Below, in pieces: positions 1 through 64,000 of a stretch of 64,000 nucleotides of DNA. The DNA is taken from the NCBI RefSeq assembly GCF_016862575.1, contig NZ_BONF01000012.1:124001-188000 (forward strand), read 5' to 3'. The number at the start of each line of letters is the position of its first letter. Within the stretch, counting starts at the first letter, position 1. A program made the position numbers and the translations under genes. The stretch is from Catellatospora bangladeshensis. GTDB taxonomy: Bacteria > Actinomycetota > Actinomycetes > Mycobacteriales > Micromonosporaceae. The notes below the pieces were generated by a model. It saw only the letters and a list, made by a program, of their open reading frames with translations, ran no database searches and was not told the origin of the DNA.

Positions 1-2
1 CC

Positions 3-308
3 TCGGCCCTGTTCGCCGCCCCGTCGACCTGGCACGACGTGCTGCCCACGGTGATCATCGAGGCGCTGGCGTCCGGCCGTCCCGTCATCGGCACCACGCT
101 GGGCGGCATCCCGTACCTGATCGACACCGCCGGTTTCGCCGTCCCGCCCACCGCCGAGGACTGGGCCGCCGCCCTCCCCGACGCCCTCAAGGCGGCCCCC
201 ACCCTCTCCGACACGGCCCGCCGCCGCTACGAACAGACCTTCCACCCCGACGTCGTCACGTCAAAACTCCTCGCCGTCTACGACTCCCTCCGCCGCCGCC
301 CCGCTTGA
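3..308 (+). CDS. Glycosyltransferase family 4 (GT-B), C-terminal fragment
   Basis: The reading frame is open from the left edge of the window, so only the last 101 residues are present. They carry the nucleotide-sugar binding end of a GT-B retaining glycosyltransferase: a PSTWHDVLPTVIIEALASG segment holding the E-x7-E type loop, followed by GRPVIGT and GGIPYLI. This is the usual signature of family 4 enzymes that transfer sugars from NDP donors to lipid, glycan or small-molecule acceptors. Acceptor and product cannot be told from the fragment. The stop codon lies inside the 75-bp palindromic repeat that separates this gene from the convergent ATPase gene. Confidence 0.85.
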   Translation, partial: SALFAAPSTWHDVLPTVIIEALASGRPVIGTTLGGIPYLIDTAGFAVPPTAEDWAAALPDALKAAPTLSDTARRRYEQTFHPDVVTSKLLAVYDSLRRRPA

Positions 309-381
309 TCGTCGGACTTGCCAGGCACCTGGGCGTATCTTGACCCGCCATTCGCCCATCTGCCTGGCAAGTCGAACGATC
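307..381. repeat. 75-bp GATC-bounded palindromic element, copy 1
   Basis: The element begins GATCGTCGGACTTGCCAGGC and ends GCCTGGCAAGTCGAACGATC, so its ends are inverted repeats of about 20 bp with two mismatches. A near-identical copy in the opposite orientation lies at 53608-53682. It fills the gap between two convergent genes and overlaps both stop codons (306-308 on plus, 380-382 on minus). It may act as a bidirectional terminator, but its sequence conservation at a distance suggests a REP/MITE-like repeat. Confidence 0.85.
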
Positions 382-1828
382 AAGAAGGGTCGGCGTACAG
401 CGCCGGGAGATCGACCAGGAGGACGCCTTCGGCGTTCGCGACCTTACGTAGCTCGTCGGTGAAGCCGGCGCCGCTGTAGCAGGCGAGCCGGGTGCGGGCG
501 ACACGGTGCCCCTTGGCGGCGAGCAGATCGCGTGCGCGGCGGAGCCGGTCCAGGTGTGCGATGCCCATCGTCTGCCGCCACTTCGCCTCGCCCAGTGACA
601 GCACCGCTCCATCGGTGCCGAGCACCGCGACGTCGATCTGGATCTGGGTACGTGCGGCCTGGTCGGCGACGGTGCCCGCCGCGACCGTGCTCGGTGGCTC
701 GCCGAACAGGGTGTACGCGTTGCGCAGCGCGAACTCCCGGCACAGCTGCTCGAAGTGGGGTCCGACCACCTGGGCCCGGAAGGTCTCCTGCCCGGCCTGC
801 CAGGCCTGCTCGGCCATTCCGCGCTCCAGGAAACTCCAGTTGCGGCGCATGACCGCCGAGTAGAACGTGATCAACGGCTCGGCGATCCGGTAGGTGGATC
901 TGCCGGTCCGGAATGCGTCCGGCTCCTTGGCGACCAGGCCGCAGTCCTCCAGCACGGTCAGCGGGTGCCCGATGTTCGTGGAGGGCCGCTCCAGGTAACC
1001 CGCGATGCCGCCACGGGTGTTGTGGCCGAGCGCGATGGCGCCGAGCACCCCGTGATACAGCGGGGTGTCCCGGGCTCCGGTCTCCTCCGCGAGCAGGTAT
1101 CGCGCCTCCCGGAACAGCGGGACCGCCGGGTTCAGCACGGTGCGGATCACCCAGGAGTCGAAATCGCCGAGGCCCGCCGGAGCGTCGGAGTGGACGAACT
1201 CGTGACGGTAGGCCGGGGTGCCGCCGACGATGCTGTGCAGGAGAACCGCCAGCTCAGGCTGGTCGGCCACCCCCCAGAACTCGGCGGCCGTGCGGTAGTC
1301 CATGGGCGGCACGACCAGTTCCAGGCTGGCACGCCCTCGTAGTGGGGCGTTGCCCGCCAGCAGGTTGCCCATCACGGCCATGGCCGAGCCGCAGACCAGC
1401 AGCTTGGATGACGTCTCTCGGGCCACTCCGCCGGGGTCGAGCACGTGCTGGAGCTGGGAGGCGAGAGAGGGGCTGGCCGACAGCAGGTAGGGAAGCTCGT
1501 CGATGATGATCAGCCCATCCGGCACCACCGCGTACAGCCGTCGCAGCGCCTCCTCCCAGCTGTGCAGCTCGAACGCGCCGCCGGTGCCGGCGCGGGCTGC
1601 CAGCGCCCGCCCGAAACGGCGCAGCGACTCCAGCTCGGTGTCCTCGGTAGCCGCGAAGTAGAAGCCGTCGGTGGCTCGGGCCAGCGCATCCAGCAGGAAG
1701 GTCTTCCCCTGGCGGCGTCGCCCGCTGACCACCCCGAACCTCGCACTGGCCGCGGGGGACGTCGCGAACCTCGCGAGCGCCTCCCACTCGGCATGGCGAT
1801 CGAACACGGCTTCAGGCTTGGCAAGCAT
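380..1828 (-). CDS. AAA-family ATPase with C-terminal PD-(D/E)xK-like domain (DUF234 type)
   Basis: The protein is about 482 residues. The N-terminal P-loop ATPase has Walker A GRRRQGKT (residues 36-43) and Walker B LIIIDELPYL (from 106). After a helical, winged-helix-like middle, the last 90 residues contain IDVAVLGTDGAVLSLGEAKW, with D399, E414 and K416 matching the D...ExK layout of restriction-endonuclease-like folds. This architecture is known from archaeal-type ATPase/DUF234 proteins, whose function is largely unknown. I chose the ATG at 1828 because the alignable protein starts MLAKPEAVFDR and the upstream frame runs through repeats. It has no partner gene in the same operon. A set of 15-bp repeats sits directly upstream. 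Confidence 0.8.
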   Translation of the reverse strand: MLAKPEAVFDRHAEWEALARFATSPAASARFGVVSGRRRQGKTFLLDALARATDGFYFAATEDTELESLRRFGRALAARAGTGGAFELHSWEEALRRLYAVVPDGLIIIDELPYLLSASPSLASQLQHVLDPGGVARETSSKLLVCGSAMAVMGNLLAGNAPLRGRASLELVVPPMDYRTAAEFWGVADQPELAVLLHSIVGGTPAYRHEFVHSDAPAGLGDFDSWVIRTVLNPAVPLFREARYLLAEETGARDTPLYHGVLGAIALGHNTRGGIAGYLERPSTNIGHPLTVLEDCGLVAKEPDAFRTGRSTYRIAEPLITFYSAVMRRNWSFLERGMAEQAWQAGQETFRAQVVGPHFEQLCREFALRNAYTLFGEPPSTVAAGTVADQAARTQIQIDVAVLGTDGAVLSLGEAKWRQTMGIAHLDRLRRARDLLAAKGHRVARTRLACYSGAGFTDELRKVANAEGVLLVDLPALYADPS

Positions 1829-1832
1829 ACGT

Positions 1833-1877
1833 AGAACTATAGTTCTTAGAACTACACCTCTAAGAACTACGCCTCTA
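1833..1877 (-). promoter_or_regulatory. Three tandem 15-bp repeats, probable operator of the ATPase gene
   Basis: Three back-to-back 15-bp units start with AGAACTA at 1833, 1848 and 1863. Units 2 and 3 differ at one base (AGAACTACACCTCTA and AGAACTACGCCTCTA). Unit 1 contains a perfect 14-bp palindrome AGAACTATAGTTCT, and AGTTCTTAGAACT (1841-1853) joins units 1 and 2. The block ends 5 bp before the ATG, leaving no room for a normal leader, so it probably overlaps the promoter and is bound by a repressor, possibly the protein itself. Confidence 0.6.
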
Positions 1878-1902
1878 ACGAACCGGCACCGGTGCGCAGC
1901 CC

Positions 1903-1964
1903 CGCAGTTTCGGGGAAAGTGCGCTCTAGGGAGCGCGCGAAGCCGCAGTTTCTCTGAAACTGCG
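1903..1964 (-). terminator. Stem-loop cluster after the CDP-alcohol operon
   Basis: Three hairpins lie in 62 bp: CGCAGTTTC with GGAAAGTGCG (one mismatch), GCGCTC-TAGG-GAGCGC at 1921-1936, and a perfect CGCAGTTTC-TCT-GAAACTGCG at 1944-1964. They follow the last gene of the upstream operon on the minus strand and probably end its transcript. The repeated CGCAGTTTC half-site hints at a dispersed repeat. No U-tract is present. Confidence 0.5.
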
Positions 1965-1988
1965 CCCACAGCAGCGCGGGCACGGCCG

Positions 1989-2693
1989 TCAGGAGCGGTA
2001 GGCGGTGCGCGCGGTGAAGGCGATGCTGGCCAGGAGGAAGCCGAAGTTCACGACGGTGAAGGCGGCGATGAACCAGATCGTCAGGGCGGGCGCGAGGGTG
2101 AGCACCAGTCCTGCCACGAAGATGACCGCGCCGTAGTCGCGGACCAGCTTGACCAGGCGGACCGGCAGCGAGGTCGAGGTGACCATCGAGGCGGCCTTGT
2201 CGCTGGTGGCCAGGACGCTGGTGACGAGGTTGACCATCCACGAGCCGGCGAACAGCGCGCCCAGCCACAGCGGCGGGCGGCCGATCGCCACCAGCGCGGT
2301 GACCAGCAGGATCTGCGAGGCCACGTCGCACAGGATGTCGATGCGGGCTCCGGCCAGGCTGCCCTGCCCGGTCACCCGGGCGAGCTGCCCGTCCGCGCAG
2401 TCGAGGGCGTAGGCAAACTGCCAGCCCAGCAGCGCGAGCAGCCCATACGCGGGCGTGATCGCATCCGTGCCGTCCTGCGCGCGCAGCACCAAGACCGTCG
2501 ACACCGCGATGCCGAGCAACAGGTTGATCAGGGTGAGCGTGGTCGGCTTCGTGCCGGTGCGCGAAGCGACCAGGGCGATCACCGCGCCGATGCGCTGGCT
2601 GAGGGCCTCGGAGAACAGCCCGCCGCCCCGGTTCACCGCGTAGAAGTCGGCGACACCGGGGCGGTGCGGGGTCAGCGTGTCAGTGGACGGCAT
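1989..2693 (-). CDS. CDP-alcohol phosphatidyltransferase family membrane enzyme
   Basis: The 234-residue protein has about six predicted membrane helices and the complete catalytic signature DGxxARx8GxxxDxxxD: D101-G102, A105-R106, G115, D119 and D123. Members of this family displace CMP from a CDP-activated alcohol with a second alcohol, forming a phosphodiester. The start overlaps the end of the dehydrogenase gene by 14 bp, so it is the last gene of a translationally coupled three-gene operon with a nucleotidyltransferase. The company suggests that the CDP donor is made by the operon's own enzymes rather than being CDP-diacylglycerol. This is inference; a normal phospholipid synthase role is not excluded. 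Confidence 0.85.
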   Translation of the reverse strand: MPSTDTLTPHRPGVADFYAVNRGGGLFSEALSQRIGAVIALVASRTGTKPTTLTLINLLLGIAVSTVLVLRAQDGTDAITPAYGLLALLGWQFAYALDCADGQLARVTGQGSLAGARIDILCDVASQILLVTALVAIGRPPLWLGALFAGSWMVNLVTSVLATSDKAASMVTSTSLPVRLVKLVRDYGAVIFVAGLVLTLAPALTIWFIAAFTVVNFGFLLASIAFTARTAYRS

Positions 2694-3750
2694 CCGCGTA
2701 GTCTGCCACCCGCTCGCCCAGCTCGTCGCGGCTGAGGTCGAGGTGCTCCAGGATCGTGTACCGGTCGGGCCGGGTCCGGGGCGCGAACTCGACCGCGTCG
2801 ACGAACTGCTCGTCGGTCAGCCCGAGGTCGGCCGGCGTACGCGGCAGCCCGTGCCGCTTCAGGCAGGCGCTGATCTGCGCGAACCGCGCCTCGTGCACCT
2901 TGTCCAGCGAGGCGCGCAGGTACGTGCAGAACAGCGCGCCGACGCCGCACTGCTCGCCGTGCCCGGCGGTGCCGGGGTAGAGGATGTCGAGCGCGTGCGA
3001 GATCTCGTGGCAGCCGCCGCTCGACGGCCGGGACGTGCCGCAGATGGCCATCGCGAGGCCGCTGGTGATCAGCGCCTCGGCCAGCAGCGTCACGAAGCCG
3101 TCGTCGCTGATGTCGCCGGGGTGGTTGATCACCGCCTCGGCGCCGGAGCGGGCCATGGCCACGGCGAGGCCGTCGACCGGCTCGCCGCGGGTCTGATGGG
3201 CCAGCTCCCAGTCGGCGATGGCGCTGATGTTGCTCAGCGTCTCGGCGATGCCGGCCCGGGTGGACCGGTCCGGCCCCGACTCGACGAAGTCCAGGTCGAC
3301 GACCACGGCCAGCGGGATGTGCACGCCGTAGGAGGGGCGGGCGCCGTCGTGGTCGAGGCTGGCCACGGGGGAGGCGATGCCGTCGTTGGCCAGCGTGGTG
3401 GCCACGCTGACCATCGGGATGCCGGCCCGGGTCGCGGCGTACTTCGTGGTGTCGATGGTCTTGCCGCCGCCGATGCCCACGATCGCGTCGTAGTTGCGCC
3501 CGCGCAGCCGCTGGCCCAGGTCGAGGGCGGACTCCAGGGTGCCGCCCTCGATGTTGATGAACTCGGCCCGCTGGAGGGTTGGGCCGATCATGTCCACGAT
3601 CCGCTGACCCTGGCCGGGGCCGACCACCACCGCGACGTCGCCGCCGGCGGAGATGCGGCGGTCGGCGAGCAGCGAGGCGAGCCCGGCCACCGCCCCCCGC
3701 CGGACGTCGATGCTCAGCGGGGTCTGCACCGAACGGGTCAGTAGTGGCAT
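2680..3750 (-). CDS. Iron-containing alcohol dehydrogenase / glycerol-1-phosphate dehydrogenase-like protein
   Basis: The 356-residue protein matches the EgsA/AraM branch of the metal-dependent dehydrogenase family. It has the NAD(P)-binding GGGKTIDTTKYAA (from residue 94), the substrate loop SVATTLANDGIASPVASL, and histidines in HEISHALD (H248, H252) and GHGEQ (H264) placed to bind the metal. Known family members reduce dihydroxyacetone phosphate to sn-glycerol-1-phosphate. The ATG at 3750 overlaps the end of the cytidylyltransferase-like gene by 13 bp, and its own end overlaps the phosphotransferase gene. Its likely job is to supply a polyol phosphate for activation and transfer by its neighbours. 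The exact substrate is unknown. Confidence 0.8.
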   Translation of the reverse strand: MPLLTRSVQTPLSIDVRRGAVAGLASLLADRRISAGGDVAVVVGPGQGQRIVDMIGPTLQRAEFINIEGGTLESALDLGQRLRGRNYDAIVGIGGGKTIDTTKYAATRAGIPMVSVATTLANDGIASPVASLDHDGARPSYGVHIPLAVVVDLDFVESGPDRSTRAGIAETLSNISAIADWELAHQTRGEPVDGLAVAMARSGAEAVINHPGDISDDGFVTLLAEALITSGLAMAICGTSRPSSGGCHEISHALDILYPGTAGHGEQCGVGALFCTYLRASLDKVHEARFAQISACLKRHGLPRTPADLGLTDEQFVDAVEFAPRTRPDRYTILEHLDLSRDELGERVADYADAVH

Positions 3751-4487
3751 GCGATCTCCCGCGCACGGGCGAGGTCGTCGTGGTTGTCGACCTCGACCCA
3801 GGAGACGTTCCCGATGGACGCGCCGCGGATGACGCCCCCGCGGTCGGCCAGCACCTGGTAGCCGTCCTCGTAGAAGCGGTTGGGGTCGCTCTCGAAGGTG
3901 GTCTTCAGCGCGTCGGCCAGCGCCTCGGCGGCCTCGGGGCGGATCAGCGTGGCGCCGATGTACTCGCCGTGCGCGGTCTCCGGGTCCATCAGCTTGGTGA
4001 TCTTCTGGAGCAGGCCGTCCTCGGTGAAGATCGCCTTCATCTCCTCGTCGGCCAGCTTCTTCTGGTCGTCGAGGGCCAGGATGATGCCCGCGTCGGCGTA
4101 CTTCTCGTCCTGCGCGGCGGCGAGCAGGGTCTGCTCGACGGAGACCGGGTGCACGGTGTCGCCGTTGACGAGCAGCGCGCCCCGGGCGAAGTGCTCGCGG
4201 GCCAGCCACAGCGAGTACGCGTTGTTCCACTCCTCGGCCTTGTCGTTGTGCACGAGGGTGAGGGTGACGCCGTACTTCTCCTCCAGGGCGGCCTTGCGGA
4301 CCTCCACGGCCTCGGCCCGGTAGCCGACCACGACCACGACCTCGGTGAGCCCGACCTTCGCCAGATTGCGCAGCGCGATGTCGAAGATCGTCGTTTCGCC
4401 GTCCACCGGCACCAGGGCCTTGGGCAGCGTGTCGGTGTAGGGGCGCAGCCGGCGCCCGGCGCCCGCGGCCAGCACCATACCGATCAT
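3738..4487 (-). CDS. NTP transferase, phosphocholine/polyol-phosphate cytidylyltransferase-like
   Basis: The 249-residue protein opens with the sugar-nucleotidyltransferase signature LAAGAGRRLRPYTDTLPKAL. It has the NGDT metal-binding motif in the middle and the WVEVDNHDDLARA tail common to LicC-like phosphocholine and inositol-phosphate cytidylyltransferases. It should couple NTP (probably CTP) to a phosphorylated alcohol with release of pyrophosphate. The start at 4487 has GGAGCCACC just upstream. It is the first gene of the operon, diverging from the CBS-domain gene across 185 bp. With a polyol-phosphate dehydrogenase and a CDP-alcohol phosphotransferase downstream, the three steps form, activate and transfer an alcohol phosphate. 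Confidence 0.8.
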   Translation of the reverse strand: MIGMVLAAGAGRRLRPYTDTLPKALVPVDGETTIFDIALRNLAKVGLTEVVVVVGYRAEAVEVRKAALEEKYGVTLTLVHNDKAEEWNNAYSLWLAREHFARGALLVNGDTVHPVSVEQTLLAAAQDEKYADAGIILALDDQKKLADEEMKAIFTEDGLLQKITKLMDPETAHGEYIGATLIRPEAAEALADALKTTFESDPNRFYEDGYQVLADRGGVIRGASIGNVSWVEVDNHDDLARAREIACHY

Positions 4488-4672
4488 GGTGGCTCCTTCG
4501 AGAGGGGGAAGAGGGTGTTGCGTCGCTGGTGAAGGCTACTGCACTCAGCGCGGGAGGCGACGCCCAGCACAGACGCCGGGGCATAACAAGTCTTGTGAGT
4601 TGACCGGAACCTCGCCCAAGATGTCCGTACGGTGCGTTTCAATGGGGTTGCGTTCCGAAGGGGTGATTGCAT

Positions 4673-5098
4673 ATGGCTAACGCTGCACAGGCGCACGCGA
4701 TGCACGTTCGTGAGGCAATGAGCAAGCCCGTCCTCATGGTCGGCCCGCAGCACACGTTGCGCCAGGCGGCCCAGCTGATGGCGATGCGCCGGGTCGGCTC
4801 GGCGATCGTGATAGATCCGGACGGCGAAGGGCTCGGCATCATGACCGAGCGAGACGTCCTCAACGCGGTCGGCGCCGGGCTGGACCCCGACGTCGAACTC
4901 TGCGCGAACCACATCACCTGGGACGTCGTCTACGCCGCGCCCGACTGGAGCCTGGAGGAGGCGGCGATGGCGATGGCCCGCGGCGGCTTCCGGCACCTGG
5001 TCGTGCTCGACGGCGACGAGGTGCTCGGGATCATCTCGGTCCGCGATCTGATGCGCGTATGGGCACTGCGCCGCGCCGAGGCCGCCGCGTCGGTCTGA
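4673..5098 (+). CDS. Tandem CBS-domain protein
   Basis: The 141-residue protein consists almost wholly of two CBS motifs. The first covers roughly residues 8-65, with REAMSKPVLMVGPQHTLRQA and GIMTERDVL. The second covers residues 70-130, ending GIISVRDLMRVW. Such stand-alone CBS pairs bind adenine nucleotides or related ligands and act as energy or ligand sensors, often as separate regulatory subunits. No partner domain is fused. The ATG at 4673 has GAAGGGG 9 bp upstream. It is divergent from the CDP-alcohol operon and monocistronic. The ligand and target are unknown. Confidence 0.85.
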   Translation: MANAAQAHAMHVREAMSKPVLMVGPQHTLRQAAQLMAMRRVGSAIVIDPDGEGLGIMTERDVLNAVGAGLDPDVELCANHITWDVVYAAPDWSLEEAAMAMARGGFRHLVVLDGDEVLGIISVRDLMRVWALRRAEAAASV

Positions 5099-5275
5099 GC
5101 GGGCGCGCCCGGCCTCCGGAAGATTTCGCGCGGAGCGCCCTGGCGATACGGATACCAATGGACAAAAGGTCTTCCCTCCGCGTGGGCTCGTTGAGATCCT
5201 GCGCGGAGGGATGACCTGCGGTGCGGCGCGGGCGGGTGGGGCGTTCTCGCATTTCGGGCGCACTAACCTGTTCCC

Positions 5276-6370
5276 ATGACCGCCGAGCAGCTCATCTCGT
5301 TCGCCCGGGGCGCCCCGAGCCTGGACATCGTCGATGTCGAGGGGCTCAGCGCCGCGGCTGTCCGCGCCTTCGCCAACGACCCGGCCGGGCTCACCGCGTA
5401 CGGCAACTCCTACGGCTACGCGCCCCTGCGCAAGTGGATCGCGGCCAAGCACGGGGTCGCCGTCGACCAGGTGCTGATCACCAACGGCTCCCTGCAGGCC
5501 GACGCCTTCCTCTTCAACCACCTCGTCCAGCCCGGTGACCACGTCGTGGTGGAGAAGCCGACGTACGACCGGACGCTGCTGAACCTGAAGAACCTCGGCG
5601 CGGTCGTGCACCAGGTCACGCTGCACCCGGACGGCATCGACACCGCCGAGCTGCGTGCCCTGCTGGAGTCGGGCGTGCGCCCGAAGCTGGCGCACATCAT
5701 CCCGAACTACCAGAACCCGGCGGGCGTGACGCTCTCCCTGGACAAGCGCCGGGAGCTGCTCGCGCTGGCCGCCGAGTACGGCTTCACGATCTTCGAGGAC
5801 GACCCGTACGTCGACATCCGGTTCCGCGGCGACGCGCTGCCGACGATGCTCTCGATGGACAGCGGCGACGTGGTCGTGCACGCCAGCTCGTTCACGAAGA
5901 CCGTCTGCCCCGGCGTCCGGGTCGGCTACCTGGTCGGCTCGAAGGGCCTGATCGACGCGATCGCGGGCAGGGCCACCAACCTGTACATCTCGGCGGGCCA
6001 GGTCGCGCAGGGCATCGTGTACGAGTTCTGCGCCTCCGGCGACATCGACCGCTCGGTGGCCACGGTGAGCGCGGCGCTGGCCGAGCGCGCCTCCGTGCTG
6101 GCGGAGTCGCTGCGCAAGCGGATCGACGGCGTTTCGTTCACCGAGCCCGACGGCGGCTACTTCCTCTGGATCGAGCTGCCCGCGGACGTGCACGTGGACA
6201 AGCTGCTGCCGGCCGCGGCCGAGCGCGGCGTGGCCGTGGTCAAGGGCTCCGACTTCCTGCTGGAGGGCGGGCAGAATGCGCTGCGCCTGGCATTCAGCGC
6301 GGTCACCGTGGATCAGATCGACGAGGGCGTACGCCGCCTCGCCGAGGCGATCGACGCGGTTCGCGGTTGA
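5276..6370 (+). CDS. PLP-dependent aminotransferase, class I/II (LysN / 2-aminoadipate type)
   Basis: The 364-residue fold-type I enzyme has the PLP lysine in SSFTK (K208), N147 in YQNPAG, the aspartate in EDDPY (175-176), and the phosphate-binding arginine in CPGVRVGYLVG. Its sequence is closest in style to the LysN/MocR aminotransferase domain (2-aminoadipate, aromatic or branched-chain amino acid transaminases). There is no N-terminal GntR domain, so it is an enzyme rather than a MocR regulator. The ATG start is the first in frame. The amino donor cannot be named from sequence. The gene stands alone, followed by a long structured intergenic region. Confidence 0.85.
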   Translation: MTAEQLISFARGAPSLDIVDVEGLSAAAVRAFANDPAGLTAYGNSYGYAPLRKWIAAKHGVAVDQVLITNGSLQADAFLFNHLVQPGDHVVVEKPTYDRTLLNLKNLGAVVHQVTLHPDGIDTAELRALLESGVRPKLAHIIPNYQNPAGVTLSLDKRRELLALAAEYGFTIFEDDPYVDIRFRGDALPTMLSMDSGDVVVHASSFTKTVCPGVRVGYLVGSKGLIDAIAGRATNLYISAGQVAQGIVYEFCASGDIDRSVATVSAALAERASVLAESLRKRIDGVSFTEPDGGYFLWIELPADVHVDKLLPAAAERGVAVVKGSDFLLEGGQNALRLAFSAVTVDQIDEGVRRLAEAIDAVRG

Positions 6371-6809
6371 TTCGCCAATTCGGATATCTGACCGAGTTCT
6401 GTCGTATTTCTGACAGTTAGTGCGGGGCGCTGCGGGGTTCCCTTGGCCAGGTTACGTGGATCACAATGCGTCGGGCGCACGTCGCCGGTTGACCGCCGGA
6501 CATGCGGCCACCACGGTGGCCACGTTCGCGCACGGTGCACGGGAGCCCTGACACGCATTGCCCCCGCCCCCAATAAAGAGGAGCGTCACCCACCCCCCAC
6601 CCCGGGTGTCGTTCCAGGCGCCGGGTGGACCCGAGCCGCACTCCCCCCGACCGCGGCTCACCTGGGTCCACCCGGCGCCATTTTGGTAGCACCCGCCCGC
6701 AACGCGCCGGGGGCCGCGCGCCGATCGGCGTCACCGCGCCGAGATCCCGGGCAAGTAGCCTGTCTCCGGAATCCCCGAGCGGGGTGCCCCGGGGTGGAGG
6801 AGGCGAGCC
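6371..6809. other. 439-bp intergenic region between aminotransferase and corA
   Basis: No credible gene was found on either strand. It holds an imperfect palindrome GGCCACC-AC-GGTGGCC (near 6515), C-rich tracts and the large stem-loop listed separately at 6617-6679. The last 15 bp carry the GGAGG ribosome site of corA. I looked for a magnesium riboswitch in the leader and saw no match to the M-box pattern. Confidence 0.6.
6617..6679. repeat. 63-bp extended inverted repeat
   Basis: A perfect 16-bp inverted repeat, GGCGCCGGGTGGACCC (6617-6632) and its complement (6664-6679), encloses a second nested stem GAGCCGC/GCGGCTC (6633-6639, 6653-6659), with only ACCT unpaired on one side. The resulting 23-bp stem is far stronger than usual terminators here and has no U-tract. 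It lies about 130 bp upstream of corA. Confidence 0.7.
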
Positions 6810-7964
6810 GTGGTTGACGACGTCCGGGACGACAACGGCCGGCGATCCTCCAACGGGGACCGGCTGACCAGAGCCATCACCGCCCCGGCGCGGGCGATGA
6901 CCAGGCTGGTGTCCGGGCTGGCCGGGGACGACGAGGCGCCCGTGCCGGCGCAGGCCGGGCAGCGCGACGCGATCGTGGACTGCGCCCTCTACCTCGACGG
7001 CGTCCGGCAGCCCGCGGTGGGCGACTACCGGCAGACCCTGGCCGCCGCCCGTCGGCAGCGGGGCTCGTTCGTCTGGCTGGGCCTGCACGCGCCCGACGCG
7101 ACCCAGATGGCGGGCATCGCCGACGCGTTCGGCCTGCACGAGCTGGCCGTGGAGGACGTGGTCAGCGCGGGCCAGCGGCCGAAGCTGGAGCAGTTCGGCG
7201 ACGTGCACTTCCTGGTCGTGCGGACCGCCCGCTACGTGGAGCACAAGGAGCTGACCGAGCACTCCGAGGTGGTCGAGACCGGCCAGATCATGCTGTTCAT
7301 CGGCCCGGACTTCGTGGTCTCCGTCCGGCACGGCACGGCCTGCCGGCTCAAGCCGGTGCGCGAGCACCTGGAGCAGCGCCCGGAGCTGCTCAAGATCGGC
7401 CCCTGGGCGGTGGCGTACGGCGTGCTCGACCACGTGGTCGACCTCTACCTGGAGGCGGCCGAGGGCATCAGCCTGGACGTGGACCTGATCGAGGAGAGCG
7501 TCTTCGCCCGCGACACCACGGGCAGCGGCCGCATGCAGCGCATCTACCAGCTCAAGCGGGAGCTGGTCGAGTTCAAGCGCGCGGTGCTGCCGTTGCAGCG
7601 CCCGCTGCAGCTGCTGATCGGCGACACCCCCGAGGTCACCAAGGAGCTGCGCAAGTACTTCCGCGACGTGCAGGACCACCTGGCCCGCGTCGTGGACCAG
7701 GTCACCTCGTTCGACGACCTGCTGATCTCGATCATGCAGGCACGGCTGGCCCAGGTGACCGTCGACCAGAACAACGACATGCGCAAGGTCGCCGCCTGGG
7801 CGAGTATCGCCGCCGTCTGGACCGCCTTCGCCGGCATCTACGGCATGAACTTCCGCTTCATGCCCGAGCTGGAGTGGCGCTACGGCTACCCCGCGATCCT
7901 GACGGTGATGGTGCTGATCTCGTTCGCCATCTACCGCATCCTCCGCCGCTCCGGCTGGCTATGA
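6810..7964 (+). CDS. corA: CorA family magnesium/cobalt transport protein
   Basis: The 384-residue protein has the CorA layout: a long cytoplasmic N-terminal alpha/beta and coiled-coil domain, then two C-terminal membrane helices (about 322-343 and 360-378) joined by the diagnostic GMN (345-347) in IYGMNFRFMPELEWRYGY. CorA forms homopentameric channels for Mg2+ and sometimes Co2+ in the cytoplasmic membrane. The GTG start has GGAGG 10 bp upstream. The first 45 residues are hydrophilic and poorly conserved. The gene is monocistronic and ends at a shared GGGCACCT hairpin with the convergent neighbour. Confidence 0.95.
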   Translation: MVDDVRDDNGRRSSNGDRLTRAITAPARAMTRLVSGLAGDDEAPVPAQAGQRDAIVDCALYLDGVRQPAVGDYRQTLAAARRQRGSFVWLGLHAPDATQMAGIADAFGLHELAVEDVVSAGQRPKLEQFGDVHFLVVRTARYVEHKELTEHSEVVETGQIMLFIGPDFVVSVRHGTACRLKPVREHLEQRPELLKIGPWAVAYGVLDHVVDLYLEAAEGISLDVDLIEESVFARDTTGSGRMQRIYQLKRELVEFKRAVLPLQRPLQLLIGDTPEVTKELRKYFRDVQDHLARVVDQVTSFDDLLISIMQARLAQVTVDQNNDMRKVAAWASIAAVWTAFAGIYGMNFRFMPELEWRYGYPAILTVMVLISFAIYRILRRSGWL

Positions 7965-7969
7965 AAAGG

Positions 7970-8007
7970 AAGGGCACCTCCGTCGGCGTAGAAGAAGGTG
8001 CCCTTCT
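7970..8007. terminator. GGGCACCT-family hairpin, copy 1
   Basis: An 11-bp perfect stem GAAGGGCACCT / AGGTGCCCTTC with a 16-nt loop lies between convergent corA and the next minus-strand gene. The same stem recurs at 13821 and 57155. It probably terminates transcription in both directions. Confidence 0.75.
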
Positions 8008-8019
8008 CAACCCTCGGCG

Positions 8020-8700
8020 TCACATGCGGCTGTTCTTCGAGCCGGTCGTCGACTCGTACTTCGACAGGTAGCTGTCGGTGGCGTCGTTGGCGGCCTCGGC
8101 CGTCTCGTTGACCCGCGCCTTCATGTTGTCCCGGCCGCTCTTGAGCGACGAGGACGCCGACTGGAGCTTGTCCGCGGTCTTGTCCATGGCCTTGGTGGTG
8201 TGCTGCGTCGCCTTGTCGATCACGTTCTCGGCCTTGCCGCTCACCTTGTCCGTCATGGACCTGGTCTCCGAGCGCATCGACTCCAGCGCCTGGCTCGGGT
8301 CGTACTCCGACCACTGCTGCTGACGGCGGCGCTTCATGACGAGCGCACCGGCGATTCCGACGGCGGCGCCGGCGGCCAGCAGGCCGATCAGCATCCCCGT
8401 GTTGCCACCACGAGACACGTGGGCCCCCTTCTTCTTCTTGGCCGCCTTCGCGTACGCCTTCTGCGAGGACTTCATGGCGTCCGCCGCGCCCTCCCGGTAT
8501 GCCGCGACGAGCGGCGCCAGCGTGGTCATCGTCGAGTCCATGCCGCGAGACGTGGCGCGGCGCATGCGTCCGGTGGTCGGGCCGAAGGAGGCGCCGACCC
8601 CGCCGGCGGCGTGTGTCGCCGCCTGCAGGAAATGCTCCCAGCTCTGCCCCATTTCGTCGCGCATGAGCTCCCCGCGCGTCTTCTGTCTGAATCCGAGCAT
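8020..8700 (-). CDS. Hypothetical membrane protein, YtxH-like
   Basis: The 226-residue protein has a charged N-terminal half, a lysine-rich patch (AKAAKKKKGAH), one glycine/alanine-rich membrane helix (about 101-122, GMLIGLLAAGAAVGIAGALV) and a long C-terminal amphipathic coil rich in Ser, Thr, Lys and Asp. A single helix followed by an apolipoprotein-like coil resembles YtxH-family stress-related proteins, but I see no defining motif. The ATG at 8700 is preceded by GGAAGGGCGGGGGAAG, which fixes the start; upstream codons in frame are spurious. Function is unknown. Confidence 0.7.
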   Translation of the reverse strand: MLGFRQKTRGELMRDEMGQSWEHFLQAATHAAGGVGASFGPTTGRMRRATSRGMDSTMTTLAPLVAAYREGAADAMKSSQKAYAKAAKKKKGAHVSRGGNTGMLIGLLAAGAAVGIAGALVMKRRRQQQWSEYDPSQALESMRSETRSMTDKVSGKAENVIDKATQHTTKAMDKTADKLQSASSSLKSGRDNMKARVNETAEAANDATDSYLSKYESTTGSKNSRM

Positions 8701-8923
8701 CTTCCCCCGCCCTTCCTGGACGGCGCCCCCGCACCGTCCAGCCGTTTCCGCCGGACGCCCCCGCGCCCGTGCGGTGGTATCGCAAGGCGCGCCGTCAGCA
8801 CGAAAGCGCGCCTCGTTCATGTCCCCGAGTGCCATACTGCCTCGCCGGACGCCTTCGCACACCCGGAACGGGCACATGGGAGAATCTGTCGGTAACTGAC
8901 CATCGGATATTCAGGAGTCAGCC

Positions 8924-9451
8924 GTGAAGGCTCAGGCCAATTACGCCGTCCTGCACACCAGCGCCGGTCCCATCCGCCTGGAGCTCTACCCGAACCACGC
9001 CCCGAAGACCGTGCAGAACTTCGTGGAGCTGGCGGAGGGCACCAAGGAGGGTGCGAAAGACCCGCGGACCGGTCAGCCGATCACGGGGCCGTACTACGAC
9101 GGCACCCCGTTCCACCGCGTGATCGACGGCTTCATGATCCAGACCGGTGACCCGACCGGCACCGGCCGGGGCGGCCCCGGTTACACCTTCGACGACGAGT
9201 TCCACCCGGAGCTCAGCTTCAACGCGCCGTACCTGCTGGCCATGGCCAACGCCGGCCCGAAGACCAACGGCTCGCAGTTCTTCATCACCACCGCGGCGAC
9301 GAGCTGGCTGAACTTCAAGCACACGATCTTCGGCAAGGTCGCCGACGCGGACTCGCAGAAGGTCGTGGACGCCATCTCCAGCACGCCGGTCGACGCCGCC
9401 GACCGCCCGCGGGACGCGATCGTCATCGAGCGAATCGAGATTGAGCGCTAG
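8924..9451 (+). CDS. Cyclophilin-type peptidyl-prolyl cis-trans isomerase
   Basis: The 175-residue protein is a full cyclophilin domain without signal peptide, so it is cytoplasmic. Catalytic and substrate-binding motifs are clear: FHRVIDGFMIQTGDPTGTG with the active arginine, LAMANAGPKTNGSQFFIT, and LNFKHTIFGKV in place of the eukaryotic W-L-D-x-x-H-x-x-F-G-x-V. It speeds proline isomerisation in folding proteins. The GTG start has CAGGAG 6 bp upstream. The stop overlaps or nearly touches the rhomboid gene, so the two are probably cotranscribed, a common pairing in Actinobacteria. Confidence 0.95.
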   Translation: MKAQANYAVLHTSAGPIRLELYPNHAPKTVQNFVELAEGTKEGAKDPRTGQPITGPYYDGTPFHRVIDGFMIQTGDPTGTGRGGPGYTFDDEFHPELSFNAPYLLAMANAGPKTNGSQFFITTAATSWLNFKHTIFGKVADADSQKVVDAISSTPVDAADRPRDAIVIERIEIER

Positions 9452-9461
9452 TCTCGCACCC

Positions 9462-10391
9462 ATGACGTCTCCCGCACCCCTGGGTGGCCAGCCGCCCGTT
9501 CCGACGTGTTACCGCCACCCGGGTCGGGAGACCTATCTCAGTTGTACGCGGTGCTCGCGGCCGATCTGCCCGGATTGCATGATCTCGGCGTCGGTCGGGC
9601 ACCAGTGCCCCGAGTGCGTGGCGGAGGGCCGGCGCACCCAGCGTCCGGCCCTCACCCACTTCGGCGGCTCCCAGGTGGGCATGCACGGGTACGTCACCAA
9701 GGCCCTGATCGGGATCAACGTGGCGGTGTTCCTGCTCGGCCTGGTGCTGGCGGGTGCCGCGGCGGGCTTCGACGGCGGCCTGTTCACCGGCGCCACGAAG
9801 ATCCAGTTCCTGGGCGGCGTGATCGGCCCGGACTTCTGCGGGCTGGGCAACCCGGACACCGGGATGTGCTACGAGGCGTACACCGGCATCGACAACGGTG
9901 CCTACTACCGCCTGTTCACCGCCATGTTCATCCACTACGGGATCATCCACCTGGCGCTGAACATGTGGGCGCTGTGGGTGCTGGGGCGCTCGCTGGAGGC
10001 GGCGCTCGGCCCGATCCGGTTCGGCGCGCTCTACCTGATCTGCGGCCTGGGCGGCAACGTCGCGTGCTACGTGCTCAGCCCCGGCGCGCTGTCGGCCGGC
10101 GCGTCGACGGCGGTCTACGGCCTGTTCGCGGCGTACTTCTTCGTGCTGCGGCGGCTGGGCCGGGACGCCATGTCGGTGGTCCCGATCATCGTGATCAACG
10201 TGATCCTGAGCTTCTCCATCCCGGGCATCTCGTGGCAGGGGCACCTCGGCGGCCTGGTCACCGGGGCGATCTGCGGCTTCGGCCTGGCGTACGCGCCACG
10301 CCAGAACCGCACCGTGGTGCAGGCCGGAGTGCTCGGCGGCATGCTGACCGTGCTGCTGCTGGCGACGTTCGCGCTGAGCTTCACGCGCTGA
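9462..10391 (+). CDS. Rhomboid family intramembrane serine protease with N-terminal B-box-like zinc finger
   Basis: The protein is 309 residues from the ATG. Residues 16-52 hold a Cys/His cluster (C16, H19, C28, C31, C36, C39, H47, C49, C52) resembling a B-box zinc finger, often fused to actinobacterial rhomboids. The membrane part has the rhomboid helices: H158 and H163-x3-N167 in IHYGIIHLALNMWALW, the nucleophile S215 in GASTAVYG, and the base H261 in GHLGGLVTG. The enzyme cuts transmembrane substrates within the bilayer. A TTG at 9441, overlapping the cyclophilin stop, is an alternative start. Physiological substrates are unknown. Confidence 0.9.
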   Translation: MTSPAPLGGQPPVPTCYRHPGRETYLSCTRCSRPICPDCMISASVGHQCPECVAEGRRTQRPALTHFGGSQVGMHGYVTKALIGINVAVFLLGLVLAGAAAGFDGGLFTGATKIQFLGGVIGPDFCGLGNPDTGMCYEAYTGIDNGAYYRLFTAMFIHYGIIHLALNMWALWVLGRSLEAALGPIRFGALYLICGLGGNVACYVLSPGALSAGASTAVYGLFAAYFFVLRRLGRDAMSVVPIIVINVILSFSIPGISWQGHLGGLVTGAICGFGLAYAPRQNRTVVQAGVLGGMLTVLLLATFALSFTR

Positions 10392-10437
10392 CGCTGGTTA
10401 CGTCGAGATATGTCAATAATGGATCGCATGAGTGACT

Positions 10438-10457
10438 CGCGTGACGTTGGTCACGCG
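10438..10457. promoter_or_regulatory. 8-bp inverted repeat upstream of a hypothetical gene
   Basis: CGCGTGAC-GTTG-GTCACGCG lies 17 bp before the start at 10475 and 46 bp after the rhomboid stop. It could be an operator or a short terminator stem; no U-tract follows. Confidence 0.4.
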
Positions 10458-10474
10458 CGCTCGTTGCTCCTTAC

Positions 10475-10969
10475 ATGGACGTCTTCTCGCGTACGTTCCT
10501 CCCCGCCACCGGCGAGGCCGGGATCCCCATGGCCACGGTCAGCCGGCACATGCCGATCTTCCGCCGCTGCGTCGAGGCCGGTGACGCCACCGTCCTCGTC
10601 GCGCGCGCGCTGCGCCCCGAGCGCCCGCTCGGCCGTGAGTTCCTGCTGCTGCTGACCTACCGCCGCCTGGTGATCACCCAGGAGAGCCGCATCCTGCGCC
10701 GGCTGCGGCTGCACCTCAACACCGACCTGCGCCACCTGGCGAACGTCACCTGGCACCCCGACCCGCGCCTGTCCGCGATCGAGTTCGCCGCGACCGCCGT
10801 CGACGGCATCCGCGAGCGCTTCTGGATCCACGCCGGCCACCCCAAGCAGGTCTGGCACCTGGACGCCCTCTTCAGCCACGTCTTCAAACCGAAGCTCGTA
10901 GCCCAGCGCACCGCCGGCCTGAACCCCACCCCCTACACCTCCTTCGCCGACCACCTCGTCGGCGCCTGA
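10475..10969 (+). CDS. Conserved hypothetical protein
   Basis: The 164-residue soluble protein has no signal peptide or membrane helix. It shows a beta-rich pattern (EFLLLLTYRRLVITQES, AIEFAATAV, RFWIHAG) reminiscent of PH-like or bacterial PH domains, but no motif allows naming. The ATG at 10475 has no good Shine-Dalgarno site, so the transcript may be leaderless or translation may begin at the later Met in GIPMATVSRHM. It is flanked by the rhomboid gene and a palindromic repeat, with no operon partner. Confidence 0.6.
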   Translation: MDVFSRTFLPATGEAGIPMATVSRHMPIFRRCVEAGDATVLVARALRPERPLGREFLLLLTYRRLVITQESRILRRLRLHLNTDLRHLANVTWHPDPRLSAIEFAATAVDGIRERFWIHAGHPKQVWHLDALFSHVFKPKLVAQRTAGLNPTPYTSFADHLVGA

Positions 10970-11005
10970 CCCACCCCACTCCCCGGGGTGCTGCAAGATC
11001 GCGAC

Positions 11006-11072
11006 GATCTTGCGTGAACTGTTAGGGATATGACCGCTTTGTGCGTGTCGCACCCACAGTCCGCGCAAGATC
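11006..11072. repeat. About 67-bp GATC-bounded palindromic element, copy A
   Basis: The element opens CGACGATCTTGCG and closes CGCAAGATCGTCG, with ACTGT/ACAGT forming an inner pair of arms. An extra GCAAGATCG-CGA-CGATCTTGC palindrome sits at its left end. A divergent copy in reverse orientation lies at 31953-32020. It is intergenic, between a hypothetical gene and the response regulator. Confidence 0.75.
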
Positions 11073-11121
11073 GTCGCACTTTTGGGGGCTGGGGCTTACG
11101 TGGCTCGTACATGAGGCCGAG

Positions 11122-11814
11122 ATGATGGGCGGCGTGGGTGAGAAGGGGCTGGTGCTCGTCGTGGAGGACGAGCGGCCTATCGCTGATCTGATCCGGCTTT
11201 ATCTGCAGCGTGAGGGGTATGGGGTCCAGGTCGAGAGTGACGGGGCGGCGGGGCTGGCGGCGGCGCGGCGGGTGCGGCCGGTCGCGTGTGTGCTGGACAT
11301 CGCGCTGCCGTCGATGGACGGGACCGAGATCTGCCGGCGGCTGCGGGCCGAGGACGTGTGGGTGCCGATCATCTTTCTCACCGCGCGGGACGACGAGGTG
11401 GACCGGATCGTCGGGCTGGAGCTGGGGGCCGACGACTACCTGACCAAGCCGTTCAGTCCGCGGGAGCTGGTGGCGCGGCTGAAGGCGGTGCTGCGGCGGG
11501 CGGGCGGGACGCCGGAGCCGGATCGCACGCGCAGCGTGGGGGCGGTGCGGCTGGACCCGGCGCGGCGCGAGGTCACCGTCGGCGGGGCGGCCGTGCAGCT
11601 GACCAGCACCGAGTTCGACCTGCTGGCGCACCTGATGAGCCGGCCGGGGCGGGTCTACACCCGCGACGAGCTGCTCAGCACCGTCTGGGGGTACGCCGCG
11701 CACGGCGGCACGCGGACCGTGGACGTGCACGTGGCGCAGGTCCGGGCCAAGCTCGGCGACGCCGCGGGCATCGTGCGCACGGTCCGGGGCGTGGGGTACA
11801 CCGCCGATGCCTGA
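11122..11814 (+). CDS. OmpR/PhoB-family response regulator
   Basis: The protein is about 230 residues. The receiver domain (10-125) has the acidic pair E15-D16, phosphoacceptor D59 in CVLDIALPSMDG, the switch T88 and K109 in YLTKPF. A winged-helix DNA-binding domain follows (about 132-228), with TSTEFDLLAHL, RDELLSTVWG and the end VRTVRGVGYTA typical of OmpR/PhoB proteins. Two adjacent ATGs (11122, 11125) and a GTG (11134) could start it. The gene overlaps the histidine kinase gene by 8 bp, so they form a coupled two-component system. The signal is unknown. Confidence 0.92.
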   Translation: MMGGVGEKGLVLVVEDERPIADLIRLYLQREGYGVQVESDGAAGLAAARRVRPVACVLDIALPSMDGTEICRRLRAEDVWVPIIFLTARDDEVDRIVGLELGADDYLTKPFSPRELVARLKAVLRRAGGTPEPDRTRSVGAVRLDPARREVTVGGAAVQLTSTEFDLLAHLMSRPGRVYTRDELLSTVWGYAAHGGTRTVDVHVAQVRAKLGDAAGIVRTVRGVGYTADA

Positions 11815-13222
11815 CCGCCGTGCCGATCTGACCGTGCCGATCCGGGTGCTGGCGGCGCCGCCCCGGCCCACGCGCAGCACCACCACCTTGACCACCCGCG
11901 CCGTGCTGGCCGGGGTGATCGTCGCGCTGATCTCGGTGCTGGTGACCGCGCTGGTCGCGGTGCCGCTGGCCGCCCGCGCCGCCGAGCAGGCCGCCCGCGA
12001 GGGCCTGGCTGCACAGACCGAGGTGGTGGCGCAGGTGCTGCGCACCCGCCGGGCCGCGGCCGCCGACGCCCGCCTGATGGACCAACTCCGCAAGATCGAT
12101 GACGGCGCGGACGCGTACCTGATCACCGCTGGGCAGCCGGACCGGCCGGGGCTGCCCGACCGGCTGGTCGCCCGGATCGCGGGCGGGGAGGCGGTCAGCG
12201 AGCGCCTCGCCATGGTCGGCGGCCGCCTCTCCATGGTCGAGGGACGGGTGCTCGGCAACGGCGACGGCGTCGTGCTCGCGCGGCCCGCCGCCACCGGCAT
12301 CACCCGCCAGGTGCTGCGCAACCTGTGGCTGCCGCTGCTCGCCGGGCTCGGCGCGGGCGTGCTGGCCGGAGTCCTGCTCGGCCGCCGCCTGGCCCGCCCC
12401 ATCCGCAACGCGGCGACGGCCGCGGCCCGGCTCAGCTCCGGCGACCGTACGGTCCGGCTGGCCGCCGAGCCGCCCGAGGAGGTGGAGCGCCTCGCCCAGT
12501 CGATCAACGAGCTGGCCGAGGCGCTGGCCGTCAGCGAGGGCCGCCAGCGCGAGTTCCTGCTCTCCATCTCCCACGAGCTGCGCACCCCGCTGACCACCAT
12601 CCGGGGGTACGCCGAGGCGCTGTCCGACGGCGTGGTCGGCGCCGACGCCGCGCAGGACGTCGGGCAGACCGTGCTCGCCGAGGCCGAACGGCTGGACCGG
12701 CTCGTCGCCGACCTGCTGTCACTGGCCCGGCTGGACGCCGCCGACTTCGCCATCCAGCCCGCCGACGTCGAGCTGGTCTCGCTGGTACGCGCCGCCGAAC
12801 GCGCGTTCGCGCCCCGCGCCGAGCGCGCCGGGGTCGGCCTGCGCGCCGAGGTGCCCGCGCACGAGGTGTGGACCCACACCGACCCGGTCCGGCTGCGCCA
12901 GATCGTGGACGGCCTGGTCGAGAACGCGCTGCGGGTGCTGCCCGCGGGCTGCCCGCTCGTGCTCGCCGTACACCCGCTGCCCGACCGCACCGGGGTCGAG
13001 GTGCGCGACGGCGGCCCCGGGCTCACCGACGACGACCTCGCCGTCGCATTCCAGCGCGGCGCGCTGCACCAGCGCTACCAGGGCATCCGGCAGACCGGCA
13101 GCGGCCTGGGCCTGGCGCTCGCGGCCAGGCTGGCCCGCCGCCTCGGCGGCACCATCGAGGCCGGTCACGCGCCCGAGGGCGGCGCCCGGTTCACGGTTTA
13201 CCTGCCCCGTACATCGGCCTGA
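11807..13222 (+). CDS. Sensor histidine kinase (HAMP, HisKA, HATPase)
   Basis: The 471-residue membrane kinase has TM1 (about 32-54), an extracytoplasmic loop of about 115 residues, TM2 (173-192), a HAMP linker (193-245), the H box ISHELRTPLTTIRGYAEAL with phosphorylated H256, and a catalytic domain with N box LVENALRV, G1 DGGPGL and G2 TGSGLGLALA. It should phosphorylate the upstream-encoded response regulator. The sensor loop is Ala/Arg/Gly-rich with no known fold. The lipoprotein gene follows 34 bp later and may belong to the same unit. Confidence 0.92.
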   Translation: MPDRRADLTVPIRVLAAPPRPTRSTTTLTTRAVLAGVIVALISVLVTALVAVPLAARAAEQAAREGLAAQTEVVAQVLRTRRAAAADARLMDQLRKIDDGADAYLITAGQPDRPGLPDRLVARIAGGEAVSERLAMVGGRLSMVEGRVLGNGDGVVLARPAATGITRQVLRNLWLPLLAGLGAGVLAGVLLGRRLARPIRNAATAAARLSSGDRTVRLAAEPPEEVERLAQSINELAEALAVSEGRQREFLLSISHELRTPLTTIRGYAEALSDGVVGADAAQDVGQTVLAEAERLDRLVADLLSLARLDAADFAIQPADVELVSLVRAAERAFAPRAERAGVGLRAEVPAHEVWTHTDPVRLRQIVDGLVENALRVLPAGCPLVLAVHPLPDRTGVEVRDGGPGLTDDDLAVAFQRGALHQRYQGIRQTGSGLGLALAARLARRLGGTIEAGHAPEGGARFTVYLPRTSA

Positions 13223-13256
13223 CCGCGCGCTGCCCGCGCCCGGTCAGCCTGTCCTC

Positions 13257-13814
13257 ATGAAGAGACTGAGCCTCACCGTCGCCCTCGGCCTGGCCGCGCT
13301 GCTCGGCCTGACCGCCTGCGGCCCCACGGACGTGCCCGGGGTCGCCACCGAACTGGTCGCCTCGGTCGAGGCGGAGGCGCTCGCCGCGATGGGCGTCGAG
13401 CCCGCGGACCTGGTGCCCGCCGAGACCACGCTGGCCCTCACCGCCTCACCGTCCCCGGAGAAGGGCGAGCCCGGCGAGGAGGGGCTGCGCAACTGGCGCA
13501 AGCGGCACGCGCTGCGGGTGGCCCTGCGCCGCGGCACCCTGCACGGCGAGGCCGTCGTCGAGACGAAGCAGGGCCCGGTCACCGTGCTGGTGCAGCGCGG
13601 CACGGTCACCGCGATCGACGGCGACTCGATCACCGTGAAGTCCGCCGACGGCTTCACCCTGACCTGGAAGTACGCCGAGAAGCTGCGGGTCGTCGAGAAG
13701 CGCGCCACCATCCAGCCCACCGAGCTGAAGCCCGGCGCGACCGTGGCCCTGGCCGGCCCGAAGCAGGGCGACACCCCCACCGCCCGGCTGATCGTGATCC
13801 CCCTCACGAAGTAG
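13257..13814 (+). CDS. Putative lipoprotein with DUF5666-like domain
   Basis: The 185-residue protein has a lipoprotein signal peptide with lipobox LTAC (Cys21), an acidic/proline linker, and a C-terminal beta-rich domain: VLVQRGTVTAIDGDSITVKS, LTWKYAEKLRVV, LKPGATVALAGPK. Its repeating pattern resembles DUF5666-type OB-like domains. It is probably anchored on the outer face of the membrane. It follows the two-component genes closely and could be an accessory or target of that system. It ends at a GGGCACCTT hairpin. Function is unknown. Confidence 0.75.
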   Translation: MKRLSLTVALGLAALLGLTACGPTDVPGVATELVASVEAEALAAMGVEPADLVPAETTLALTASPSPEKGEPGEEGLRNWRKRHALRVALRRGTLHGEAVVETKQGPVTVLVQRGTVTAIDGDSITVKSADGFTLTWKYAEKLRVVEKRATIQPTELKPGATVALAGPKQGDTPTARLIVIPLTK

Positions 13815-13820
13815 CCGGGC

Positions 13821-13869
13821 AAGGAAGGGCACCTTCTTAACGAATATGGTTAATAAGGTGCCCTTCCTT
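13821..13869. terminator. GGGCACCTT-family hairpin, copy 2
   Basis: A perfect 15-bp stem AAGGAAGGGCACCTT / AAGGTGCCCTTCCTT closes a 19-nt loop and runs into TTTCT on the plus strand, 6 bp after the lipoprotein stop. It is a strong intrinsic terminator and a member of the dispersed repeat family. Confidence 0.85.
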
Positions 13870-13964
13870 TCTGTCAAGAGGGGCTGACCTCGCCGAATGT
13901 GCATGCCCCCTCCACAGCGGCTAGACTCAGCGGGTTCCAGCCAGCTCCAGCAGCGGAGAGCCCC

Positions 13965-14672
13965 GTGAAGCTATCGATTCTCATGCCGGTCTACAACGAA
14001 GAGGCCCGGCTTGGTGAAGCGCTCAAGCAGGCGCTGGCGGTCGACTACCCGTGCGAGACCGAGCTGGTCGTGGTCAACGACGGCAGCTCCGACGGCACCG
14101 CCGACATCCTGAACAGCTGCGACGACCCCCGGCTGCAGGCGTTCCACCACGCCAAGAACGCCGGCAAGGGCGCGGCCATCCGCACCGCCGTGGAGTCCGC
14201 GACCGGTGACTACATGGTCATCCTGGACGCCGACCTGGAGTACGACCCCAAGGACATCCCGAAGCTGCTGGAGCCCGTGCTCGACGGCCGAGCCAAGGTC
14301 GTCTACGGAAACCGCAGCTTCGGCGGCCACGCGGCGTTCTCGTTCTGGTACGTGATGGGCAACAAGGGCGTCACCCTGTTCGCCAACATCATGTTCAACT
14401 CGTACATCGGCGACCTGGAGACCTGCTTCAAGCTGATGCCGCTGGAGCTCTACCGCTCGCTGAACATCAAGTCCAAGGGCTTCGGCATGGAGGCCGAGGC
14501 CACCGGCAAGCTGCTGCGCCGCAAGATCCGGCCGTACGAGGTGCCGATCAGCTACACCGCGCGCACCCGCGAAGAGGGCAAGAAGATCACCGCGATGGAC
14601 GGGATCGAGGCGCTGCTCATCCTCACCCGCGAGCGCTTCCGCCCCGTGCCGAAGCAGCGCACCGGCGCCTAA
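13965..14672 (+). CDS. Family 2 glycosyltransferase (DPM/PGL type)
   Basis: The 235-residue GT-A enzyme has the GT2 start KLSILMPVYNEE, NDGSSDGT, and the DxD motif in ILDADLEYDP. It continues YGNRSFGG and a C-terminal part without the long membrane region of true dolichol-phosphate mannosyltransferases. Proteins of this type transfer a sugar or glucose unit to a lipid or polymer from an NDP donor. I chose the GTG at 13965, with CGGAGAG just upstream, over an earlier frame extension. Its stop overlaps the stop of the convergent oxidoreductase by 4 bp. The acceptor is unknown. Confidence 0.85.
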   Translation: MKLSILMPVYNEEARLGEALKQALAVDYPCETELVVVNDGSSDGTADILNSCDDPRLQAFHHAKNAGKGAAIRTAVESATGDYMVILDADLEYDPKDIPKLLEPVLDGRAKVVYGNRSFGGHAAFSFWYVMGNKGVTLFANIMFNSYIGDLETCFKLMPLELYRSLNIKSKGFGMEAEATGKLLRRKIRPYEVPISYTARTREEGKKITAMDGIEALLILTRERFRPVPKQRTGA

Positions 14673-15604
14673 CCGGCCACCAGCAGCACCTTGCCGACGT
14701 GCGCGCCGGCGGCCACGACCGCCTGCGCGGCGGCCGCCTCGGCCAGCGGCAGGGTGCGATCGACCACCGGCCGGATCGCGCCGGACTCCAGCAGCGGCCA
14801 CACGTCCCTGCGTACCCCGGCGACGATCTCGGCCTTCTCCGCCGCCGGGCGGGCGCGCAGCGCGGTCGCCGCCACGCTCGCCCGCTTCGCCAGCAGGGCG
14901 CCCAGGTTCAGCTCCGCCTTCGTGCCGCCCTGCAGCCCGATCACCACGAGCCGCCCGCCGGTCGCCAGCGCCCGCACGTTGCGCTCCAGGTACGACGCGC
15001 CCATGATGTCGAGCACCACATCCGCGCCGACCTCGGTGAAATCGTCGACGGTGTAGTCCAGGCACACGTCCGCGCCCAGCTCCCGCAGCCGCTCGTGCTT
15101 GACCGCCCGCGCCGTCGTCACCACCCGCGCACCCAGCGCCTTGGCGTACTGGATCGCGAACGTGCCGATGCCGCTCCCGCCGCCGTGGATCAGCACGGTC
15201 TCCCCGGCTTGCAGGCCCGCCACCATGGTCAGGTTCGACCAGACCGTGCACGCCACCTCGGGCAGACCGCCCGCGGTCACCACGTCGATCCCGGACGGCA
15301 CCGGCAGCACGTGCGCGGCGGGCACGGCCACCAGCTCGGCGTAGCCGCCGCCGCCCAGCAGGGCGCACACCTCGGCGCCGTCGCGCCAGCCACCGGCGGC
15401 GTGCACGACGGTGCCGGAGCACTCCAGGCCGGGATACTCCGGTGCGCCGGGCGGGGGCGGGTAGAAGCCGGCCACCTGGAGCAGGTCGGCGCGGTTCACG
15501 GCGGTGGCCGCTGTCCGGATCAGGACCTCATCCGGGCCCGGCACCGGGTCCGGCACCTCTGACCAGGCCAGTTCGCCCTTGGTGGGGATCGTCATCGCGC
15601 GCAC
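14669..15604 (-). CDS. NAD(P)H quinone oxidoreductase, zinc-free MDR family (PIG3 type)
   Basis: The protein is about 311 residues in the medium-chain dehydrogenase superfamily. It shows the GroES-like start MTIPTKGELAW with AATAVNRADLLQ, the nucleotide-binding VLIHGGGSGIGTFAIQ, and a tail GKVLLVA, as in PIG3/TP53I3-like quinone reductases. No zinc ligands are evident. Such enzymes reduce quinones or other activated ketones with NADPH. The start is either the GTG at 15604 (VRAMTIP, matching the family's usual MRAITI) or the ATG at 15595. The gene is monocistronic. Confidence 0.85.
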   Translation of the reverse strand: MRAMTIPTKGELAWSEVPDPVPGPDEVLIRTAATAVNRADLLQVAGFYPPPPGAPEYPGLECSGTVVHAAGGWRDGAEVCALLGGGGYAELVAVPAAHVLPVPSGIDVVTAGGLPEVACTVWSNLTMVAGLQAGETVLIHGGGSGIGTFAIQYAKALGARVVTTARAVKHERLRELGADVCLDYTVDDFTEVGADVVLDIMGASYLERNVRALATGGRLVVIGLQGGTKAELNLGALLAKRASVAATALRARPAAEKAEIVAGVRRDVWPLLESGAIRPVVDRTLPLAEAAAAQAVVAAGAHVGKVLLVAG

Positions 15605-15679
15605 CCGACCATCTTCTCCCAGAACCGGCACGGGCATGAGCGCGGCGCGTCTGGCACACTGGTCGTCGGCGATGTGCCG

Positions 15680-15766
15680 GGAGGGTTCGCCTAGTGGCCG
15701 ATGGCGGTGGTCTTGAAAACCACTAAGGCAGCGATGTCTTCAAGGGTTCGAATCCCTTACCCTCCG
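15680..15766 (+). tRNA. tRNA-Ser(TGA)
   Basis: An 87-nt cloverleaf with acceptor GGAGGGT/ACCCTCC, anticodon loop CTTGAAA (TGA), a long class II variable arm and the T-loop GGTTCGAATCC. Discriminator is G; CCA is not encoded. It decodes UCA. Confidence 0.95.
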
Positions 15767-15788
15767 CCGAGGAGCAGTACAGACGCAG

Positions 15789-15828
15789 CCAGGGGCTGAC
15801 GGGGAGAGATCTCTCCGTCAGCCCCTGG
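15789..15828 (+). terminator. Hairpin terminator after tRNA-Ser(TGA)
   Basis: CCAGGGGCTGACGG and CCGTCAGCCCCTGG form a 14-bp stem extended by AGAGA/TCTCT with a 2-nt bulge, 22 bp downstream of the tRNA. GTT follows; no long U-tract. Confidence 0.8.
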
Positions 15829-15979
15829 TTCGTGGGGGTGTCCTGCGCCCGCGATGGCGCGCGGTGACCAGCGAAACCGACCATCTGCGCAGGTCACGGC
15901 CGGTAGCCTGGGCGCAGGATACGTCGCGGCCGGTACTGGCGCCCGCGGCACATCGGACGGTCGTCGACGGGGGACGGAC

Positions 15980-16444
15980 ATGCATCTCGATCTCGCTGGG
16001 TGGAGGACCGCACCGGTCCGCAAGGGCTGGGTCGTGGGGCCGCTTGATTTCGGGCGGCTGCCGAGCGGAACGCTGGATTCAGTCATATTGCGCGGCACCG
16101 CACCGAGTTCGGAGGAGGGCAAGGCCTACCTGTTCGATGTCCGGTTCGCCGCGCCGCCCCCGCCTGACGTCGCCGAGGTCATGAGCGCCGAGGCTTGGAC
16201 GCCCATCACCGGCGGGGGCGCGATTATCCAGCGCGGGTCGTTCGAGATCGGGCACTTCTTGGGGCTGGACCAGGGACGCAGCATGAAGCTGGATGGGGCG
16301 AAGCGGGAGTTCCGGGTGCTCGCCCAAGAGGTGAACGTCGGTGACCATCGCGACTCGATGGGGATCTCGATGGCGGCCCAGGACCGGCGCAACTACGTCG
16401 GTGCGGCGTTCATCGCCGGAGTGGGCACGACCACGCTGCACTGA
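15980..16444 (+). CDS. Hypothetical protein
   Basis: The 154-residue soluble protein is not recognised. It starts MHLDLAGWRTAP and is rich in short beta strands (KGWVVGPLDFGRLPSG, AYLFDVRF, REFRVLAQEVNVG). No signal peptide, membrane helix or catalytic motif is visible. The ATG at 15980 is preceded by GGGGGA at 8 bp, which is better than upstream frame extensions. It lies between tRNA-Ser and the convergent HTH-GPP34 gene. Confidence 0.55.
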   Translation: MHLDLAGWRTAPVRKGWVVGPLDFGRLPSGTLDSVILRGTAPSSEEGKAYLFDVRFAAPPPPDVAEVMSAEAWTPITGGGAIIQRGSFEIGHFLGLDQGRSMKLDGAKREFRVLAQEVNVGDHRDSMGISMAAQDRRNYVGAAFIAGVGTTTLH

Positions 16445-16460
16445 CGGGCAGCCGAGCGGC

Positions 16461-17477
16461 TCAGGGCAGCGGCTTGATGGCGCGTTCCGCGATCGCCCGG
16501 TCCACGGCAGCGACCACCTCGCGGGTCCACGGCGGCAGCGTTGCGGCCAGGCCCTCGATGCGCTGCCTCATCTGCGCCCTGGGCAGCTTCACCAGGATGC
16601 ACTCGTGCCCCTCGGTGACGTCGACCAGCGCCGCCAGGATCACCGTCGGCACGTCCTCGGCTTCGACCCTGGTCAGCACGCGGCGCAGGCTGCTCGCGGG
16701 CGCTCCGGCGGCCGGATCCGCACTCGGCCGGTAGCGCAGCTTGCGGCCGAGCCAGCGCAGGGGCGAACGGCTGTCCTCCGGCGTGACCAGCCCGGCGTCC
16801 TCCAGCCGCTGGCTGACCTGGCGTAGCGCCTCCGCCTGCAGGTCGCGTACCCAGCGCCAGAGCTGCTGGTCCCGCCGCTCGGGGTCGGCCGTGGCGATGA
16901 GGTCGGCGAAGACGGCGTACGGGTGGCCGGTGCGGTCGGCGGAGTCGTCGACCACGACCCGCTCGCCCACCGTGATCAGCCCGGCCTGAGCCAGCTCGAT
17001 GAGAATCGCGCCCGCCACACCCAGCCCCAGGGAGCTCTCGCCGATGTAGGCGTCGCCGTCCCGGTCGTGGTTGACGAGGAAGAACTCCTCGGCCAGCCCG
17101 AGCCGGCCGTCGCCCTCGGCCGTGGACTGCGCCGCGGCGGCGGCCGCCCGGCCCGTCTGCGCCGCCTGGCGGGTGTTCTTCGGCTCGGCCTTGCGGGCCG
17201 CGATCCACAGCTCCTGGAACCGGGCGACCTCGGCGCCGTGCAGGCAGGCGACGACCGCGAGCAGATGCTGCTGCGACCCGAGATGCGGGGCGCGCAGGAC
17301 CTTGTTCACGGTGTTGTGCGACAGCGTCACCCGTTCGCCGGATCCGGGTGGCAGCTCTCTGACCCGGCGGCTGATCCGGTCGGCGATGGTGCGGCAGCTC
17401 GGCTCGTCGGCGGCTATGTACAGCTCCTCGAGTGCGAGCAGAAGTGCCCGTGCCGGTTCCGTCAGCGACTCGGCCAT
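16461..17477 (-). CDS. HTH-like N-terminal domain fused to GOLPH3/GPP34 domain
   Basis: The protein is 338 residues. The first 100 residues look like a helix-turn-helix regulator domain common in Actinobacteria (RTIADRISRRV, LSHNTVNKVLRAPHLGSQQ, then a helical tail). An Ala-rich linker leads to a GPP34 domain from about 125: EEFFLVNHDRDGDAYIGESS and GLGVAGAILIELAQAGLIT. Eukaryotic GOLPH3 binds PI4P and tethers Golgi enzymes; bacterial homologues are widespread in Actinobacteria but poorly understood. The fusion could couple membrane-lipid sensing to DNA or protein binding. This is inference. The upstream region carries repeated TGTCAC sites. Confidence 0.75.
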   Translation of the reverse strand: MAESLTEPARALLLALEELYIAADEPSCRTIADRISRRVRELPPGSGERVTLSHNTVNKVLRAPHLGSQQHLLAVVACLHGAEVARFQELWIAARKAEPKNTRQAAQTGRAAAAAAQSTAEGDGRLGLAEEFFLVNHDRDGDAYIGESSLGLGVAGAILIELAQAGLITVGERVVVDDSADRTGHPYAVFADLIATADPERRDQQLWRWVRDLQAEALRQVSQRLEDAGLVTPEDSRSPLRWLGRKLRYRPSADPAAGAPASSLRRVLTRVEAEDVPTVILAALVDVTEGHECILVKLPRAQMRQRIEGLAATLPPWTREVVAAVDRAIAERAIKPLP

Positions 17478-18026
17478 GTCGTCCCCGCTCCAGATTGGTC
17501 AGTCGCCAGGCATGTCGATGCGTGAAGACGTCATCCTAGATGCGTTGCGCGCTGTCACGAAATGTCACGCGGCCGTCCAGCGGTGTTCCCGTGCGCGGTA
17601 ACGAGGTCTGGACCAGGGATTACGTGACCATGCGGGATTGGTCACCGCTGTCACGGATTGGCACAACGGCGGCCGGCCGGCGGCGTCCGGGCCTTCTCCG
17701 GTGTCCGTGTCTGCACTGTCATGTCACCGAAGAGCGGCTTCCGGAATCAGCTTTGTCCGCCGCTGTCTCCGCCGATGCCGGATGACGACCGAGCGTGGCC
17801 ATTCGTGTCCAACTGTGTCATGGGCTCTGGAAGCCTGCCCGGCCGTGGCCGAGAGTCGATGGTGAGCGATTCGCGGCCCCACCGGGGGCGGCGGATCGCT
17901 ATTCCGATCAGTGCGCCATCAGAGCCGGCGGTGCGGGCGGCCGGGTGGTGCGGGACAGGGGAGCGGGTATGGAGACGCACTTTCGGGGGAGCGACGGTGG
18001 CTCGGCGGTTCGAGGGGGCCGGTGAC
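17478..18026. other. 549-bp divergent intergenic region with repeated TGTCAC sites
   Basis: Between the HTH-GPP34 gene and a small plus-strand gene I see no convincing coding sequence, though the plus-strand frame is open. TGTCAC occurs at 17553, 17563 (exactly 10 bp apart), 17649 and 17722, with TGTCA at 17717. Such phased half-sites suggest binding of a regulator near the GPP34 promoter. Confidence 0.45.
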
Positions 18027-18308
18027 ATGACGACGTACGAGCAGGAGTGGGGCGCGGCGGCCGGGTGGGGACACGGCACGCGCGGCGGGCTGACGGCCGG
18101 CATCGACGGGCTGCTCCGCCGGTCGGGGCAGGCGGCCGAGGCTGAGGCGTACGTGCCGGTCGTCTCGTTCCTGCGGCGGGCGCGGGAGGTGTCGGCCGGC
18201 GGTGACGAGCGCGGCGCGGTGGCGCTGCTGCGGCTGGCCGCGGAGGTGGCCGAACCGGCCGTGTCGGTCGCGGACAGCATCACCGCGCTGATTCCCGCGG
18301 TCCGATGA
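18027..18308 (+). CDS. Small hypothetical protein
   Basis: A 93-residue acidic to neutral protein starting MTTYEQEWGAAAGWGHG, followed by an Ala/Glu/Arg-rich helical part (SFLRRAREVSAGGDERGAV and AALLRLAAEVAEP-like repeats). A good ribosome site GAGGGGG lies 8 bp before the ATG, which is the main support for the gene and for this start. No known domain is recognised. It faces the 51-residue minus-strand peptide gene across 80 bp. Confidence 0.6.
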   Translation: MTTYEQEWGAAAGWGHGTRGGLTAGIDGLLRRSGQAAEAEAYVPVVSFLRRAREVSAGGDERGAVALLRLAAEVAEPAVSVADSITALIPAVR

Positions 18309-18388
18309 GCGGGCATGCCGCCGCGGGTGCGGAGGCCCCCTGCCGGGTCCGGCGGGGGACTTCCCTCCCCGCCGGGCCCGGCCGGTCG

Positions 18389-18544
18389 TCAGCAGTAGGT
18401 GTGGCTGCCGCTGCTGCCCCAGGAGCAGGTGTCGATCGTGGTGCCGGCGGCGTTGCGCTGGTACGCGGTGTCGCCGGTGTTGTTCCACACGTGGGCGGCC
18501 GCGCCGCTGAGAGCGGCGGCAAGCCCGGTCAGCCTGTTCTGCAA
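18389..18544 (-). CDS. Small Cys-containing peptide of 51 residues (unrecognised)
   Basis: A TTG start has AGGAGA 7 bp upstream and opens a 51-codon frame with almost all codons ending in G or C. The first 17 residues are short and hydrophobic (LTGLAAALSGAAA). The rest is Thr/Ser/Asn-rich (HVWNNTGDTAYQ) and ends TCSWGSSGSHTYC with two cysteines, the second being the last residue. No ATG, GTG or TTG occurs between this TTG and the in-frame stop upstream (near 18611). It could be a precursor or small disulfide peptide. No modification genes are adjacent, so a RiPP role is only a possibility. Confidence 0.5.
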   Translation of the reverse strand: MQNRLTGLAAALSGAAAHVWNNTGDTAYQRNAAGTTIDTCSWGSSGSHTYC

Positions 18545-18763
18545 GGGTGGTTCTCCTGGTCCTGACGGCGGAGCCGCGGACGGGGTCGTAACGGCCCGTC
18601 GGGCTCACGGTGACCGGAGAAGGCCGCCTGGCCGGACGGTGTGACCGGTGGGGCGGCCGGGCGGAGGACTGGACACTCCTGCGCGCTCGCGCGTGGCCTT
18701 ACATTGAGGGGGTGCGGCCCTCGGACCCAGGATGTTCGAGGGCCGCACCCGTTCAGTGCCGGA

Positions 18764-19036
18764 TCAGGCCGCGGCCAGTCGGCAGGCGACGTCCGCCGTG
18801 GCCGGCGGCACGGCGAGCAGGGTGAGCTGCGTGGTGCACAGCGTGTACGAGATGTCGCCCAGGGTGCAGGCGAGGCCGTGCTCCAGCCCGCCGAAGCCCT
18901 GCGCGGCCAGGTACGCGCTGCAGTCGCCCGGCGTGGCGTGGGCCGGGGTGGCCGCGATCGCGGAAGCCCCGGCGAATGCCACGACCGCCGCTCCGATGAC
19001 CGCGATCCGCTTGGCGATGCCGCTACGGTTGCGCAT
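18764..19036 (-). CDS. Small secreted four-cysteine protein
   Basis: A 90-residue preprotein has a clear Sec signal peptide: positive start RNRSGIAKR, hydrophobic core IAVIGAAVVAFAGASAIAA and cleavage after AHA. The mature part of about 56 residues has four cysteines (DC, AC, LC and AC contexts) in a compact layout that suggests two disulfides. The ATG at 19036 has GGAGGTGTG 6 bp upstream. The family is not recognised. It lies in a run of small genes between the HTH-GPP34 and FhuF-like genes. Confidence 0.75.
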   Translation of the reverse strand: MRNRSGIAKRIAVIGAAVVAFAGASAIAATPAHATPGDCSAYLAAQGFGGLEHGLACTLGDISYTLCTTQLTLLAVPPATADVACRLAAA

Positions 19037-19312
19037 CGTCACACCTCCATAACTAGGAGTGATAGGTACCTGGGAACCTATCGACGAGCGCGGATCGGCG
19101 GTAGTGGGGAACCACCCCTTCGGCGGCGAATGAATGCTCGCTGGTGGGGCGAGCTGCCGGACTCATTCTGTTCATCGAATGTGGATGGTGGCCTGGCCAC
19201 CGCCGAGTGGCCCGGCGCTGACCATTCATGATCGATATGAGCGAAGCTCGGTCTCATCTTCCGAGACGCCGAGATGTCCCCGATAGCGTGAAGATCGCCG
19301 GAGGGTGGCGGG

Positions 19313-20140
19313 TCAGCGGAGGCAGCAGCCGGAGCAGACCTTGGGCTGCGGCAGGGTGAACGCCAGGCAGCAGGTGCGCCGGTGCACGGTGGGCAGGCCG
19401 GCCTCGTCCGAGCCGATGTCCACCAGGTCGCTCAGCTCTAGCGCGTCGAGCAGCGTGCCCGCGATCTCGGGAGCGGGGCCGTGCAGGGCGTGGCCGCTGC
19501 GCAGCACCGCGTACGCGATGCCGGAGGCGACCGAGCCGAGCAGGGTGCGCCGGCCGACCTTGACCCCGGCGCGGATGCGCTCGGACAGCGGGTCGAGGTG
19601 GCCCTCGAGCAGGCTCGTGCGCAGCGTCTTGAGCAGCACGGTCTCGTCCGGGACGACGGTGATGCCGGGCACGTTCACGTGCGCCAGCGGGTCGTCGGGG
19701 AGCACCGCGACCTGCGGGTGGTGCAGGCCGAGCTGGACCAGGGCGGTGCCGGGCGCGCCGCCGAAGCGCACCGCGACGCGGTCGGCGTCGACCAGCGGGA
19801 CCCGGCGGGCCACCGCCCAGCTCAGCACGGCGGGCATGGCGAGCCAGTAGCTGTACGACTTCCAGGCCAGCGTCGCCGCGGCATGCGGGGCGGCGCCCCA
19901 GCGCTGGACGGCGGTGTCGAAGAAGGCCGGCAGCGCGGAACCGTCGAGCAGGGCGCCGGCCGGGGTCCAGCCCCGGGTGTCCGAGATCACGAGCGGATCG
20001 GCGAGGCCGTGGACCGCGTTGAACCCGCTGCGACGGCGCACTGCACTGAGCGTGACGTTGAGGGGGCGCAGGGCGTCGGTCAGGAGCAGTGGCGTCAGCG
20101 TACGCACCCGGTCCTCACCGTTCCCTTCCAGCCCAGACAC
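19313..20140 (-). CDS. FhuF-like (2Fe-2S) siderophore-iron reductase family protein
   Basis: The 275-residue protein has a divergent FhuF-type body and ends in the diagnostic RRTCCLAFTLPQPKVCSGCC: C257-C258, C269 and C272 follow the CC-x10-C-x2-C ligand pattern of the FhuF [2Fe-2S] cluster. FhuF-type proteins reduce ferric siderophores in the cytosol or at the membrane to free iron. An IdeR/DtxR-type iron box sits 36 bp upstream, so expression should rise in iron starvation. The GTG at 20140 is the first start; a GTG at 20107 with GGTGAGG upstream is an alternative. No siderophore genes are adjacent. Confidence 0.88.
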   Translation of the reverse strand: MSGLEGNGEDRVRTLTPLLLTDALRPLNVTLSAVRRRSGFNAVHGLADPLVISDTRGWTPAGALLDGSALPAFFDTAVQRWGAAPHAAATLAWKSYSYWLAMPAVLSWAVARRVPLVDADRVAVRFGGAPGTALVQLGLHHPQVAVLPDDPLAHVNVPGITVVPDETVLLKTLRTSLLEGHLDPLSERIRAGVKVGRRTLLGSVASGIAYAVLRSGHALHGPAPEIAGTLLDALELSDLVDIGSDEAGLPTVHRRTCCLAFTLPQPKVCSGCCLR

Positions 20141-20175
20141 GCGGTTACGCGGGGTAGGCGCTCACTGTACCCCGA

Positions 20176-20194
20176 TAAGGCTAGCCTAACCAGA
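20176..20194 (-). promoter_or_regulatory. DtxR/IdeR iron box
   Basis: Read on the minus strand, TCTGGTTAGGCTAGCCTTA matches the iron-box consensus TTAGGTTAGGCTAACCTAA at 15 of 19 positions, including the whole core GGTTAGGCTA. It lies 36 bp before the FhuF-like start. Confidence 0.8.
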
Positions 20195-20376
20195 CCAAGA
20201 CCAGTTTACGCCACTTAGCTCACCGAGTGTCACGTCTGGCATGGTTCCGGATGCTGCCGCACCGGCTGGCCGCTTGTCAGCTTGTCAAGGCATATGTCAG
20301 GTAATCAGCAGTTCTCCTCAGCTGATGCTCCGGCCGCGAAGAATGAGGATTCACGACAAGCGGAGGAGGGGGCGAG

Positions 20377-21378
20377 GTGTGGCATGACCGAGCGGAGCGG
20401 GATCGGGTCATGAGCGTTTCGCCGGTGGAGCGTGCCGTTGAGGCCTTCGCTACGGAACTCGGCCGATGGCGCATCGACCGCGGCATGACGAAGAAGCAGC
20501 TCGCCAGCAGGATGGGCTTTGATCCCTCGTACATCAGCCACATAGAGGGCCGAAGACATCGGCCCACGGAGGACTTCGCGCGGCGGGCTGAGGCGGTGCT
20601 CAACGCCGGCGGCGCCATCTGGCGCCGCTTCCAGGAGTACGAGGAGGCGAGGCAGGCCCGCGGCCCGGCGACCCTGCTCACCCGCGAGCCGGCGGTGCCG
20701 GCCCAGTGGCTGCCGCCGGGCACCGGCCTGGTGGTCGAGCTGGAGGAGGCGCAGCTGACCTACGTCGGCGGCGACTACCAGGTCATCGTGCGGCGGGCGC
20801 TCTACAACGCCGGGAACGAGCCGGTGACGCGTTACCTCATCCGGGTCGCGGTGGACCGCTACCCGGGCCAGCCGCAGCGCTCCAACGACCACCACCGGGC
20901 CCACCCGCTGGCGCTGGAGGAGCTGAGCCTGGTGGCGTACTGCGGAGACCCCGGGGCGGCCGAGCCGATGGTGTGGCGGGCGAAGCAGGACCGGGACGCG
21001 TTCAAGGAGATCTGGCTGCTGTTCGAGAACACCGACGGCCGGTTTCCGCTCTACCCCGGCGAGCGGACCACGGTCGAGTATCGCTACCGCGTGCCCGAGC
21101 TGAAGTGGGGCACCTGGTTCGAGCGGGCGGTGCGGCTGCCCACGCGGCGGCTCGTGGTGCAGATGCGCTTCCCGGCGTTCCTGGACCCCCAGGTGTGGGG
21201 GGTGGAGACGTCCATGGCCGCCGAGGAGGCGCCGCTGCGTACGCCCATCGTGCGCGAGCTGGAGTCCGAGCAGGCGGTGTTCACCTGGCGCACGGAGGAC
21301 CCGTCGCTGAACGCGCGGTTCCAGCTGCAATGGCGGTTCCGGGCGGTGACGTCGGCTCCGCCGGTGCCCGCACGTTGA
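20377..21378 (+). CDS. XRE-family HTH regulator with large C-terminal domain
   Basis: The 333-residue protein has an N-terminal HTH (about 20-75) with KKQLASRMGFDPSYISHIEG, the classical XRE recognition pattern. The remaining 240 residues form an unrecognised beta-rich domain (VVELEEAQLTYVGGDYQVIV, RRALYNAGNEPVTRYLIRV, PELKWGTWFERAVRLPT). This is probably a ligand-binding or interaction module. The GTG at 20377 follows GGAGGAGGGGG, so it is preferred to the ATG at 20410. TTGTCA repeats near 20274-20285 may be its operator. It ends at a strong bidirectional terminator. Confidence 0.8.
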   Translation: MWHDRAERDRVMSVSPVERAVEAFATELGRWRIDRGMTKKQLASRMGFDPSYISHIEGRRHRPTEDFARRAEAVLNAGGAIWRRFQEYEEARQARGPATLLTREPAVPAQWLPPGTGLVVELEEAQLTYVGGDYQVIVRRALYNAGNEPVTRYLIRVAVDRYPGQPQRSNDHHRAHPLALEELSLVAYCGDPGAAEPMVWRAKQDRDAFKEIWLLFENTDGRFPLYPGERTTVEYRYRVPELKWGTWFERAVRLPTRRLVVQMRFPAFLDPQVWGVETSMAAEEAPLRTPIVRELESEQAVFTWRTEDPSLNARFQLQWRFRAVTSAPPVPAR

Positions 21379-21387
21379 CAACGAAAG

Positions 21388-21415
21388 ACGAGGCCCGCCG
21401 GAAGGCGGGCCTCGT
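21388..21415. terminator. Bidirectional terminator
   Basis: ACGAGGCCCGCC-GGAA-GGCGGGCCTCGT, a 12-bp perfect stem with a tetraloop followed by TCGTC, lies between the convergent XRE and flavohemoprotein genes. Confidence 0.85.
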
Positions 21416-21431
21416 TCGTCGTACGGGCCGG

Positions 21432-22544
21432 TCAGTGGTCGCTGAACGCGTCGTACCGGACGCGCGTCTGGGGCACCTTGAGCTGCGTCAGGCAGCGCAG
21501 CGTCGAGCGGACCATGTTCGGCGAGCCGGACACGAAGAAGTCGTGCTCCATCCACGGCCCGAAGCGGTTGAGCGCGTCGGTCACGGTGCCCTCCTCGCCG
21601 CCCCAGCCCGGGTCGTCGCTGCACACCGGCACGATGGACAGCCACGGGTACGCCGCCGCCAGGGCCTGCAGCGAGCCGAGGTCGTATAGGTCGTCCCGGT
21701 CGCGGGCGCCGAAGAAGACGTGCACCCAGCGGGTGCGGTTGAACGTGGTCAGGTCCTCCAGCAGCGCCTTGATCGGTGACAGCCCGGTGCCGCCGGCCAC
21801 GAAGACGATGTCGCGGGTGGAACGCCGGTCCAGCACCATGGTGCCCATCGGCGCGGCCAGCCGCAGCAGGTCCCCGGCCTGCACCCGGCGCACCAGCGCG
21901 CCGGACACCCAGCCCGCGCCCAGCGCCCGCACGTGCAGGTCCATGGTGTTGTCGGTGCGCGGCGCGTTCGCCACCGAATAGGTGCGCCACACCCGCGGGT
22001 GGAACTTCGGCACCTCGACCGACAGGTACTGCCCGGCCCGGTACTCCAGCTGCTGGAACGGCCGCACGGTGAGCACCGCGATGTCGCGGGAACGGCGCTC
22101 GTGCGCCACCACCTCGGCGTGCCACCAGGCCGGGTTGCTGTCGGCGGTGGCGCCGGACAGCATCTTGCGGGCGATCACGTCGTACGCGTCACGCCAGGCC
22201 TGCTCGTACTCGTGGCTCCACTCCGGCCCGGCGAACGTCCGGATCGCCTCCAGCAGCGCGGCGCCGATCACCTCGTAGTGCTCCGGCACCACCTGGAACT
22301 TCCGGTGGTCGCGGCCGAGCGAGCGGAGGTACTCGTCGAAGCGGTCCGGGTCGTCGACCGATTGCACCGCGGTGACGATCGCCCCCAGCAGTCTGGCTCG
22401 CTGCACGTCCATCGTCACCGGGAACATGTCACGGATCCCCGGGTTGTTGAGGAAGATCCGCGCGTAGAAGTAGCCGGCCACCTTGTCCTGTTGCTCCTCG
22501 ACAAGGGTCCAGCTCTCTTTCAACAGCCGCTGAAGGTCACTCAC
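21432..22544 (-). CDS. Flavohemoprotein-like globin-reductase (NO dioxygenase family)
   Basis: The 370-residue protein joins an N-terminal globin (about 1-135) to a ferredoxin-reductase module. The globin has TyrB10 in YFYARIF (Y25/Y27 region) and proximal H80 in DHRKFQVVPEHY. The reductase has FAD motif RTYSVANAP, NAD(P) motif VAGGTGLSP and the end SGSPNMVRS. Flavohemoproteins turn NO plus O2 into nitrate; some relatives act in sulfide or other redox stress. The protein is slightly shorter than E. coli Hmp (396 aa). The GTG at 22544 (MSDLQRLLKESW) is the natural start. It is divergent from a CPBP protease gene across a 63-bp gap holding a palindrome. Confidence 0.85.
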   Translation of the reverse strand: MSDLQRLLKESWTLVEEQQDKVAGYFYARIFLNNPGIRDMFPVTMDVQRARLLGAIVTAVQSVDDPDRFDEYLRSLGRDHRKFQVVPEHYEVIGAALLEAIRTFAGPEWSHEYEQAWRDAYDVIARKMLSGATADSNPAWWHAEVVAHERRSRDIAVLTVRPFQQLEYRAGQYLSVEVPKFHPRVWRTYSVANAPRTDNTMDLHVRALGAGWVSGALVRRVQAGDLLRLAAPMGTMVLDRRSTRDIVFVAGGTGLSPIKALLEDLTTFNRTRWVHVFFGARDRDDLYDLGSLQALAAAYPWLSIVPVCSDDPGWGGEEGTVTDALNRFGPWMEHDFFVSGSPNMVRSTLRCLTQLKVPQTRVRYDAFSDH

Positions 22545-22577
22545 GTTCGTAACGATGTCAACGCGCTGCGTACTCGC

Positions 22578-22596
22578 GTCGCACAGACTGTGCGAC
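22578..22596. promoter_or_regulatory. Palindromic operator candidate in divergent promoter
   Basis: GTCGCACA-GAC-TGTGCGAC is a perfect 8-bp inverted repeat with a 3-bp centre, placed between the divergent flavohemoprotein and CPBP genes. It is 12 bp from the CPBP start, so a bound repressor would cover that promoter. Confidence 0.5.
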
Positions 22597-22607
22597 CCTC
22601 TTATGTC

Positions 22608-23405
22608 ATGGCTGCTGAAGAGCTCGTCCGGGGGATCTCCACCCCCTCCCGTACGGTGCTGCGCAACGAGGTCTGGTTGCTGCTGGGGGTCTCGCTCGGG
22701 CACTCCGCCGTGCTGTCGGTGCTGTCGCTGATCGAGAAGCTCACCGCGCCCGGCCCGCTGGACCAGCAGGCGGCCGAGCTGAACACCGCGGTCACCCCCG
22801 ACCGCCCCTGGCTGGACCTCGCGATCCAGCTCACCCGCATCTTCTTCGCCCTGGTCCCGGCCCTGTTCGCGGTGCACCTGCTGAACCGGGGGCCGGGCTG
22901 GGACGGCCGCTTCGGCGCCCGCGGGCTGCTCGGGATCGACGGCACCCGCAAGGGCTTCGACGCCGGTGCGGGCGCGCTGCTGGCCGCCCTGATCGGCATC
23001 CCGGGCCTGGCCCTCTACGTGGGGGCGCGCGAACTCGGTCTCAACGCCACGGTCGTCGCCGAGGGCCTGGGCGGCGTCTGGTGGGCGGTGCCCGTGCTGC
23101 TACTGGCCGCCGTCCAGAACGCGGTGCTGGAGGAGGTCGTCGTGGTCGGCTACCTGATCACACGGCTGCGCCAGCTGTCCTGGCAGGCGCCCGCCGCCAT
23201 CGTCGCCAGCGCGCTGCTGCGCGGCTCGTACCACCTCTACCAGGGCTTCGGGGCGTTCGTCGGCAACGCCGTGATGGGCGTGGTGTTCGCGCTGTTCTTC
23301 CTGCGCTACAAGCGCACCGGGCCGCTGATCGTCGCGCACACCCTGCTCGACGTCGTGGCGTTCGTCGGGTACGCCCTGCTCGCCAAGCACCTGGACTGGA
23401 TCTGA
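22608..23405 (+). CDS. CPBP-family intramembrane metalloprotease
   Basis: The protein is about 265 residues with some eight membrane helices. It has the three CPBP (Rce1-like, PF02517) motifs in order: NAVLEEVVVVGYL with the paired glutamates, LLRGSYHLYQG with the R-x-x-x-H pattern, and VAHTLLDVVAF. Family members cleave C-terminal peptides or process bacteriocins and membrane proteins. Its substrate is unknown. The ATG at 22608 fits the start of the hydrophobic protein; an out-of-frame ATG lies 5 bp earlier. A short GC-rich spacer separates it from the convergent secreted protein gene. Confidence 0.88.
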   Translation: MAAEELVRGISTPSRTVLRNEVWLLLGVSLGHSAVLSVLSLIEKLTAPGPLDQQAAELNTAVTPDRPWLDLAIQLTRIFFALVPALFAVHLLNRGPGWDGRFGARGLLGIDGTRKGFDAGAGALLAALIGIPGLALYVGARELGLNATVVAEGLGGVWWAVPVLLLAAVQNAVLEEVVVVGYLITRLRQLSWQAPAAIVASALLRGSYHLYQGFGAFVGNAVMGVVFALFFLRYKRTGPLIVAHTLLDVVAFVGYALLAKHLDWI

Positions 23406-23463
23406 GACGGCGGGAGGGGGCGGCGTGACGCCACCCCCTCCGTACGGCTTCACCGCGGTGCGA

Positions 23464-25944
23464 TCACCGGGGCTGCGGCCCGCCGCCGCCCGGCAGCACC
23501 GGCTGCGCCGGCATCGTGCCCGGCACCGGCCTGGCCGGCGGTGTGGGCTGCAGCGGCACGTCGATCGCGGCCTTGCTGCCGCAGATCACCATCGTGGTGG
23601 GCGAGGTCACGCAGAAGTTCACCAGCTGGTCCCGGCGACCGACGGTGAGCTTGCCGGTGAACTGGACCGACTGGTAGGTCGGCCACGGACCTTCGTACTC
23701 GATCGTCATCTGCACCGGGCCCAGCACCCGCATCGTGTAGCTGCCGTCCGCCAGCACCTCGCCGACGGCGGTGTAGTCCTTCGTCGTCACGTTGCTGGCG
23801 ATGAGGCGGTCCCCACCCGGCTTGTCGACGGTTTCGGGCAGCGTGATCCTGCCGCTGACCGCCTGGCCCACCTTCAGCTTGTAGTTGTAGGTGGTCGTGG
23901 TGCCCGCCGTGAGCTTCACCGGGATCGCGCTGAAGCGGTCGGGCTTGCCGCCGCTCCACTGCACGGCGTGGCCGGTCGCGCCGAAGACCAGCGGCCAGCT
24001 GTACGGCCCGAAGAAGTTTGAGCTGTACCGGCCGTCCTCGTCGACCTGCACGTCGCCGAAGCCGCCGCCGACGCCCGGGTGCGGAACGTACATGCCGACC
24101 GAGCCCCACTCGACCGGCTGCCCGGTCTCACTGGTCACGGTGCCCTTGAGCAGTGCTCGCTTGTCCATCTTGATCGCGGGACCGGTGGTCCAGCCCTGCG
24201 CGCCGGGGGTGACCGTCACCGCCTGCCGCTGGTCACCCGTGCCGCCGGTGGCGCCGACCCACTGCGCACCGTGCAGGGATTCCTCGTACGGCGCGACGAA
24301 GATCTTGACCGGGCCGGACTCGGGCAGGTAAGTGATGCGGTAGTTGCCGTTCTCGTCGGTGCTGTCACCGCAGCCGTCGGGCAGCACGAACCGGGGCACC
24401 GAGACCGCCATCACGCAGACGCCGCGCACCCCGGCGCCGGTCGCCCGGTCGACGATGGTGCCCGCCAGGGCCCGGATCCGGGTCAGCGGCACCTGCACGG
24501 TGACCGTCTTGCCGGCCTGGACCGTCACGCTGACCTCGCCGTCGATCGAGTCGTACCCGGCGGCGCTGAGCGAGATCGGGTGCGTGCCGATCGGGATGCC
24601 GGTGAGCGTCAGCGAGTCGGTGGCGGCCTGGCCGTAGCCGGTGAACACGGACGCGGTGAAACCCTTGACCGCGGCGCCCGAGGTCAGGTCCTTGGCCGTC
24701 AGCTTGACCGTGCCCGTCGGCAGCAGGCTGTCGTTCACGGTCGTGGTGCCGCCCGCGGTCACCGCGAAGATGTTCGCGGTCTCCTCGGTCAGCTTGCCGG
24801 TCGCCCACTGCTCGAACGCGCCGTCCGGGTCGCGGAAGTCGACCGTGTAGGAGCCCGCGAAGACGTCGTCGATCTCGTAGTAGCCGTCGTCGTCGGCGTT
24901 CGTCCAGGCCGCGCCGTAGCCGCCGGCCGGGCGGGCGATGACCTCCACGCCGGCCGCGCCCTCGGTGCCGACGGTGAACCGGCCCTTGACCGTGCCGGTG
25001 CCCAGGAGCTGGTCGTCGACGTCGGTCACCGCGTTCTCGGCGACGGTCACCGTCTGCGCCGCGGACTCGACCATCGTGTGCGGGTACAGCATGATCGATC
25101 CGCTGGCGAGGCGGAACATGACCCGGTACGGGCCGGGCGGCAGGCCGTCGAGCCGGTAGTCGCCGTTCTCGTCGGTGTACGCGCTGGCGTACACGTACTC
25201 CGGGTGGTCCTCGGTGCTGGCGAAGATGACCTCCAGGCCGTAGCCGACCCGCTGGCCGGCCGCGTCGAGGACGGTGCCGGCGGCCGAGCCGTTCGGCAGC
25301 GCCGTCTCGTTCACGGTGACGGTCTGGTCCGCGGCGACGGCGACGGCCTGCGCGTCGGTGAAGTCCCGCGCACCCGGCACGTACTGCCGGGAGCTGCCGA
25401 TCGTGAAGGAGACGACGTGCGTGCCCACGGGCACGACCATGCTGTAGTAGCCCTGCGCGTCGGTGGACGCCGAGCCGCCGGTCGGCTCCTCGGTCTCCGG
25501 GTCGTGCGTGGCGATCATGGCGTTGGCCATGCCGCCGCCGGAGCTGTTCACCAGCCGTCCGGCGATCGTGCCGATGGGCACCAGCGCGTCGTTGACCACG
25601 GTGTTCACGCCGGTGGAGACCGCGTGCATCGCCGCGTCGAAGTAGCTGATGGTGGCCGGTGCGTACTGCGTGGGGTGGCCCTGCGCGCTGACCTGGACCC
25701 GATACAGGTCGGGCTGGAGGTCGGCGATCTGGTAGTTGCCGTTGGCGTCGGTGGTGGCGTAGCCGCTCGCGCCGGATTCGGCGAAGGCGTACACGAACAC
25801 GTCCGCGACCGGCTGGTTCTTGTAGGTGATCTTGCCCGAGATCGTGCCGGTGTCGGCTGCATGTGCGGGCGTGGTCATGCCCAGAGTTGTGACGACCACG
25901 GCCAGCAGCATCAGCCCGACCCGGCGCAGAGGTGATCTGCGCAT
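23464..25944 (-). CDS. Secreted multi-domain carboxypeptidase-regulatory-like (CNA-B/Ig-like) repeat protein
   Basis: The 826-residue protein has a Sec signal peptide (MRRSPLRRVGLMLLAVVV to THAHA-type site AHAAD). Its body is built of about eight beta-sandwich modules of the CarboxypepD_reg/SdrD-B type, each with a G-T-I/V-x-G-x start, YxVxF-type ends and Asp-Gly-Tyr turns (DANGNYQIADLQPDLYRVQV, DDDGYYEIDDVFAGSY). The C-terminal module has two Cys and ends in a Pro/Gly-rich tail without an LPxTG motif or anchor. It is probably released or held by other surface molecules. A paralogue of 682 residues lies at 45773. Its exact role is unknown. Confidence 0.8.
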   Translation of the reverse strand: MRRSPLRRVGLMLLAVVVTTLGMTTPAHAADTGTISGKITYKNQPVADVFVYAFAESGASGYATTDANGNYQIADLQPDLYRVQVSAQGHPTQYAPATISYFDAAMHAVSTGVNTVVNDALVPIGTIAGRLVNSSGGGMANAMIATHDPETEEPTGGSASTDAQGYYSMVVPVGTHVVSFTIGSSRQYVPGARDFTDAQAVAVAADQTVTVNETALPNGSAAGTVLDAAGQRVGYGLEVIFASTEDHPEYVYASAYTDENGDYRLDGLPPGPYRVMFRLASGSIMLYPHTMVESAAQTVTVAENAVTDVDDQLLGTGTVKGRFTVGTEGAAGVEVIARPAGGYGAAWTNADDDGYYEIDDVFAGSYTVDFRDPDGAFEQWATGKLTEETANIFAVTAGGTTTVNDSLLPTGTVKLTAKDLTSGAAVKGFTASVFTGYGQAATDSLTLTGIPIGTHPISLSAAGYDSIDGEVSVTVQAGKTVTVQVPLTRIRALAGTIVDRATGAGVRGVCVMAVSVPRFVLPDGCGDSTDENGNYRITYLPESGPVKIFVAPYEESLHGAQWVGATGGTGDQRQAVTVTPGAQGWTTGPAIKMDKRALLKGTVTSETGQPVEWGSVGMYVPHPGVGGGFGDVQVDEDGRYSSNFFGPYSWPLVFGATGHAVQWSGGKPDRFSAIPVKLTAGTTTTYNYKLKVGQAVSGRITLPETVDKPGGDRLIASNVTTKDYTAVGEVLADGSYTMRVLGPVQMTIEYEGPWPTYQSVQFTGKLTVGRRDQLVNFCVTSPTTMVICGSKAAIDVPLQPTPPARPVPGTMPAQPVLPGGGGPQPR

Positions 25945-26250
25945 GTTTCCTCAAGGGTGGGAAGGGATGTGCGCTTGGACCGGGGTTAAGAGGCCCCGTT
26001 CGGATGCACGATAGTGGATCGAGGCAACGTGACGTGAGGTACTTTCGGGCGGTCTCGTGTCGCGGCTGCGCCGTCGGGCGGACCATGCCGAGATGTCCGG
26101 TGCCCGGGCCGCCGCCCGGTTGTGGGCGGTGCGTGGCGCAGGCCACATCGCGAGCCAGGGAGCGCGACACGGTATCCGCTTTGCTCTCTCCCGTGGGGGC
26201 ACGGTATTCTTCTGCGTCGGTGGTCATCAGGGCAGCCTGGGGACCACCAT
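25945..26250. other. 306-bp intergenic region before the tRNA pair
   Basis: It holds the promoter region of the minus-strand secreted protein and the upstream region of tRNA-Ser(GCT). I see no gene, hairpin or repeat in it that stands out. Confidence 0.4.
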
Positions 26251-26341
26251 GGAGGCTTCGCCTAGTTCGGTCTATGGCGCCGCACTGCTAATGCGGTTGG
26301 GGTCTTAAAGCCCCTCCCGGGTTCGAATCCCGGAGCCTCCG
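26251..26341 (+). tRNA. tRNA-Ser(GCT)
   Basis: A 91-nt class II tRNA with acceptor GGAGGCT/AGCCTCC, anticodon loop CTGCTAA (GCT), long variable arm and T-loop GGTTCGAATCC; discriminator G, no encoded CCA. It decodes AGC/AGU. Confidence 0.95.
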
Positions 26342-26397
26342 CGCAGGACCACCTGAGCGGTCGGGAAACCGGCCGTGTATGCTGATCCAGCACGCAA

Positions 26398-26470
26398 GCG
26401 CCCGTAGCTCAACGGATAGAGCATCTGACTACGGATCAGAAGGTTAGGGGTTCGAGTCCCTTCGGGCGCA
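26398..26470 (+). tRNA. tRNA-Arg(ACG)
   Basis: A 73-nt cloverleaf with acceptor GCGCCCG/CGGGCGC, anticodon loop CTACGGA (ACG, presumably edited to ICG) and T-loop GGTTCGAGTCC; discriminator A, CCA not encoded. It lies 56 bp after tRNA-Ser(GCT). Confidence 0.95.
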
Positions 26471-26476
26471 CATAGG

Positions 26477-26502
26477 CCCCCCTGAACAGCAGTTCAGGGG
26501 GG
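26477..26502 (+). terminator. Intrinsic terminator of the tRNA pair
   Basis: CCCCCCTGAAC-AGCA-GTTCAGGGGGG followed by CGTTTTC, starting 7 bp after tRNA-Arg. Confidence 0.9.
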
Positions 26503-26603
26503 CGTTTTCATGTCCCGGGCAGATGCCTGCGGTGAGCTCGCGTACGCGCCATCGCGCCCGCACCGCCGGAGGGCAGCGCGGGCGTGGCGTGACGAGGAGC
26601 AGG

Positions 26604-26828
26604 TCAGTCCTGGCGGTTCGGGTCTTTGACGAAGACCCCGTCCCCCTGCCGTCCCTCGATCAGCCCCTCGGCCTTGAGCACCAGCATGGCGCCGCGGACC
26701 GAGCCGTAGCTGATCTGGTACTCCTCGCGGATCTGGCTGATGGAGGGCAGTTTGTCGCCCGGCTTCAGCTCTCCCGAGCGGATCTTGTCGCGGATGGCGT
26801 TGGCCAGCCGCTCGTACTTTGCGGTCAT
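26604..26828 (-). CDS. Small GntR-family regulator (winged helix only)
   Basis: The 74-residue protein is a lone GntR winged helix-turn-helix: KYERLANAIRDKIRSGELKP, GDKLPSISQIREEYQISYGS, then the wing GLIEGRQGDGVFV. No effector domain follows, a form common in Actinobacteria where many copies occur near conjugative or regulatory genes. I preferred the ATG at 26828 because GGGAG lies 5 bp before it; an ATG at 26840 gives four more residues. It probably regulates its own promoter. Its targets are unknown. Confidence 0.85.
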   Translation of the reverse strand: MTAKYERLANAIRDKIRSGELKPGDKLPSISQIREEYQISYGSVRGAMLVLKAEGLIEGRQGDGVFVKDPNRQD

Positions 26829-27416
26829 ACCATCTCCCATGGCTCGCCCCAGTAGTAGATCACCGTCACTTGTCCGGAATCAACTCACCGGGCGAGATAC
26901 CTAGACATAGTCAACTAGCTCGTTTATGGTGATGACGGTCTCTTTCCCATGGCTCGCACCCCACGGGACGGAGACCGAGGGTGTGCCGGCTGCTGCGAGG
27001 GACGCGTAGACGGTGTGCCGGGCGCGGTGGCCGCTCCTACCTGTGTGCCGTGAGCCGCCGCGCCCATCCAGCGCATACGCAGGAGATCCGTATGGCGTCC
27101 CGGCCCGGCCGTTCGGCCTACGGGGCACGGTCTCGTTACCAAACCGTTACTGATCGGTAAACCTCCACCGTCGGTGACCGACGCCATACCCAAAGCGGGC
27201 AATCGACCCGATCTCCGACCCGAGCGATCACGCAACGTGATGATCGCCGGAAATGCAGACCACCCACTGTTACTGGCCAGTAGCTTGCCTCTTGTGGTCC
27301 GCGTCATAAGGGTGAAACATCTTGCCCACCCCCGGGCGCGGTGCATCCTGCGCGCGGCGAAGACAGACCCCGCAGGCGGTGCGCCGCGGGTTGAACCCCA
27401 TCGCGAGGAGGTCCCT
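26829..27416. other. 588-bp intergenic region upstream of the DUF6230 gene
   Basis: I found no gene here. It contains CCATGGCTCGC twice (near 26838 and 26949) and GTTACC...GGTAAAC half-sites around 27138-27164. It also holds the 12-bp palindrome listed separately and a strong GAGGAGG ribosome site at the end. The region probably carries the regulated promoter of the DUF6230-DUF6114 pair. Confidence 0.45.
27271..27282. promoter_or_regulatory. TACTGGCCAGTA palindrome
   Basis: A perfect 12-bp palindrome, 134 bp upstream of the DUF6230 start. TACT-N4-AGTA sites of this kind are typical for TetR-family repressors; which one is unknown. Confidence 0.5.
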
Positions 27417-28055
27417 GTGAAGGACTCGCAAGGCAATCTGGTACTGGGGCGTACCAGATGGCGGCGCTTCGCCGCCCTGGTGATCCCGGCGACCATCGCC
27501 GTGACCGGCCTGATGGCCGGCGTGGCCAACGGCGCGGTGTCGGTCACCTTCCACGTCTCCGGGCAGACCGCGAAGATCTCGGCCGACAAGCTCGACGGCA
27601 AGGGCTTCGCCCAGTACGGCGGCGTGCTGATGGAGAAGAACGGCACCCCGCACGTCGTGGCGATGTCGGCCATCAAGAGCGCCGAGCTGGAGAACCTGTG
27701 CCAGTCGGTGACCACCCCGATCCCGGGCCTGGGCAACTTCACCCTCTACATCCGGGCGGGCCGTTCCGAGGGCGCGCCGGTGACGGCGTCCAACCTGCTC
27801 ATCGGCATGGACAAGCTCGGCGGTGACGCGACCTTCACCAACATCGACATCGGTGTGGACGCGTCGGAGCTGACCAAGGGCGGCCCGAACCACGGCGACG
27901 CCGGCCTGTTCGGCCAGGAGGCCGACCGTGCCGTCATCACCGATCTCAAGCAGATCGCCCGCAGCACGCAGGCCGGCACGTTCGCGCTGACCGGGCTGTC
28001 GCTGTCCATCGCCCAGGACAGCACCGGCTGTTTCCCGAACTCCGCCATCAACTGA
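27417..28055 (+). CDS. DUF6230 family membrane-anchored protein
   Basis: The 212-residue protein begins with a positively charged stretch (GRTRWRRFAAL) and one hydrophobic segment (about 19-41) that may be a signal anchor or signal peptide. The remaining beta-rich domain (SVTFHVSGQTAKISADKLDG, NLCQSVTTPIPGLGNFTLYI, IDIGVDASELTKG) matches the actinobacterial DUF6230 family. Older annotations called such proteins cholesterol esterases without catalytic evidence; no GxSxG motif is present here. The GTG at 27417 has GAGGAGG upstream. It is the first gene of a conserved pair with the DUF6114 gene 64 bp downstream. Confidence 0.85.
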   Translation: MKDSQGNLVLGRTRWRRFAALVIPATIAVTGLMAGVANGAVSVTFHVSGQTAKISADKLDGKGFAQYGGVLMEKNGTPHVVAMSAIKSAELENLCQSVTTPIPGLGNFTLYIRAGRSEGAPVTASNLLIGMDKLGGDATFTNIDIGVDASELTKGGPNHGDAGLFGQEADRAVITDLKQIARSTQAGTFALTGLSLSIAQDSTGCFPNSAIN

Positions 28056-28119
28056 GCGCCCCGGCTGGAGGCGCGCCGCTCCCGGTGCGCCTCCGGCCCG
28101 CTGAATCCTTGGAGGCACC

Positions 28120-29457
28120 GTGATCCTGAGGCAGCTGTCTCGCACCTGGTGGGGACGCCGCCGCCCGTTCTGGGGTGGTCTGCTGACCATCCTCGCCGGT
28201 GTGGAGATCATCGCCACGACCAAGATGACCCTGCACGGGGCCACCATCAGCGTGGGTCTCACCGGTTTCCAGTCCCTGCTCATCCCGTTCGTGCTGGTGG
28301 TGTGCGGCCTGCTGGCCTGGTTCACCCCGGCCCAGCGGATGTTCTACGGCCTGGTCGCGGTGTTCGTGGCGATCTACTCGCTGATCGCCGTGAACCTCGG
28401 CGGCTGGTTCGTGGGCACGCTGCTCGGCATCATCGGCGGCGGCCTGATCTTCGCCTGGAACCCGGTGGAGCCGGCCGGCGACGGGGCGGAGCCCGGCGAG
28501 CCCGAGTCCGGTGACGACGGGGATCAGCAGGCCGACATGGACGGCCTGCTGGACGGCCCGATGACGGACACCCCGCCGCCCGCGGTCAACCCGCTGCGCG
28601 ACGGCGTGCCCGGCCCGCGGCAGCCGTCCGGCGAGGAGACCGTCGCGGACGAGCGGCGCAACGGACCCCGCCACGCCGCCATGGTGATCACCGTGGCGAC
28701 GCTGGCGACCACCGCGCTCGGCCTGCTCGTCACGCAGCAGCCCGCCAGCGCGGCCGACTGCAAGCCGGCCGCCACGTCGGACCACCCGGTGCAGGACTTC
28801 CTCAACGGCGTCGTCGACACCATCGGCGGCCTGCTGGGCGGCGGTGACACCGCGTCGCCCAGCCCGTCCCCGTCGCCGGAGCCCTGCCCGACGCAGGAGC
28901 CCAGCCCGGAGCCGACGGGCGGGCCGAAGCCGACGGCCAAGCCCAAGCCCACGCTCAGCCGGCCGGTCCCCTCCGTGAAGCCCGGCCGGCCGACCGAGAA
29001 GCCGGTGAAGACCCTGCGGGCGGCCCGGAACCAGAAGGAGGTCGCCGCGTGCCCCTCCCGGATGACCGGCAGCCGGGTGTCGATGGAGGGGCTGACCTTC
29101 GACGGCATCGTGGAGCTGCCGACCAAGCAGGGCACCATCCGGACCCTGCGGTTCTCCATGACCAAGTCGGTCACCCGCGACTTCAAGCTCGTGCCGTGCG
29201 CCGTGAACGGGTGGACCACCGAGATCACGACGCCGGCCCTGACCGTGGCGGACCGTGACGACACGCGGGTGTTCTTCTACACCAGCCGTTTCCGGGGCAA
29301 CGCCCTCGGTGTGCTGCCGGTGGACTACACGCCCGACGAGCCGCCGCTGCTCACCCCGCCCCTGGTCTTCTTCACCGACCCGGTCATCGACCTGGTGTAC
29401 GTCGACGCGCCGTCGCTGACCGCGCCCGACATGCTGGTCAAGACGATCAAGGCCTGA
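28120..29457 (+). CDS. DUF6114 membrane protein with long surface extension
   Basis: The protein is 445 residues. The N-terminal part (about 1-110) has four membrane helices typical of DUF6114 (GGLLTILAGVEIIATTKM, GFQSLLIPFVLVVCGLLAWF). An acidic linker leads to another hydrophobic segment (AAMVITVATLATTALGLLV), then a Pro/Ser/Lys-rich spacer (PSPSPSPEPCPTQEPSPEP). A C-terminal beta domain of about 140 residues starts after KEVAACPSRM. DUF6114 proteins normally follow DUF6230; most are shorter, so the extension is notable. SD GGAGG lies 4 bp before the GTG. It is probably a surface or cell-envelope component. Function is unknown. Confidence 0.8.
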   Translation: MILRQLSRTWWGRRRPFWGGLLTILAGVEIIATTKMTLHGATISVGLTGFQSLLIPFVLVVCGLLAWFTPAQRMFYGLVAVFVAIYSLIAVNLGGWFVGTLLGIIGGGLIFAWNPVEPAGDGAEPGEPESGDDGDQQADMDGLLDGPMTDTPPPAVNPLRDGVPGPRQPSGEETVADERRNGPRHAAMVITVATLATTALGLLVTQQPASAADCKPAATSDHPVQDFLNGVVDTIGGLLGGGDTASPSPSPSPEPCPTQEPSPEPTGGPKPTAKPKPTLSRPVPSVKPGRPTEKPVKTLRAARNQKEVAACPSRMTGSRVSMEGLTFDGIVELPTKQGTIRTLRFSMTKSVTRDFKLVPCAVNGWTTEITTPALTVADRDDTRVFFYTSRFRGNALGVLPVDYTPDEPPLLTPPLVFFTDPVIDLVYVDAPSLTAPDMLVKTIKA

Positions 29458-29472
29458 TCAGGCACGAAACGA

Positions 29473-29512
29473 GGAGGCCCCCCGGCCGCGGATTCGCGGG
29501 CGGGGGGCCTCC
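29473..29512. terminator. Bidirectional terminator
   Basis: GGAGGCCCCCCG / CGGGGGGCCTCC, a 12-bp stem with a nested GCCGCG-GATT-CGCGGGC inner hairpin, between the convergent DUF6114 gene and deoD. Confidence 0.85.
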
Positions 29513-29528
29513 GGTGTCTGGTACGCCG

Positions 29529-30239
29529 TCAGGACGCGACGACCGTGTCCAGGGCGATCTCGACCATCTGGGAGAAGGTCTGCTCCCGCTCCTGGGCCGT
29601 GGTGGCCTCGCCCCGCTTGATGTGGTCGCTGACGGTGAGCAGGGTCAGCGCCCGCGCGTCGTAGCGGGCCGCGATCGTGTACAGCGCCGCCGACTCCATC
29701 TCCACCGCGAGCACGCCGTAGTCGGCGAGCGTGTCGTAGAGGTCGGGGCGGTCGGTGTAGAAGGCGTCCGCGGCCAGGATCGGGCCCACGCGCATGCTGA
29801 TGCCGCGCTGCCGCGCCACGTCGACCGCCGTGCGCAGCAGCTCGAAGTTCGCCACCGGGGCGTAGTCGATGAGACCGTCGAACCGCATCCGGTTCATGTT
29901 CGAGTCGGTGCTGGAGCCGATGGCGGCCACCACGTCGCGCAGGTTGAGCGAGTCGGCGAGCGCCCCGCACGAACCGACCCGGATCAGGGTCTTCACGCCG
30001 TACTCGTTGATCAGCTCGTGGGCGTAGATGGACGCCGAGGGCATGCCCATGCCCGAACCCTGCACGGAGACCCGGGTGCCCTGGTAGGTGCCGGTGAAAC
30101 CGAACATGTTGCGCACCGTCGAGTAGCACTTGGCGTCCTCGAGGTAGGTCTCCGCGATCCATTTCGCCCGCAGCGGGTCGCCCGGCATGAGGACCCGGTC
30201 CGCGATCTCTCCGGGCTTGGCGCCGATGTGCGTACTCAT
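29529..30239 (-). CDS. deoD: Purine-nucleoside phosphorylase DeoD
   Basis: The 236-residue protein is a full-length hexameric-type PNP. It has the N-terminal [25 protein letters not shown] with the phosphate-binding GDP and R, the inner motif VGSCGALAD, the nucleoside site VEMESAALY, and the catalytic SDHI near the C-terminus. It cleaves purine (deoxy)ribonucleosides with phosphate to give the base and (deoxy)ribose-1-phosphate in salvage. It is a single gene on the minus strand, followed by a terminator and preceded by the hypothetical membrane protein gene. Confidence 0.95.
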
Positions 30240-30305
30240 GCGCCGATCATCCCACGGGGCCGGCGGAGGCGGTCACCAGATCACCGGCGCTGTACGCGGC
30301 CTCGC

Positions 30306-30920
30306 TCAAGACTCGACCTCGACCTCGGCGCGCAGCGTGCCGAACTCGGCCCGAGCCTCCTCCAGGGAGGCGCCGTACCAGGTGAGCGTGCCGATGCTGT
30401 AACGGTCGGCCCAGCCGCACACGATCGTGGCGTCGTGCCCGGCGCGCACGGTGCCGCACGCCGTCACGCCGCCGAGCGGGCCCGCGGGCACCTCGGTCAC
30501 GTCGAACACGGGGATCTCCGCGGTGCGCAGGTCGAAGAAGAGGTACTCCACCTCGCCCGGTCCCCAGTGGCCGAAATCGCCGCCGACCACGTGCAGCATC
30601 ACCTCGGCCTGGCCGGAGCCGTACACGGCGGCGAGATCGGCGTAGGTGCCGTAGTCGGGCTGGCCCCGCATCGCACGAGTGATGAGCTCCTCCGCTCCGC
30701 TCAGCCGGGGCCGCCCGCCCAGCGTGTCCGGGGCCGTCACCGTCCGGTCCTGCGGCGGGAGCACCTGCCGGCCGACGTCGGCCAGGACGGAAAGCAGCAG
30801 CGAGAACGCGACGACGGTCGCGGCCCCACCGATGCTCAGCAGCCCGCCGAGCACGACGAGCAGGATCTGGTGCGGGCGCATCCGGGGGAGACGACTCGGG
30901 GCAGGGTCGGGCAGGACCAC
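30306..30920 (-). CDS. Hypothetical single-pass membrane protein
   Basis: The 204-residue protein has a short Pro/Arg-rich N-terminus, one membrane helix (about 19-48, ILLVVLGGLLSIGGAATVVAF) and an extracytoplasmic domain of about 150 residues with two Cys (TACGTVR, IVCGWAD) that could form a disulfide. No known fold is recognised. The GTG at 30920 has GAGGAAG at 5 bp, which decides the start. Its end lies 66 bp upstream of the deoD start, so the two could be cotranscribed. Confidence 0.7.
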   Translation of the reverse strand: MVLPDPAPSRLPRMRPHQILLVVLGGLLSIGGAATVVAFSLLLSVLADVGRQVLPPQDRTVTAPDTLGGRPRLSGAEELITRAMRGQPDYGTYADLAAVYGSGQAEVMLHVVGGDFGHWGPGEVEYLFFDLRTAEIPVFDVTEVPAGPLGGVTACGTVRAGHDATIVCGWADRYSIGTLTWYGASLEEARAEFGTLRAEVEVES

Positions 30921-31001
30921 GGCACTTCCTCAGGTTGAAGGTGACGCGCATCCTAGGCACAGGTGAGGCGACCGTGTGTCCGCACGGTCACGGCTGGACG
31001 A

Positions 31002-31039
31002 AGAACGCCCGGCAATCCTGAGGGACTGCCGGGCGTTCT
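31002..31039 (-). terminator. Terminator of tRNA-Ser(CGA)
   Basis: AGAACGCCCGGCA / TGCCGGGCGTTCT, a perfect 13-bp stem just downstream of the minus-strand tRNA, followed on that strand by TCG. Confidence 0.8.
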
Positions 31040-31046
31040 GTCTTGG

Positions 31047-31133
31047 CGGTGGCGGCGGGATTTGAACCCGCGGAGGGCGTAAACCCTCACACGCTTTCGA
31101 GGCGTGCTCCTTAGGCCACTCGGACACACCACC
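31047..31133 (-). tRNA. tRNA-Ser(CGA)
   Basis: An 87-nt class II tRNA with acceptor GGTGGTG/CGCCACC (one G-T pair), anticodon loop CTCGAAA (CGA), a long variable arm and T-loop GGTTCAAATCC; discriminator G. It decodes UCG. Confidence 0.95.
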
Positions 31134-31155
31134 GCCGCAGACTCTACACGAGGGT

Positions 31156-31701
31156 TCAGCAGGAACCGAAACCGGTATTGAACAGCCGGGTCAGGTAGTC
31201 GCCGTAGCCGGCTACGGCCTTCTGCACGGTGACTCCGTCGTGGAGGAACAGGTAGCCGCGGTCGCCCTGGGTGATCAGCAGGCCGTCGAAGCGGTGGCTG
31301 CCCGCCGGTGCGGTCAGCACCTGCGCGCCGGGGTACGCCGCCCGCACGTCCTGCAGGGTGCTGCCGGTGCTGACGCCCTCGGGGGTGTGCAGCGGGGCGT
31401 CGAACCACATCATCACCAGGCGGTCGTCGGCGGCGAAGACGAGGTTGCCCTGCGGCATGCCGGAGACCTGCGAGCTGCAGCCGGCGCGGGAGGTGTCCAG
31501 GCGGCTGCCGAGCTCGGCGCGGCTGGCGCCGAAGCGCACGTCACGCACGCCCTGGAAGTGAACGATGTCGGGGCCCTGAGCGACTTCGGTGGCGCTGGCG
31601 ACCACTCCCTGGGCGGGGGTGGTCCGGGCCTGTGTCGACTGGGCGGCGCACGCGACGCCGCTCAGCATCATGACGGTCGCGAGGGCGAAAGCTCCGCGCA
31701 T
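31156..31701 (-). CDS. Putative lipoprotein
   Basis: The 181-residue protein has a lipoprotein-like signal peptide (RGAFALATVMMLSGVAC) with a weak lipobox GVAC, a Thr/Gln/Ala-rich linker and an alpha/beta domain: VRDVRFGASRAELGSRLD, NLVFAADDRLVMMWFD, GVSTGSTLQDVRAAYPG. This layout matches the group of surface proteins where a short F-G-x-S/T-x2-E/D-L helix motif is repeated twice. The ATG at 31701 with AGGAGG 6 bp upstream is firm. Two Cys remain in the mature part. The partner is unknown. Confidence 0.75.
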   Translation of the reverse strand: MRGAFALATVMMLSGVACAAQSTQARTTPAQGVVASATEVAQGPDIVHFQGVRDVRFGASRAELGSRLDTSRAGCSSQVSGMPQGNLVFAADDRLVMMWFDAPLHTPEGVSTGSTLQDVRAAYPGAQVLTAPAGSHRFDGLLITQGDRGYLFLHDGVTVQKAVAGYGDYLTRLFNTGFGSC

Positions 31702-31952
31702 GACTGTCCTCCTGGTAGACACGGCCTGTGAGTTGACACTCACCGGGGGTGAGGTCGTGCACTCGACTATACGACTACTTTCCGTGATGGCCACTTCACG
31801 CTGAGCCTTTCTCAAGTTCCAGCTGGCCCATATTTATCCAGTTTGAGGCTGTTTTATGCGTGTTCAGTGAGCAAGAATGCCCCAGATCGGGTGAAACAAC
31901 CCGCCCAAGATTTCTGTGTACCGCCCCCTGTCGTCCTTCCCACTCCCGCGCC

Positions 31953-32020
31953 GATCTTGCGCGAACTGTGGTTATGACTCGCCTGAACCGGTACAAACTG
32001 CCCTCACGAGTCGCAAGATC
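31953..32020. repeat. About 67-bp GATC-bounded palindromic element, copy B
   Basis: In reverse orientation it shares with copy A (11006) the ends CAAGATCGCG-N-CGATCTTGCG and CCACAGTTCGCGCAAGATCG (copy A: CCACAGTCCGCGCAAGATCG). The middle has diverged. Confidence 0.65.
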
Positions 32021-32050
32021 GACGCGATCTTGGCTGGGGTAGCTTGCGAT

Positions 32051-32111
32051 GATCGGGATTTCGTGTCACAAGGTGCGGTGAGACCGCAGATCTTGACACG
32101 AAGCCGCGATC
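32051..32111. repeat. 61-bp GATC-bounded palindromic element, copy 1
   Basis: It starts GATCGGGATTTCGTGTC and ends GACACGAAGCCGCGATC, followed by ATGG. The arms TTCGTGTC/GACACGAA are perfect inverted repeats. Two further copies of exactly 61 bp lie at 57262 and 57367. Confidence 0.8.
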
Positions 32112-32214
32112 ATGGCGAAGGCCGGTGCGCGGAGCCGGCCGTCCCGGACGCGGCCGGTCCGGCCATGGGAACAACGGTCGGGGCCGGGCGCGGGATGCGG
32201 GGCCGGGGACGGAA

Positions 32215-32245
32215 CAGGCCCCGCTCCGGGTGGGAACGGGGCCTG
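32215..32245 (-). terminator. Terminator of tRNA-Ser(GGA)
   Basis: CAGGCCCCG / CGGGGCCTG, a 9-bp stem with a 13-nt loop, 25 bp downstream of the minus-strand tRNA. Confidence 0.65.
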
Positions 32246-32269
32246 CCGTGAGCGCGTCTGCGCTGGTGG

Positions 32270-32354
32270 CGGAGGATACGAGATTCGAACTCGTGAGGGT
32301 TTTATCCCAACACGCTTTCCAAGCGTGCGCCCTAGGCCTCTAGGCGAATCCTCC
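32270..32354 (-). tRNA. tRNA-Ser(GGA)
   Basis: An 85-nt class II tRNA with acceptor GGAGGAT/ATCCTCC, anticodon loop TTGGAAA (GGA), long variable arm and T-loop GTTCGAATC; discriminator G. It decodes UCC/UCU. It is 60 bp from, and divergent to, the SRP RNA. Confidence 0.95.
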
Positions 32355-32414
32355 GCGGAGAAGAATACATGCGGGGTCCAGCGCATTGCGCTCACCCCCG
32401 CCGGGTACAGTGAA

Positions 32415-32503
32415 GCAGCCCCCGTGCGGCGGCACCCTGCGAACCTCCCCAGGGCCGGAAGGCAGCAAGGATAAGCAGGCAATACCGGGTGCACGGGGGC
32501 CCT
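32415..32503 (+). ncRNA. ffs: Bacterial signal recognition particle RNA (4.5S type)
   Basis: The SRP core is unmistakable: GAACCTCCCCAGGGCCGGAA then GGCAGCAAGGATAAGCAGG, the two sides of the Ffh-binding internal loops capped by GGAA. The outer stem GCCCCCGTGC (32418-32427) pairs with GCACGGGGGC (32491-32500). It is the short form without Alu domain. The ends are approximate. With Ffh it targets membrane and secreted proteins to the translocon. The ybaB-recR pair follows about 90 bp later. Confidence 0.95.
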
Positions 32504-32596
32504 TTCACGTCCGGCCCCGCGCGGGATGCGGCACTGACGGTCCCTGGGTCTAGGCTGAGGGCGACAGTGAACGTCCGTGGGCAGGGGAGTGCGGCG

Positions 32597-32926
32597 ATGC
32601 GGCCGGGTGGACAGCCGAACATGCAGCAGCTGATGAAGCAGGCGCAGAAGATGCAGCAGCAGCTGGCGTCGGCGCAGGCGGCGCTGGCCGAGGCCGAGGT
32701 GACCGGCACGTCCGGGGGTGGCCTGGTCACCGTCACGATGAGCGGCTCCGGTGAGTTCCGCAAGATCTCCATCGACCCGAAGGCGGTCGACCCGGAGGAC
32801 GTCGAGACGCTGGAGGACCTGGTCGCGGCCGCGATCACGAACGCCGCCGACGAGGTGCGCAAGCTCACCGAGCAGAAGATGGGTCCGCTCTCCGCCGGTC
32901 TCGGCGGCATGGGCCTTCCCTTCTAG
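32597..32926 (+). CDS. YbaB/EbfC family nucleoid-associated protein
   Basis: The 109-residue protein has the family pattern: an N-terminal Met/Gln/Lys-rich helix ([20 protein letters not shown]), [20 protein letters not shown], then [20 protein letters not shown] and a helical end. YbaB dimers bind DNA as tweezers and associate with the nucleoid. The ATG at 32597 has GGGGAG at 7 bp. It is directly upstream of recR with 12 bp between them, the widespread ybaB-recR arrangement, although dnaX is not upstream here. Confidence 0.93.
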
Positions 32927-32938
32927 GCCCGGCCCGCC

Positions 32939-33532
32939 GTGTACGAAGGCGCGATCCAGGACCTGATCGACGAGCTCGGCCGGCTCCCCGGGGTGGGGCC
33001 GAAGAGCGCCCAGCGCATCGCGTTCCACGTGCTGTCGGCCGATCCGACGGACATCAAGCGGCTGGCCGCCGCGCTCACCCGGGTGAAGGAGCAGGTGCGC
33101 TTCTGCGTGCTCTGCTTCAACGTCGCCGAGGAGGAGCAGTGCCGCATCTGCCGTGACCCGCGGCGCCGCGACGACGCGCTGTGCGTGGTCGAGGAGCCGA
33201 AGGACGTGGTCGCGATCGAGCGGACCAACGAGTTCCGCGGGCGCTACCACGTGCTCGGCGGCGCGATCAATCCGCTGGAGGGCATCGGCCCCGACCACCT
33301 GCGCATCCGCGAGCTGATGGCGCGGCTCAGCTCCGGCGCGGTCGGCGAGCTGATCCTGGCCACCGACCCGAACACCGAGGGCGAGGCCACCGCGACCTAT
33401 CTGGCGCTCATGGTCAAGCCGATGGGGATCACGGTGTCCCGGCTGGCGAGCGGCCTGCCGGTGGGCGGCGACCTGGAGTACGCCGATGAGATCACTCTCG
33501 GTCGCGCCTTCGAGGGGCGGCGCACCCTGTAA
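32939..33532 (+). CDS. recR: Recombination mediator RecR
   Basis: The 197-residue protein is a complete RecR: helix-hairpin-helix ([20 protein letters not shown]), a four-cysteine zinc finger ([18 protein letters not shown]), a Toprim domain ([15 protein letters not shown] to [13 protein letters not shown]) and the C-terminal Walker-B-like stretch. RecR works with RecO and RecF to load RecA onto SSB-coated gaps. The GTG at 32939 is 12 bp after ybaB, so both share a transcript. A short stem-loop follows the stop. Confidence 0.97.
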
Positions 33533-33550
33533 CACGGCCTCTGACAACGT

Positions 33551-33566
33551 CTGCCGGAACCGGCAG
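33551..33566 (+). terminator. Short hairpin after recR
   Basis: CTGCCGG-AA-CCGGCAG, a 7-bp stem followed by AAATTC, 18 bp after the recR stop. It is weak without a T-run, but it lies between recR and the transporter operon and may end the recR transcript. Confidence 0.5.
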
Positions 33567-33688
33567 AAATTCGCATAGGCCGATGTATCTGCGGCTGTTA
33601 CCTGCGATTTTTCATTAGCACGGCGTCCGATTTTTATAACGCCACCATCACGGCCCGGCCTGAACTTGGTTACAGGCACTGCGCAAAC

Positions 33689-33717
33689 TTGACGCAACGT
33701 TTGGTCGCGAAGAATGC
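33689..33717 (+). promoter_or_regulatory. Housekeeping-type promoter candidate for the peptide transporter operon
   Basis: TTGACG, a 17-bp spacer, then GAATGC(T). The -35 is nearly consensus and the spacing ideal; the -10 is weak. It lies about 200 bp before the first gene. Confidence 0.45.
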
Positions 33718-33915
33718 TCTGATCATGCGGTGGCGTGCACCACACTCCACCGCGGTCGCCCTGTCATCCGACCGCCCCCACGGTGGAGAGAGGGTCGGGC
33801 GGCGCGAATCACGCAGGTAACAACCGAGCGGATGTCGCGCGCGGCGCACCGGTCCCGCCCAGCAGGGGCGAGACAGTGGTGCACCGTGGGCCTCCGCGGG
33901 GGAGGCAGCCCGTCC

Positions 33916-34929
33916 ATGGCCACGTCAACCGATACCTCGGCCCCCGAGGCGACCCAGGCGCCAGTCAAGGCGATCGAAGGGCGCTCTCTCGGCCGCATCG
34001 CCTGGACGCGCCTCAAGCGCGACAAGGCGGCCATGACCGGTGGCGTCGTCGTGATCCTGCTCATCCTCATGGCGGTGTTCGCCCCGCTGATCGTCGGCTG
34101 GCTCGGGCACCCGCCGAACGAGTTCCACCAGGACAACACCCTGCTCGCGCCGGAGCTGGGCGGCCTGCCCCGCGGCGACTTCCTGTTCTTCGAGAACAGC
34201 GGCATCAGCGGCGACTTCCTGTTCGGCCTGGAGCCGCAGAACGGCCGCGACCTGTTCAGCGAGATCGTCTACGGCGCTCGGGTCTCCCTGCTGATCGCCT
34301 TCCTGGCGACGCTGGTGTCCGTGGTGATCGGCTCGACGCTCGGCGTGATCGCCGGCTTCTTCGGCGGCTTCGTCGACACCGTGATCAGCCGCCTGATGGA
34401 CATCTTCCTGGCGTTCCCGCTGCTGCTGTTCGCCATCGCGCTGGTCGGCGTGCTGCCGGACCGGGCGTTCGGGCTGTCCGGCAACTCGCTGCGCATCGCC
34501 CTGCTCATCTTCATCATCGGCTTCTTCAACTGGCCGTACATGGCGCGTATCGTGCGCGGCCAGACCCTGTCGCTGCGCGAGCGCGAGTTCGTCGACGCCG
34601 CCCGCAGCCTGGGCGCCCGCGGGCCGTACATCATCGTCAAGGAGATGCTGCCCAACCTGGTGGCGCCGATCCTGGTGTACGCCACGCTGCTGATCCCGAC
34701 GAACGTGCTGTTCGAGGCGGCGCTGTCCTTCCTCGGCGTGGGCGTGCAGCGCCAGGTCGTCGGCGAGCCCGGCGTGACCTGGGGCGGCCTGCTCGCCGAC
34801 GCGGCTCGCAACTACACGGTGCCGCACTTCATGTTCTTCCCCGGTATGGCGATCTTCATCACCGTGCTGGCCTTCAACCTGTTCGGCGACGGCCTTCGCG
34901 ACGCGCTCGATCCCAAGAGCAAGCGCTGA
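33916..34929 (+). CDS. Peptide ABC transporter permease, DppC/OppC type
   Basis: The 337-residue membrane protein has an N-terminal extension (DppC_N) with TM1 (VVVILLILMAVFAPLIVGW), a long external insert (about 65-110, NTLLAPELGGLPRG, FENSGISG), and the BPD permease domain with five helices. The ATPase-contacting EAA loop is REREFVDAARSLGARGPYIIVKEMLPNL. It forms the channel with the DppB-type subunit encoded two genes on. The ATG at 33916 has GGGGGAGG upstream; the open frame before it lacks family sequence. It is unusual that the C-type permease is the first gene, ahead of the binding protein. Confidence 0.92.
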   Translation: MATSTDTSAPEATQAPVKAIEGRSLGRIAWTRLKRDKAAMTGGVVVILLILMAVFAPLIVGWLGHPPNEFHQDNTLLAPELGGLPRGDFLFFENSGISGDFLFGLEPQNGRDLFSEIVYGARVSLLIAFLATLVSVVIGSTLGVIAGFFGGFVDTVISRLMDIFLAFPLLLFAIALVGVLPDRAFGLSGNSLRIALLIFIIGFFNWPYMARIVRGQTLSLREREFVDAARSLGARGPYIIVKEMLPNLVAPILVYATLLIPTNVLFEAALSFLGVGVQRQVVGEPGVTWGGLLADAARNYTVPHFMFFPGMAIFITVLAFNLFGDGLRDALDPKSKR

Positions 34930-34998
34930 CGGACCCAGCCAGGCATTACCACCCAAGCGCGGTTCGAGACACGGACCGTTCCCCCAGGGAGGAAGTTA

Positions 34999-36756
34999 GT
35001 GAGAAACAAGGGAAGGGTGCTGGCGGCGACCACGGCCGTCTTCGCACTCGCGGTGACCGCGGCCTGCGGCACCGGTGACGACACTCCGAAGCCCACGGAG
35101 GTGAAGCCGGAGTTCAACGCCGCGCTCACCGCGGTCTTCAACCCTTCTGACAAGAAGGGTGGCACGCTCAAGATGGCCATCTCGTCGGACTGGGACTCGG
35201 TCGACCCCGGCGACACCTACTACGGCCTCTCCTGGAACCTGCTGCGCCTCTACGGCCGTTCGCTGGTCATGTTCAAGCCGGCGGCCGGTTCGGCCAGCTC
35301 GGAGCTCGTCCCGGACCTCGCCGAGAGCCTGGGCGTGCCCAGCGACGGCGGCAAGACCTGGACCTACAAGCTCCGTGCGGGCGTGAAGTTCGAGGACGGC
35401 ACGCCGATCACGTCGAAGGACGTGAAGTACGCGGTCATGCGGTCCATGGACAAGGAGGTGCTGGTCAACGGCTACACCTACTTCAACGACTTCCTGGACC
35501 TCGAGGCCACCTACAAGGGCCCGTTCAAGGACAAGGCCGCCGACACCAAGGCGATCGAGACCCCGGACGACCAGACCATCGTCTTCCACCTGAAGCAGGC
35601 CTTCGGCGGCTTCGACTACTTCGCGATGCTGCCGGCGACCGTGCCGGTGCCCGCGAAGGCTGACACCGGTGTGAAGTACAAGGAGCACGTCGTCGCCTCC
35701 GGCCCGTACATGTTCGACAAGTACGAGGCGGGCAAGGGCTTCACCCTCAAGCGCAACCCGAACTGGGACCCGGCGACCGACCCGAACCGCAAGGCGCTGC
35801 CGGACGCGTACGACGTCAAGATCGGCCTGAACGCCGACGACATCGACAACCAGCTGATCTCCGGCGACCTGCACGTCGACATCGCGGGCACCGGCGTGCA
35901 GCCGGCCGCGCTGCCGAAGGTCCTGCAGGACCCGGCGCTCAAGGCGTACGCCGACAACCCGGCCGTCGCCCGCCTCTGGTACACCTCGATCAACCCGAAG
36001 GTCGCTCCGCTCGACAACATCGAGTGCCGCAAGGCCGTGATGTACGCGATGGACCGCACCTCGTACCAGGCCGCGTTCGGTGGCGAGTTCGCCGGTGGCC
36101 AGATCGCCACCAGCATCATGCCGCCCCAGATCCCGGGCTACGCGCCGACCAACGTCTTCCCGGCGGGCGCGGACAACAAGGGTGACGTGGAGAAGGCCAA
36201 GGCCGCGCTGACCGCTTGCGGCAAGCCGGACGGCTTCGAGGTCACCATGGGCTTCCGGGCCGAGCGGCCCAAGGAGAAGGCGACCGCCGAGGCGTTCCAG
36301 CAGGCGCTGGCCAAGGTCGGCATCAAGGTCACCATCAAGGGCTTCCCGGTCGGCGACTACTTCTCGCTCTACGCGGGCAAGCCGTCCTACCGCAACAGCC
36401 CGACCACCGGCCTGGGTCTGATGACCAACGGCTGGGGCGCCGACTGGAACGACGGCTACGGCTTCCTGTCGCAGATCGTGGACAGCCGCGTCATCCGTGA
36501 CTCGGGTGGCTCGTCCAACCTCTCCGTCATGATCCCCGAGGTCGACCAGCTGATCGACCAGGCCCTGGCCGAGACGGACGTCAAGAAGCGTGAAGCTCTG
36601 TGGGCGCAGATCGACAAGCGCGTCATGGAGGAGGCCGTCATCCTGCCGGGTGTCTGGTCGAAGGCCCTGACCCTGCGTGGCAAGGGCGTGACCAACGTCT
36701 TCGTCAACGAGGCGTTCGGTCAGTACGACTACCTCTCCATGGGCGTCGCGCAGTAA
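34999..36756 (+). CDS. Peptide-binding lipoprotein of ABC transporter (SBP family 5)
   Basis: The 585-residue lipoprotein has lipobox TAAC (Cys23) after a signal peptide. It is a class C substrate-binding protein with KGGTLKMAISSDWDSVDPG, the ELVPDLAESLG and WTYKLRAGVKFEDGTPITSKDV signatures, and the lobe motif ASGPYMFDKYEAGKGFTLKR. Family 5 proteins bind oligopeptides, dipeptides or nickel. The sequence style is like BldKB-type binders of Streptomyces, which import signalling peptides; that link is only by resemblance. GGGAGGAAG precedes the GTG. A strong 17-bp hairpin 70 bp after the stop probably gives more of this subunit than of the others. Confidence 0.93.
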   Translation: MRNKGRVLAATTAVFALAVTAACGTGDDTPKPTEVKPEFNAALTAVFNPSDKKGGTLKMAISSDWDSVDPGDTYYGLSWNLLRLYGRSLVMFKPAAGSASSELVPDLAESLGVPSDGGKTWTYKLRAGVKFEDGTPITSKDVKYAVMRSMDKEVLVNGYTYFNDFLDLEATYKGPFKDKAADTKAIETPDDQTIVFHLKQAFGGFDYFAMLPATVPVPAKADTGVKYKEHVVASGPYMFDKYEAGKGFTLKRNPNWDPATDPNRKALPDAYDVKIGLNADDIDNQLISGDLHVDIAGTGVQPAALPKVLQDPALKAYADNPAVARLWYTSINPKVAPLDNIECRKAVMYAMDRTSYQAAFGGEFAGGQIATSIMPPQIPGYAPTNVFPAGADNKGDVEKAKAALTACGKPDGFEVTMGFRAERPKEKATAEAFQQALAKVGIKVTIKGFPVGDYFSLYAGKPSYRNSPTTGLGLMTNGWGADWNDGYGFLSQIVDSRVIRDSGGSSNLSVMIPEVDQLIDQALAETDVKKREALWAQIDKRVMEEAVILPGVWSKALTLRGKGVTNVFVNEAFGQYDYLSMGVAQ

Positions 36757-36826
36757 TTCGCGCGGCAAGCGAACCTGCTCCAACCCACCTGGCAACACAC
36801 CAAAGGTAGGTGAAGGCACATGGGGG

Positions 36827-36864
36827 GCCGGTCCGGCCGGGCTGAGAAGCCCGGCCGGACCGGC
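36827..36864 (+). other. Strong intra-operon hairpin after the binding-protein gene
   Basis: GCCGGTCCGGCCGGGCT and its complement form a perfect 17-bp GC stem with loop GAGA, between the binding-protein stop and the DppB-type gene. No U-tract follows. Such hairpins stabilise the upstream message or partly terminate, as in the mal operon. Confidence 0.8.
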
Positions 36865-36881
36865 GCCCCGGGCCGAAAATC

Positions 36882-37895
36882 GTGGTCACATACATCATTC
36901 GCCGTACGCTCGGCGCGCTGCTGATCCTGTTCGTGGTCAGCCTGGCGACGTTCCTGATCTTCTTCGGGCTGCCCCGGCTCGCCGGCGCGACGCCGGAGAC
37001 GTTCGCCGCCCGGTACGTGGGCAAGACCGCCGACGCGCAGACCCAGCAGATGTACGCCGAGAAGCTGGGCTTCTACGACCCGCTCTACGAGCAGTACGGC
37101 CGGTGGATCGGCGCCGTCTTCACCGGCACCGAGTACGACTACGGCACGGGCGTCGAGCAGTGCGAGGCTCCCTGCTTCGGCTACTCCTTCCGCACCAACC
37201 AGCCGGTCTGGGAGGACCTGCTGGACCGGCTGCCGGTCACCGGGTCGCTGGCGCTGGGCGCCTCGATCATCTGGTTGCTTACCGGCGTCGCCGTCGGCGT
37301 GCTGAGCGCGCTGAGACGGGGCAGTTTCTTCGACCGAGCAGCCATGACCGGTGCCCTGGCAGGCGTGTCACTACCGCCGTACTTCACCGGTCTGATGTTC
37401 CTCTACTTCTTCAGCTACAAGATGGGCGTCACCGCGCCCGGCGCCAGCTACACCCCGTTCGCGGACGATCCGGCCGAGTGGGCGTACAACCTGATCCTGC
37501 CCTGGATCACGCTGGCGCTGCTGAACGCCGCCGCCTACGCGCGGTTCACCCGCGCCGGCATGCTCGACACGATGGGTGAGGACTTCGTCCGCACCGCGCG
37601 GGCCAAGGGCCTCACCGAGGGTGTGGTCGTCACCAAGCACGGCCTGCGCGCGGCGCTGACCCCCATCATCACCATCTTCGGTATGGACGTCGGCCTGCTG
37701 CTGGGCGGCGCGATCCTGACCGAGAGCACCTTCTCGCTGAAGGGTCTGGGCTACTTCGCCATCGACGCCATCGGCAAGCAGGACTTCCCCCAGATCATGG
37801 GCGTGACGATGTTCGCGGCGTTCTTCGTCGTCGTCGCCAACCTGATCGTCGATCTGCTCTACGCGGTGGTCGACCCGCGAGTGAGGCTGTCATGA
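36882..37895 (+). CDS. Peptide ABC transporter permease, DppB/OppB type
   Basis: The 337-residue protein has the DppB start VTYIIRRTLGALLILFVVS with TM1, a long periplasmic-side loop of about 85 residues containing two Cys (VEQCEAPCFGYSF), and the five-helix permease domain. The EAA loop is EDFVRTARAKGLTEGVVVTKHGLRAAL. It pairs with the DppC-type subunit. The start is the GTG at 36882 (or 36885). Its stop overlaps the first ATPase gene by 4 bp (ATGA), showing translational coupling. Confidence 0.93.
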   Translation: MVTYIIRRTLGALLILFVVSLATFLIFFGLPRLAGATPETFAARYVGKTADAQTQQMYAEKLGFYDPLYEQYGRWIGAVFTGTEYDYGTGVEQCEAPCFGYSFRTNQPVWEDLLDRLPVTGSLALGASIIWLLTGVAVGVLSALRRGSFFDRAAMTGALAGVSLPPYFTGLMFLYFFSYKMGVTAPGASYTPFADDPAEWAYNLILPWITLALLNAAAYARFTRAGMLDTMGEDFVRTARAKGLTEGVVVTKHGLRAALTPIITIFGMDVGLLLGGAILTESTFSLKGLGYFAIDAIGKQDFPQIMGVTMFAAFFVVVANLIVDLLYAVVDPRVRLS

Positions 37896-38962
37896 ACACG
37901 GTGATCTCTCCTCGTCAGGACCCGACCAAGACTCCGTTCCTGGAGCTGCGCGACCTGAAGATCCACTTCCCGACCGACGACGGCCTGGTCAAGTCCGTGG
38001 ACGGCCTGTCGTTCTCGCTGGAGCGCGGCAAGACGCTGGGCATCGTGGGCGAGTCCGGCTCCGGCAAGTCGGTGTCCAGCCTGGGCATCCTCGGCATCTA
38101 CCACCGCCGCAACGCGACGATGTCCGGCGAGATCTGGCTGGACGGCCAGGAGCTGGTCAGCGCCTCCCAGGACACCGTGCGCGGGCTGCGCGGCAAGCGG
38201 ATGGCGATGATCTTCCAGGACCCGCTGTCGGCGATGCACCCGTACTACACGGTGGGCGCGCAGATCATCGAGGCCTACCGGGTGCACAACAAGGTGTCCA
38301 AGAAGGTCGCCCGCAAGCACGCGATCGACCTGCTGGCCCGGGTCGGCATCCCGCAGCCGGACAAGCGCGTGGACGACTACCCGCACCAGTTCTCCGGCGG
38401 CATGCGCCAGCGCGCGATGATCGCCATGGCGCTGTCCTGCGACCCGGAGCTGCTGATCGCGGACGAGCCGACCACCGCGCTCGACGTGACCGTGCAGGCG
38501 CAGATCCTGGACCTCATGCGTGACCTGCAGCGGGAGTTCAACTCCGCGCTGATCATCATCACGCACGACCTGGGCGTCACCGCCGAGCTGGCCGACGACG
38601 TGCTGGTGATGTACGGCGGCAAGTGCATCGAGTACGGCACCGCCACGGAGATCTTCGAGAACCCCGAGCACCCGTACACCTGGGGTCTGCTCGGCTCGAT
38701 GCCGCGCCTGGACCAGGCCGTCACCGAGCGGCTGCTGCCCATCAAGGGCACCCCGCCGTCGCTGATCAACGTGCCGCCGGGCTGCGCCTTCCACCCGCGC
38801 TGCGCCTACGCCGAGCAGACCGGCGGCCTGGACCGCACCGTGGTGCCCGAGCTGCAGCTCACCGGCACCAGCGGGCACCGGGTGCGCTGCCACCTGCCGG
38901 CGCACACGCGGCAGGAGATCTGGCGCAACGAGATCAAGCCGAACCTGGAGGGCGTGGCATGA
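37892..38962 (+). CDS. Peptide ABC transporter ATPase, DppD/OppD type
   Basis: The 356-residue nucleotide-binding subunit has Walker [10 protein letters not shown]-loop [11 protein letters not shown], signature [12 protein letters not shown], Walker [13 protein letters not shown] and H-loop ITHDLG. It ends with the oligopeptide/dipeptide C-terminal domain containing CAFHPRC and a later CH that provide cysteines for the Fe-S or metal site seen in this family. It energises import with the DppF-type partner. It overlaps both neighbours by 4 bp. Confidence 0.95.
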
Positions 38963-39975
38963 GCACCCCGAACAACGCCCTGCTGTCGGTCCGTGGCCTG
39001 CAGAAGCACTTCCCGATCACCAAGGGCCTGCTCAAGCGCAAGGTCGGCGCGGTGCAGGCGGTGGACGGCCTGGACTTCGACGTCCTGCCGGGCGAGACGC
39101 TCGGCCTGGTCGGCGAGTCCGGCTGCGGCAAGACGACCACCGGGCGCCTGCTGACCCGGCTCATCGAGCCGACCGGCGGCAACATCACGTTCGAGGGCCA
39201 CGACATCACGCACCTGTCGCAGGGGAAGCTCCGCCCGCTGCGCCGGGACCTGCAGATGATCTTCCAGGACCCGTACTCGTCGCTGAACCCCCGGCACACC
39301 GTCGGCGCCATCGTCGGCGCGCCGTTCCGGATCCAGGGCGTCAAGACCGAGCAGGGTGTGAAGAAGGAGGTGCAGCGGCTGCTGGAGCTCGTGGGCCTCA
39401 ACCCCGAGCACTACAACCGCTACCCGCACGAGTTCTCCGGCGGCCAGCGCCAGCGCATCGGCATCGCCCGTACGCTGGCCCTGAAGCCCAAGATGATCAT
39501 CGCGGACGAGCCGGTGTCGGCGCTGGACGTGTCGATCCAGGCGCAGGTCGTCAACCTGCTGGAGGACCTCCAGGAGGAGCTGGGCCTGACCTACGTCGTG
39601 ATCGCGCACGACCTGTCCGTGGTGCGGCACATCTCCGACCGGGTCGCGGTCATGTACCTCGGCAAGATCGTCGAGATCGGCGACCGGGACTCGCTGTACC
39701 TGCAGCCGCGGCACCCGTACACCGCCGCGCTGCTGTCGGCGGTGCCCGTGCCCGACCCGCGCCGGCGCGACGGCGGCCAGCGGGAGCGCATCCTGCTCAC
39801 CGGCGACGTGCCCAGCCCGATCAACCCGCCGTCGGGCTGCCGCTTCCGCACCCGTTGCTGGAAGGCGCAGGACATCTGCGCGACCACGCCGCCGCCCCTG
39901 GTCCTGCACGGCACCGACACCCCCGGCCATCTCGCCGCCTGCCACTTCCCGATGGCCGACGGCGAGAAGCGCTGA
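38959..39975 (+). CDS. Peptide ABC transporter ATPase, DppF/OppF type
   Basis: The 338-residue partner ATPase has Walker [11 protein letters not shown]-loop [12 protein letters not shown], signature [12 protein letters not shown], Walker [13 protein letters not shown] and H-loop IAHDLS. The C-terminal domain has [14 protein letters not shown] and a final ACH. It is the last gene of the five-gene transporter operon (C-type permease, binding protein, B-type permease, D and F ATPases) and ends before a perfect intrinsic terminator with six T residues. Confidence 0.95.
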
Positions 39976-40006
39976 CCCCGCGCCCCTCGGGGCGCAACTC
40001 TCCAAG

Positions 40007-40046
40007 ACTCGCGGCCTCAGGACTGTCCTGAGGCCGCGAGTTTTTT
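40007..40046. terminator. Intrinsic terminator between transporter operon and dnaX
   Basis: ACTCGCGGCCTCAGGAC-T-GTCCTGAGGCCGCGAGT followed by TTTTTT. The 17-bp stem with T-run is the clearest intrinsic terminator of the window; convergent dnaX ends 15 bp beyond. Confidence 0.95.
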
Positions 40047-40061
40047 CAAGTCATGGGCTGG

Positions 40062-42416
40062 TCAGTCGAGTTTTTCCAATTGGAAAGAGGTGCGCAGGGA
40101 CTCGACCGCGGCCTGCTCGGTGGTCTGGCGGGCGGTGGCGGCGTCGACGATCTCGTCGGTCGGCTCGTCACCGGGATCGAACCCCTCGATGGTGGGCGGC
40201 GGCGGCCCGTCGAACTCCGGGTCGTACGGCGGCTCCTCCAGGGGCGGGCCGTCGTCGGCGGCCTGGGCGCGGCGCGCCGTGGCCTGCGCGGGAGCTGCTC
40301 CGCCGACCCGGGCCGGGGTCGGCCAGTCGTCGCCGGACGTCGCGGCGGGACGGCGCGCGGGCTCGGCGGACCGGGCCGGAGCATTACGCGGCGGGGCCGA
40401 GGCCGGCGCGGCAGCCGTGGTGCGCGACGCCGCCGGGCGCTGGTCGCCGCCCACCTCGCAGCGCAGCTGCCAGTTGCCGCCGAGCACCTGGTGCACGGCG
40501 TCCAGCAGTGGAGCCGGGTCGTTCTCCACGCCGTTCGCGTGCACGCGGTGCTTGAACACCAGCACGAGGGTGCTGCCGTCGATGTCGCGGACCACGGCCT
40601 CGCGGGCGAACGCGGCCGCCTTCTTGCTGCTGCGGCCGACCATCCGCACGATCTCGTCCCAGGACCGGCGCACCGCCACCGCGTTGTCGGCCCCGCCGGA
40701 GGACACCGCAGGCTGTGCGGCGGCGGCCTGGGCGGGAGCAGCGCTGCGAGCGGCCGGTGCCGCCGAAGCGGCCGGGCGGGCGGCAGGAGCGTCGGTCTCG
40801 CCCCAGGATTCTGCGGCCCGCCGGGCGGCTTCGGAAGTGCCGCGGGCTGCGGCCGCCTGCGTCGGCTGACCGTTCGCCGGGGCCGCGGCCCGTGGAACGG
40901 CCCCGGCCGGATCGCCGTGTGCACCGCCGGAGTCGTGCGCGACGGTACGGGCAGGCTGCTGGGGCTCGCTGCCACCGCGTGCGGCGTCGTGTTCCGGTCC
41001 GGCGTCGGCCGCCTGACCGCCGTCCTGCGCGGGGACGGCGCCGCGTGGGGCCGTGTCGCCGTCCCGGCCTGCCGCGGCGGGCGCGGGCCGGGTGCCTGCG
41101 GAGGACGAGCTGCGGGCGGCGGCCGATGCGGCGGCCTCCCGGGCTGCGGCACGGCCCGAACCGGCCGAAGCCGGGCTGGTCACGGTGTCGCTCAGGGCAT
41201 GGCCCGACTCGGGCTGCGGGCGGGTGGGCTGGTCGGCGGCCGCACGGGCGGCGCCGGGCACGAAGCCGCTCTCCAGCCGCTCCAGGCGCTGCAGCAGGGC
41301 GTTGCCGGCCGAGTCGGCGGCGGGCAGCAGCATGCGGGCCGCGAGCAGCTCCAGCAGCAGCCGCGGCGAGGTCGCGCCGCGCATCTCCACCAGGCCGTTG
41401 GCCACGATGTCGGCGCAGCGCGAGAGCGTCGCGGGGCCGAGCTGCCCGGCCTGCGCGTGCATGCGGGCGAGCTGCTCTTCGGGGACGTCGATCAGGCCCT
41501 TCTCGGCCGCGTCCGGCACCTGCCGCAGGATGATCAGGTCGCGCAGCCGTTCCAGCAGGTCGTTGGCGTAGCGGCGGGAGTCGTGGCCGGCCTCGGCGAC
41601 CCGGTCGATCGCCGCGAACGCCGCCGCGCCGTCCCCGGCCGCCAGCGCGTCGATCATCTCGTCGATCAGGGCGTTGTCGGTGACGCCGAGCAGCGCCACG
41701 GCGCGGGCGTAGGTCACGCCCTCCGGACCCGATCCGGCGATGAGCTGGTCCAGCACGGAGAGGCTGTCCCGGGCCGAGCCGCCGCCCGCGCGCACCACCA
41801 GCGGCAGCGCCAGCGGCTCCACCGTCACGCCCTCGCTCTCGCACAGCTGCTCCAGGTACGGCCGGAGCACGCTGGGGGCGATGAGGCGGAACGGGTAGTG
41901 GTGGGTCCGCGAGCGGATGGTGCCGAGCACCTTCTCCGGCTCGGTGGTGGCGAAGACGAACTTGACGTACTCCGGGGGCTCCTCGACCAGCTTCAGCAGC
42001 GCGTTGAAACCGGCCGACGAGACCATGTGCGCCTCGTCGATGATGTAGATCTTGTACCGGCTGGTCGCGGGGGCGAAGAACGCGCGCTCCCGCAGCTCGC
42101 GGGCATCGTCGACGCCGCCGTGGCTGGCCGCGTCGATCTCGATGACGTCGATCGAGCCGGGACCGTCCGGGGCCAGCGCCCGGCACGAGTCGCAGACGCC
42201 GCACGGCTCCGGGGTGGGGCCCTCGACGCAGTTCAGCGAGCGGGCCAGGATGCGGGCGCTGGACGTCTTGCCGCAGCCGCGCGGGCCCGAGAACAGGTAG
42301 GCGTGGTTGAGCCGGCCGCTCTTGAGCGCCTGAATGAGCGGCTCGGTGACGTGCTCCTGGCCGATGACCTCGGCGAAGGTGCGAGGCCGGTACTTGCGGT
42401 ACAGCGCCAGCGCCAC
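40062..42416 (-). CDS. dnaX: DNA polymerase III subunit gamma/tau
   Basis: The 784-residue clamp-loader subunit starts ALYRKYRPRTFAEVIGQEHV. It has Walker A GPRGCGKTS (44-52), the zinc site LNCVEGPTPEPCGVCDSC, Walker B IYIIDEAHM, the SRC-like sensor region and the gamma collar helices to about 370. A long Ala/Pro/Arg-rich low-complexity tail of 250 residues follows, then a C-terminal domain (SWDEIVRMVGRSSKKAAAF) for tau functions. I see no programmed frameshift site, so a single tau-like product is expected. The GTG has AGGAGGT 7 bp upstream. In related genomes it commonly precedes ybaB-recR; here it is separated and inverted. Confidence 0.95.
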   Translation of the reverse strand: MALALYRKYRPRTFAEVIGQEHVTEPLIQALKSGRLNHAYLFSGPRGCGKTSSARILARSLNCVEGPTPEPCGVCDSCRALAPDGPGSIDVIEIDAASHGGVDDARELRERAFFAPATSRYKIYIIDEAHMVSSAGFNALLKLVEEPPEYVKFVFATTEPEKVLGTIRSRTHHYPFRLIAPSVLRPYLEQLCESEGVTVEPLALPLVVRAGGGSARDSLSVLDQLIAGSGPEGVTYARAVALLGVTDNALIDEMIDALAAGDGAAAFAAIDRVAEAGHDSRRYANDLLERLRDLIILRQVPDAAEKGLIDVPEEQLARMHAQAGQLGPATLSRCADIVANGLVEMRGATSPRLLLELLAARMLLPAADSAGNALLQRLERLESGFVPGAARAAADQPTRPQPESGHALSDTVTSPASAGSGRAAAREAAASAAARSSSSAGTRPAPAAAGRDGDTAPRGAVPAQDGGQAADAGPEHDAARGGSEPQQPARTVAHDSGGAHGDPAGAVPRAAAPANGQPTQAAAARGTSEAARRAAESWGETDAPAARPAASAAPAARSAAPAQAAAAQPAVSSGGADNAVAVRRSWDEIVRMVGRSSKKAAAFAREAVVRDIDGSTLVLVFKHRVHANGVENDPAPLLDAVHQVLGGNWQLRCEVGGDQRPAASRTTAAAPASAPPRNAPARSAEPARRPAATSGDDWPTPARVGGAAPAQATARRAQAADDGPPLEEPPYDPEFDGPPPPTIEGFDPGDEPTDEIVDAATARQTTEQAAVESLRTSFQLEKLD

Positions 42417-42521
42417 GGGCGTACACCTCCTAGGAACGTCGCAGGCTACCGTACCGCGCGGGTCCGACCACAGGGCTGTCGCGGCTTCGAGCCGCCCGCC
42501 GCCCGTCGTAGCTGGGGAGGA

Positions 42522-43055
42522 TCAAGCCTGGTGGGGCACGTGGTGCGAGATCTCGACGACTTCCGGGGCGGGTTCGCCGGCCTGCGCCGGCACGGCAGCG
42601 ACGGCTCGCGCCGGCCAGTGCGGCGGCGGATCCTGTGCCGGGTCCGTGACCAGGATGCGGCTGCTCCGCGACGGGTCGATGCCGCGCAGCTTGATGAGCA
42701 GCTGAGATGGTGCTTCGGCGAGTTCGTCCAGAGCCACGGCCAGCCCCGCGGTCACCGTGCCGATCGCGACGCCGATTCCGACGAGCCCGCCGCGGGACGG
42801 ATGGGAGTACTGGATCCGGTGGATGCCGGAGGCGGCGATGACCGCCACCTCGGGCGCACGCTTCAGCTGCTTCTCGTCACTGGTCAGGATGACGTGGTAA
42901 CCCTCGGCCGTGGCCCGCTGGTACAGCTCGACGTCCTTGGTGCCCGACCAGTCGAGGTCGTGCACATGGTCGATTCGGTGACCCTTGCGCTCAAGGAAGG
43001 ACTTCAGCACGTCGGACAGCGGACGGGCGACGTTCTCGTCGAGGAGCACCTTCAC
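42522..43055 (-). CDS. DUF5615 PIN-like protein (probable toxin)
   Basis: The 177-residue protein begins MKVLLDENVARPLSDVL, with an early Asp and Asn typical of DUF5615 (a PIN-like nuclease group; COG4634-like). It continues HDLDWSGTKDVELYQRATAE and VILTSDEKQLKR, where acidic residues D35, D42 and D60-like positions can complete a metal site. The C-terminal half is longer than usual and rich in Pro/Ala. The start overlaps the DUF433 gene by 4 bp (ATGA), the arrangement expected of a toxin-antitoxin pair with the antitoxin gene first. Confidence 0.8.
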   Translation of the reverse strand: MKVLLDENVARPLSDVLKSFLERKGHRIDHVHDLDWSGTKDVELYQRATAEGYHVILTSDEKQLKRAPEVAVIAASGIHRIQYSHPSRGGLVGIGVAIGTVTAGLAVALDELAEAPSQLLIKLRGIDPSRSSRILVTDPAQDPPPHWPARAVAAVPAQAGEPAPEVVEISHHVPHQA

Positions 43056-43699
43056 GCCGCCACCCGCCAGGCGTGGACGTCGTAACTGTCGGTGTAGTCG
43101 GCGAAGTCCACGGCGTCGCGGGCGGCCTCGGCGGTGACGCCCGGGTAGAAGGCGCTGATCTCGCCGGGCGGGACGCCGTCACGGACCAGCGTCGCGACCT
43201 GGAGCGAAGGCACGCGGGTGCCGGCGACGACGGGCTCTCCGCCGCGCACCCCGGCGTCGACACGGAGATGTGGACGCGGCCTGAACAGGTCGGGCACGGA
43301 GCGGCCGTCGTAGTAATACGGCCGCAGCGGCTCGTCGGCGAAACGGAGCACGGCACCCGCCCGGTTCTTCACGAGGTCGATCGCGTCATCCTCGTTGAGC
43401 AGCAGGATCGTGCCCGCCTCCGTGACCAGGCGGTAGGCGGACAGGTGCGCGTGCTCGCCGAGGTCGAACCGCAGGGTCCGGAGCGCTCGACGGATGCGCT
43501 GGAGCGACGACTCGGCGCGGAGCGCGACGCACATGCGCAGGGCGATCAGATCGCGGAACGAGTAGAGGATGGGACGCCGGTCCGACAGCTCGGGCACGAG
43601 GATCGCACCCGCGTCGTCGTCCTTCGCCTTACGCCAGTGGGCCAGCTGCGCCAGCGTGGCACCGGAAAGCGCCGCCGCCAGCTTGGGCTCGTAGGACAT
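43052..43699 (-). CDS. DUF433 family protein (probable antitoxin) with MerR-like N-terminus
   Basis: The 215-residue protein has an N-terminal MerR/HTH-like part (LAAALSGATLAQLAHWRKA, ILYSFRDLIALRMCVALRAE) and a C-terminal DUF433 domain (PVVAGTRVPSLQVATLVRDG, PPGEISAFYPGVTAEAARDA) that ends DFADYTDSYD. DUF433 is a small helical antitoxin-like domain commonly paired with DUF5615 nucleases. The ATG at 43699 has GGAGGTG at 6 bp. The fusion suggests that the same protein binds the operon promoter and neutralises the downstream PIN-like protein. This is inference from gene pairing. Confidence 0.82.
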   Translation of the reverse strand: MSYEPKLAAALSGATLAQLAHWRKAKDDDAGAILVPELSDRRPILYSFRDLIALRMCVALRAESSLQRIRRALRTLRFDLGEHAHLSAYRLVTEAGTILLLNEDDAIDLVKNRAGAVLRFADEPLRPYYYDGRSVPDLFRPRPHLRVDAGVRGGEPVVAGTRVPSLQVATLVRDGVPPGEISAFYPGVTAEAARDAVDFADYTDSYDVHAWRVAA

Positions 43700-43884
43700 C
43701 TGCTCACCTCCTCGCACTCCGTTCGGCATCTACGACGCTAACGCCGGGAACGTGCCGAAAACTGTCCGCCGCGCGACAGCCGATGCCCTTAACAAGTCAC
43801 TCGGGGAAGTTTTCCAACGTCGCCTCGGCATCGGGTCTGACCTGGTCCACTGTGCCCATACCAGTTCGGTATCAACATCGGTTG

Positions 43885-43906
43885 GTCGATGCCTCGCCGC
43901 ATCGAC
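43885..43906. other. Stem-loop upstream of second peptide-binding protein gene
   Basis: GTCGATGC-CTCGCC-GCATCGAC, a perfect 8-bp stem 65 bp before the start at 43971. It could be an operator or leader structure. The remainder of 43700-43970 shows no gene. Confidence 0.45.
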
Positions 43907-43970
43907 AGCCGTTAGGGTCGGCGCAGGCGGTGACCCGGTGTCGTCGGGTTGTCACTCGACCAGGACAGGG

Positions 43971-45644
43971 GTGGCCTCGGTGGGTACGCGTCGGCTCCGG
44001 ACCGGTTTGGCGGTGGCGGCGATCCTGCTGGCCACGGCGGCCTGCACCGACGACGGGGCGGGCCCCGCGCAGCCCTCGGCGGTGCCCAGCCCGCCCGCCG
44101 TGAGCACCGAGGACAGGCTGGTCTTCGGCATGGGCGAGCCGCGCGTGCTGGACCCCGCCCTGGCCGCCGACGCGGAGTCGCTGCGCATCACCCGGCAGGT
44201 GCTGGAGACCCTGGTGCGCGCTGAGCCCGGCGGCGCCCGCACCGGTCCCGGCCTGGCCGAGGAGTTCCGTGTCGACGCGACCGGCACGGTCTGGACGTTC
44301 CGCCTCAAGCAGGGCGTCACCTTCCACGACGGCACGGCCTTCGACGCCGCCGCGGTCTGCGCCAACTTCGGGCGGTGGTATCGCTTCGACGGCGCACTCC
44401 AGGCCGGCGACCTCTCCGCGTACTGGCAGACGGTGTTCGGGGGGTTCGCGAAGAACCGGTCCAGCCGCCTGCCCGCCAGCCTGTTCAAGTCGTGCACCGC
44501 TCGTGATGCGGGCACGGCCGAGATCGCGCTGACCCGGCCGAGCAGCCGCTTCCCGGCCGCGTTCGCGCTGCCGTCGTTCGCGATCTCCAGCCCGGCGGCG
44601 CTGCGGAAGTACGCGGCCGACAAGCTCACCGGCGAGGGTTACCCGGCGTACGGGAGCAACCCGGTCGGCACCGGCCCCTACCGGTTCGTGTCCTGGGACC
44701 GCAAGGCGCGGCTGGTGAAGCTGGAGGCGTACGAGGGTTACCACGGTGCCAAGGCCAAGGTGAAGGAGCTGCACTTCCAGGTCGTGGAGGCGGCGGTGCG
44801 CAAGCAGGCGCTGCTCGACGGCAAGATCGACGGCTACGACCTGGTGGCGCCGGCCGATCAGCAGGAGCTGGCCGGGCTCGGCTACCACGTGCTTCCCCGG
44901 CCCGCGTTCAACACGCTCTACCTGGGCATCAACCAGAGCGGCAACCCGGCGCTGGCCAAGCCGGAGGTGCGCCAGGCGATCGCGTACGCGGTGAACCGGC
45001 AGCGGCTGGTGTCCGAGGCGTTCCCGGCGGGCGCGAAGCCGGCGCTGAACTTCCATCCGGACACGCTGCCGGGCTGGAACCCGGACGTCGCGGCCTACGC
45101 CTACGACCCGGCCAAGGCCAGGGAGCTGCTCGCCGCCGCGGGCCTGGCGAGCGGGCTGCGGCTGCGGTTCCACTACCCGCAGGGGGTGACCCGGGCGTAC
45201 ATGCCGTCGCCGAAGCAGATCTTCGAGCTGATCGCCGGGGACCTGCGCGCGGTCGGCATCGAGGTGACCGGTACGGAGCTGCCGTGGACCCCGGAATACC
45301 TGCACGCGGTGACCCGAGGCAAGGCCCATGATCTGCACCTGTTCGGCGCCGTCGGCAACTACGGCGAGGCCTACGACTTCCTCGGGCCGCTGTTCGCGCA
45401 GCGCCAGGACGAGTTCGGCTTCACCGACACCGGGCTGTTCGAGCAGTTCAAGCAGGTGGAGAAGACGGGCGAGCCGGACGCGCGGGTGCCGCAGTATCAG
45501 CGCCTGAACGCCCGGCTGCTGGAGTTGCTGCCGGCGCTGCCGCTGGTGCACGGCCCGGACGTGCTGGTCTTCGACAAGAACCTGATCGGCGTGGTGCCCA
45601 GCCCGCTCACCGACGAGGACTTCGCCGCGGCGATCTTCACCTGA
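43971..45644 (+). CDS. Orphan peptide-binding lipoprotein (SBP family 5)
   Basis: The protein is about 557 residues with a signal peptide and lipobox TAAC (AAILLATAACTDDG). Its body is a family 5 binding protein: EDRLVFGMGEPRVLDPA, LAEEFRVDATGTVWTFRLKQ, GVTFHDGTAFDAAAV, and GTGPYRFVSWDRKARLVKLE. It has no permease or ATPase genes beside it, so it may feed the complete transporter 4 kb upstream or another system. The GTG at 43971 has AGGA 5 bp upstream; a GTG at 43980 is also possible. It is clearly distinct in sequence from the operon's own binding protein. Confidence 0.88.
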   Translation: MASVGTRRLRTGLAVAAILLATAACTDDGAGPAQPSAVPSPPAVSTEDRLVFGMGEPRVLDPALAADAESLRITRQVLETLVRAEPGGARTGPGLAEEFRVDATGTVWTFRLKQGVTFHDGTAFDAAAVCANFGRWYRFDGALQAGDLSAYWQTVFGGFAKNRSSRLPASLFKSCTARDAGTAEIALTRPSSRFPAAFALPSFAISSPAALRKYAADKLTGEGYPAYGSNPVGTGPYRFVSWDRKARLVKLEAYEGYHGAKAKVKELHFQVVEAAVRKQALLDGKIDGYDLVAPADQQELAGLGYHVLPRPAFNTLYLGINQSGNPALAKPEVRQAIAYAVNRQRLVSEAFPAGAKPALNFHPDTLPGWNPDVAAYAYDPAKARELLAAAGLASGLRLRFHYPQGVTRAYMPSPKQIFELIAGDLRAVGIEVTGTELPWTPEYLHAVTRGKAHDLHLFGAVGNYGEAYDFLGPLFAQRQDEFGFTDTGLFEQFKQVEKTGEPDARVPQYQRLNARLLELLPALPLVHGPDVLVFDKNLIGVVPSPLTDEDFAAAIFT

Positions 45645-45772
45645 GGACGTGGCCCGGCACCCTGACCTGCGCCGGTATTAAAGGGACAGCGACTGTCGGA
45701 TCGGCTGGCTACTGTCTGCGGTCGAAGGTCTTCGAACCTTCACGTTCGCATCCCCTCATCCAGCGAGGAATC

Positions 45773-47821
45773 ATGAGCAGATCCATCCTGCGCCGATTCG
45801 GCGCGTTGCTGCTGGGCGCCAGCCTGGCGGTCTCTGGGCTGGCCACGCCGGCCCAGGCGGCAGACACGGGCACGGTCACCGGCCGGCTGACCGACGGCGA
45901 GGCGGGGGTCGCCGGCGGTTCGGTCTCCATCTACGGCGACAGCGTGTCCTACCAGGACACCACCTGGCTCGACTCCGTGGGCAACTACACCTTCGAGGCG
46001 GTGCCCCCGGGCACCTACCGGGTGAACTTCCGGCCGGAGAACCGCCCGGCCCAGTACGCCTACGGCAAGACCGACTGGCCGTCGGCGAACCTCATCACCG
46101 TGACGGCGGGCGGGACGACCGTCGTCAACGACGAGGTGCTGCCCGTGGGCACCATCACCGGCCGGCTGGTCGACCGGGCGGGCGCCGGGGTGCCGTGGGC
46201 GCCGGTCAGCGTGGAGGCCGTCGACTACTCCAGCTACGGCTACACCAGCACGGACTGGAACGGCGAGTTCACCGTCCAGACCGCACCGGGCAGCTACCGG
46301 GTGCGCTTCGACCTCGGCCAGTTCAGCCAGTACGCGAACGGCACGCTGGACCGCGACGCGGCGGCGGTCTTCACCGTCACCGCGGGCGGCACGGTCACCG
46401 TCAACGACACGCTGATCGCCACGGGCAGCATGACCGGCCGCTTCACGGACGCGTCCGGCGCCGCGGTGCCGTGGGTGGACGTCAACGTGACCAACGGCGA
46501 CTACTTCGGCACGGCGCAGACCGACGAGGACGGCCGCTACCGGTTCGACCAGGTCCCGGTCGGTTCGGGCTACACGGTGGAGTTCGCCAACGTCGGGCAG
46601 TCCGTCCACCAGTACGCCTACGGCACGGTGAACCCGGCGGCGGCCGCCCGGTTCGCGGTGGCCGAAGGCCAGACCGTCACGGTGGACGACCAGCGGCTGC
46701 CCACCGGCAGTGTCCGGCTCACCGCGGTGGATGCCCGCACCGGCGCGGCGATCCAGAACTTCACCTCCGGCATCGACCTCGACGCGCGCGACACGGAGAA
46801 CGGTGAGGTCGTCTACCCCGCCATCCCGGTCGGCACCCACGAGATCTGGGCCCTGGCCGGCGGCTACTCCTTCGACGGCGCGTCGGTGACCGTCGTCGCG
46901 GGCGAGCAGGCCGAGGTCCGGCTGGTCATGGAGCCGAGGGCCCGGTTCACGGCCACGGTGGTGGACGCGGCGACGGGTGAGCCGCTGCCGGGCGTGTGCA
47001 TCGTCCCGGTCCGCGTGCAGGAGGTCCGGATGCCGGAAGGCTGCGGCGAGGTCACGGACGCGAACGGCAGGCTGACCGAGATGTTCTGGCTGGGCGCGGG
47101 CACCTACCAGCTGCTGGCGTGGCCCCGGGAGGCCGACGGCTACGGCGCGCAGTGGGTCGGGTCGGCCGGTGGCACCGGTGACCTGCGGCGTGCTCAGCGG
47201 TTCGTGGTCGAGTCGGGTGACGTGGTCACCCCACCGGTGATCAAGATGGACCGCGCCGGTGTCATCACCGGTCAGGCCTTCGGGCCGGACGGGGTCGCGC
47301 TGGGCCGGGGCGCCGTGCGCGTCGCGGGTGAGCCGGTGGGCCTGGGCGGCGGCTTCGGCGCCTTCCCGATCGGCATCGACGGCCGTTACCGCATCGACAA
47401 GCTGGGGCCGTACGAGTGGCCGCTGCTGTACGAGGTGTACGGCCAGGCCACGCAGTGGAGCGGGGGCGAGGCCGACCGCGACCGGGCCGACCGCGTCAAG
47501 GTGGTCGCCGGCGGCACCACCACCTACGACTACCGGCTCGAAGCCGGTGTCACGGTGACGGTGACGAGCACCACCGCCGGATTCAGCGGCTATGTGGTGG
47601 CCCGTCACGCCGACACCGGTGACATCGTCGGCACGTGGTCGATCGTCGGGCCGAACGCCGGGGTCACCGAGCAGCTCATCGGCGGCCAGCGCATCCGGTT
47701 CGAGTACTACGCGGGTGGCGGGACCGGCCGGCAGTTCGTCGGCGGCGAGGACTTCGCGTCCGCATCCGAGTTCAAGATTCACCGGCACAAGGACTCGTCG
47801 TTCGAGCTGACGCTCGCCTGA
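45773..47821 (+). CDS. Secreted multi-domain CNA-B/carboxypeptidase-regulatory-like repeat protein
   Basis: The 682-residue protein has a signal peptide (RSILRRFGALLLGASLAVSG, cleavage near AQAAD) and about six to seven beta-sandwich repeats. Repeats start TGTVTGRLTD-like and end with TVTAGGTTVVND-type stretches, the same pattern as the 826-residue paralogue at 23464. The two share framework phrases such as GTYRVNFRPEN/GPYRVMFRLAS and a C-terminal module with LGPYEWPLL versus FGPYSWPLVF. No anchor motif is seen. GAGGA lies before the ATG. It ends at a perfect terminator. Function is unknown; adhesive or matrix roles are plausible. Confidence 0.8.
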   Translation: MSRSILRRFGALLLGASLAVSGLATPAQAADTGTVTGRLTDGEAGVAGGSVSIYGDSVSYQDTTWLDSVGNYTFEAVPPGTYRVNFRPENRPAQYAYGKTDWPSANLITVTAGGTTVVNDEVLPVGTITGRLVDRAGAGVPWAPVSVEAVDYSSYGYTSTDWNGEFTVQTAPGSYRVRFDLGQFSQYANGTLDRDAAAVFTVTAGGTVTVNDTLIATGSMTGRFTDASGAAVPWVDVNVTNGDYFGTAQTDEDGRYRFDQVPVGSGYTVEFANVGQSVHQYAYGTVNPAAAARFAVAEGQTVTVDDQRLPTGSVRLTAVDARTGAAIQNFTSGIDLDARDTENGEVVYPAIPVGTHEIWALAGGYSFDGASVTVVAGEQAEVRLVMEPRARFTATVVDAATGEPLPGVCIVPVRVQEVRMPEGCGEVTDANGRLTEMFWLGAGTYQLLAWPREADGYGAQWVGSAGGTGDLRRAQRFVVESGDVVTPPVIKMDRAGVITGQAFGPDGVALGRGAVRVAGEPVGLGGGFGAFPIGIDGRYRIDKLGPYEWPLLYEVYGQATQWSGGEADRDRADRVKVVAGGTTTYDYRLEAGVTVTVTSTTAGFSGYVVARHADTGDIVGTWSIVGPNAGVTEQLIGGQRIRFEYYAGGGTGRQFVGGEDFASASEFKIHRHKDSSFELTLA

Positions 47822-47830
47822 TCGGTCCGC

Positions 47831-47865
47831 GAGGGGCCGGGTACGCGTGCCGTACCCGGCCCCTC
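47831..47865 (+). terminator. Terminator of the secreted repeat protein gene
   Basis: GAGGGGCCGGGTACG-CGTGC-CGTACCCGGCCCCTC, a perfect 15-bp stem 10 bp after the stop. Confidence 0.85.
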
Positions 47866-47970
47866 GCACGTCCGGACCACGCCGGGTCGCTAGCGCGTGT
47901 CGGATAAGCGGCAATTGGGGTCATACGCGTAGCCTCCCTCCTGCGTCGTGCTGCCCCGCAGGAGGAAGTC

Positions 47971-49062
47971 GTGAGTCATCCGTGGATCGCCGTATTGTCC
48001 ACCACCGTGCTGGGGCTGAGCGTGCCACTGCCCGCGGCCGCGGCCGCTCCGGCGGGGCTGGCGCTCGGGCTGCCCGCCGCGGTCACCGCCACCGAGCTGG
48101 GCGGCGAGGACGGTGTGGTGCGGCTGGAGAACACCACCGGGCACGACCTGAGCCGGGTGATGCTGCGGCTGCGGCTCACCGGGGCCGCGGCCGGCCGCGT
48201 CGAGCTGGCCTCCGCCGACTGGTGTGACCACACCAGGACCACGGCCGTGTGCAAGGTGGACCGGCTGTCGCCCGGCGACGCGATCTCCATCCGGCTCGAC
48301 CTGCTTGCCCGGAAGAACGCGCCCGACGGGGCCGCGGGCGGCGTCGCGGTGAGCGCTTCGGCGGCCGGGGTCGCGGCCGCCACCGGCACCTTCCCGGTCG
48401 CCGTGGGGTCGCCGCCGTTCACCGACGTGTCGGCTGTCGCCGAGCAGTCCGAGGTGTACCTGCACACGGGCGACACCGCCGCGCTCGGCGTGGTGTACCG
48501 CAACTCGGGGCCGGTGCCCGCGCGGCTGCGGGTGGCCGACCCCGCCGCGACCGGGTTCGACGACGTGAGCTGGACCGACTGCCCCGACGACGACGGGGAC
48601 GCGTGCCTGGTCGAGCTGCCGTCCGGCGCGTCGCGGCGGCTCGGGTTCACCATGCGCCTGGCCGGCGACCACCCGGCCGAGCCGCACGTCGCGATGACGG
48701 TCGAGGGCGCCTACGACCGGATCGTCACCGACAACCTGGCCGTCTACCCCGTCTGCGTGTACGACACCGGGCGCTGCACCAGGAACGTGCCGGGCACCCA
48801 CTCCGACGTCTTCGCCGCGCCGAGCGCGCGTGCCGTGACGGCGGAGCCCGCTCCGGAGGCGGTGGGCGGCGGCTTCGGCGCGGTGAACCTGACCGAGCCG
48901 GACCACGCGCCGGTCCCGGTGGCGCATGAAGCGGACGCGGAGCCGCCGTACGACTTCTTCGACGAGGTCACCGGCATCCTGGCGTACTCGCTGCTGGGGC
49001 TGTTCATCGTCGGGGCGAGCGTGGCCCTGGGGCTGCGCAAGCGCGCGGCCGACCAGTCCTGA
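47971..49062 (+). CDS. Hypothetical type I membrane surface protein
   Basis: The 363-residue protein has a signal peptide (cleavage near AAAAAP), a beta-rich ectodomain with two Ig-like/DUF11-type halves (VVRLENTTGHDLSRVMLRLR and ALGVVYRNSGPVPARLRVAD), cysteines in DWCDHT, AVCKVD, TDCPDD and DACLVE that can pair, and a C-terminal membrane helix (about 332-353, YSLLGLFIVGASVALGL) followed by RKRAADQS. It is probably anchored in the membrane facing outward. No LPxTG motif is present. AGGAGG lies before the GTG. Function is unknown. Confidence 0.75.
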   Translation: MSHPWIAVLSTTVLGLSVPLPAAAAAPAGLALGLPAAVTATELGGEDGVVRLENTTGHDLSRVMLRLRLTGAAAGRVELASADWCDHTRTTAVCKVDRLSPGDAISIRLDLLARKNAPDGAAGGVAVSASAAGVAAATGTFPVAVGSPPFTDVSAVAEQSEVYLHTGDTAALGVVYRNSGPVPARLRVADPAATGFDDVSWTDCPDDDGDACLVELPSGASRRLGFTMRLAGDHPAEPHVAMTVEGAYDRIVTDNLAVYPVCVYDTGRCTRNVPGTHSDVFAAPSARAVTAEPAPEAVGGGFGAVNLTEPDHAPVPVAHEADAEPPYDFFDEVTGILAYSLLGLFIVGASVALGLRKRAADQS

Positions 49063-49070
49063 CCGCCGGG

Positions 49071-49322
49071 TCAGCCCTCGGGGCGGTGCAGCAGCCCGAC
49101 GGCCAGGCGGTGAAGTGACGCGGCCTGGTCGGGGGAGGTGACCGGCACGGTCGCGCCGGTCACCGTGTACCACTCCTCGGCGCCCAGGTACTGCACCCGG
49201 AGCCGGGCGGTGCCGTCACCGCCCAGCTCCGTGGCGAGCGTCAGCTCACCGGTGACCACGCCCACCTCGTCGGTCATGACTCCGCCAGGCCCCGCGACGA
49301 TGTTCGTGGTCAGGTCACTCAT
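49071..49322 (-). CDS. Small hypothetical protein coupled to the HNH nuclease gene
   Basis: The 83-residue protein (start MSDLTTNIVAGPGG) is soluble and beta-rich: VVTGELTLATELGGDGTARL, RVQYLGAEEWYTVTGATVPV, then a helix. The ATG overlaps the stop of the upstream nuclease gene by 4 bp, so it is translated from the same message. It lacks a signal peptide. An immunity-like role against the nuclease is possible but unproven. Confidence 0.6.
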   Translation of the reverse strand: MSDLTTNIVAGPGGVMTDEVGVVTGELTLATELGGDGTARLRVQYLGAEEWYTVTGATVPVTSPDQAASLHRLAVGLLHRPEG

Positions 49323-49990
49323 ACACAGGTCCCCAGCATGTCGGTGAGCGCGCCCTTCTCGGCCTCGGTGATGGTGAGCTTCCAGTAGCTCTTCACCGTG
49401 ATCCAGTGTTGCGCATAAGTGCACCAATAGTCACGACTCGGCGGTTTCCACTGCGACGGGTCCTGGTCGCCCTTGGACCGGTTGCTGCTCGCCGAGACCG
49501 CGAACAGCTGCGGCCGCTCCAGGTCGTTGGCGAAGGCCGAGCGCTTCTCGTTGTCCCACTTGTCCGCGCCGGACCGCCACGCGTTGGCCAGCGGCACCAT
49601 GTGGTCGATGTCGACCTTCAGCGGGTCGGTGGTCTGCTGGCCGTCGTAGACGCTGGACCAGGAGCCGCCGGTGACGTTGCAGCCGTCCAGCTTGACGTTC
49701 TTGCCGTCGCGGGCGAGCACGGTGTCGCGGACGTCGCAGTTGGAGCCGGCCTTGTTCCAGTGCGGGAACTTCTCGCGGCTGTATCCGGTCATCGGCCGGG
49801 AGTCGGCCACGGTCAGGCCCTTGAGGGAGGCCAGGGCATTGGTGCCGGCGTTCGGGTCGACCGACACGCCGCCGGGCTTGGCGCCCGAGTCGCCGGGCGC
49901 GGCGGGGTCCGCGCCACACGCGGCGGCCACGGCGGCCGCCACCAGGAACAGGATGATCCTCGTACGTCTGGGGGTGTTGGGGGTTCGCAC
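49319..49990 (-). CDS. Secreted lipoprotein HNH endonuclease (DUF1524/GmrSD C-terminal type)
   Basis: The 223-residue protein has a lipoprotein signal peptide (ILFLVAAAVAAAC, Cys25) and a single HNH-like nuclease domain. Features include DCDVRD-type Cys residues, the core VDIDHMVPLANAWRSGADKW with the catalytic His, the helix ERPQLFAVSASSNRSKGDQD, and KPPSRDYWCTYAQHWITVK. Exported nucleases of this family are frequent in Actinobacteria and probably degrade extracellular DNA for nutrition or competition. AAGGTGAG precedes the GTG. An 83-residue gene overlaps its stop. It diverges from an MFS transporter gene. Confidence 0.88.
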   Translation of the reverse strand: MRTPNTPRRTRIILFLVAAAVAAACGADPAAPGDSGAKPGGVSVDPNAGTNALASLKGLTVADSRPMTGYSREKFPHWNKAGSNCDVRDTVLARDGKNVKLDGCNVTGGSWSSVYDGQQTTDPLKVDIDHMVPLANAWRSGADKWDNEKRSAFANDLERPQLFAVSASSNRSKGDQDPSQWKPPSRDYWCTYAQHWITVKSYWKLTITEAEKGALTDMLGTCV

Positions 49991-50065
49991 GTGCTCACCT
50001 TACGAGCAGTGCTCACCATCCCTCACTGTCGAGTTCCGCGGCGCCGCGTCGGAGATCCGACGACA

Positions 50066-51547
50066 ATGGACGGGGTGGACGGAGCCGGGCTGCGTATGCG
50101 CAGCGCCGCGGGCCGGGGCACGCTGGCCGCCGCGGTGCTGGCGTCCGGCATGGTCTTCCTCGACTCGACCGTGGTCAACGTCGCGCTGCCCACCCTCGGC
50201 CGGGAGCTGGACGCGAGCCTGGCCCAGCTGCAGTGGGTGATCAACGGATACACCCTCACCCTGGCCGCGTTCGTGCTGCTCGGCGGGGCGCTGGGGGACC
50301 ACTTCGGCCGGCGGCGGGTGTTCGTCATCGGGGTCGTCTGGTTCACCCTGGCCTCCCTGGTGTGCGGGCTGGCCCCGAACGTGGAGACGCTGATCGCGGC
50401 CCGGGTGGTGCAGGGGGTGGGCGGGGCGCTGCTCACCCCGGGTTCGCTGGCGCTGCTGCAGTCGTCGTTCCGCGAGGAGGATCGGGCCCCGGCCATCGGC
50501 GCCTGGTCCGGGCTGGCGGGCACCACCACGGCGCTCGGGCCGTTCGTCGGCGGGCTCCTCATCGACCAGGTGTCCTGGCGCTGGATCTTCCTGATCAACG
50601 TGCCGCTGGCGGCGCTGATCGTCTGGCTGAGCGCCGTGTACGTGCCGGAGAGCCGCGACGCCGCGGCGGGCCGCCGGTTCGACGTGGCCGGGGCGCTGCT
50701 CGGCGCGGCGGCGCTGGCCGGGGTCACCTACGGGCTGATCGCCTGGCCGGACCACGGCCTGGGCTCGGTGCCGGTGCTCGGCGCGCTGCTGCTCGGGGCG
50801 GCTGCCGCGGTGGGCTTCCTCCTGGTGGAGCGGGTGCGCGGGCCTGCCGCGATGATGCCGCTGCATCTGTTTCACTCGCGCGTCTTCTCGGTGCTGAACC
50901 TCTACACCGTGCTGGCCTACGGCGCGTTCGGCGGCTTCTTCTTCCTGCTGGTCATCTTCCTGCAGGAGGTGCTGGGCTACTCGGCCCTGCTCGCGGGGCT
51001 GGCCACGCTGCCGATGACGCTGCTGATGCTGGCCGGGTCGGAGCTGTCCGGCAAGCTCGCCATGAAGTTCGGCCCCCGGCCGCAGCTCACCTTCGGGCCG
51101 CTGTGCTGCGCAGGCGGGGTGCTGCTGATGCGCGGGGCCGGTCCCGGCAGCGACTACCTGACCGGGCTGCTGCCCGGGGTGCTGCTGTTCGGGCTGGGGC
51201 TGACCGTGTTCGTGGCGCCGCTGACCGCGACGGTGCTGGCCGCGGTGGAGGTGCGGTTCGCGGGGGTGGCCAGCGGGGTCAACAACACCGCGGCGCGGGC
51301 CGGCTCGCTGCTCGCGGTGGCCGCGCTGCCGCTGGTCGTCGGGCTGTCCGGGGACGAGTACGCGTCGCCGGGCCCGCTGACCGCCGCGTTCCAGGCCGCC
51401 GCGATGTGGTGTGCCGCGGTGCTGGTGGTGGCGGCGGTGCTGGCGGTCTTCTCGTGCGGCGGGGTGCGGCTGGGGCGGCGGGAGAAGGAGCCCGTGCAGC
51501 AGCAGGGGCACCTGCCGCGCGTGCTGCAGCGCGGCCGGTGCCCCTGA
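50066..51547 (+). CDS. MFS drug exporter, DHA2/EmrB-QacA family (14 TM)
   Basis: The protein is about 493 residues with 14 hydrophobic segments. Family motifs are present: MVFLDSTVVNVALPTLGREL in TM1 (motif D1), GGALGDHFGRRRVFVIGVVW (motif A), and GAWSGLAGTTTALGPFVGGL in TM5 (motif C), typical of proton-drug antiporters. It should export one or more toxic compounds or its own antibiotic. The ATG at 50066 is likely, with another at 50096. No regulator is adjacent. Its end is 10 bp from the convergent leuA stop. Confidence 0.9.
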   Translation: MDGVDGAGLRMRSAAGRGTLAAAVLASGMVFLDSTVVNVALPTLGRELDASLAQLQWVINGYTLTLAAFVLLGGALGDHFGRRRVFVIGVVWFTLASLVCGLAPNVETLIAARVVQGVGGALLTPGSLALLQSSFREEDRAPAIGAWSGLAGTTTALGPFVGGLLIDQVSWRWIFLINVPLAALIVWLSAVYVPESRDAAAGRRFDVAGALLGAAALAGVTYGLIAWPDHGLGSVPVLGALLLGAAAAVGFLLVERVRGPAAMMPLHLFHSRVFSVLNLYTVLAYGAFGGFFFLLVIFLQEVLGYSALLAGLATLPMTLLMLAGSELSGKLAMKFGPRPQLTFGPLCCAGGVLLMRGAGPGSDYLTGLLPGVLLFGLGLTVFVAPLTATVLAAVEVRFAGVASGVNNTAARAGSLLAVAALPLVVGLSGDEYASPGPLTAAFQAAAMWCAAVLVVAAVLAVFSCGGVRLGRREKEPVQQQGHLPRVLQRGRCP

Positions 51548-51556
51548 GCGTGCTGG

Positions 51557-53607
<2,051 letters not shown>

Positions 53608-53682
53608 GATCGTCGAACTTGCCAGGCAGATGGGCGAATGGCGGGTCAAGATACGCCCGGGTGCCTGGCAAGTTGGACGATC
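53608..53682. repeat. 75-bp GATC-bounded palindromic element, copy 2
   Basis: It is the reverse complement of copy 1 (307-381) with only a few differences. It has arms GATCGTCGAACTTGCCAGGC and GCCTGGCAAGTTGGACGATC around the same unique middle (GGGCGAATGGCGGGTCAAGA). It lies between the leuA leader and the lipoprotein gene. Confidence 0.85.
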
Positions 53683-53687
53683 TTGGC

Positions 53688-53707
53688 GGACGGACGGACG
53701 GACGGAC
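53688..53707. repeat. GGAC tandem repeat (5 units)
   Basis: Five exact GGAC units, followed at once by CGGG units (to about 53730), just before the lipoprotein stop. It is a likely replication-slippage site. Confidence 0.8.
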
Positions 53708-53731
53708 AGGCGGGCGGGCGGGCCGGGCGGA

Positions 53732-54526
53732 TCAGGGCTTGGCTGACGGGGAGGCGGATGCGCTGGCCGAGGGCTTCGGCGACGGCGGGGCGGTCAGCGG
53801 GAGCGGCTGGCCGGGGACCACCGGGCCGGGCAGCGAGACGCTCGGCGGGGCGAGGCCCGGCGTGCCCTCCAGCAGCAGCGTGCCGAAGGCGACCTTGGCC
53901 GCGGTCAGCGTGCCGTCGGCCTCGTAGCAGTAGATGCCCGCGTCGAGCGGCAGTTTGAGGCTGGCCGCCGAGGACTCCACCGCGTAGCACTTCCCGCGCG
54001 CCCCGGGCAGCGGCGCCGCGTCGGCCACGGCCAGCGCCAGCCGCCGGTCGGTGAGCATGTTCTGCCAGTCGGTGATCAGGTGCTGCACCTTCACGTCGGC
54101 CTTGCCGGGCAGCGCGCCGGGCACCTTCACGCAGCCCGAGTACGGGTGGTTGCCCGCGGCCAGGGCGCACTGGTGCAGCGCGCCCCCGGTGAAGACCAGC
54201 GCGATGTCGACCGCGCCGCTGTGCGCGCCGCCGGGCACGTCGACGCGCCAGGTCCCGTCGAGCGCGCGGGTGACGGTCACCCGGCGGTCGGGCCGCTTCG
54301 GGCTCTTGAACGTGTACAGCGCCACCTGCCGCAGGTCCTTCGCGGCCGCGGCGCGCGCGGCGAGCTGCGCCCGTGGCTCGGCCGGCTCGGCGGCCGCGGC
54401 GCTGACCGGCGGGGCGGACGTCGGCGCCGCCTCCGGAGCCGCGTCGCCGCAGGCGGACAGCGCCCAGCAGGCGGCGATCAGGGAGGAGACGGTGAGGACG
54501 GCCCGGCGCACGCGCCCATTCTTCAC
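53732..54526 (-). CDS. Putative lipoprotein
   Basis: The 264-residue protein has a signal peptide with lipobox LSAC (Cys about 26), an Ala/Pro linker, then an unrecognised domain with six Cys (including HQCALAAG, SGCVKVPG, GKCYAVES, GIYCYEADG). It ends in a Ser/Ala/Pro tail ([16 protein letters not shown]). The phrase LDGTWRVDVPGGAHSGAVDIAL suggests a beta-rich fold. The GTG at 54526 (VKNGRVRRAVL) is the best start; upstream open frame has poor codon quality. It is divergent from lysC. Function is unknown. Confidence 0.7.
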   Translation of the reverse strand: MKNGRVRRAVLTVSSLIAACWALSACGDAAPEAAPTSAPPVSAAAAEPAEPRAQLAARAAAAKDLRQVALYTFKSPKRPDRRVTVTRALDGTWRVDVPGGAHSGAVDIALVFTGGALHQCALAAGNHPYSGCVKVPGALPGKADVKVQHLITDWQNMLTDRRLALAVADAAPLPGARGKCYAVESSAASLKLPLDAGIYCYEADGTLTAAKVAFGTLLLEGTPGLAPPSVSLPGPVVPGQPLPLTAPPSPKPSASASASPSAKP

Positions 54527-54809
54527 CGCGCCACGCCGTTCCCCGTCCCGACGCGCCCCAGGGTTACGCAAGATCGCAGGATACGCAGCCAACTCACAGA
54601 GTGTGGCGCGTGTCACACACATGAAATTCCTACGGCGGTGATGGGCGGCGCGCGGGTGTCTGCGCGGCAGCGGAAGGCGTTCGGCAAAGGATCTCGGAAA
54701 TCCCCGGGCCCGGCGCCCGAGTGCTGGGATCGACCCGCGATCGGCTGCCCGGCCCGCCGCTAAGCTGACTCCGTCCTTAAGTACCTGAGGTTGAGAGGAG
54801 CCGGCAACC

Positions 54810-56075
<1,266 letters not shown>

Positions 56076-56077
56076 CG

Positions 56078-57145
56078 ATGGGTCATCACGGCAAGCTGCC
56101 CACCCTCGCCGTCGTCGGCGCCACCGGCGCGGTCGGCACGGTGATGCTCGACATCCTCAGCCACCGCCGCAACGTGTGGGGCGACATCCGGCTCATCGCG
56201 TCCCCACGCTCGGCCGGCCGCCGCCTGCTCGTACGCGGCGAGGAGGTCGAGGTCGTCGCGCTCACCGAGGAGGCGTTCGACGGCGTCGACGTCGCCATGT
56301 TCGACGTGCCCGACGAGGTCTCCGCCTACTGGGCGCCGGTCGCGGTCTCTCGCGGCGCGATCGCCGTCGACAACTCCGGCGCGTTCCGGATGGACCCCGA
56401 CGTCCCCCTGGTCGTCCCCGAGATCAACCCCGCCCAGGTGCGCAACCGGCCCAAGGGCATCATCGCCAACGCCAACTGCACCACCCTGGCGATGATCGTG
56501 GCGATCGCCCCGCTGCACAACGCGTACGGCCTCAAGGAGCTGGTGCTCGCCTCCTACCAGGCGGTCTCCGGCGCCGGGCAGGTCGGCGTGGACACGCTGC
56601 ACGACCAGATCGCCAAGGTGGCCGGCGACCGGGTGCTCGGCACCCGCCCCGGCAACATCCGGCACGCGGTCGGCGACGACCTCGGCCCGTTCGCCGCACC
56701 CGTCGCGCTGAACGTGGTCCCGTTCGCCGGCTCGCTCCGGGACGGCGGCTGGTCCAGCGAAGAGCTGAAGATGCGCAACGAGTCCCGCAAGATCCTGGGC
56801 CTGCCCGACCTGAAGGTCAGCGCGACCTGCGTACGCGTGCCCGTGGTCACCGGCCACTCGGTCGCCGTGCACGCCGTCTTCGGCTCCGAGGTCGACGCCA
56901 TGGGCGCCCGCGAGGTGCTCCAGGGCGCGCCCGGCGTGATCGTGGTCGACGACCCCGGCGCGGGCGAGTTCCCGATGCCGATCGACGCCGTCGGCACCGA
57001 CCCGTCCTGGGTCGGCCGCATCCGCCGCGCCGTCGACGACCCCCGCGCTCTCGACTTCTTCGTCACCGGCGACAACCTCCGCAAGGGCGCCGCCCTCAAC
57101 ACCGCCCAGATCGCCGAACTCCTCGCGGTCGAACTCTCCCGCTGA
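56078..57145 (+). CDS. asd: Aspartate-semialdehyde dehydrogenase
   Basis: The 355-residue enzyme has NADP-binding LAVVGATGAVGTVMLDIL, the active-site cysteine C134 in NANCTTLAM, the catalytic His in RVPVVTGHSVAVHA and the QAVSGAGQVG segment. It reduces aspartyl phosphate to aspartate semialdehyde for lysine, diaminopimelate, threonine and methionine. The ATG is 2 bp after the lysC stop, so the pair is cotranscribed and coupled. A GGGCACCTT hairpin ends the operon. Confidence 0.97.
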   Translation: MGHHGKLPTLAVVGATGAVGTVMLDILSHRRNVWGDIRLIASPRSAGRRLLVRGEEVEVVALTEEAFDGVDVAMFDVPDEVSAYWAPVAVSRGAIAVDNSGAFRMDPDVPLVVPEINPAQVRNRPKGIIANANCTTLAMIVAIAPLHNAYGLKELVLASYQAVSGAGQVGVDTLHDQIAKVAGDRVLGTRPGNIRHAVGDDLGPFAAPVALNVVPFAGSLRDGGWSSEELKMRNESRKILGLPDLKVSATCVRVPVVTGHSVAVHAVFGSEVDAMGAREVLQGAPGVIVVDDPGAGEFPMPIDAVGTDPSWVGRIRRAVDDPRALDFFVTGDNLRKGAALNTAQIAELLAVELSR

Positions 57146-57154
57146 CAACCCCAA

Positions 57155-57197
57155 GGAAGGGCACCTTCTTAACGCTATGCGTAGAGGAAGGTGCCCT
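57155..57197. terminator. GGGCACCTT-family hairpin, copy 3
   Basis: GAAGGGCACCTTC / GAAGGTGCCCTTC, a perfect 13-bp stem with a 17-nt loop, 9 bp after asd, with TTCTTAACG directly after both arms as in the other copies. Confidence 0.85.
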
Positions 57198-57261
57198 TCT
57201 TAACGTCCCCAGCTCGGCTGGACGGGCGGCCGCCTGGGCGGGGCGAGGCGGGGCGGTTGAA

Positions 57262-57322
57262 GATCGGTGTCTCGTGTCGGAAGGTGCGCTCAGGCGCAGG
57301 GTTTGGACACGAGACGCCGATC
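57262..57322. repeat. 61-bp GATC-bounded palindromic element, copy 2
   Basis: It starts GATCGGTGTCTCGTGTCGG and ends GGACACGAGACGCCGATC, followed by ATGG as in copy 1. Arms CTCGTGTC/GACACGAG are perfect, with compensating changes relative to TTCGTGTC/GACACGAA. Confidence 0.8.
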
Positions 57323-57366
57323 ATGGTGGGCCGCCCGAGGTGGGAGCACGGCCGGGAGTGGGTGAT

Positions 57367-57427
57367 GATCGCGATTTCGTGTCGAAAAGTGTGCTCTGAG
57401 CGCAGGTTTGGACACGAACTAGCGATC
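57367..57427. repeat. 61-bp GATC-bounded palindromic element, copy 3
   Basis: It starts GATCGCGATTTCGTGTCG and ends GGACACGAACTAGCGATC. Same length and orientation as the copy 45 bp upstream. Confidence 0.8.
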
Positions 57428-57430
57428 TTC

Positions 57431-57472
57431 AGCCGCGAGCCGCGAGCCGCGAGCCGCGAGCCGCGAGCCGCG
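57431..57472. repeat. 7-bp tandem repeat AGCCGCG, 6 copies
   Basis: Six perfect AGCCGCG units run without gap, then AGCTGAG. The array lies 4 bp after a 61-bp element and 63 bp from the GGDEF gene's stop. The heptamer is out of helical phase, so it is more likely slippage than an operator array. Confidence 0.9.
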
Positions 57473-57534
57473 AGCTGAGGTCGCGAGTCCGGCGTTCGGG
57501 GTCGCGGGGCGTTCCGCGTGGTGAGGGTGGCTGG

Positions 57535-59013
57535 TCAGGCCGGGGCGGGCGGTGGGGCAGGGTCGGGGGCGAGGCGGACGCCGTTGCGGCCCGCCCGTTT
57601 CACCGCGTAGAGGGCCTGGTCGGCGCGGTAGAGGGCGGCCTCGGGGGACTCCTCCTCGCCCTGGACGGCCACGCCCACGCTGATCGTGCGGCCGGTCGCC
57701 CGCGCCGCCGCGACCAGGCGCTCGGCGACCCGCACCGCCTCGGCCTCGCTCGGCACGTCGACCACGGCCACGAACTCGTCGCCGCCCACCCGGAACAGCT
57801 CGTCGCCGAGCCGCAGCGCCTGCTGGAGCGCCCCCGACATCTGTACCAGCACCCGGTCGCCCGCGGCGTGGCCCAGCGTGTCGTTCACCGTCTTGAACTG
57901 GTCGATGTCGATCGCGAGCAGCGCCGTCCGGCCCGGCGTGGCGGCGGCCAGCCGGTCGCCGAACGGGCCGCCGTGGCGCAGCCCCGTCAGCGGGTCGGAG
58001 TTGGCCTGCAGGTGCAGCCGGCGCAGCGTGGTCAGCTTCTCCAGGCAGGTGCTGGCCTGCGCGGCGAGCAGTTCGAGCAGGTTCACCAGCGCGCTGTCCG
58101 GCACGATCGCGGTCTCGTCGAGCACGACCAGCGCCCCGACCGACGAGGAGACCGTCGCGGTGCCCGCCCCGAGCGGGACGGCGATCATCGTGCGTACGCC
58201 TGCCGCGGTCAGCGCCTCGAACCCCCGCGCGTCCAGCACCGCCGGATCGCCCAGCGTGTACGACGCACCGTAACGGCACGCCTCGTCGAGCAGCGCGGCG
58301 AGCCGGTCGGGCTCGATCTGCGCCAGCCGCGCGACCAGCGGCCGGTCCCGGGGCTCCGGTGAGCTGGCCGCGATGACGACGCGGAGCTCCTCGTCCTCGG
58401 GCAGCAGGTCCGGTGCGGGACGCAGCAGCACGGCCGCGGCCAGGCCGGTCACCTCACGGGCCGCGCGGCAGGCCCGGACCAGCACCTCGGCGTCGGTCTC
58501 CGCACTGGTCAGCGCCAGTGCATGACGCAGCAGCTGCTCGCTGCGGGTCTCCGCCGGTGGCCCGCCCAGCTCGCTGAGCCGCGCGCCGAGCAGCCGCCCG
58601 GCCTCGACGAGGGTCTCCTCCCAGCCGTCGAGCGGCTGCTGCTCGGCCCACTCGGCGTTGATCACCCCTACCGGGTGCCCGGTGCGGTCGATGATCGGCG
58701 CGCAGATCTCGGCGGTGATGGGGGGCCCGAGCCGGATGTAGTCCGGGTCGTTGGCGACGTCCGGGATGGTGACGGCCTTGCCGCTGGCGTACACCCGGCC
58801 GACGACGCCGTGCCCGAGCGGGACCGCGGAGAACACCTGCCACGCGCCGCTCGCGGAGACGCACCGGAGCTGGTCCTTCACGTGCAGCAGCGCCTCGATC
58901 AGAGCGGGCGTGTGCCGGCTGAGCACGGAGACCGTGGCGTGGCACGCTTCGACCGCGCTGCGGGAGGTTCGCAGTGCTGCGGTTACATCATCAACGATGC
59001 GAGGAAGGGGCAC
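57535..59013 (-). CDS. GAF-GAF-GGDEF diguanylate cyclase
   Basis: The 492-residue cytoplasmic protein has two GAF-like sensor domains (about 20-150 and 170-320) and a C-terminal GGDEF domain. The latter has ANSDPLTGLRHGG, IDIDQFKTVNDTLGHAAGD, the active loop VGGDEFVAV, and an RLGD inhibitory I-site exactly five residues before GGDEF. It should make cyclic di-GMP from two GTP, subject to product inhibition and sensor control. In Actinobacteria c-di-GMP governs development and secretion. The GTG start (MPLPRIVDDV) is the first in frame. It is monocistronic. Confidence 0.92.
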   Translation of the reverse strand: MPLPRIVDDVTAALRTSRSAVEACHATVSVLSRHTPALIEALLHVKDQLRCVSASGAWQVFSAVPLGHGVVGRVYASGKAVTIPDVANDPDYIRLGPPITAEICAPIIDRTGHPVGVINAEWAEQQPLDGWEETLVEAGRLLGARLSELGGPPAETRSEQLLRHALALTSAETDAEVLVRACRAAREVTGLAAAVLLRPAPDLLPEDEELRVVIAASSPEPRDRPLVARLAQIEPDRLAALLDEACRYGASYTLGDPAVLDARGFEALTAAGVRTMIAVPLGAGTATVSSSVGALVVLDETAIVPDSALVNLLELLAAQASTCLEKLTTLRRLHLQANSDPLTGLRHGGPFGDRLAAATPGRTALLAIDIDQFKTVNDTLGHAAGDRVLVQMSGALQQALRLGDELFRVGGDEFVAVVDVPSEAEAVRVAERLVAAARATGRTISVGVAVQGEEESPEAALYRADQALYAVKRAGRNGVRLAPDPAPPPAPA

Positions 59014-59264
59014 GGGGCAGATTTCGCTCTTTGCTCAGGGGTGGGCGTGGGGGCTTACGGGCGCCAAGCTTACTCACCGTAGGCACGTTCAGCGGCCATT
59101 ATGAAAATCGTTCGCCCAGCGTGGCCATCGGATGAGTGGATCCCGTCGGTCGGCGGGCGGACCATACGAAACATTTCGGCCTACCCGGCCGCACCGGTAC
59201 GAGTGACGGGGTGAACTAAGTCACAGCGGACTGCGGCCCGCGCAAAGGCTGAGGGCGCTGCGGC
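59014..59264. other. 251-bp intergenic region
   Basis: It lies between the GGDEF start and the end of the LPxTG protein gene on the minus strand. I see no gene, clear promoter or repeat. Confidence 0.4.
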
Positions 59265-60419
59265 TCAGGATGCCGGAAGGGCCCGCCGCCGGGTGATGCT
59301 CAGCAGCACAGCGCCGCCGAGCAGCAGGAGCAAGCCGACTCCGGCGGTCAGCCAGGCCTGTGGCCCGGTGATCGGCAGGCCACCGCCGTCGGCGGTCAGC
59401 ATGACGGCGAACCCGTCCTGGTTGTCGCTGTCGTCCACGTCCGCCACGCGTACGGCGACGGCGTTGGCGGGCAGCCCGCGCCGGGCCAGATCGGTTGCGG
59501 CCGGAAGCTGCTGGCCCAGGCTCTCGACCCGTACCGTCCCATCCCGCAGGGTGGCCGGGGCATCCAGCGCGGCCGAGACCGTCACCAGGTGGTACAGCTC
59601 GACGGCGGAGTGCAGGCCGTCGCCCGGGTCGGTGTCCTGCCCCGCAGGGATGAGGGCGAGCTCGTCGTAGGTGCAGACCGCCGAGCGGCGGTCGTCGCCG
59701 AGCACGCATCCGCCCGCCGGCTCGGCGAAGGTCACCCCCGGTGGCAGGCGCAGCTCGACCCTGACCCCACCGGCGGTCGCCAGGCCCTGATTGGCGATGG
59801 TGTACCGCACCGCGCCGGTCTCGCCGGGGCTCAACGTTCCGCTGGGTTCGGGGCTCCCGCCCGCACCGATACGCACCGACTGCGTCACGTCCGGCGCCAC
59901 CACGGCCAGGTCGGCCTCGGGGCGGTCCAGCACCTCGATCGGAAACCATCGGCTGTCGTCCGCGGGATACGCGTCCGCGGGTTCGGCGTCGACCGTGACC
60001 TTGATCCGGCCCTTGACGGGCGTATCGGTCTGCACCGTCGCGTCGACGGGAAGGTCCACCGTCTCGCCCGGCCCCGGGAACCGGTCCGGTCGCAGCTCGC
60101 AGTACCACCCGACGACGTCGCCGTCGCATTCGCCGATGCCGCCGCCGGGCCAGAGGGTCAGCTTCTGCCCGAACACGGCCAGCTCCGAGGCGTCCACCCG
60201 GACGACGACCCGGGTCGGGGTCTGGTCTCCCTTGTTGGTGACTTTGAGGTGGAGAACCTTGCTCGTGGACCCGAGCGCGATCGTCGCGCCGGTCAGGTCG
60301 ACGGTGAGGTCCACACCCCCCGGATCCGCCGAAACGGGGGCGGCCGGCATCCCGGCTCCGCCGAGCAGCAGCAGCACCGTGGTCGCTGTTCGGGCCAGCA
60401 GCCGGCGTCCGGATCGCAT
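59265..60419 (-). CDS. Sortase-anchored surface protein with LPITG motif
   Basis: The 384-residue protein has a signal peptide (RRLLARTATTVLLLLGGAG, cleavage near VSAD), two DUF11/Ig-like domains (KVLHLKVTNKGDQTPTRVVV and VRYTIANQGLATAGGVRVEL), disulfide-like Cys pairs (GECDGDVVGWYCE and GGCVLGDDRRSAVC), and a proper cell-wall sorting signal: LPITG (348-352), a hydrophobic helix and the tail RRRALPAS. A class E or F-type sortase elsewhere in the genome would attach it to peptidoglycan. The ATG at 60419 has GGAGGG at 6 bp and is preferred over the GTG at 60422. Confidence 0.85.
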   Translation of the reverse strand: MRSGRRLLARTATTVLLLLGGAGMPAAPVSADPGGVDLTVDLTGATIALGSTSKVLHLKVTNKGDQTPTRVVVRVDASELAVFGQKLTLWPGGGIGECDGDVVGWYCELRPDRFPGPGETVDLPVDATVQTDTPVKGRIKVTVDAEPADAYPADDSRWFPIEVLDRPEADLAVVAPDVTQSVRIGAGGSPEPSGTLSPGETGAVRYTIANQGLATAGGVRVELRLPPGVTFAEPAGGCVLGDDRRSAVCTYDELALIPAGQDTDPGDGLHSAVELYHLVTVSAALDAPATLRDGTVRVESLGQQLPAATDLARRGLPANAVAVRVADVDDSDNQDGFAVMLTADGGGLPITGPQAWLTAGVGLLLLLGGAVLLSITRRRALPAS

Positions 60420-60582
60420 CACGAACCCTCCGAGGGGACGGACAGTGCGATCGGGAACCTATCGGTCGCGGCTCGGTTCGGGCATCCGTCGAACGGTCCA
60501 GGCTAGATCAAGTCGGGACGCGGGCCCGATCCCTGATCCGCGCCCGTCACCTGCGGCCGGGTGATCCGGACCTGGATACACC

Positions 60583-60618
60583 GAAGGCCCAGATCAGATT
60601 TCTCTGATCTGGGCCTTC
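60583..60618 (-). terminator. Terminator of tRNA-Pro
   Basis: GAAGGCCCAGATCAGA-TTTC-TCTGATCTGGGCCTTC, a perfect 16-bp stem beginning 6 bp after the tRNA on the minus strand. Confidence 0.85.
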
Positions 60619-60623
60619 CTCGG

Positions 60624-60697
<74 letters not shown>

Positions 60698-60755
60698 AAG
60701 CGGTGCCTCGAAATAGTAGCTGACCCGGGTCGCTCCGCCAAAACGGGTATCCCCC

Positions 60756-61631
60756 TCAGCGTGGGATGAGTGTCAGCAGGCTCGCCTCGGGCCGGCAGGC
60801 GAAGCGCACCGGGGCGGTCGGGTGGGTGCCCAGCCCGGCCGACACGTGCAGCCAGGCCCGGCCCCAGCGGTGCAGCCCGCGGGCCAGCTTCCGGTCCAGG
60901 CCGCAGTTGGTGACCAGCGCGCCGACGCCCGGCACGCGCACCTGCCCGCCGTGCGTGTGCCCGGCCAGCAGCAGCTCGAACCCGTCGGCGGCGAACGCGT
61001 CGAGCACCCGCGGCTCGGGGGCGTGGCTGAGCGCGATGCGCACGGCGGCGGTCCGGTCGGCGGGGCCGGCCGGGTACACGTCGAGGCCGATGTGCGGGTC
61101 GTCGACGCCGGCCAGGTCGATCACGCGGCCGCCGGCCTTGAGCGTGGCGCGGCTGTTGTTGAGGTCGGCCCAGCCCGCGGCGAGGAAGGCCGCGCGCAGG
61201 TCCTCGAAGGGCAGGTCGACACCGTGCTGGTACTCCCGGTCGTCGCGGAAGTAGCTGAACGGGCTCTTCAGCACGGGGCCGGTGTAGTCGTTGGAGCCGA
61301 AGACGAAGGCGCCGGGCAGCTCCAGCAGCGGCTCGTACGCGGCGAGCACGCCGGGCACCGCGTCCGGGTGGGCCATGTTGTCGCCGGTGACCACGACCAG
61401 GTCCGGGTCGAGGCCGGCCAGCTCCCGCACCCAGCGCTGCTTGCGCCGCTGGTTCGGGGTCAGGTGCAGGTCGGACAGGTGCAGCACGCGCAGCGGCTCG
61501 GCCTCGGGGGCCAGCAGCGGCACGTCGTACCGGCGGAGCGTGAACATGTTGCGTTCCACGAGCGTGCCGTACGCCAGCGTGCCGGCGCCCACCGCGATCG
61601 TGGCCAACGCGATTTTCCCGAGCGGACCCAT
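60756..61631 (-). CDS. Calcineurin-like metallophosphoesterase, membrane-linked
   Basis: The 291-residue protein has an N-terminal hydrophobic segment (GPLGKIALATIAVGAGTLAY) and a full metallophosphoesterase core: HLSDLHL (D-x-H), VVVTGDNM (GD), VFGSNDY in place of the classical GNH[DE], ALSHAPEP and AGHTHGGQVR (GHxH). YkuE-like enzymes of this class hydrolyse UDP-diacylglucosamine or other phosphoesters; the GSND variant is frequent in Actinobacteria. The substrate is unknown. The ATG at 61631 is the start; it diverges from the YqeY gene. Confidence 0.88.
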   Translation of the reverse strand: MGPLGKIALATIAVGAGTLAYGTLVERNMFTLRRYDVPLLAPEAEPLRVLHLSDLHLTPNQRRKQRWVRELAGLDPDLVVVTGDNMAHPDAVPGVLAAYEPLLELPGAFVFGSNDYTGPVLKSPFSYFRDDREYQHGVDLPFEDLRAAFLAAGWADLNNSRATLKAGGRVIDLAGVDDPHIGLDVYPAGPADRTAAVRIALSHAPEPRVLDAFAADGFELLLAGHTHGGQVRVPGVGALVTNCGLDRKLARGLHRWGRAWLHVSAGLGTHPTAPVRFACRPEASLLTLIPR

Positions 61632-61700
61632 GCGGCTAAGAGTAGTTTCCTCGAAGGCAAGCACACGATGTGGTTGTGCGGAGCACACAGTGAGGTGGGT

Positions 61701-62156
61701 ATGGGCACCCTGAAGGAGCGCCTGACCGAGGACATGCGCGCGGCGATGAAGTCGCGCGACGAGGTCGTGACCAGCACGCTGCGGATGGCCCTGGCGGCCG
61801 TCGGGGTGGTGGAGGTCTCCGGCAAGGCCAAGCGGGAGCTGAGCGACGACGAGGTGCTGGCGGTGATCGCCAAGGAGGCGAAGAAGCGCCGCGAGGCCGA
61901 GGTCGCGTTCGCCGACGCGGGGCGCACGGAGCAGGCCGCCAAGGAGCGCGCCGAGGAGGAGGTGCTCGCCCGTTACCTGCCCAAGCAGCTCACCGACGAG
62001 GAGCTGGTGACGATCGTCACCGAGGCGCTGGCCGCGGGCGGCTTCAGCGGCATGGGCTCGATGGGCCCGGCGATGAAGGCGGTCCAGGCGGCGGTGGCCG
62101 GCCGGGCCGAGGGCGGCAAGGTCTCCGCGGAGGTACGCCGCCAGCTGGCCGGCTGA
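61701..62156 (+). CDS. GatB/YqeY domain protein
   Basis: The 151-residue protein is the typical stand-alone YqeY: TLKERLTEDMRAAMKSRDEV, STLRMALAAV, DEVLAVIAKEAKKRREAEVA, ARYLPKQLTDEELVTIV and the tail GFSGMGSMGPAMKAVQ. It resembles the tRNA-binding tail of GatB, and a role in tRNA-dependent amidation or quality control is supposed. GAGGTGGG precedes the ATG. It is followed by a perfect 17-bp terminator. Confidence 0.93.
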   Translation: MGTLKERLTEDMRAAMKSRDEVVTSTLRMALAAVGVVEVSGKAKRELSDDEVLAVIAKEAKKRREAEVAFADAGRTEQAAKERAEEEVLARYLPKQLTDEELVTIVTEALAAGGFSGMGSMGPAMKAVQAAVAGRAEGGKVSAEVRRQLAG

Positions 62157-62175
62157 GTTCCGGCCCCGGATACGG

Positions 62176-62211
62176 CGGAGGCCCCGTTCACCCAGGTGAA
62201 CGGGGCCTCCG
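62176..62211. terminator. Bidirectional terminator
   Basis: CGGAGGCCCCGTTCACC-CA-GGTGAACGGGGCCTCCG, a perfect 17-bp stem between the convergent YqeY and PBP genes. Confidence 0.9.
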
Positions 62212-62223
62212 GTGTCTGTGCGG

Positions 62224-64000
62224 TCAGCCGCCGATGGTCTCGCGGCCCGTGATGAACACCGCGGGCAACAGCCAGTCGAGGAAGCCCCGGTTGCCGTTAC
62301 CGCCGTTGCCCCCGTTGCCGGGTCCGCCGCCGGTGCCGGGGCCCGGCGGGTTGCCGGGCGTTCCCGCGCCGTTGCTGACCTGGATCACGACCACGCCGCC
62401 CTTGATGGTCTTGCCCGAGGGCGTGGTGCCCGCGACGGTGCCCTTCGGGCACTTGGAGGCGACCTCTTCGGGTGCGACGCTGACCTCGAAGCCCCGGTTC
62501 TTGAGGATGCTCTTGGCCTCCGCCACGGGCTTGCACTCCACGTTCGGGATCGACACCTGCTCGCCCGCCGCGATCTTCTTCGACGGCTTGGCGAACTGCA
62601 TCGTCGGCTTGCCCTTCATCGCGTCGCGCAGCGCGTACTGGACGGCCGGGTTGACGATGTCGTGGGACATGCCGCCGTTGTGCGCGTAGTCGGGGTCGGT
62701 GAGGAAGCCCGAGATGGTCAGCTGGCGGGTGGACAGGGTCAGCGTCGCCGACTTCGAGTCGTCGGTGGTGCCGGTCTTGCCCATGATCGGCTTGCCGACG
62801 ATGCCGCGGGAGGCCTGGTTGGTGGTCCCGTTGCAGTTGTTGTACGCCGAGCGGTCGCCACCGGGGCAGCGGGCGGCGTCGGTGGCCGCCCGCGCGACGT
62901 CCGTCTTGATCACCTGGTTGCACCGGGTGTCGCCGACGGCCAGCTTGTTGCCCTTGCTGTCGTGGATCGACACGACCGGCGTCGGCTCGCAGTACTTGCC
63001 GTCGGCGACCAGCGTCGCGTACGCGTTGGCCAGCTCCAGCGGCGTGGTCGCCGAGACGCCGAGGACGAACGCGCCCCACTGCTCGGCGTGGTTGGAGTAG
63101 TAGAAGTCGTCCTGGTTCGTGCCGGGCTCGTCGTGGAACGTGATGCCCATCTTCTTGGCCGCGTTCACCGTGTTCTGCACGCCGGCCATGATCGCCAGCG
63201 GCACGAAGTAGGTGTTGATCGACTTGCCGAACGCCTCCCACATGTTCAGCGGGCCGTAGCCCTTGCCGCTGGCGTTCTTGGCACAGTAGTAGCCGCCGCA
63301 GTTCGCGTCCTTGCCGCTGATCGGGAAGTTCGTGACGAACTTGTCCTTGGCGTCGATCGTGGTGGCCAGCGGGTAGCCCTTCTCCAGGGCGGCGACGATC
63401 GAGAAGATCTTGAAGGCCGAGCCCGCCTGGTAGCCGGTGAACCCGTCACCGCCGGTGAGCAGCGGGTTCGTGGTGTTCGGCCGGCTGCCCTTGATGCCCT
63501 TGCGCTTCTTGGCCGGGTCGGAGGAGAGCAGGTTCTTCGAGTCGTCGATGGAGAAGACCCGGTTGACGGCCAGACCTCGCACGTAGCCGGTGCCCGGCTC
63601 GACGGCGGCCAGCATGAGCGCCTCGGCGTCGGTGGTCTTGCGGCGCTTGTCCACGTTCTTCTTCATCGCGAGCTGGACGGCCGGGTCGAGCGTGGTGACG
63701 ATGCGGAAGCCGCCCGACTTCAGGGCACGCTCACGGTCGTACGCGGTCGCGCCGAACACCTCCTGCTTGTTCCACCAGCGCTGGAAGTAGTCGCAGAAGA
63801 AGCCCCAGCTGGGGTTGCCGGTCTGCACGCAGCCGTTCGGGGTGACCTTGCCGACGACCTTGAGCTCTTCCTTCTTGCTCTGGTCGGCCTCGGCCTGGGT
63901 CAGCGCGCCGGTGCCCACCATCTCCTGCAGCACGTAGTCGCGCCGGTTGATGGCGATGTCCTTGCCCGTGCCGGTGGAGGCGTTGTAGTCGCCGGGGAAC
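62224..64000 (-). CDS. Class A penicillin-binding protein with PASTA domain, C-terminal 592 residues
   Basis: The frame runs off the right edge, so the start and most of the glycosyltransferase domain are missing. The first visible residues are the last part of the transglycosylase domain and linker. The transpeptidase has all three motifs in order: SAFK (SxxK), SIN (SxN) and KTGT. A PASTA domain follows (IPNVECKPVAEAKSILKNRG to VVVIQVSNG), then a Gly/Asn/Pro-rich tail (GTGGGPGNGGNGGNGNRG). It polymerises and crosslinks peptidoglycan outside the membrane; PASTA modules link such PBPs to PknB signalling. It is comparable to PonA of mycobacteria. Confidence 0.93.
   Translation of the reverse strand, partial: FPGDYNASTGTGKDIAINRRDYVLQEMVGTGALTQAEADQSKKEELKVVGKVTPNGCVQTGNPSWGFFCDYFQRWWNKQEVFGATAYDRERALKSGGFRIVTTLDPAVQLAMKKNVDKRRKTTDAEALMLAAVEPGTGYVRGLAVNRVFSIDDSKNLLSSDPAKKRKGIKGSRPNTTNPLLTGGDGFTGYQAGSAFKIFSIVAALEKGYPLATTIDAKDKFVTNFPISGKDANCGGYYCAKNASGKGYGPLNMWEAFGKSINTYFVPLAIMAGVQNTVNAAKKMGITFHDEPGTNQDDFYYSNHAEQWGAFVLGVSATTPLELANAYATLVADGKYCEPTPVVSIHDSKGNKLAVGDTRCNQVIKTDVARAATDAARCPGGDRSAYNNCNGTTNQASRGIVGKPIMGKTGTTDDSKSATLTLSTRQLTISGFLTDPDYAHNGGMSHDIVNPAVQYALRDAMKGKPTMQFAKPSKKIAAGEQVSIPNVECKPVAEAKSILKNRGFEVSVAPEEVASKCPKGTVAGTTPSGKTIKGGVVVIQVSNGAGTPGNPPGPGTGGGPGNGGNGGNGNRGFLDWLLPAVFITGRETIGG

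Follow-up and report, generated by a model that had tools for sequence, protein, structure and literature searches.

The 75-bp element that occurs twice in the window (the whole 64-kb stretch of Catellatospora bangladeshensis DNA analysed here) belongs to a real, genus-specific family of REPIN-like repeats, which we designate family A; its copies are concentrated downstream of genes, and no RAYT is detectable in the genome that carries the window. As an explanation, we favour a RAYT-less REPIN-like repeat that was probably spread by some other machinery and is used as a 3'-end hairpin; judged from sequence comparison, we hold the chances of this reading being right or wrong to be about equal. 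The genomes compared are the source genome of the window (G000, the own genome) and ten other Catellatospora genomes (G001 to G010).

The two copies in the window correspond closely to what had been described. Both are exactly 75 bp long, start with GATCGT and end with ACGATC, and they share 92% identity. Their asymmetric loop, TATCTTG, lies on the forward strand in copy 1 (307..381) and on the reverse strand in copy 2 (53608..53682), which confirms the opposite orientation initially proposed. Copy 1 is situated between convergent genes and does overlap both of their stop codons: its left terminal box WWGATC (TTGATC, 305..310, forward strand) gives the TGA (306-308) of a forward-strand glycosyltransferase gene, and its right terminal box GATCWW (GATCAA, 378..383, forward strand) gives the stop (380-382) of a reverse-strand ATPase gene. 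The left arm of this copy (315..335, forward strand) reads GACTTGCC-A-GGCA-CCT-GGGCG, that is, a palindromic core, TTGCCNGGCA, plus a GGGCG box; the right arm (353..373, reverse strand) is the same unit inverted. Copy 2 is intergenic, as reported, and lies 49 bp beyond the stop of the reverse-strand open reading frame 53732-55069. The simple gene caller had missed this open reading frame and had put the copy in the divergent class, but the DNA across it has a match of 97% in G007 and matches of 76 to 83% in nine genomes, and because of these matches in relatives copy 2 was read as lying past its stop. Directly after copy 2, at 53686-53725, short tandem repeats are found, (GGAC)n and then (GGGC)n.

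The RNA fold of positions 301-390 has a predicted energy of -54.8 kcal/mol (z = -7.85), and none of 200 shuffled sequences was as stable. From this z-score, from the pattern counts compared to a reversed control and from the palindromes compared to shuffled sequence (both given below), the 75-bp element is not a chance feature. A comparison of window positions 1-2000 with Rfam returned five matches, every one of them below the gathering score of its family.

The general pattern of the family, taken from 30 own-genome copies and 110 distinct copies from all loci examined, runs WWGATC, N4, GACTTGCC-N-GGCA, N3, GGGCG, TATCTTG and a variable stretch, followed in the right half by C(A/T)TTCGCCC and the inverted arm. 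It amounts to a repeat unit, WWGATC-N4-GACTTGCCNGGCA-N3-GGGCG, present in two inverted copies around the asymmetric loop. The arm core TTGCCNGGCA is nearly invariant, and element positions 22-24 are variable. The free base N17, opposite N59, is the centre of the dyad within the arm. Watson-Crick pairing between positions 17 and 59 is seen in 55% of copies, compared to 32% when the pairing is shuffled; for positions 22 and 54 the proportions are 0.51 and 0.32, and positions 22-24 pair with 52-54 in 36 to 66% of copies. These pairing rates point to an imperfect long stem and to arm cores that each form a nearly complete dyad. Co-variation was found for the pairs 9/67, 11/65, 17/59 and 22/54, although this signal is inflated by orthologs and by differences between clades.

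Arms occur almost always as doublets: 270 distinct arms were paired and 15 unpaired in the sequence examined (258 and 16, respectively, before duplicates were removed), and some of the 15 are chance matches in genes or have decayed partners. GATC was present at one end in all 30 aligned copies. Among 141 copies found with a pattern that did not include GATC, 124 had it at their left end and 118 at their right end, and in 90 it was bordered by WW on both sides.

A count over the whole genome gave far more than the two copies first described, and relatives carry the element as well. The own genome contains approximately 130 to 155 family A copies, within a range of 25 to 155 per genome across the 11 Catellatospora genomes; near-perfect palindromes may count on both strands, which makes these values slightly high. 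More precisely, a 55-bp pattern allowing up to three mismatches matched the own genome 130 times and each of the ten others 7 to 123 times, and its reversed-pattern control gave no match. With a slightly looser pattern, the 11 genomes yielded 155, 153, 130, 118, 117, 97, 95, 84, 77, 43 and 25 matches, the own genome being the richest. In the first search of this genome, 40 of 149 candidates were scored, and all 40 were copies. The looser pattern had no match in any of 289 genomes from 43 other genera of the same family, a similarity search (E <= 0.001) found family A in none of 30 genomes outside the genus, and viral contigs, plasmids and phages gave no family A match. Exact matches in named records amounted to four stretches, from Catellatospora sichuanensis (2), C. 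paridis and C. vulcania. We conclude that family A is genus-wide and, among the genomes searched, restricted to Catellatospora. The titles and abstract openings of the papers listed on palindromic or dispersed repeats, REPs and terminators of related bacteria contained nothing on these repeats (few subscription journals were covered, so this negative is weak), and the one Catellatospora paper retrieved on repeats and intergenic DNA concerned Ms1 RNA.

In layout and copy number, family A fits the REPINs, which are described as inverted doublets (PMC3116915), and REP-like repeats are explained there and in PMC2817692 chiefly by RAYT transposases. The preliminary description had suggested a REP/MITE-like element mobilised by such an enzyme. 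Its first half is borne out by the high copy number, the extragenic position, the inverted doublet of palindromic units that makes a hairpin, and the presence or absence of the element according to species; its second half is not supported. Pfam Y1_Tnp (PF01797, E <= 1e-5) had no match in five of the 11 Catellatospora genomes, the own genome included, and at the eight Y1 loci found in the other six, no family A copy was present within 1.5 kb; RAYT genes, for their part, are said to lie invariably between two inverted REPs (PMC2817692). The GTAG tag of REPs and REPINs is also absent, the ends of family A being GATC. We therefore hold mobilisation of these repeats by a RAYT (Y1 HUH) transposase to be very improbable; a variant in which the RAYT was lost after an ancient burst is still conceivable.

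In the limited sequence searched, neither a partner protein nor a longer autonomous copy was found. The genes between close element pairs are diverse, and those at the pairs of loci L281, L282, L283 and L285 include genes that we take to be IclR-type and DUF559-like. In G000, G002 and G008 the order is gene, element, gene, second element, with the DUF559-like gene enclosed by inverted family A copies. A partner gene located between close pairs was considered and rejected, as in G010 the two elements are kept but no gene was called in between.

Comparison with known systems places family A near several of them. Like the REPIN and REP-BIME repeats of Pseudomonas and enterobacteria, it is extragenic and present in high copy number, its two inverted palindromic units give a long hairpin, its doublets are far commoner than singlets, and its sequence classes are lineage-specific. 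Unlike them, besides having no Y1 match in the own genome and no GTAG tag, it resides in an actinobacterial genus, where at least seven stem families stand side by side and copies are found almost only downstream of genes. MITEs such as ERIC and NEMIS are short, intergenic and made of terminal inverted repeats over most of their length. Family A has these three properties, but no target-site duplication was seen and no autonomous relative was encountered in the sequence searched. In families A, C, D and F, no excess of direct repeats of 2 to 5 bp was seen relative to shuffled pairing, with the sole exception of a single 5-bp case in family D, and the empty sites of relatives differ from the filled ones by more than the element. 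CGTC-tagged REPs are described as palindromic, 20 to 40 bp long and apparently without a dedicated transposase (PMC3733652); family A shares the palindromic structure and the apparent lack of a transposase, but has another tag and is 75 bp long.

The position of the copies relative to genes was analysed for 133 distinct copies flanked by 900 bp or more of sequence on either side. Of these, 58 lay in convergent gaps, 70 in tandem gaps, 5 in divergent gaps and none in coding sequence, so that 128 of the 133 were in convergent or same-direction gaps; genes were taken from our own error-prone script and not from a standard program, and the sample is skewed to copies resembling copy 1, the search with which supplied many of the loci. 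The gene contexts of genome G014, of lower GC, were left out, since the caller gave 2% coding there. In tandem gaps, the upstream stop (at a median of 48 bp) was closer than the downstream start (114.5 bp) for 62 of the 70 copies, and the loop was oriented with the gene in 46 of the 70 (P = 0.012). No orientation bias by replichore was seen in G007 (35 of 74 copies).

A stable hairpin downstream of stop codons is a feature of intrinsic terminators. Family A resembles bidirectional ones in placing such a hairpin near both stops of convergent genes, and other hairpins tend to be absent there. In contrast to these terminators, it has no U-tract, the right flank of 137 copies being W, W and then G in 112, and it is a dispersed repeat whose very sequence is conserved beside unrelated genes. 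Several palindromes of family G have TTTT before and AAAA after them, which is opposite to the polarity that an intrinsic terminator has.

Convergent gaps with zero, one or two palindromes of any kind numbered 81, 81 and 5, where a Poisson distribution of the same mean would give approximately 97, 53 and 17; palindromes are thus more evenly spread over these gaps than expected. When the free length was matched to 30-150 bp, another hairpin was found in 8 of 40 convergent gaps containing a family palindrome compared to 40 of 73 without one (Fisher test, P = 3.5e-4), and in 0 of 20 tandem gaps compared to 49 of 256 (P = 0.03). An earlier, unmatched test went in the same direction. This suggests that family palindromes may stand in for ordinary terminator hairpins. 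That other hairpins replace them at orthologous sites is suggestive only, because 20 of 38 orthologous sites lacking family A had no hairpin (the other 18 had one of another kind), and because whether a convergent gap contains a palindrome is nearly independent of whether its ortholog in another species does: for G007 and G006, 12 gaps had a palindrome in neither genome, 12 and 8 in one only, and 12 in both.

If family A is indeed a RAYT-less repeat used at 3' ends, its copies would be propagated whole by way of the hairpin, and the machinery responsible, which would not be a RAYT, would recognise the core of the arms together with the WWGATC ends. Copies near stop codons would persist because transcripts would end at the hairpin, from either side where the genes converge; the element would thereby replace the ordinary terminator hairpin. 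The hairpin might act as a terminator that is U-tract-less or Rho-assisted, or it might block 3' exonucleases. Against a role at 3' ends stand the missing U-tract, the constraint on the core sequence beyond what pairing demands, and the hairpin-free majority (20 of 38) among sites without family A.

Comparison of orthologous sites shows that sites turn over between clades and that each clade has its own consensus. Starting from 29 own-genome sites, of which 1, 5, 7 and 8 were left out for G007, G006, G002 and G008, respectively, the element was present at the orthologous position in 25 of 28 G007 regions, 5 of 24 in G006, 5 of 22 in G002 and 2 of 21 in G008 (95 of 116 matches were used; the 21 weaker secondary ones were dropped, which removed site 16 of G002 and site 4 of G008). 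The comparison of empty sites, which had been proposed as a check, thus reveals presence or absence of the element according to species. At the site of copy 1, the element is common to G002, G003, G005, G006 and G007, and none was recognised in G001, G004, G008, G009 and G010. The site of copy 2 is shared with G007, and a degraded copy is present in G006.

A tree built on 1.3 kb beside copy 2 separates G000/G007, G001/2/3/5/6/10 and G004/8/9 with 98 to 100% support, and the variants of the repeat specific to each clade agree with this tree of the neighbouring gene: they are GGGCG in the first clade, GTGCG in the second, and TTGCCGGGCAATCGGGCG, altered on both arms, in the third. Among the matches listed (13 per genome), base 26 was T in 68 of 78 copies of the second clade, 1 of 26 of the first and 4 of 39 of the third. 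At nine old sites shared with G000, where the base is G, it was T in five, G in three and A in one.

At 24 sites shared by G000 and G007, 13 of 1,104 core positions had changed (1.2%) and 74 of 456 variable positions (46 core and 19 variable columns per copy, the core being set on G000 alone), and the aligned flanks differed by 10.5% over 2,494 bases. Since the core has changed so much less than the flanks, we conclude that family A copies are maintained; copies decayed by more than nine mismatches escape this count, yet only 3 of the 28 G007 regions were without an element. The site-specific variable bases are kept at these shared sites and the core is fixed. Where the two genomes differed on one side of the stem, the pair was formed only in G000 in 24 cases, only in G007 in 19, in both in 13 and in neither in 7. 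'Recent spread or selection', as initially put forward, is thus only partly right as regards recent spread, given the extent of sharing with the sister genome G007 and the conservation of the core there.

These data also bear on a purely selfish, RAYT-independent miniature element, tolerated at 3' ends without any host function and with its core kept by gene conversion. Such an element would agree with the clade-specific consensus, the large turnover between clades and the near independence of palindrome presence in the convergent gaps of G007 and G006; the distribution of T at base 26, including five of the nine old sites, looks like concerted change. The spacing of one palindrome per gap and the exclusion of other hairpins, however, would be unexpected for tolerated insertions, and frequent whole-copy conversion would erase the site-specific variable bases that survive at shared sites. 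We regard this explanation as rather doubtful.

Another possibility is a site acting at the DNA level, where a dimeric protein would bind the two arm cores, for example in organising or insulating the chromosome, and the hairpin would be a by-product of inverted sites. Constraint does track the boxes (GATC, TTGCCNGGCA and GGGCG-TATCTTG) more than it tracks pairing, a free base occupies the centre of the intra-arm dyad, and the sequence has changed on both arms in the G004/8/9 clade. Copies are moreover depleted near the terminus. In the complete G007 genome, dnaA lies at 1.435 Mb, which places the inferred terminus near 5.73 Mb, and only one of 74 zero-mismatch copies (out of 153 matches) was within 1 Mb of it, compared to 17.2 expected (P = 1e-7); for G002, the count was 4 of 42 compared to 9.4 expected (listed copies with at most two mismatches, contig 1). 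The nucleoid-occlusion sites of Noc and SlmA are likewise palindromic and depleted near the terminus. This depletion may, however, just follow the accessory-gene region. Furthermore, the position downstream of genes and the exclusion of other hairpins point to transcription, pairs 17/59 and 22/54 are Watson-Crick above the shuffled level, and no binding protein is known. We consider a DNA-level site unlikely, whether of the gyrase, the nucleoid-occlusion or the roadblock type.

At least seven recurrent stem families (A to G) were distinguished, family A among them. The window itself holds a family F palindrome (GACGATCTTGCGYGAAC, 10994..11084) between two same-strand genes and a family D palindrome (GATCGCGATTTCGTGTC, 57360..57434) between convergent genes. 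Three Catellatospora genomes gave 30, 42 and 38 strong palindromes per 400 kb, and block-shuffled controls gave none. Palindromes with a score of at least 17, a count that includes ordinary terminator-like hairpins, numbered 54, 65 and 52 in 400-kb blocks of G007, G006 and G008; of these, 29, 32 and 30 were in convergent gaps, 20, 30 and 19 in tandem gaps, 3, 1 and 1 in divergent gaps, and 2 each in coding sequence. Stretches of 100 kb from four other genera contained 4, 3, 0 and 1 strong palindromes, seven of the eight in convergent gaps.

S-WW outside the GATC ends is found in families A, C and D, less uniformly in F, and is absent in B, E and G; GATC was part of the search patterns for the ends of A, C, D and F, but is also visible in palindromes listed free of any pattern. 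Families A and E have a similar loop, ATCTTGAGC...ATTCG. Family D (GATCGNNNNYTCGTGTC ... GACACGARNNNNCGATC) had 274 matches per strand in G007; its pattern is symmetric, which means up to 274 places, above family A, so that this one genome carries approximately 153 family A matches in addition to as many as 274 family D places. We tentatively propose, as a possibility that falls well short of probable, an undescribed, non-RAYT repeat-spreading system in which one machinery would recognise the S-WW-GATC tips and would propagate several unrelated families (A, C and D, and F less uniformly) into the 3' ends of genes. Many terminators would be replaced in this way, and a large share of transcript ends would derive from repeats evolving in concert within each clade.

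Dense repeats of several families in one actinobacterial genus, whose copy-richest genome has no Y1 match, make the origin of such repeats comparable across eleven species. The eleven sequenced Catellatospora also allow concerted evolution and the possible take-over of transcript ends to be compared, and if the role at 3' ends is true, this would be a case of repeats supplying transcript ends genome-wide.

Some further observations concern the surroundings of copy 1 and other palindromes. The place orthologous to the reverse-strand ATPase-like gene (380-1969) has no DNA match to it in G001, G005, G007 and G010, and in G009 there is a fragment match only, although the flanking genes do match. 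In G005 and G007 the element of the copy 1 site is kept though no match to the ATPase gene adjoins it. Upstream of this gene (window 1832-1964), inverted repeats of the AGTTCTTAGAACTAC type lie at approximately 1835-1880, and an imperfect palindrome resembling family E (GCAGTTTCGGGGAAAGTGCGC ... GCAGTTTCTCTGAAACTGC) at approximately 1904-1964. A further recurrent palindrome, AAGGAAGGGCACCTTCTTAACG..., occupies window positions 13821-13869; similar ones were seen at site 25, in the gaps of G002 and G006, and in a genome of another genus (G020, block 61283-61339). Finally, a long palindrome of an additional family, H, differs from the other families in being present in the same divergent gap in G006 (L225, 12781-12894) and G008 (L257, 1097-1221); in G007, this gap is occupied by a family A palindrome instead.
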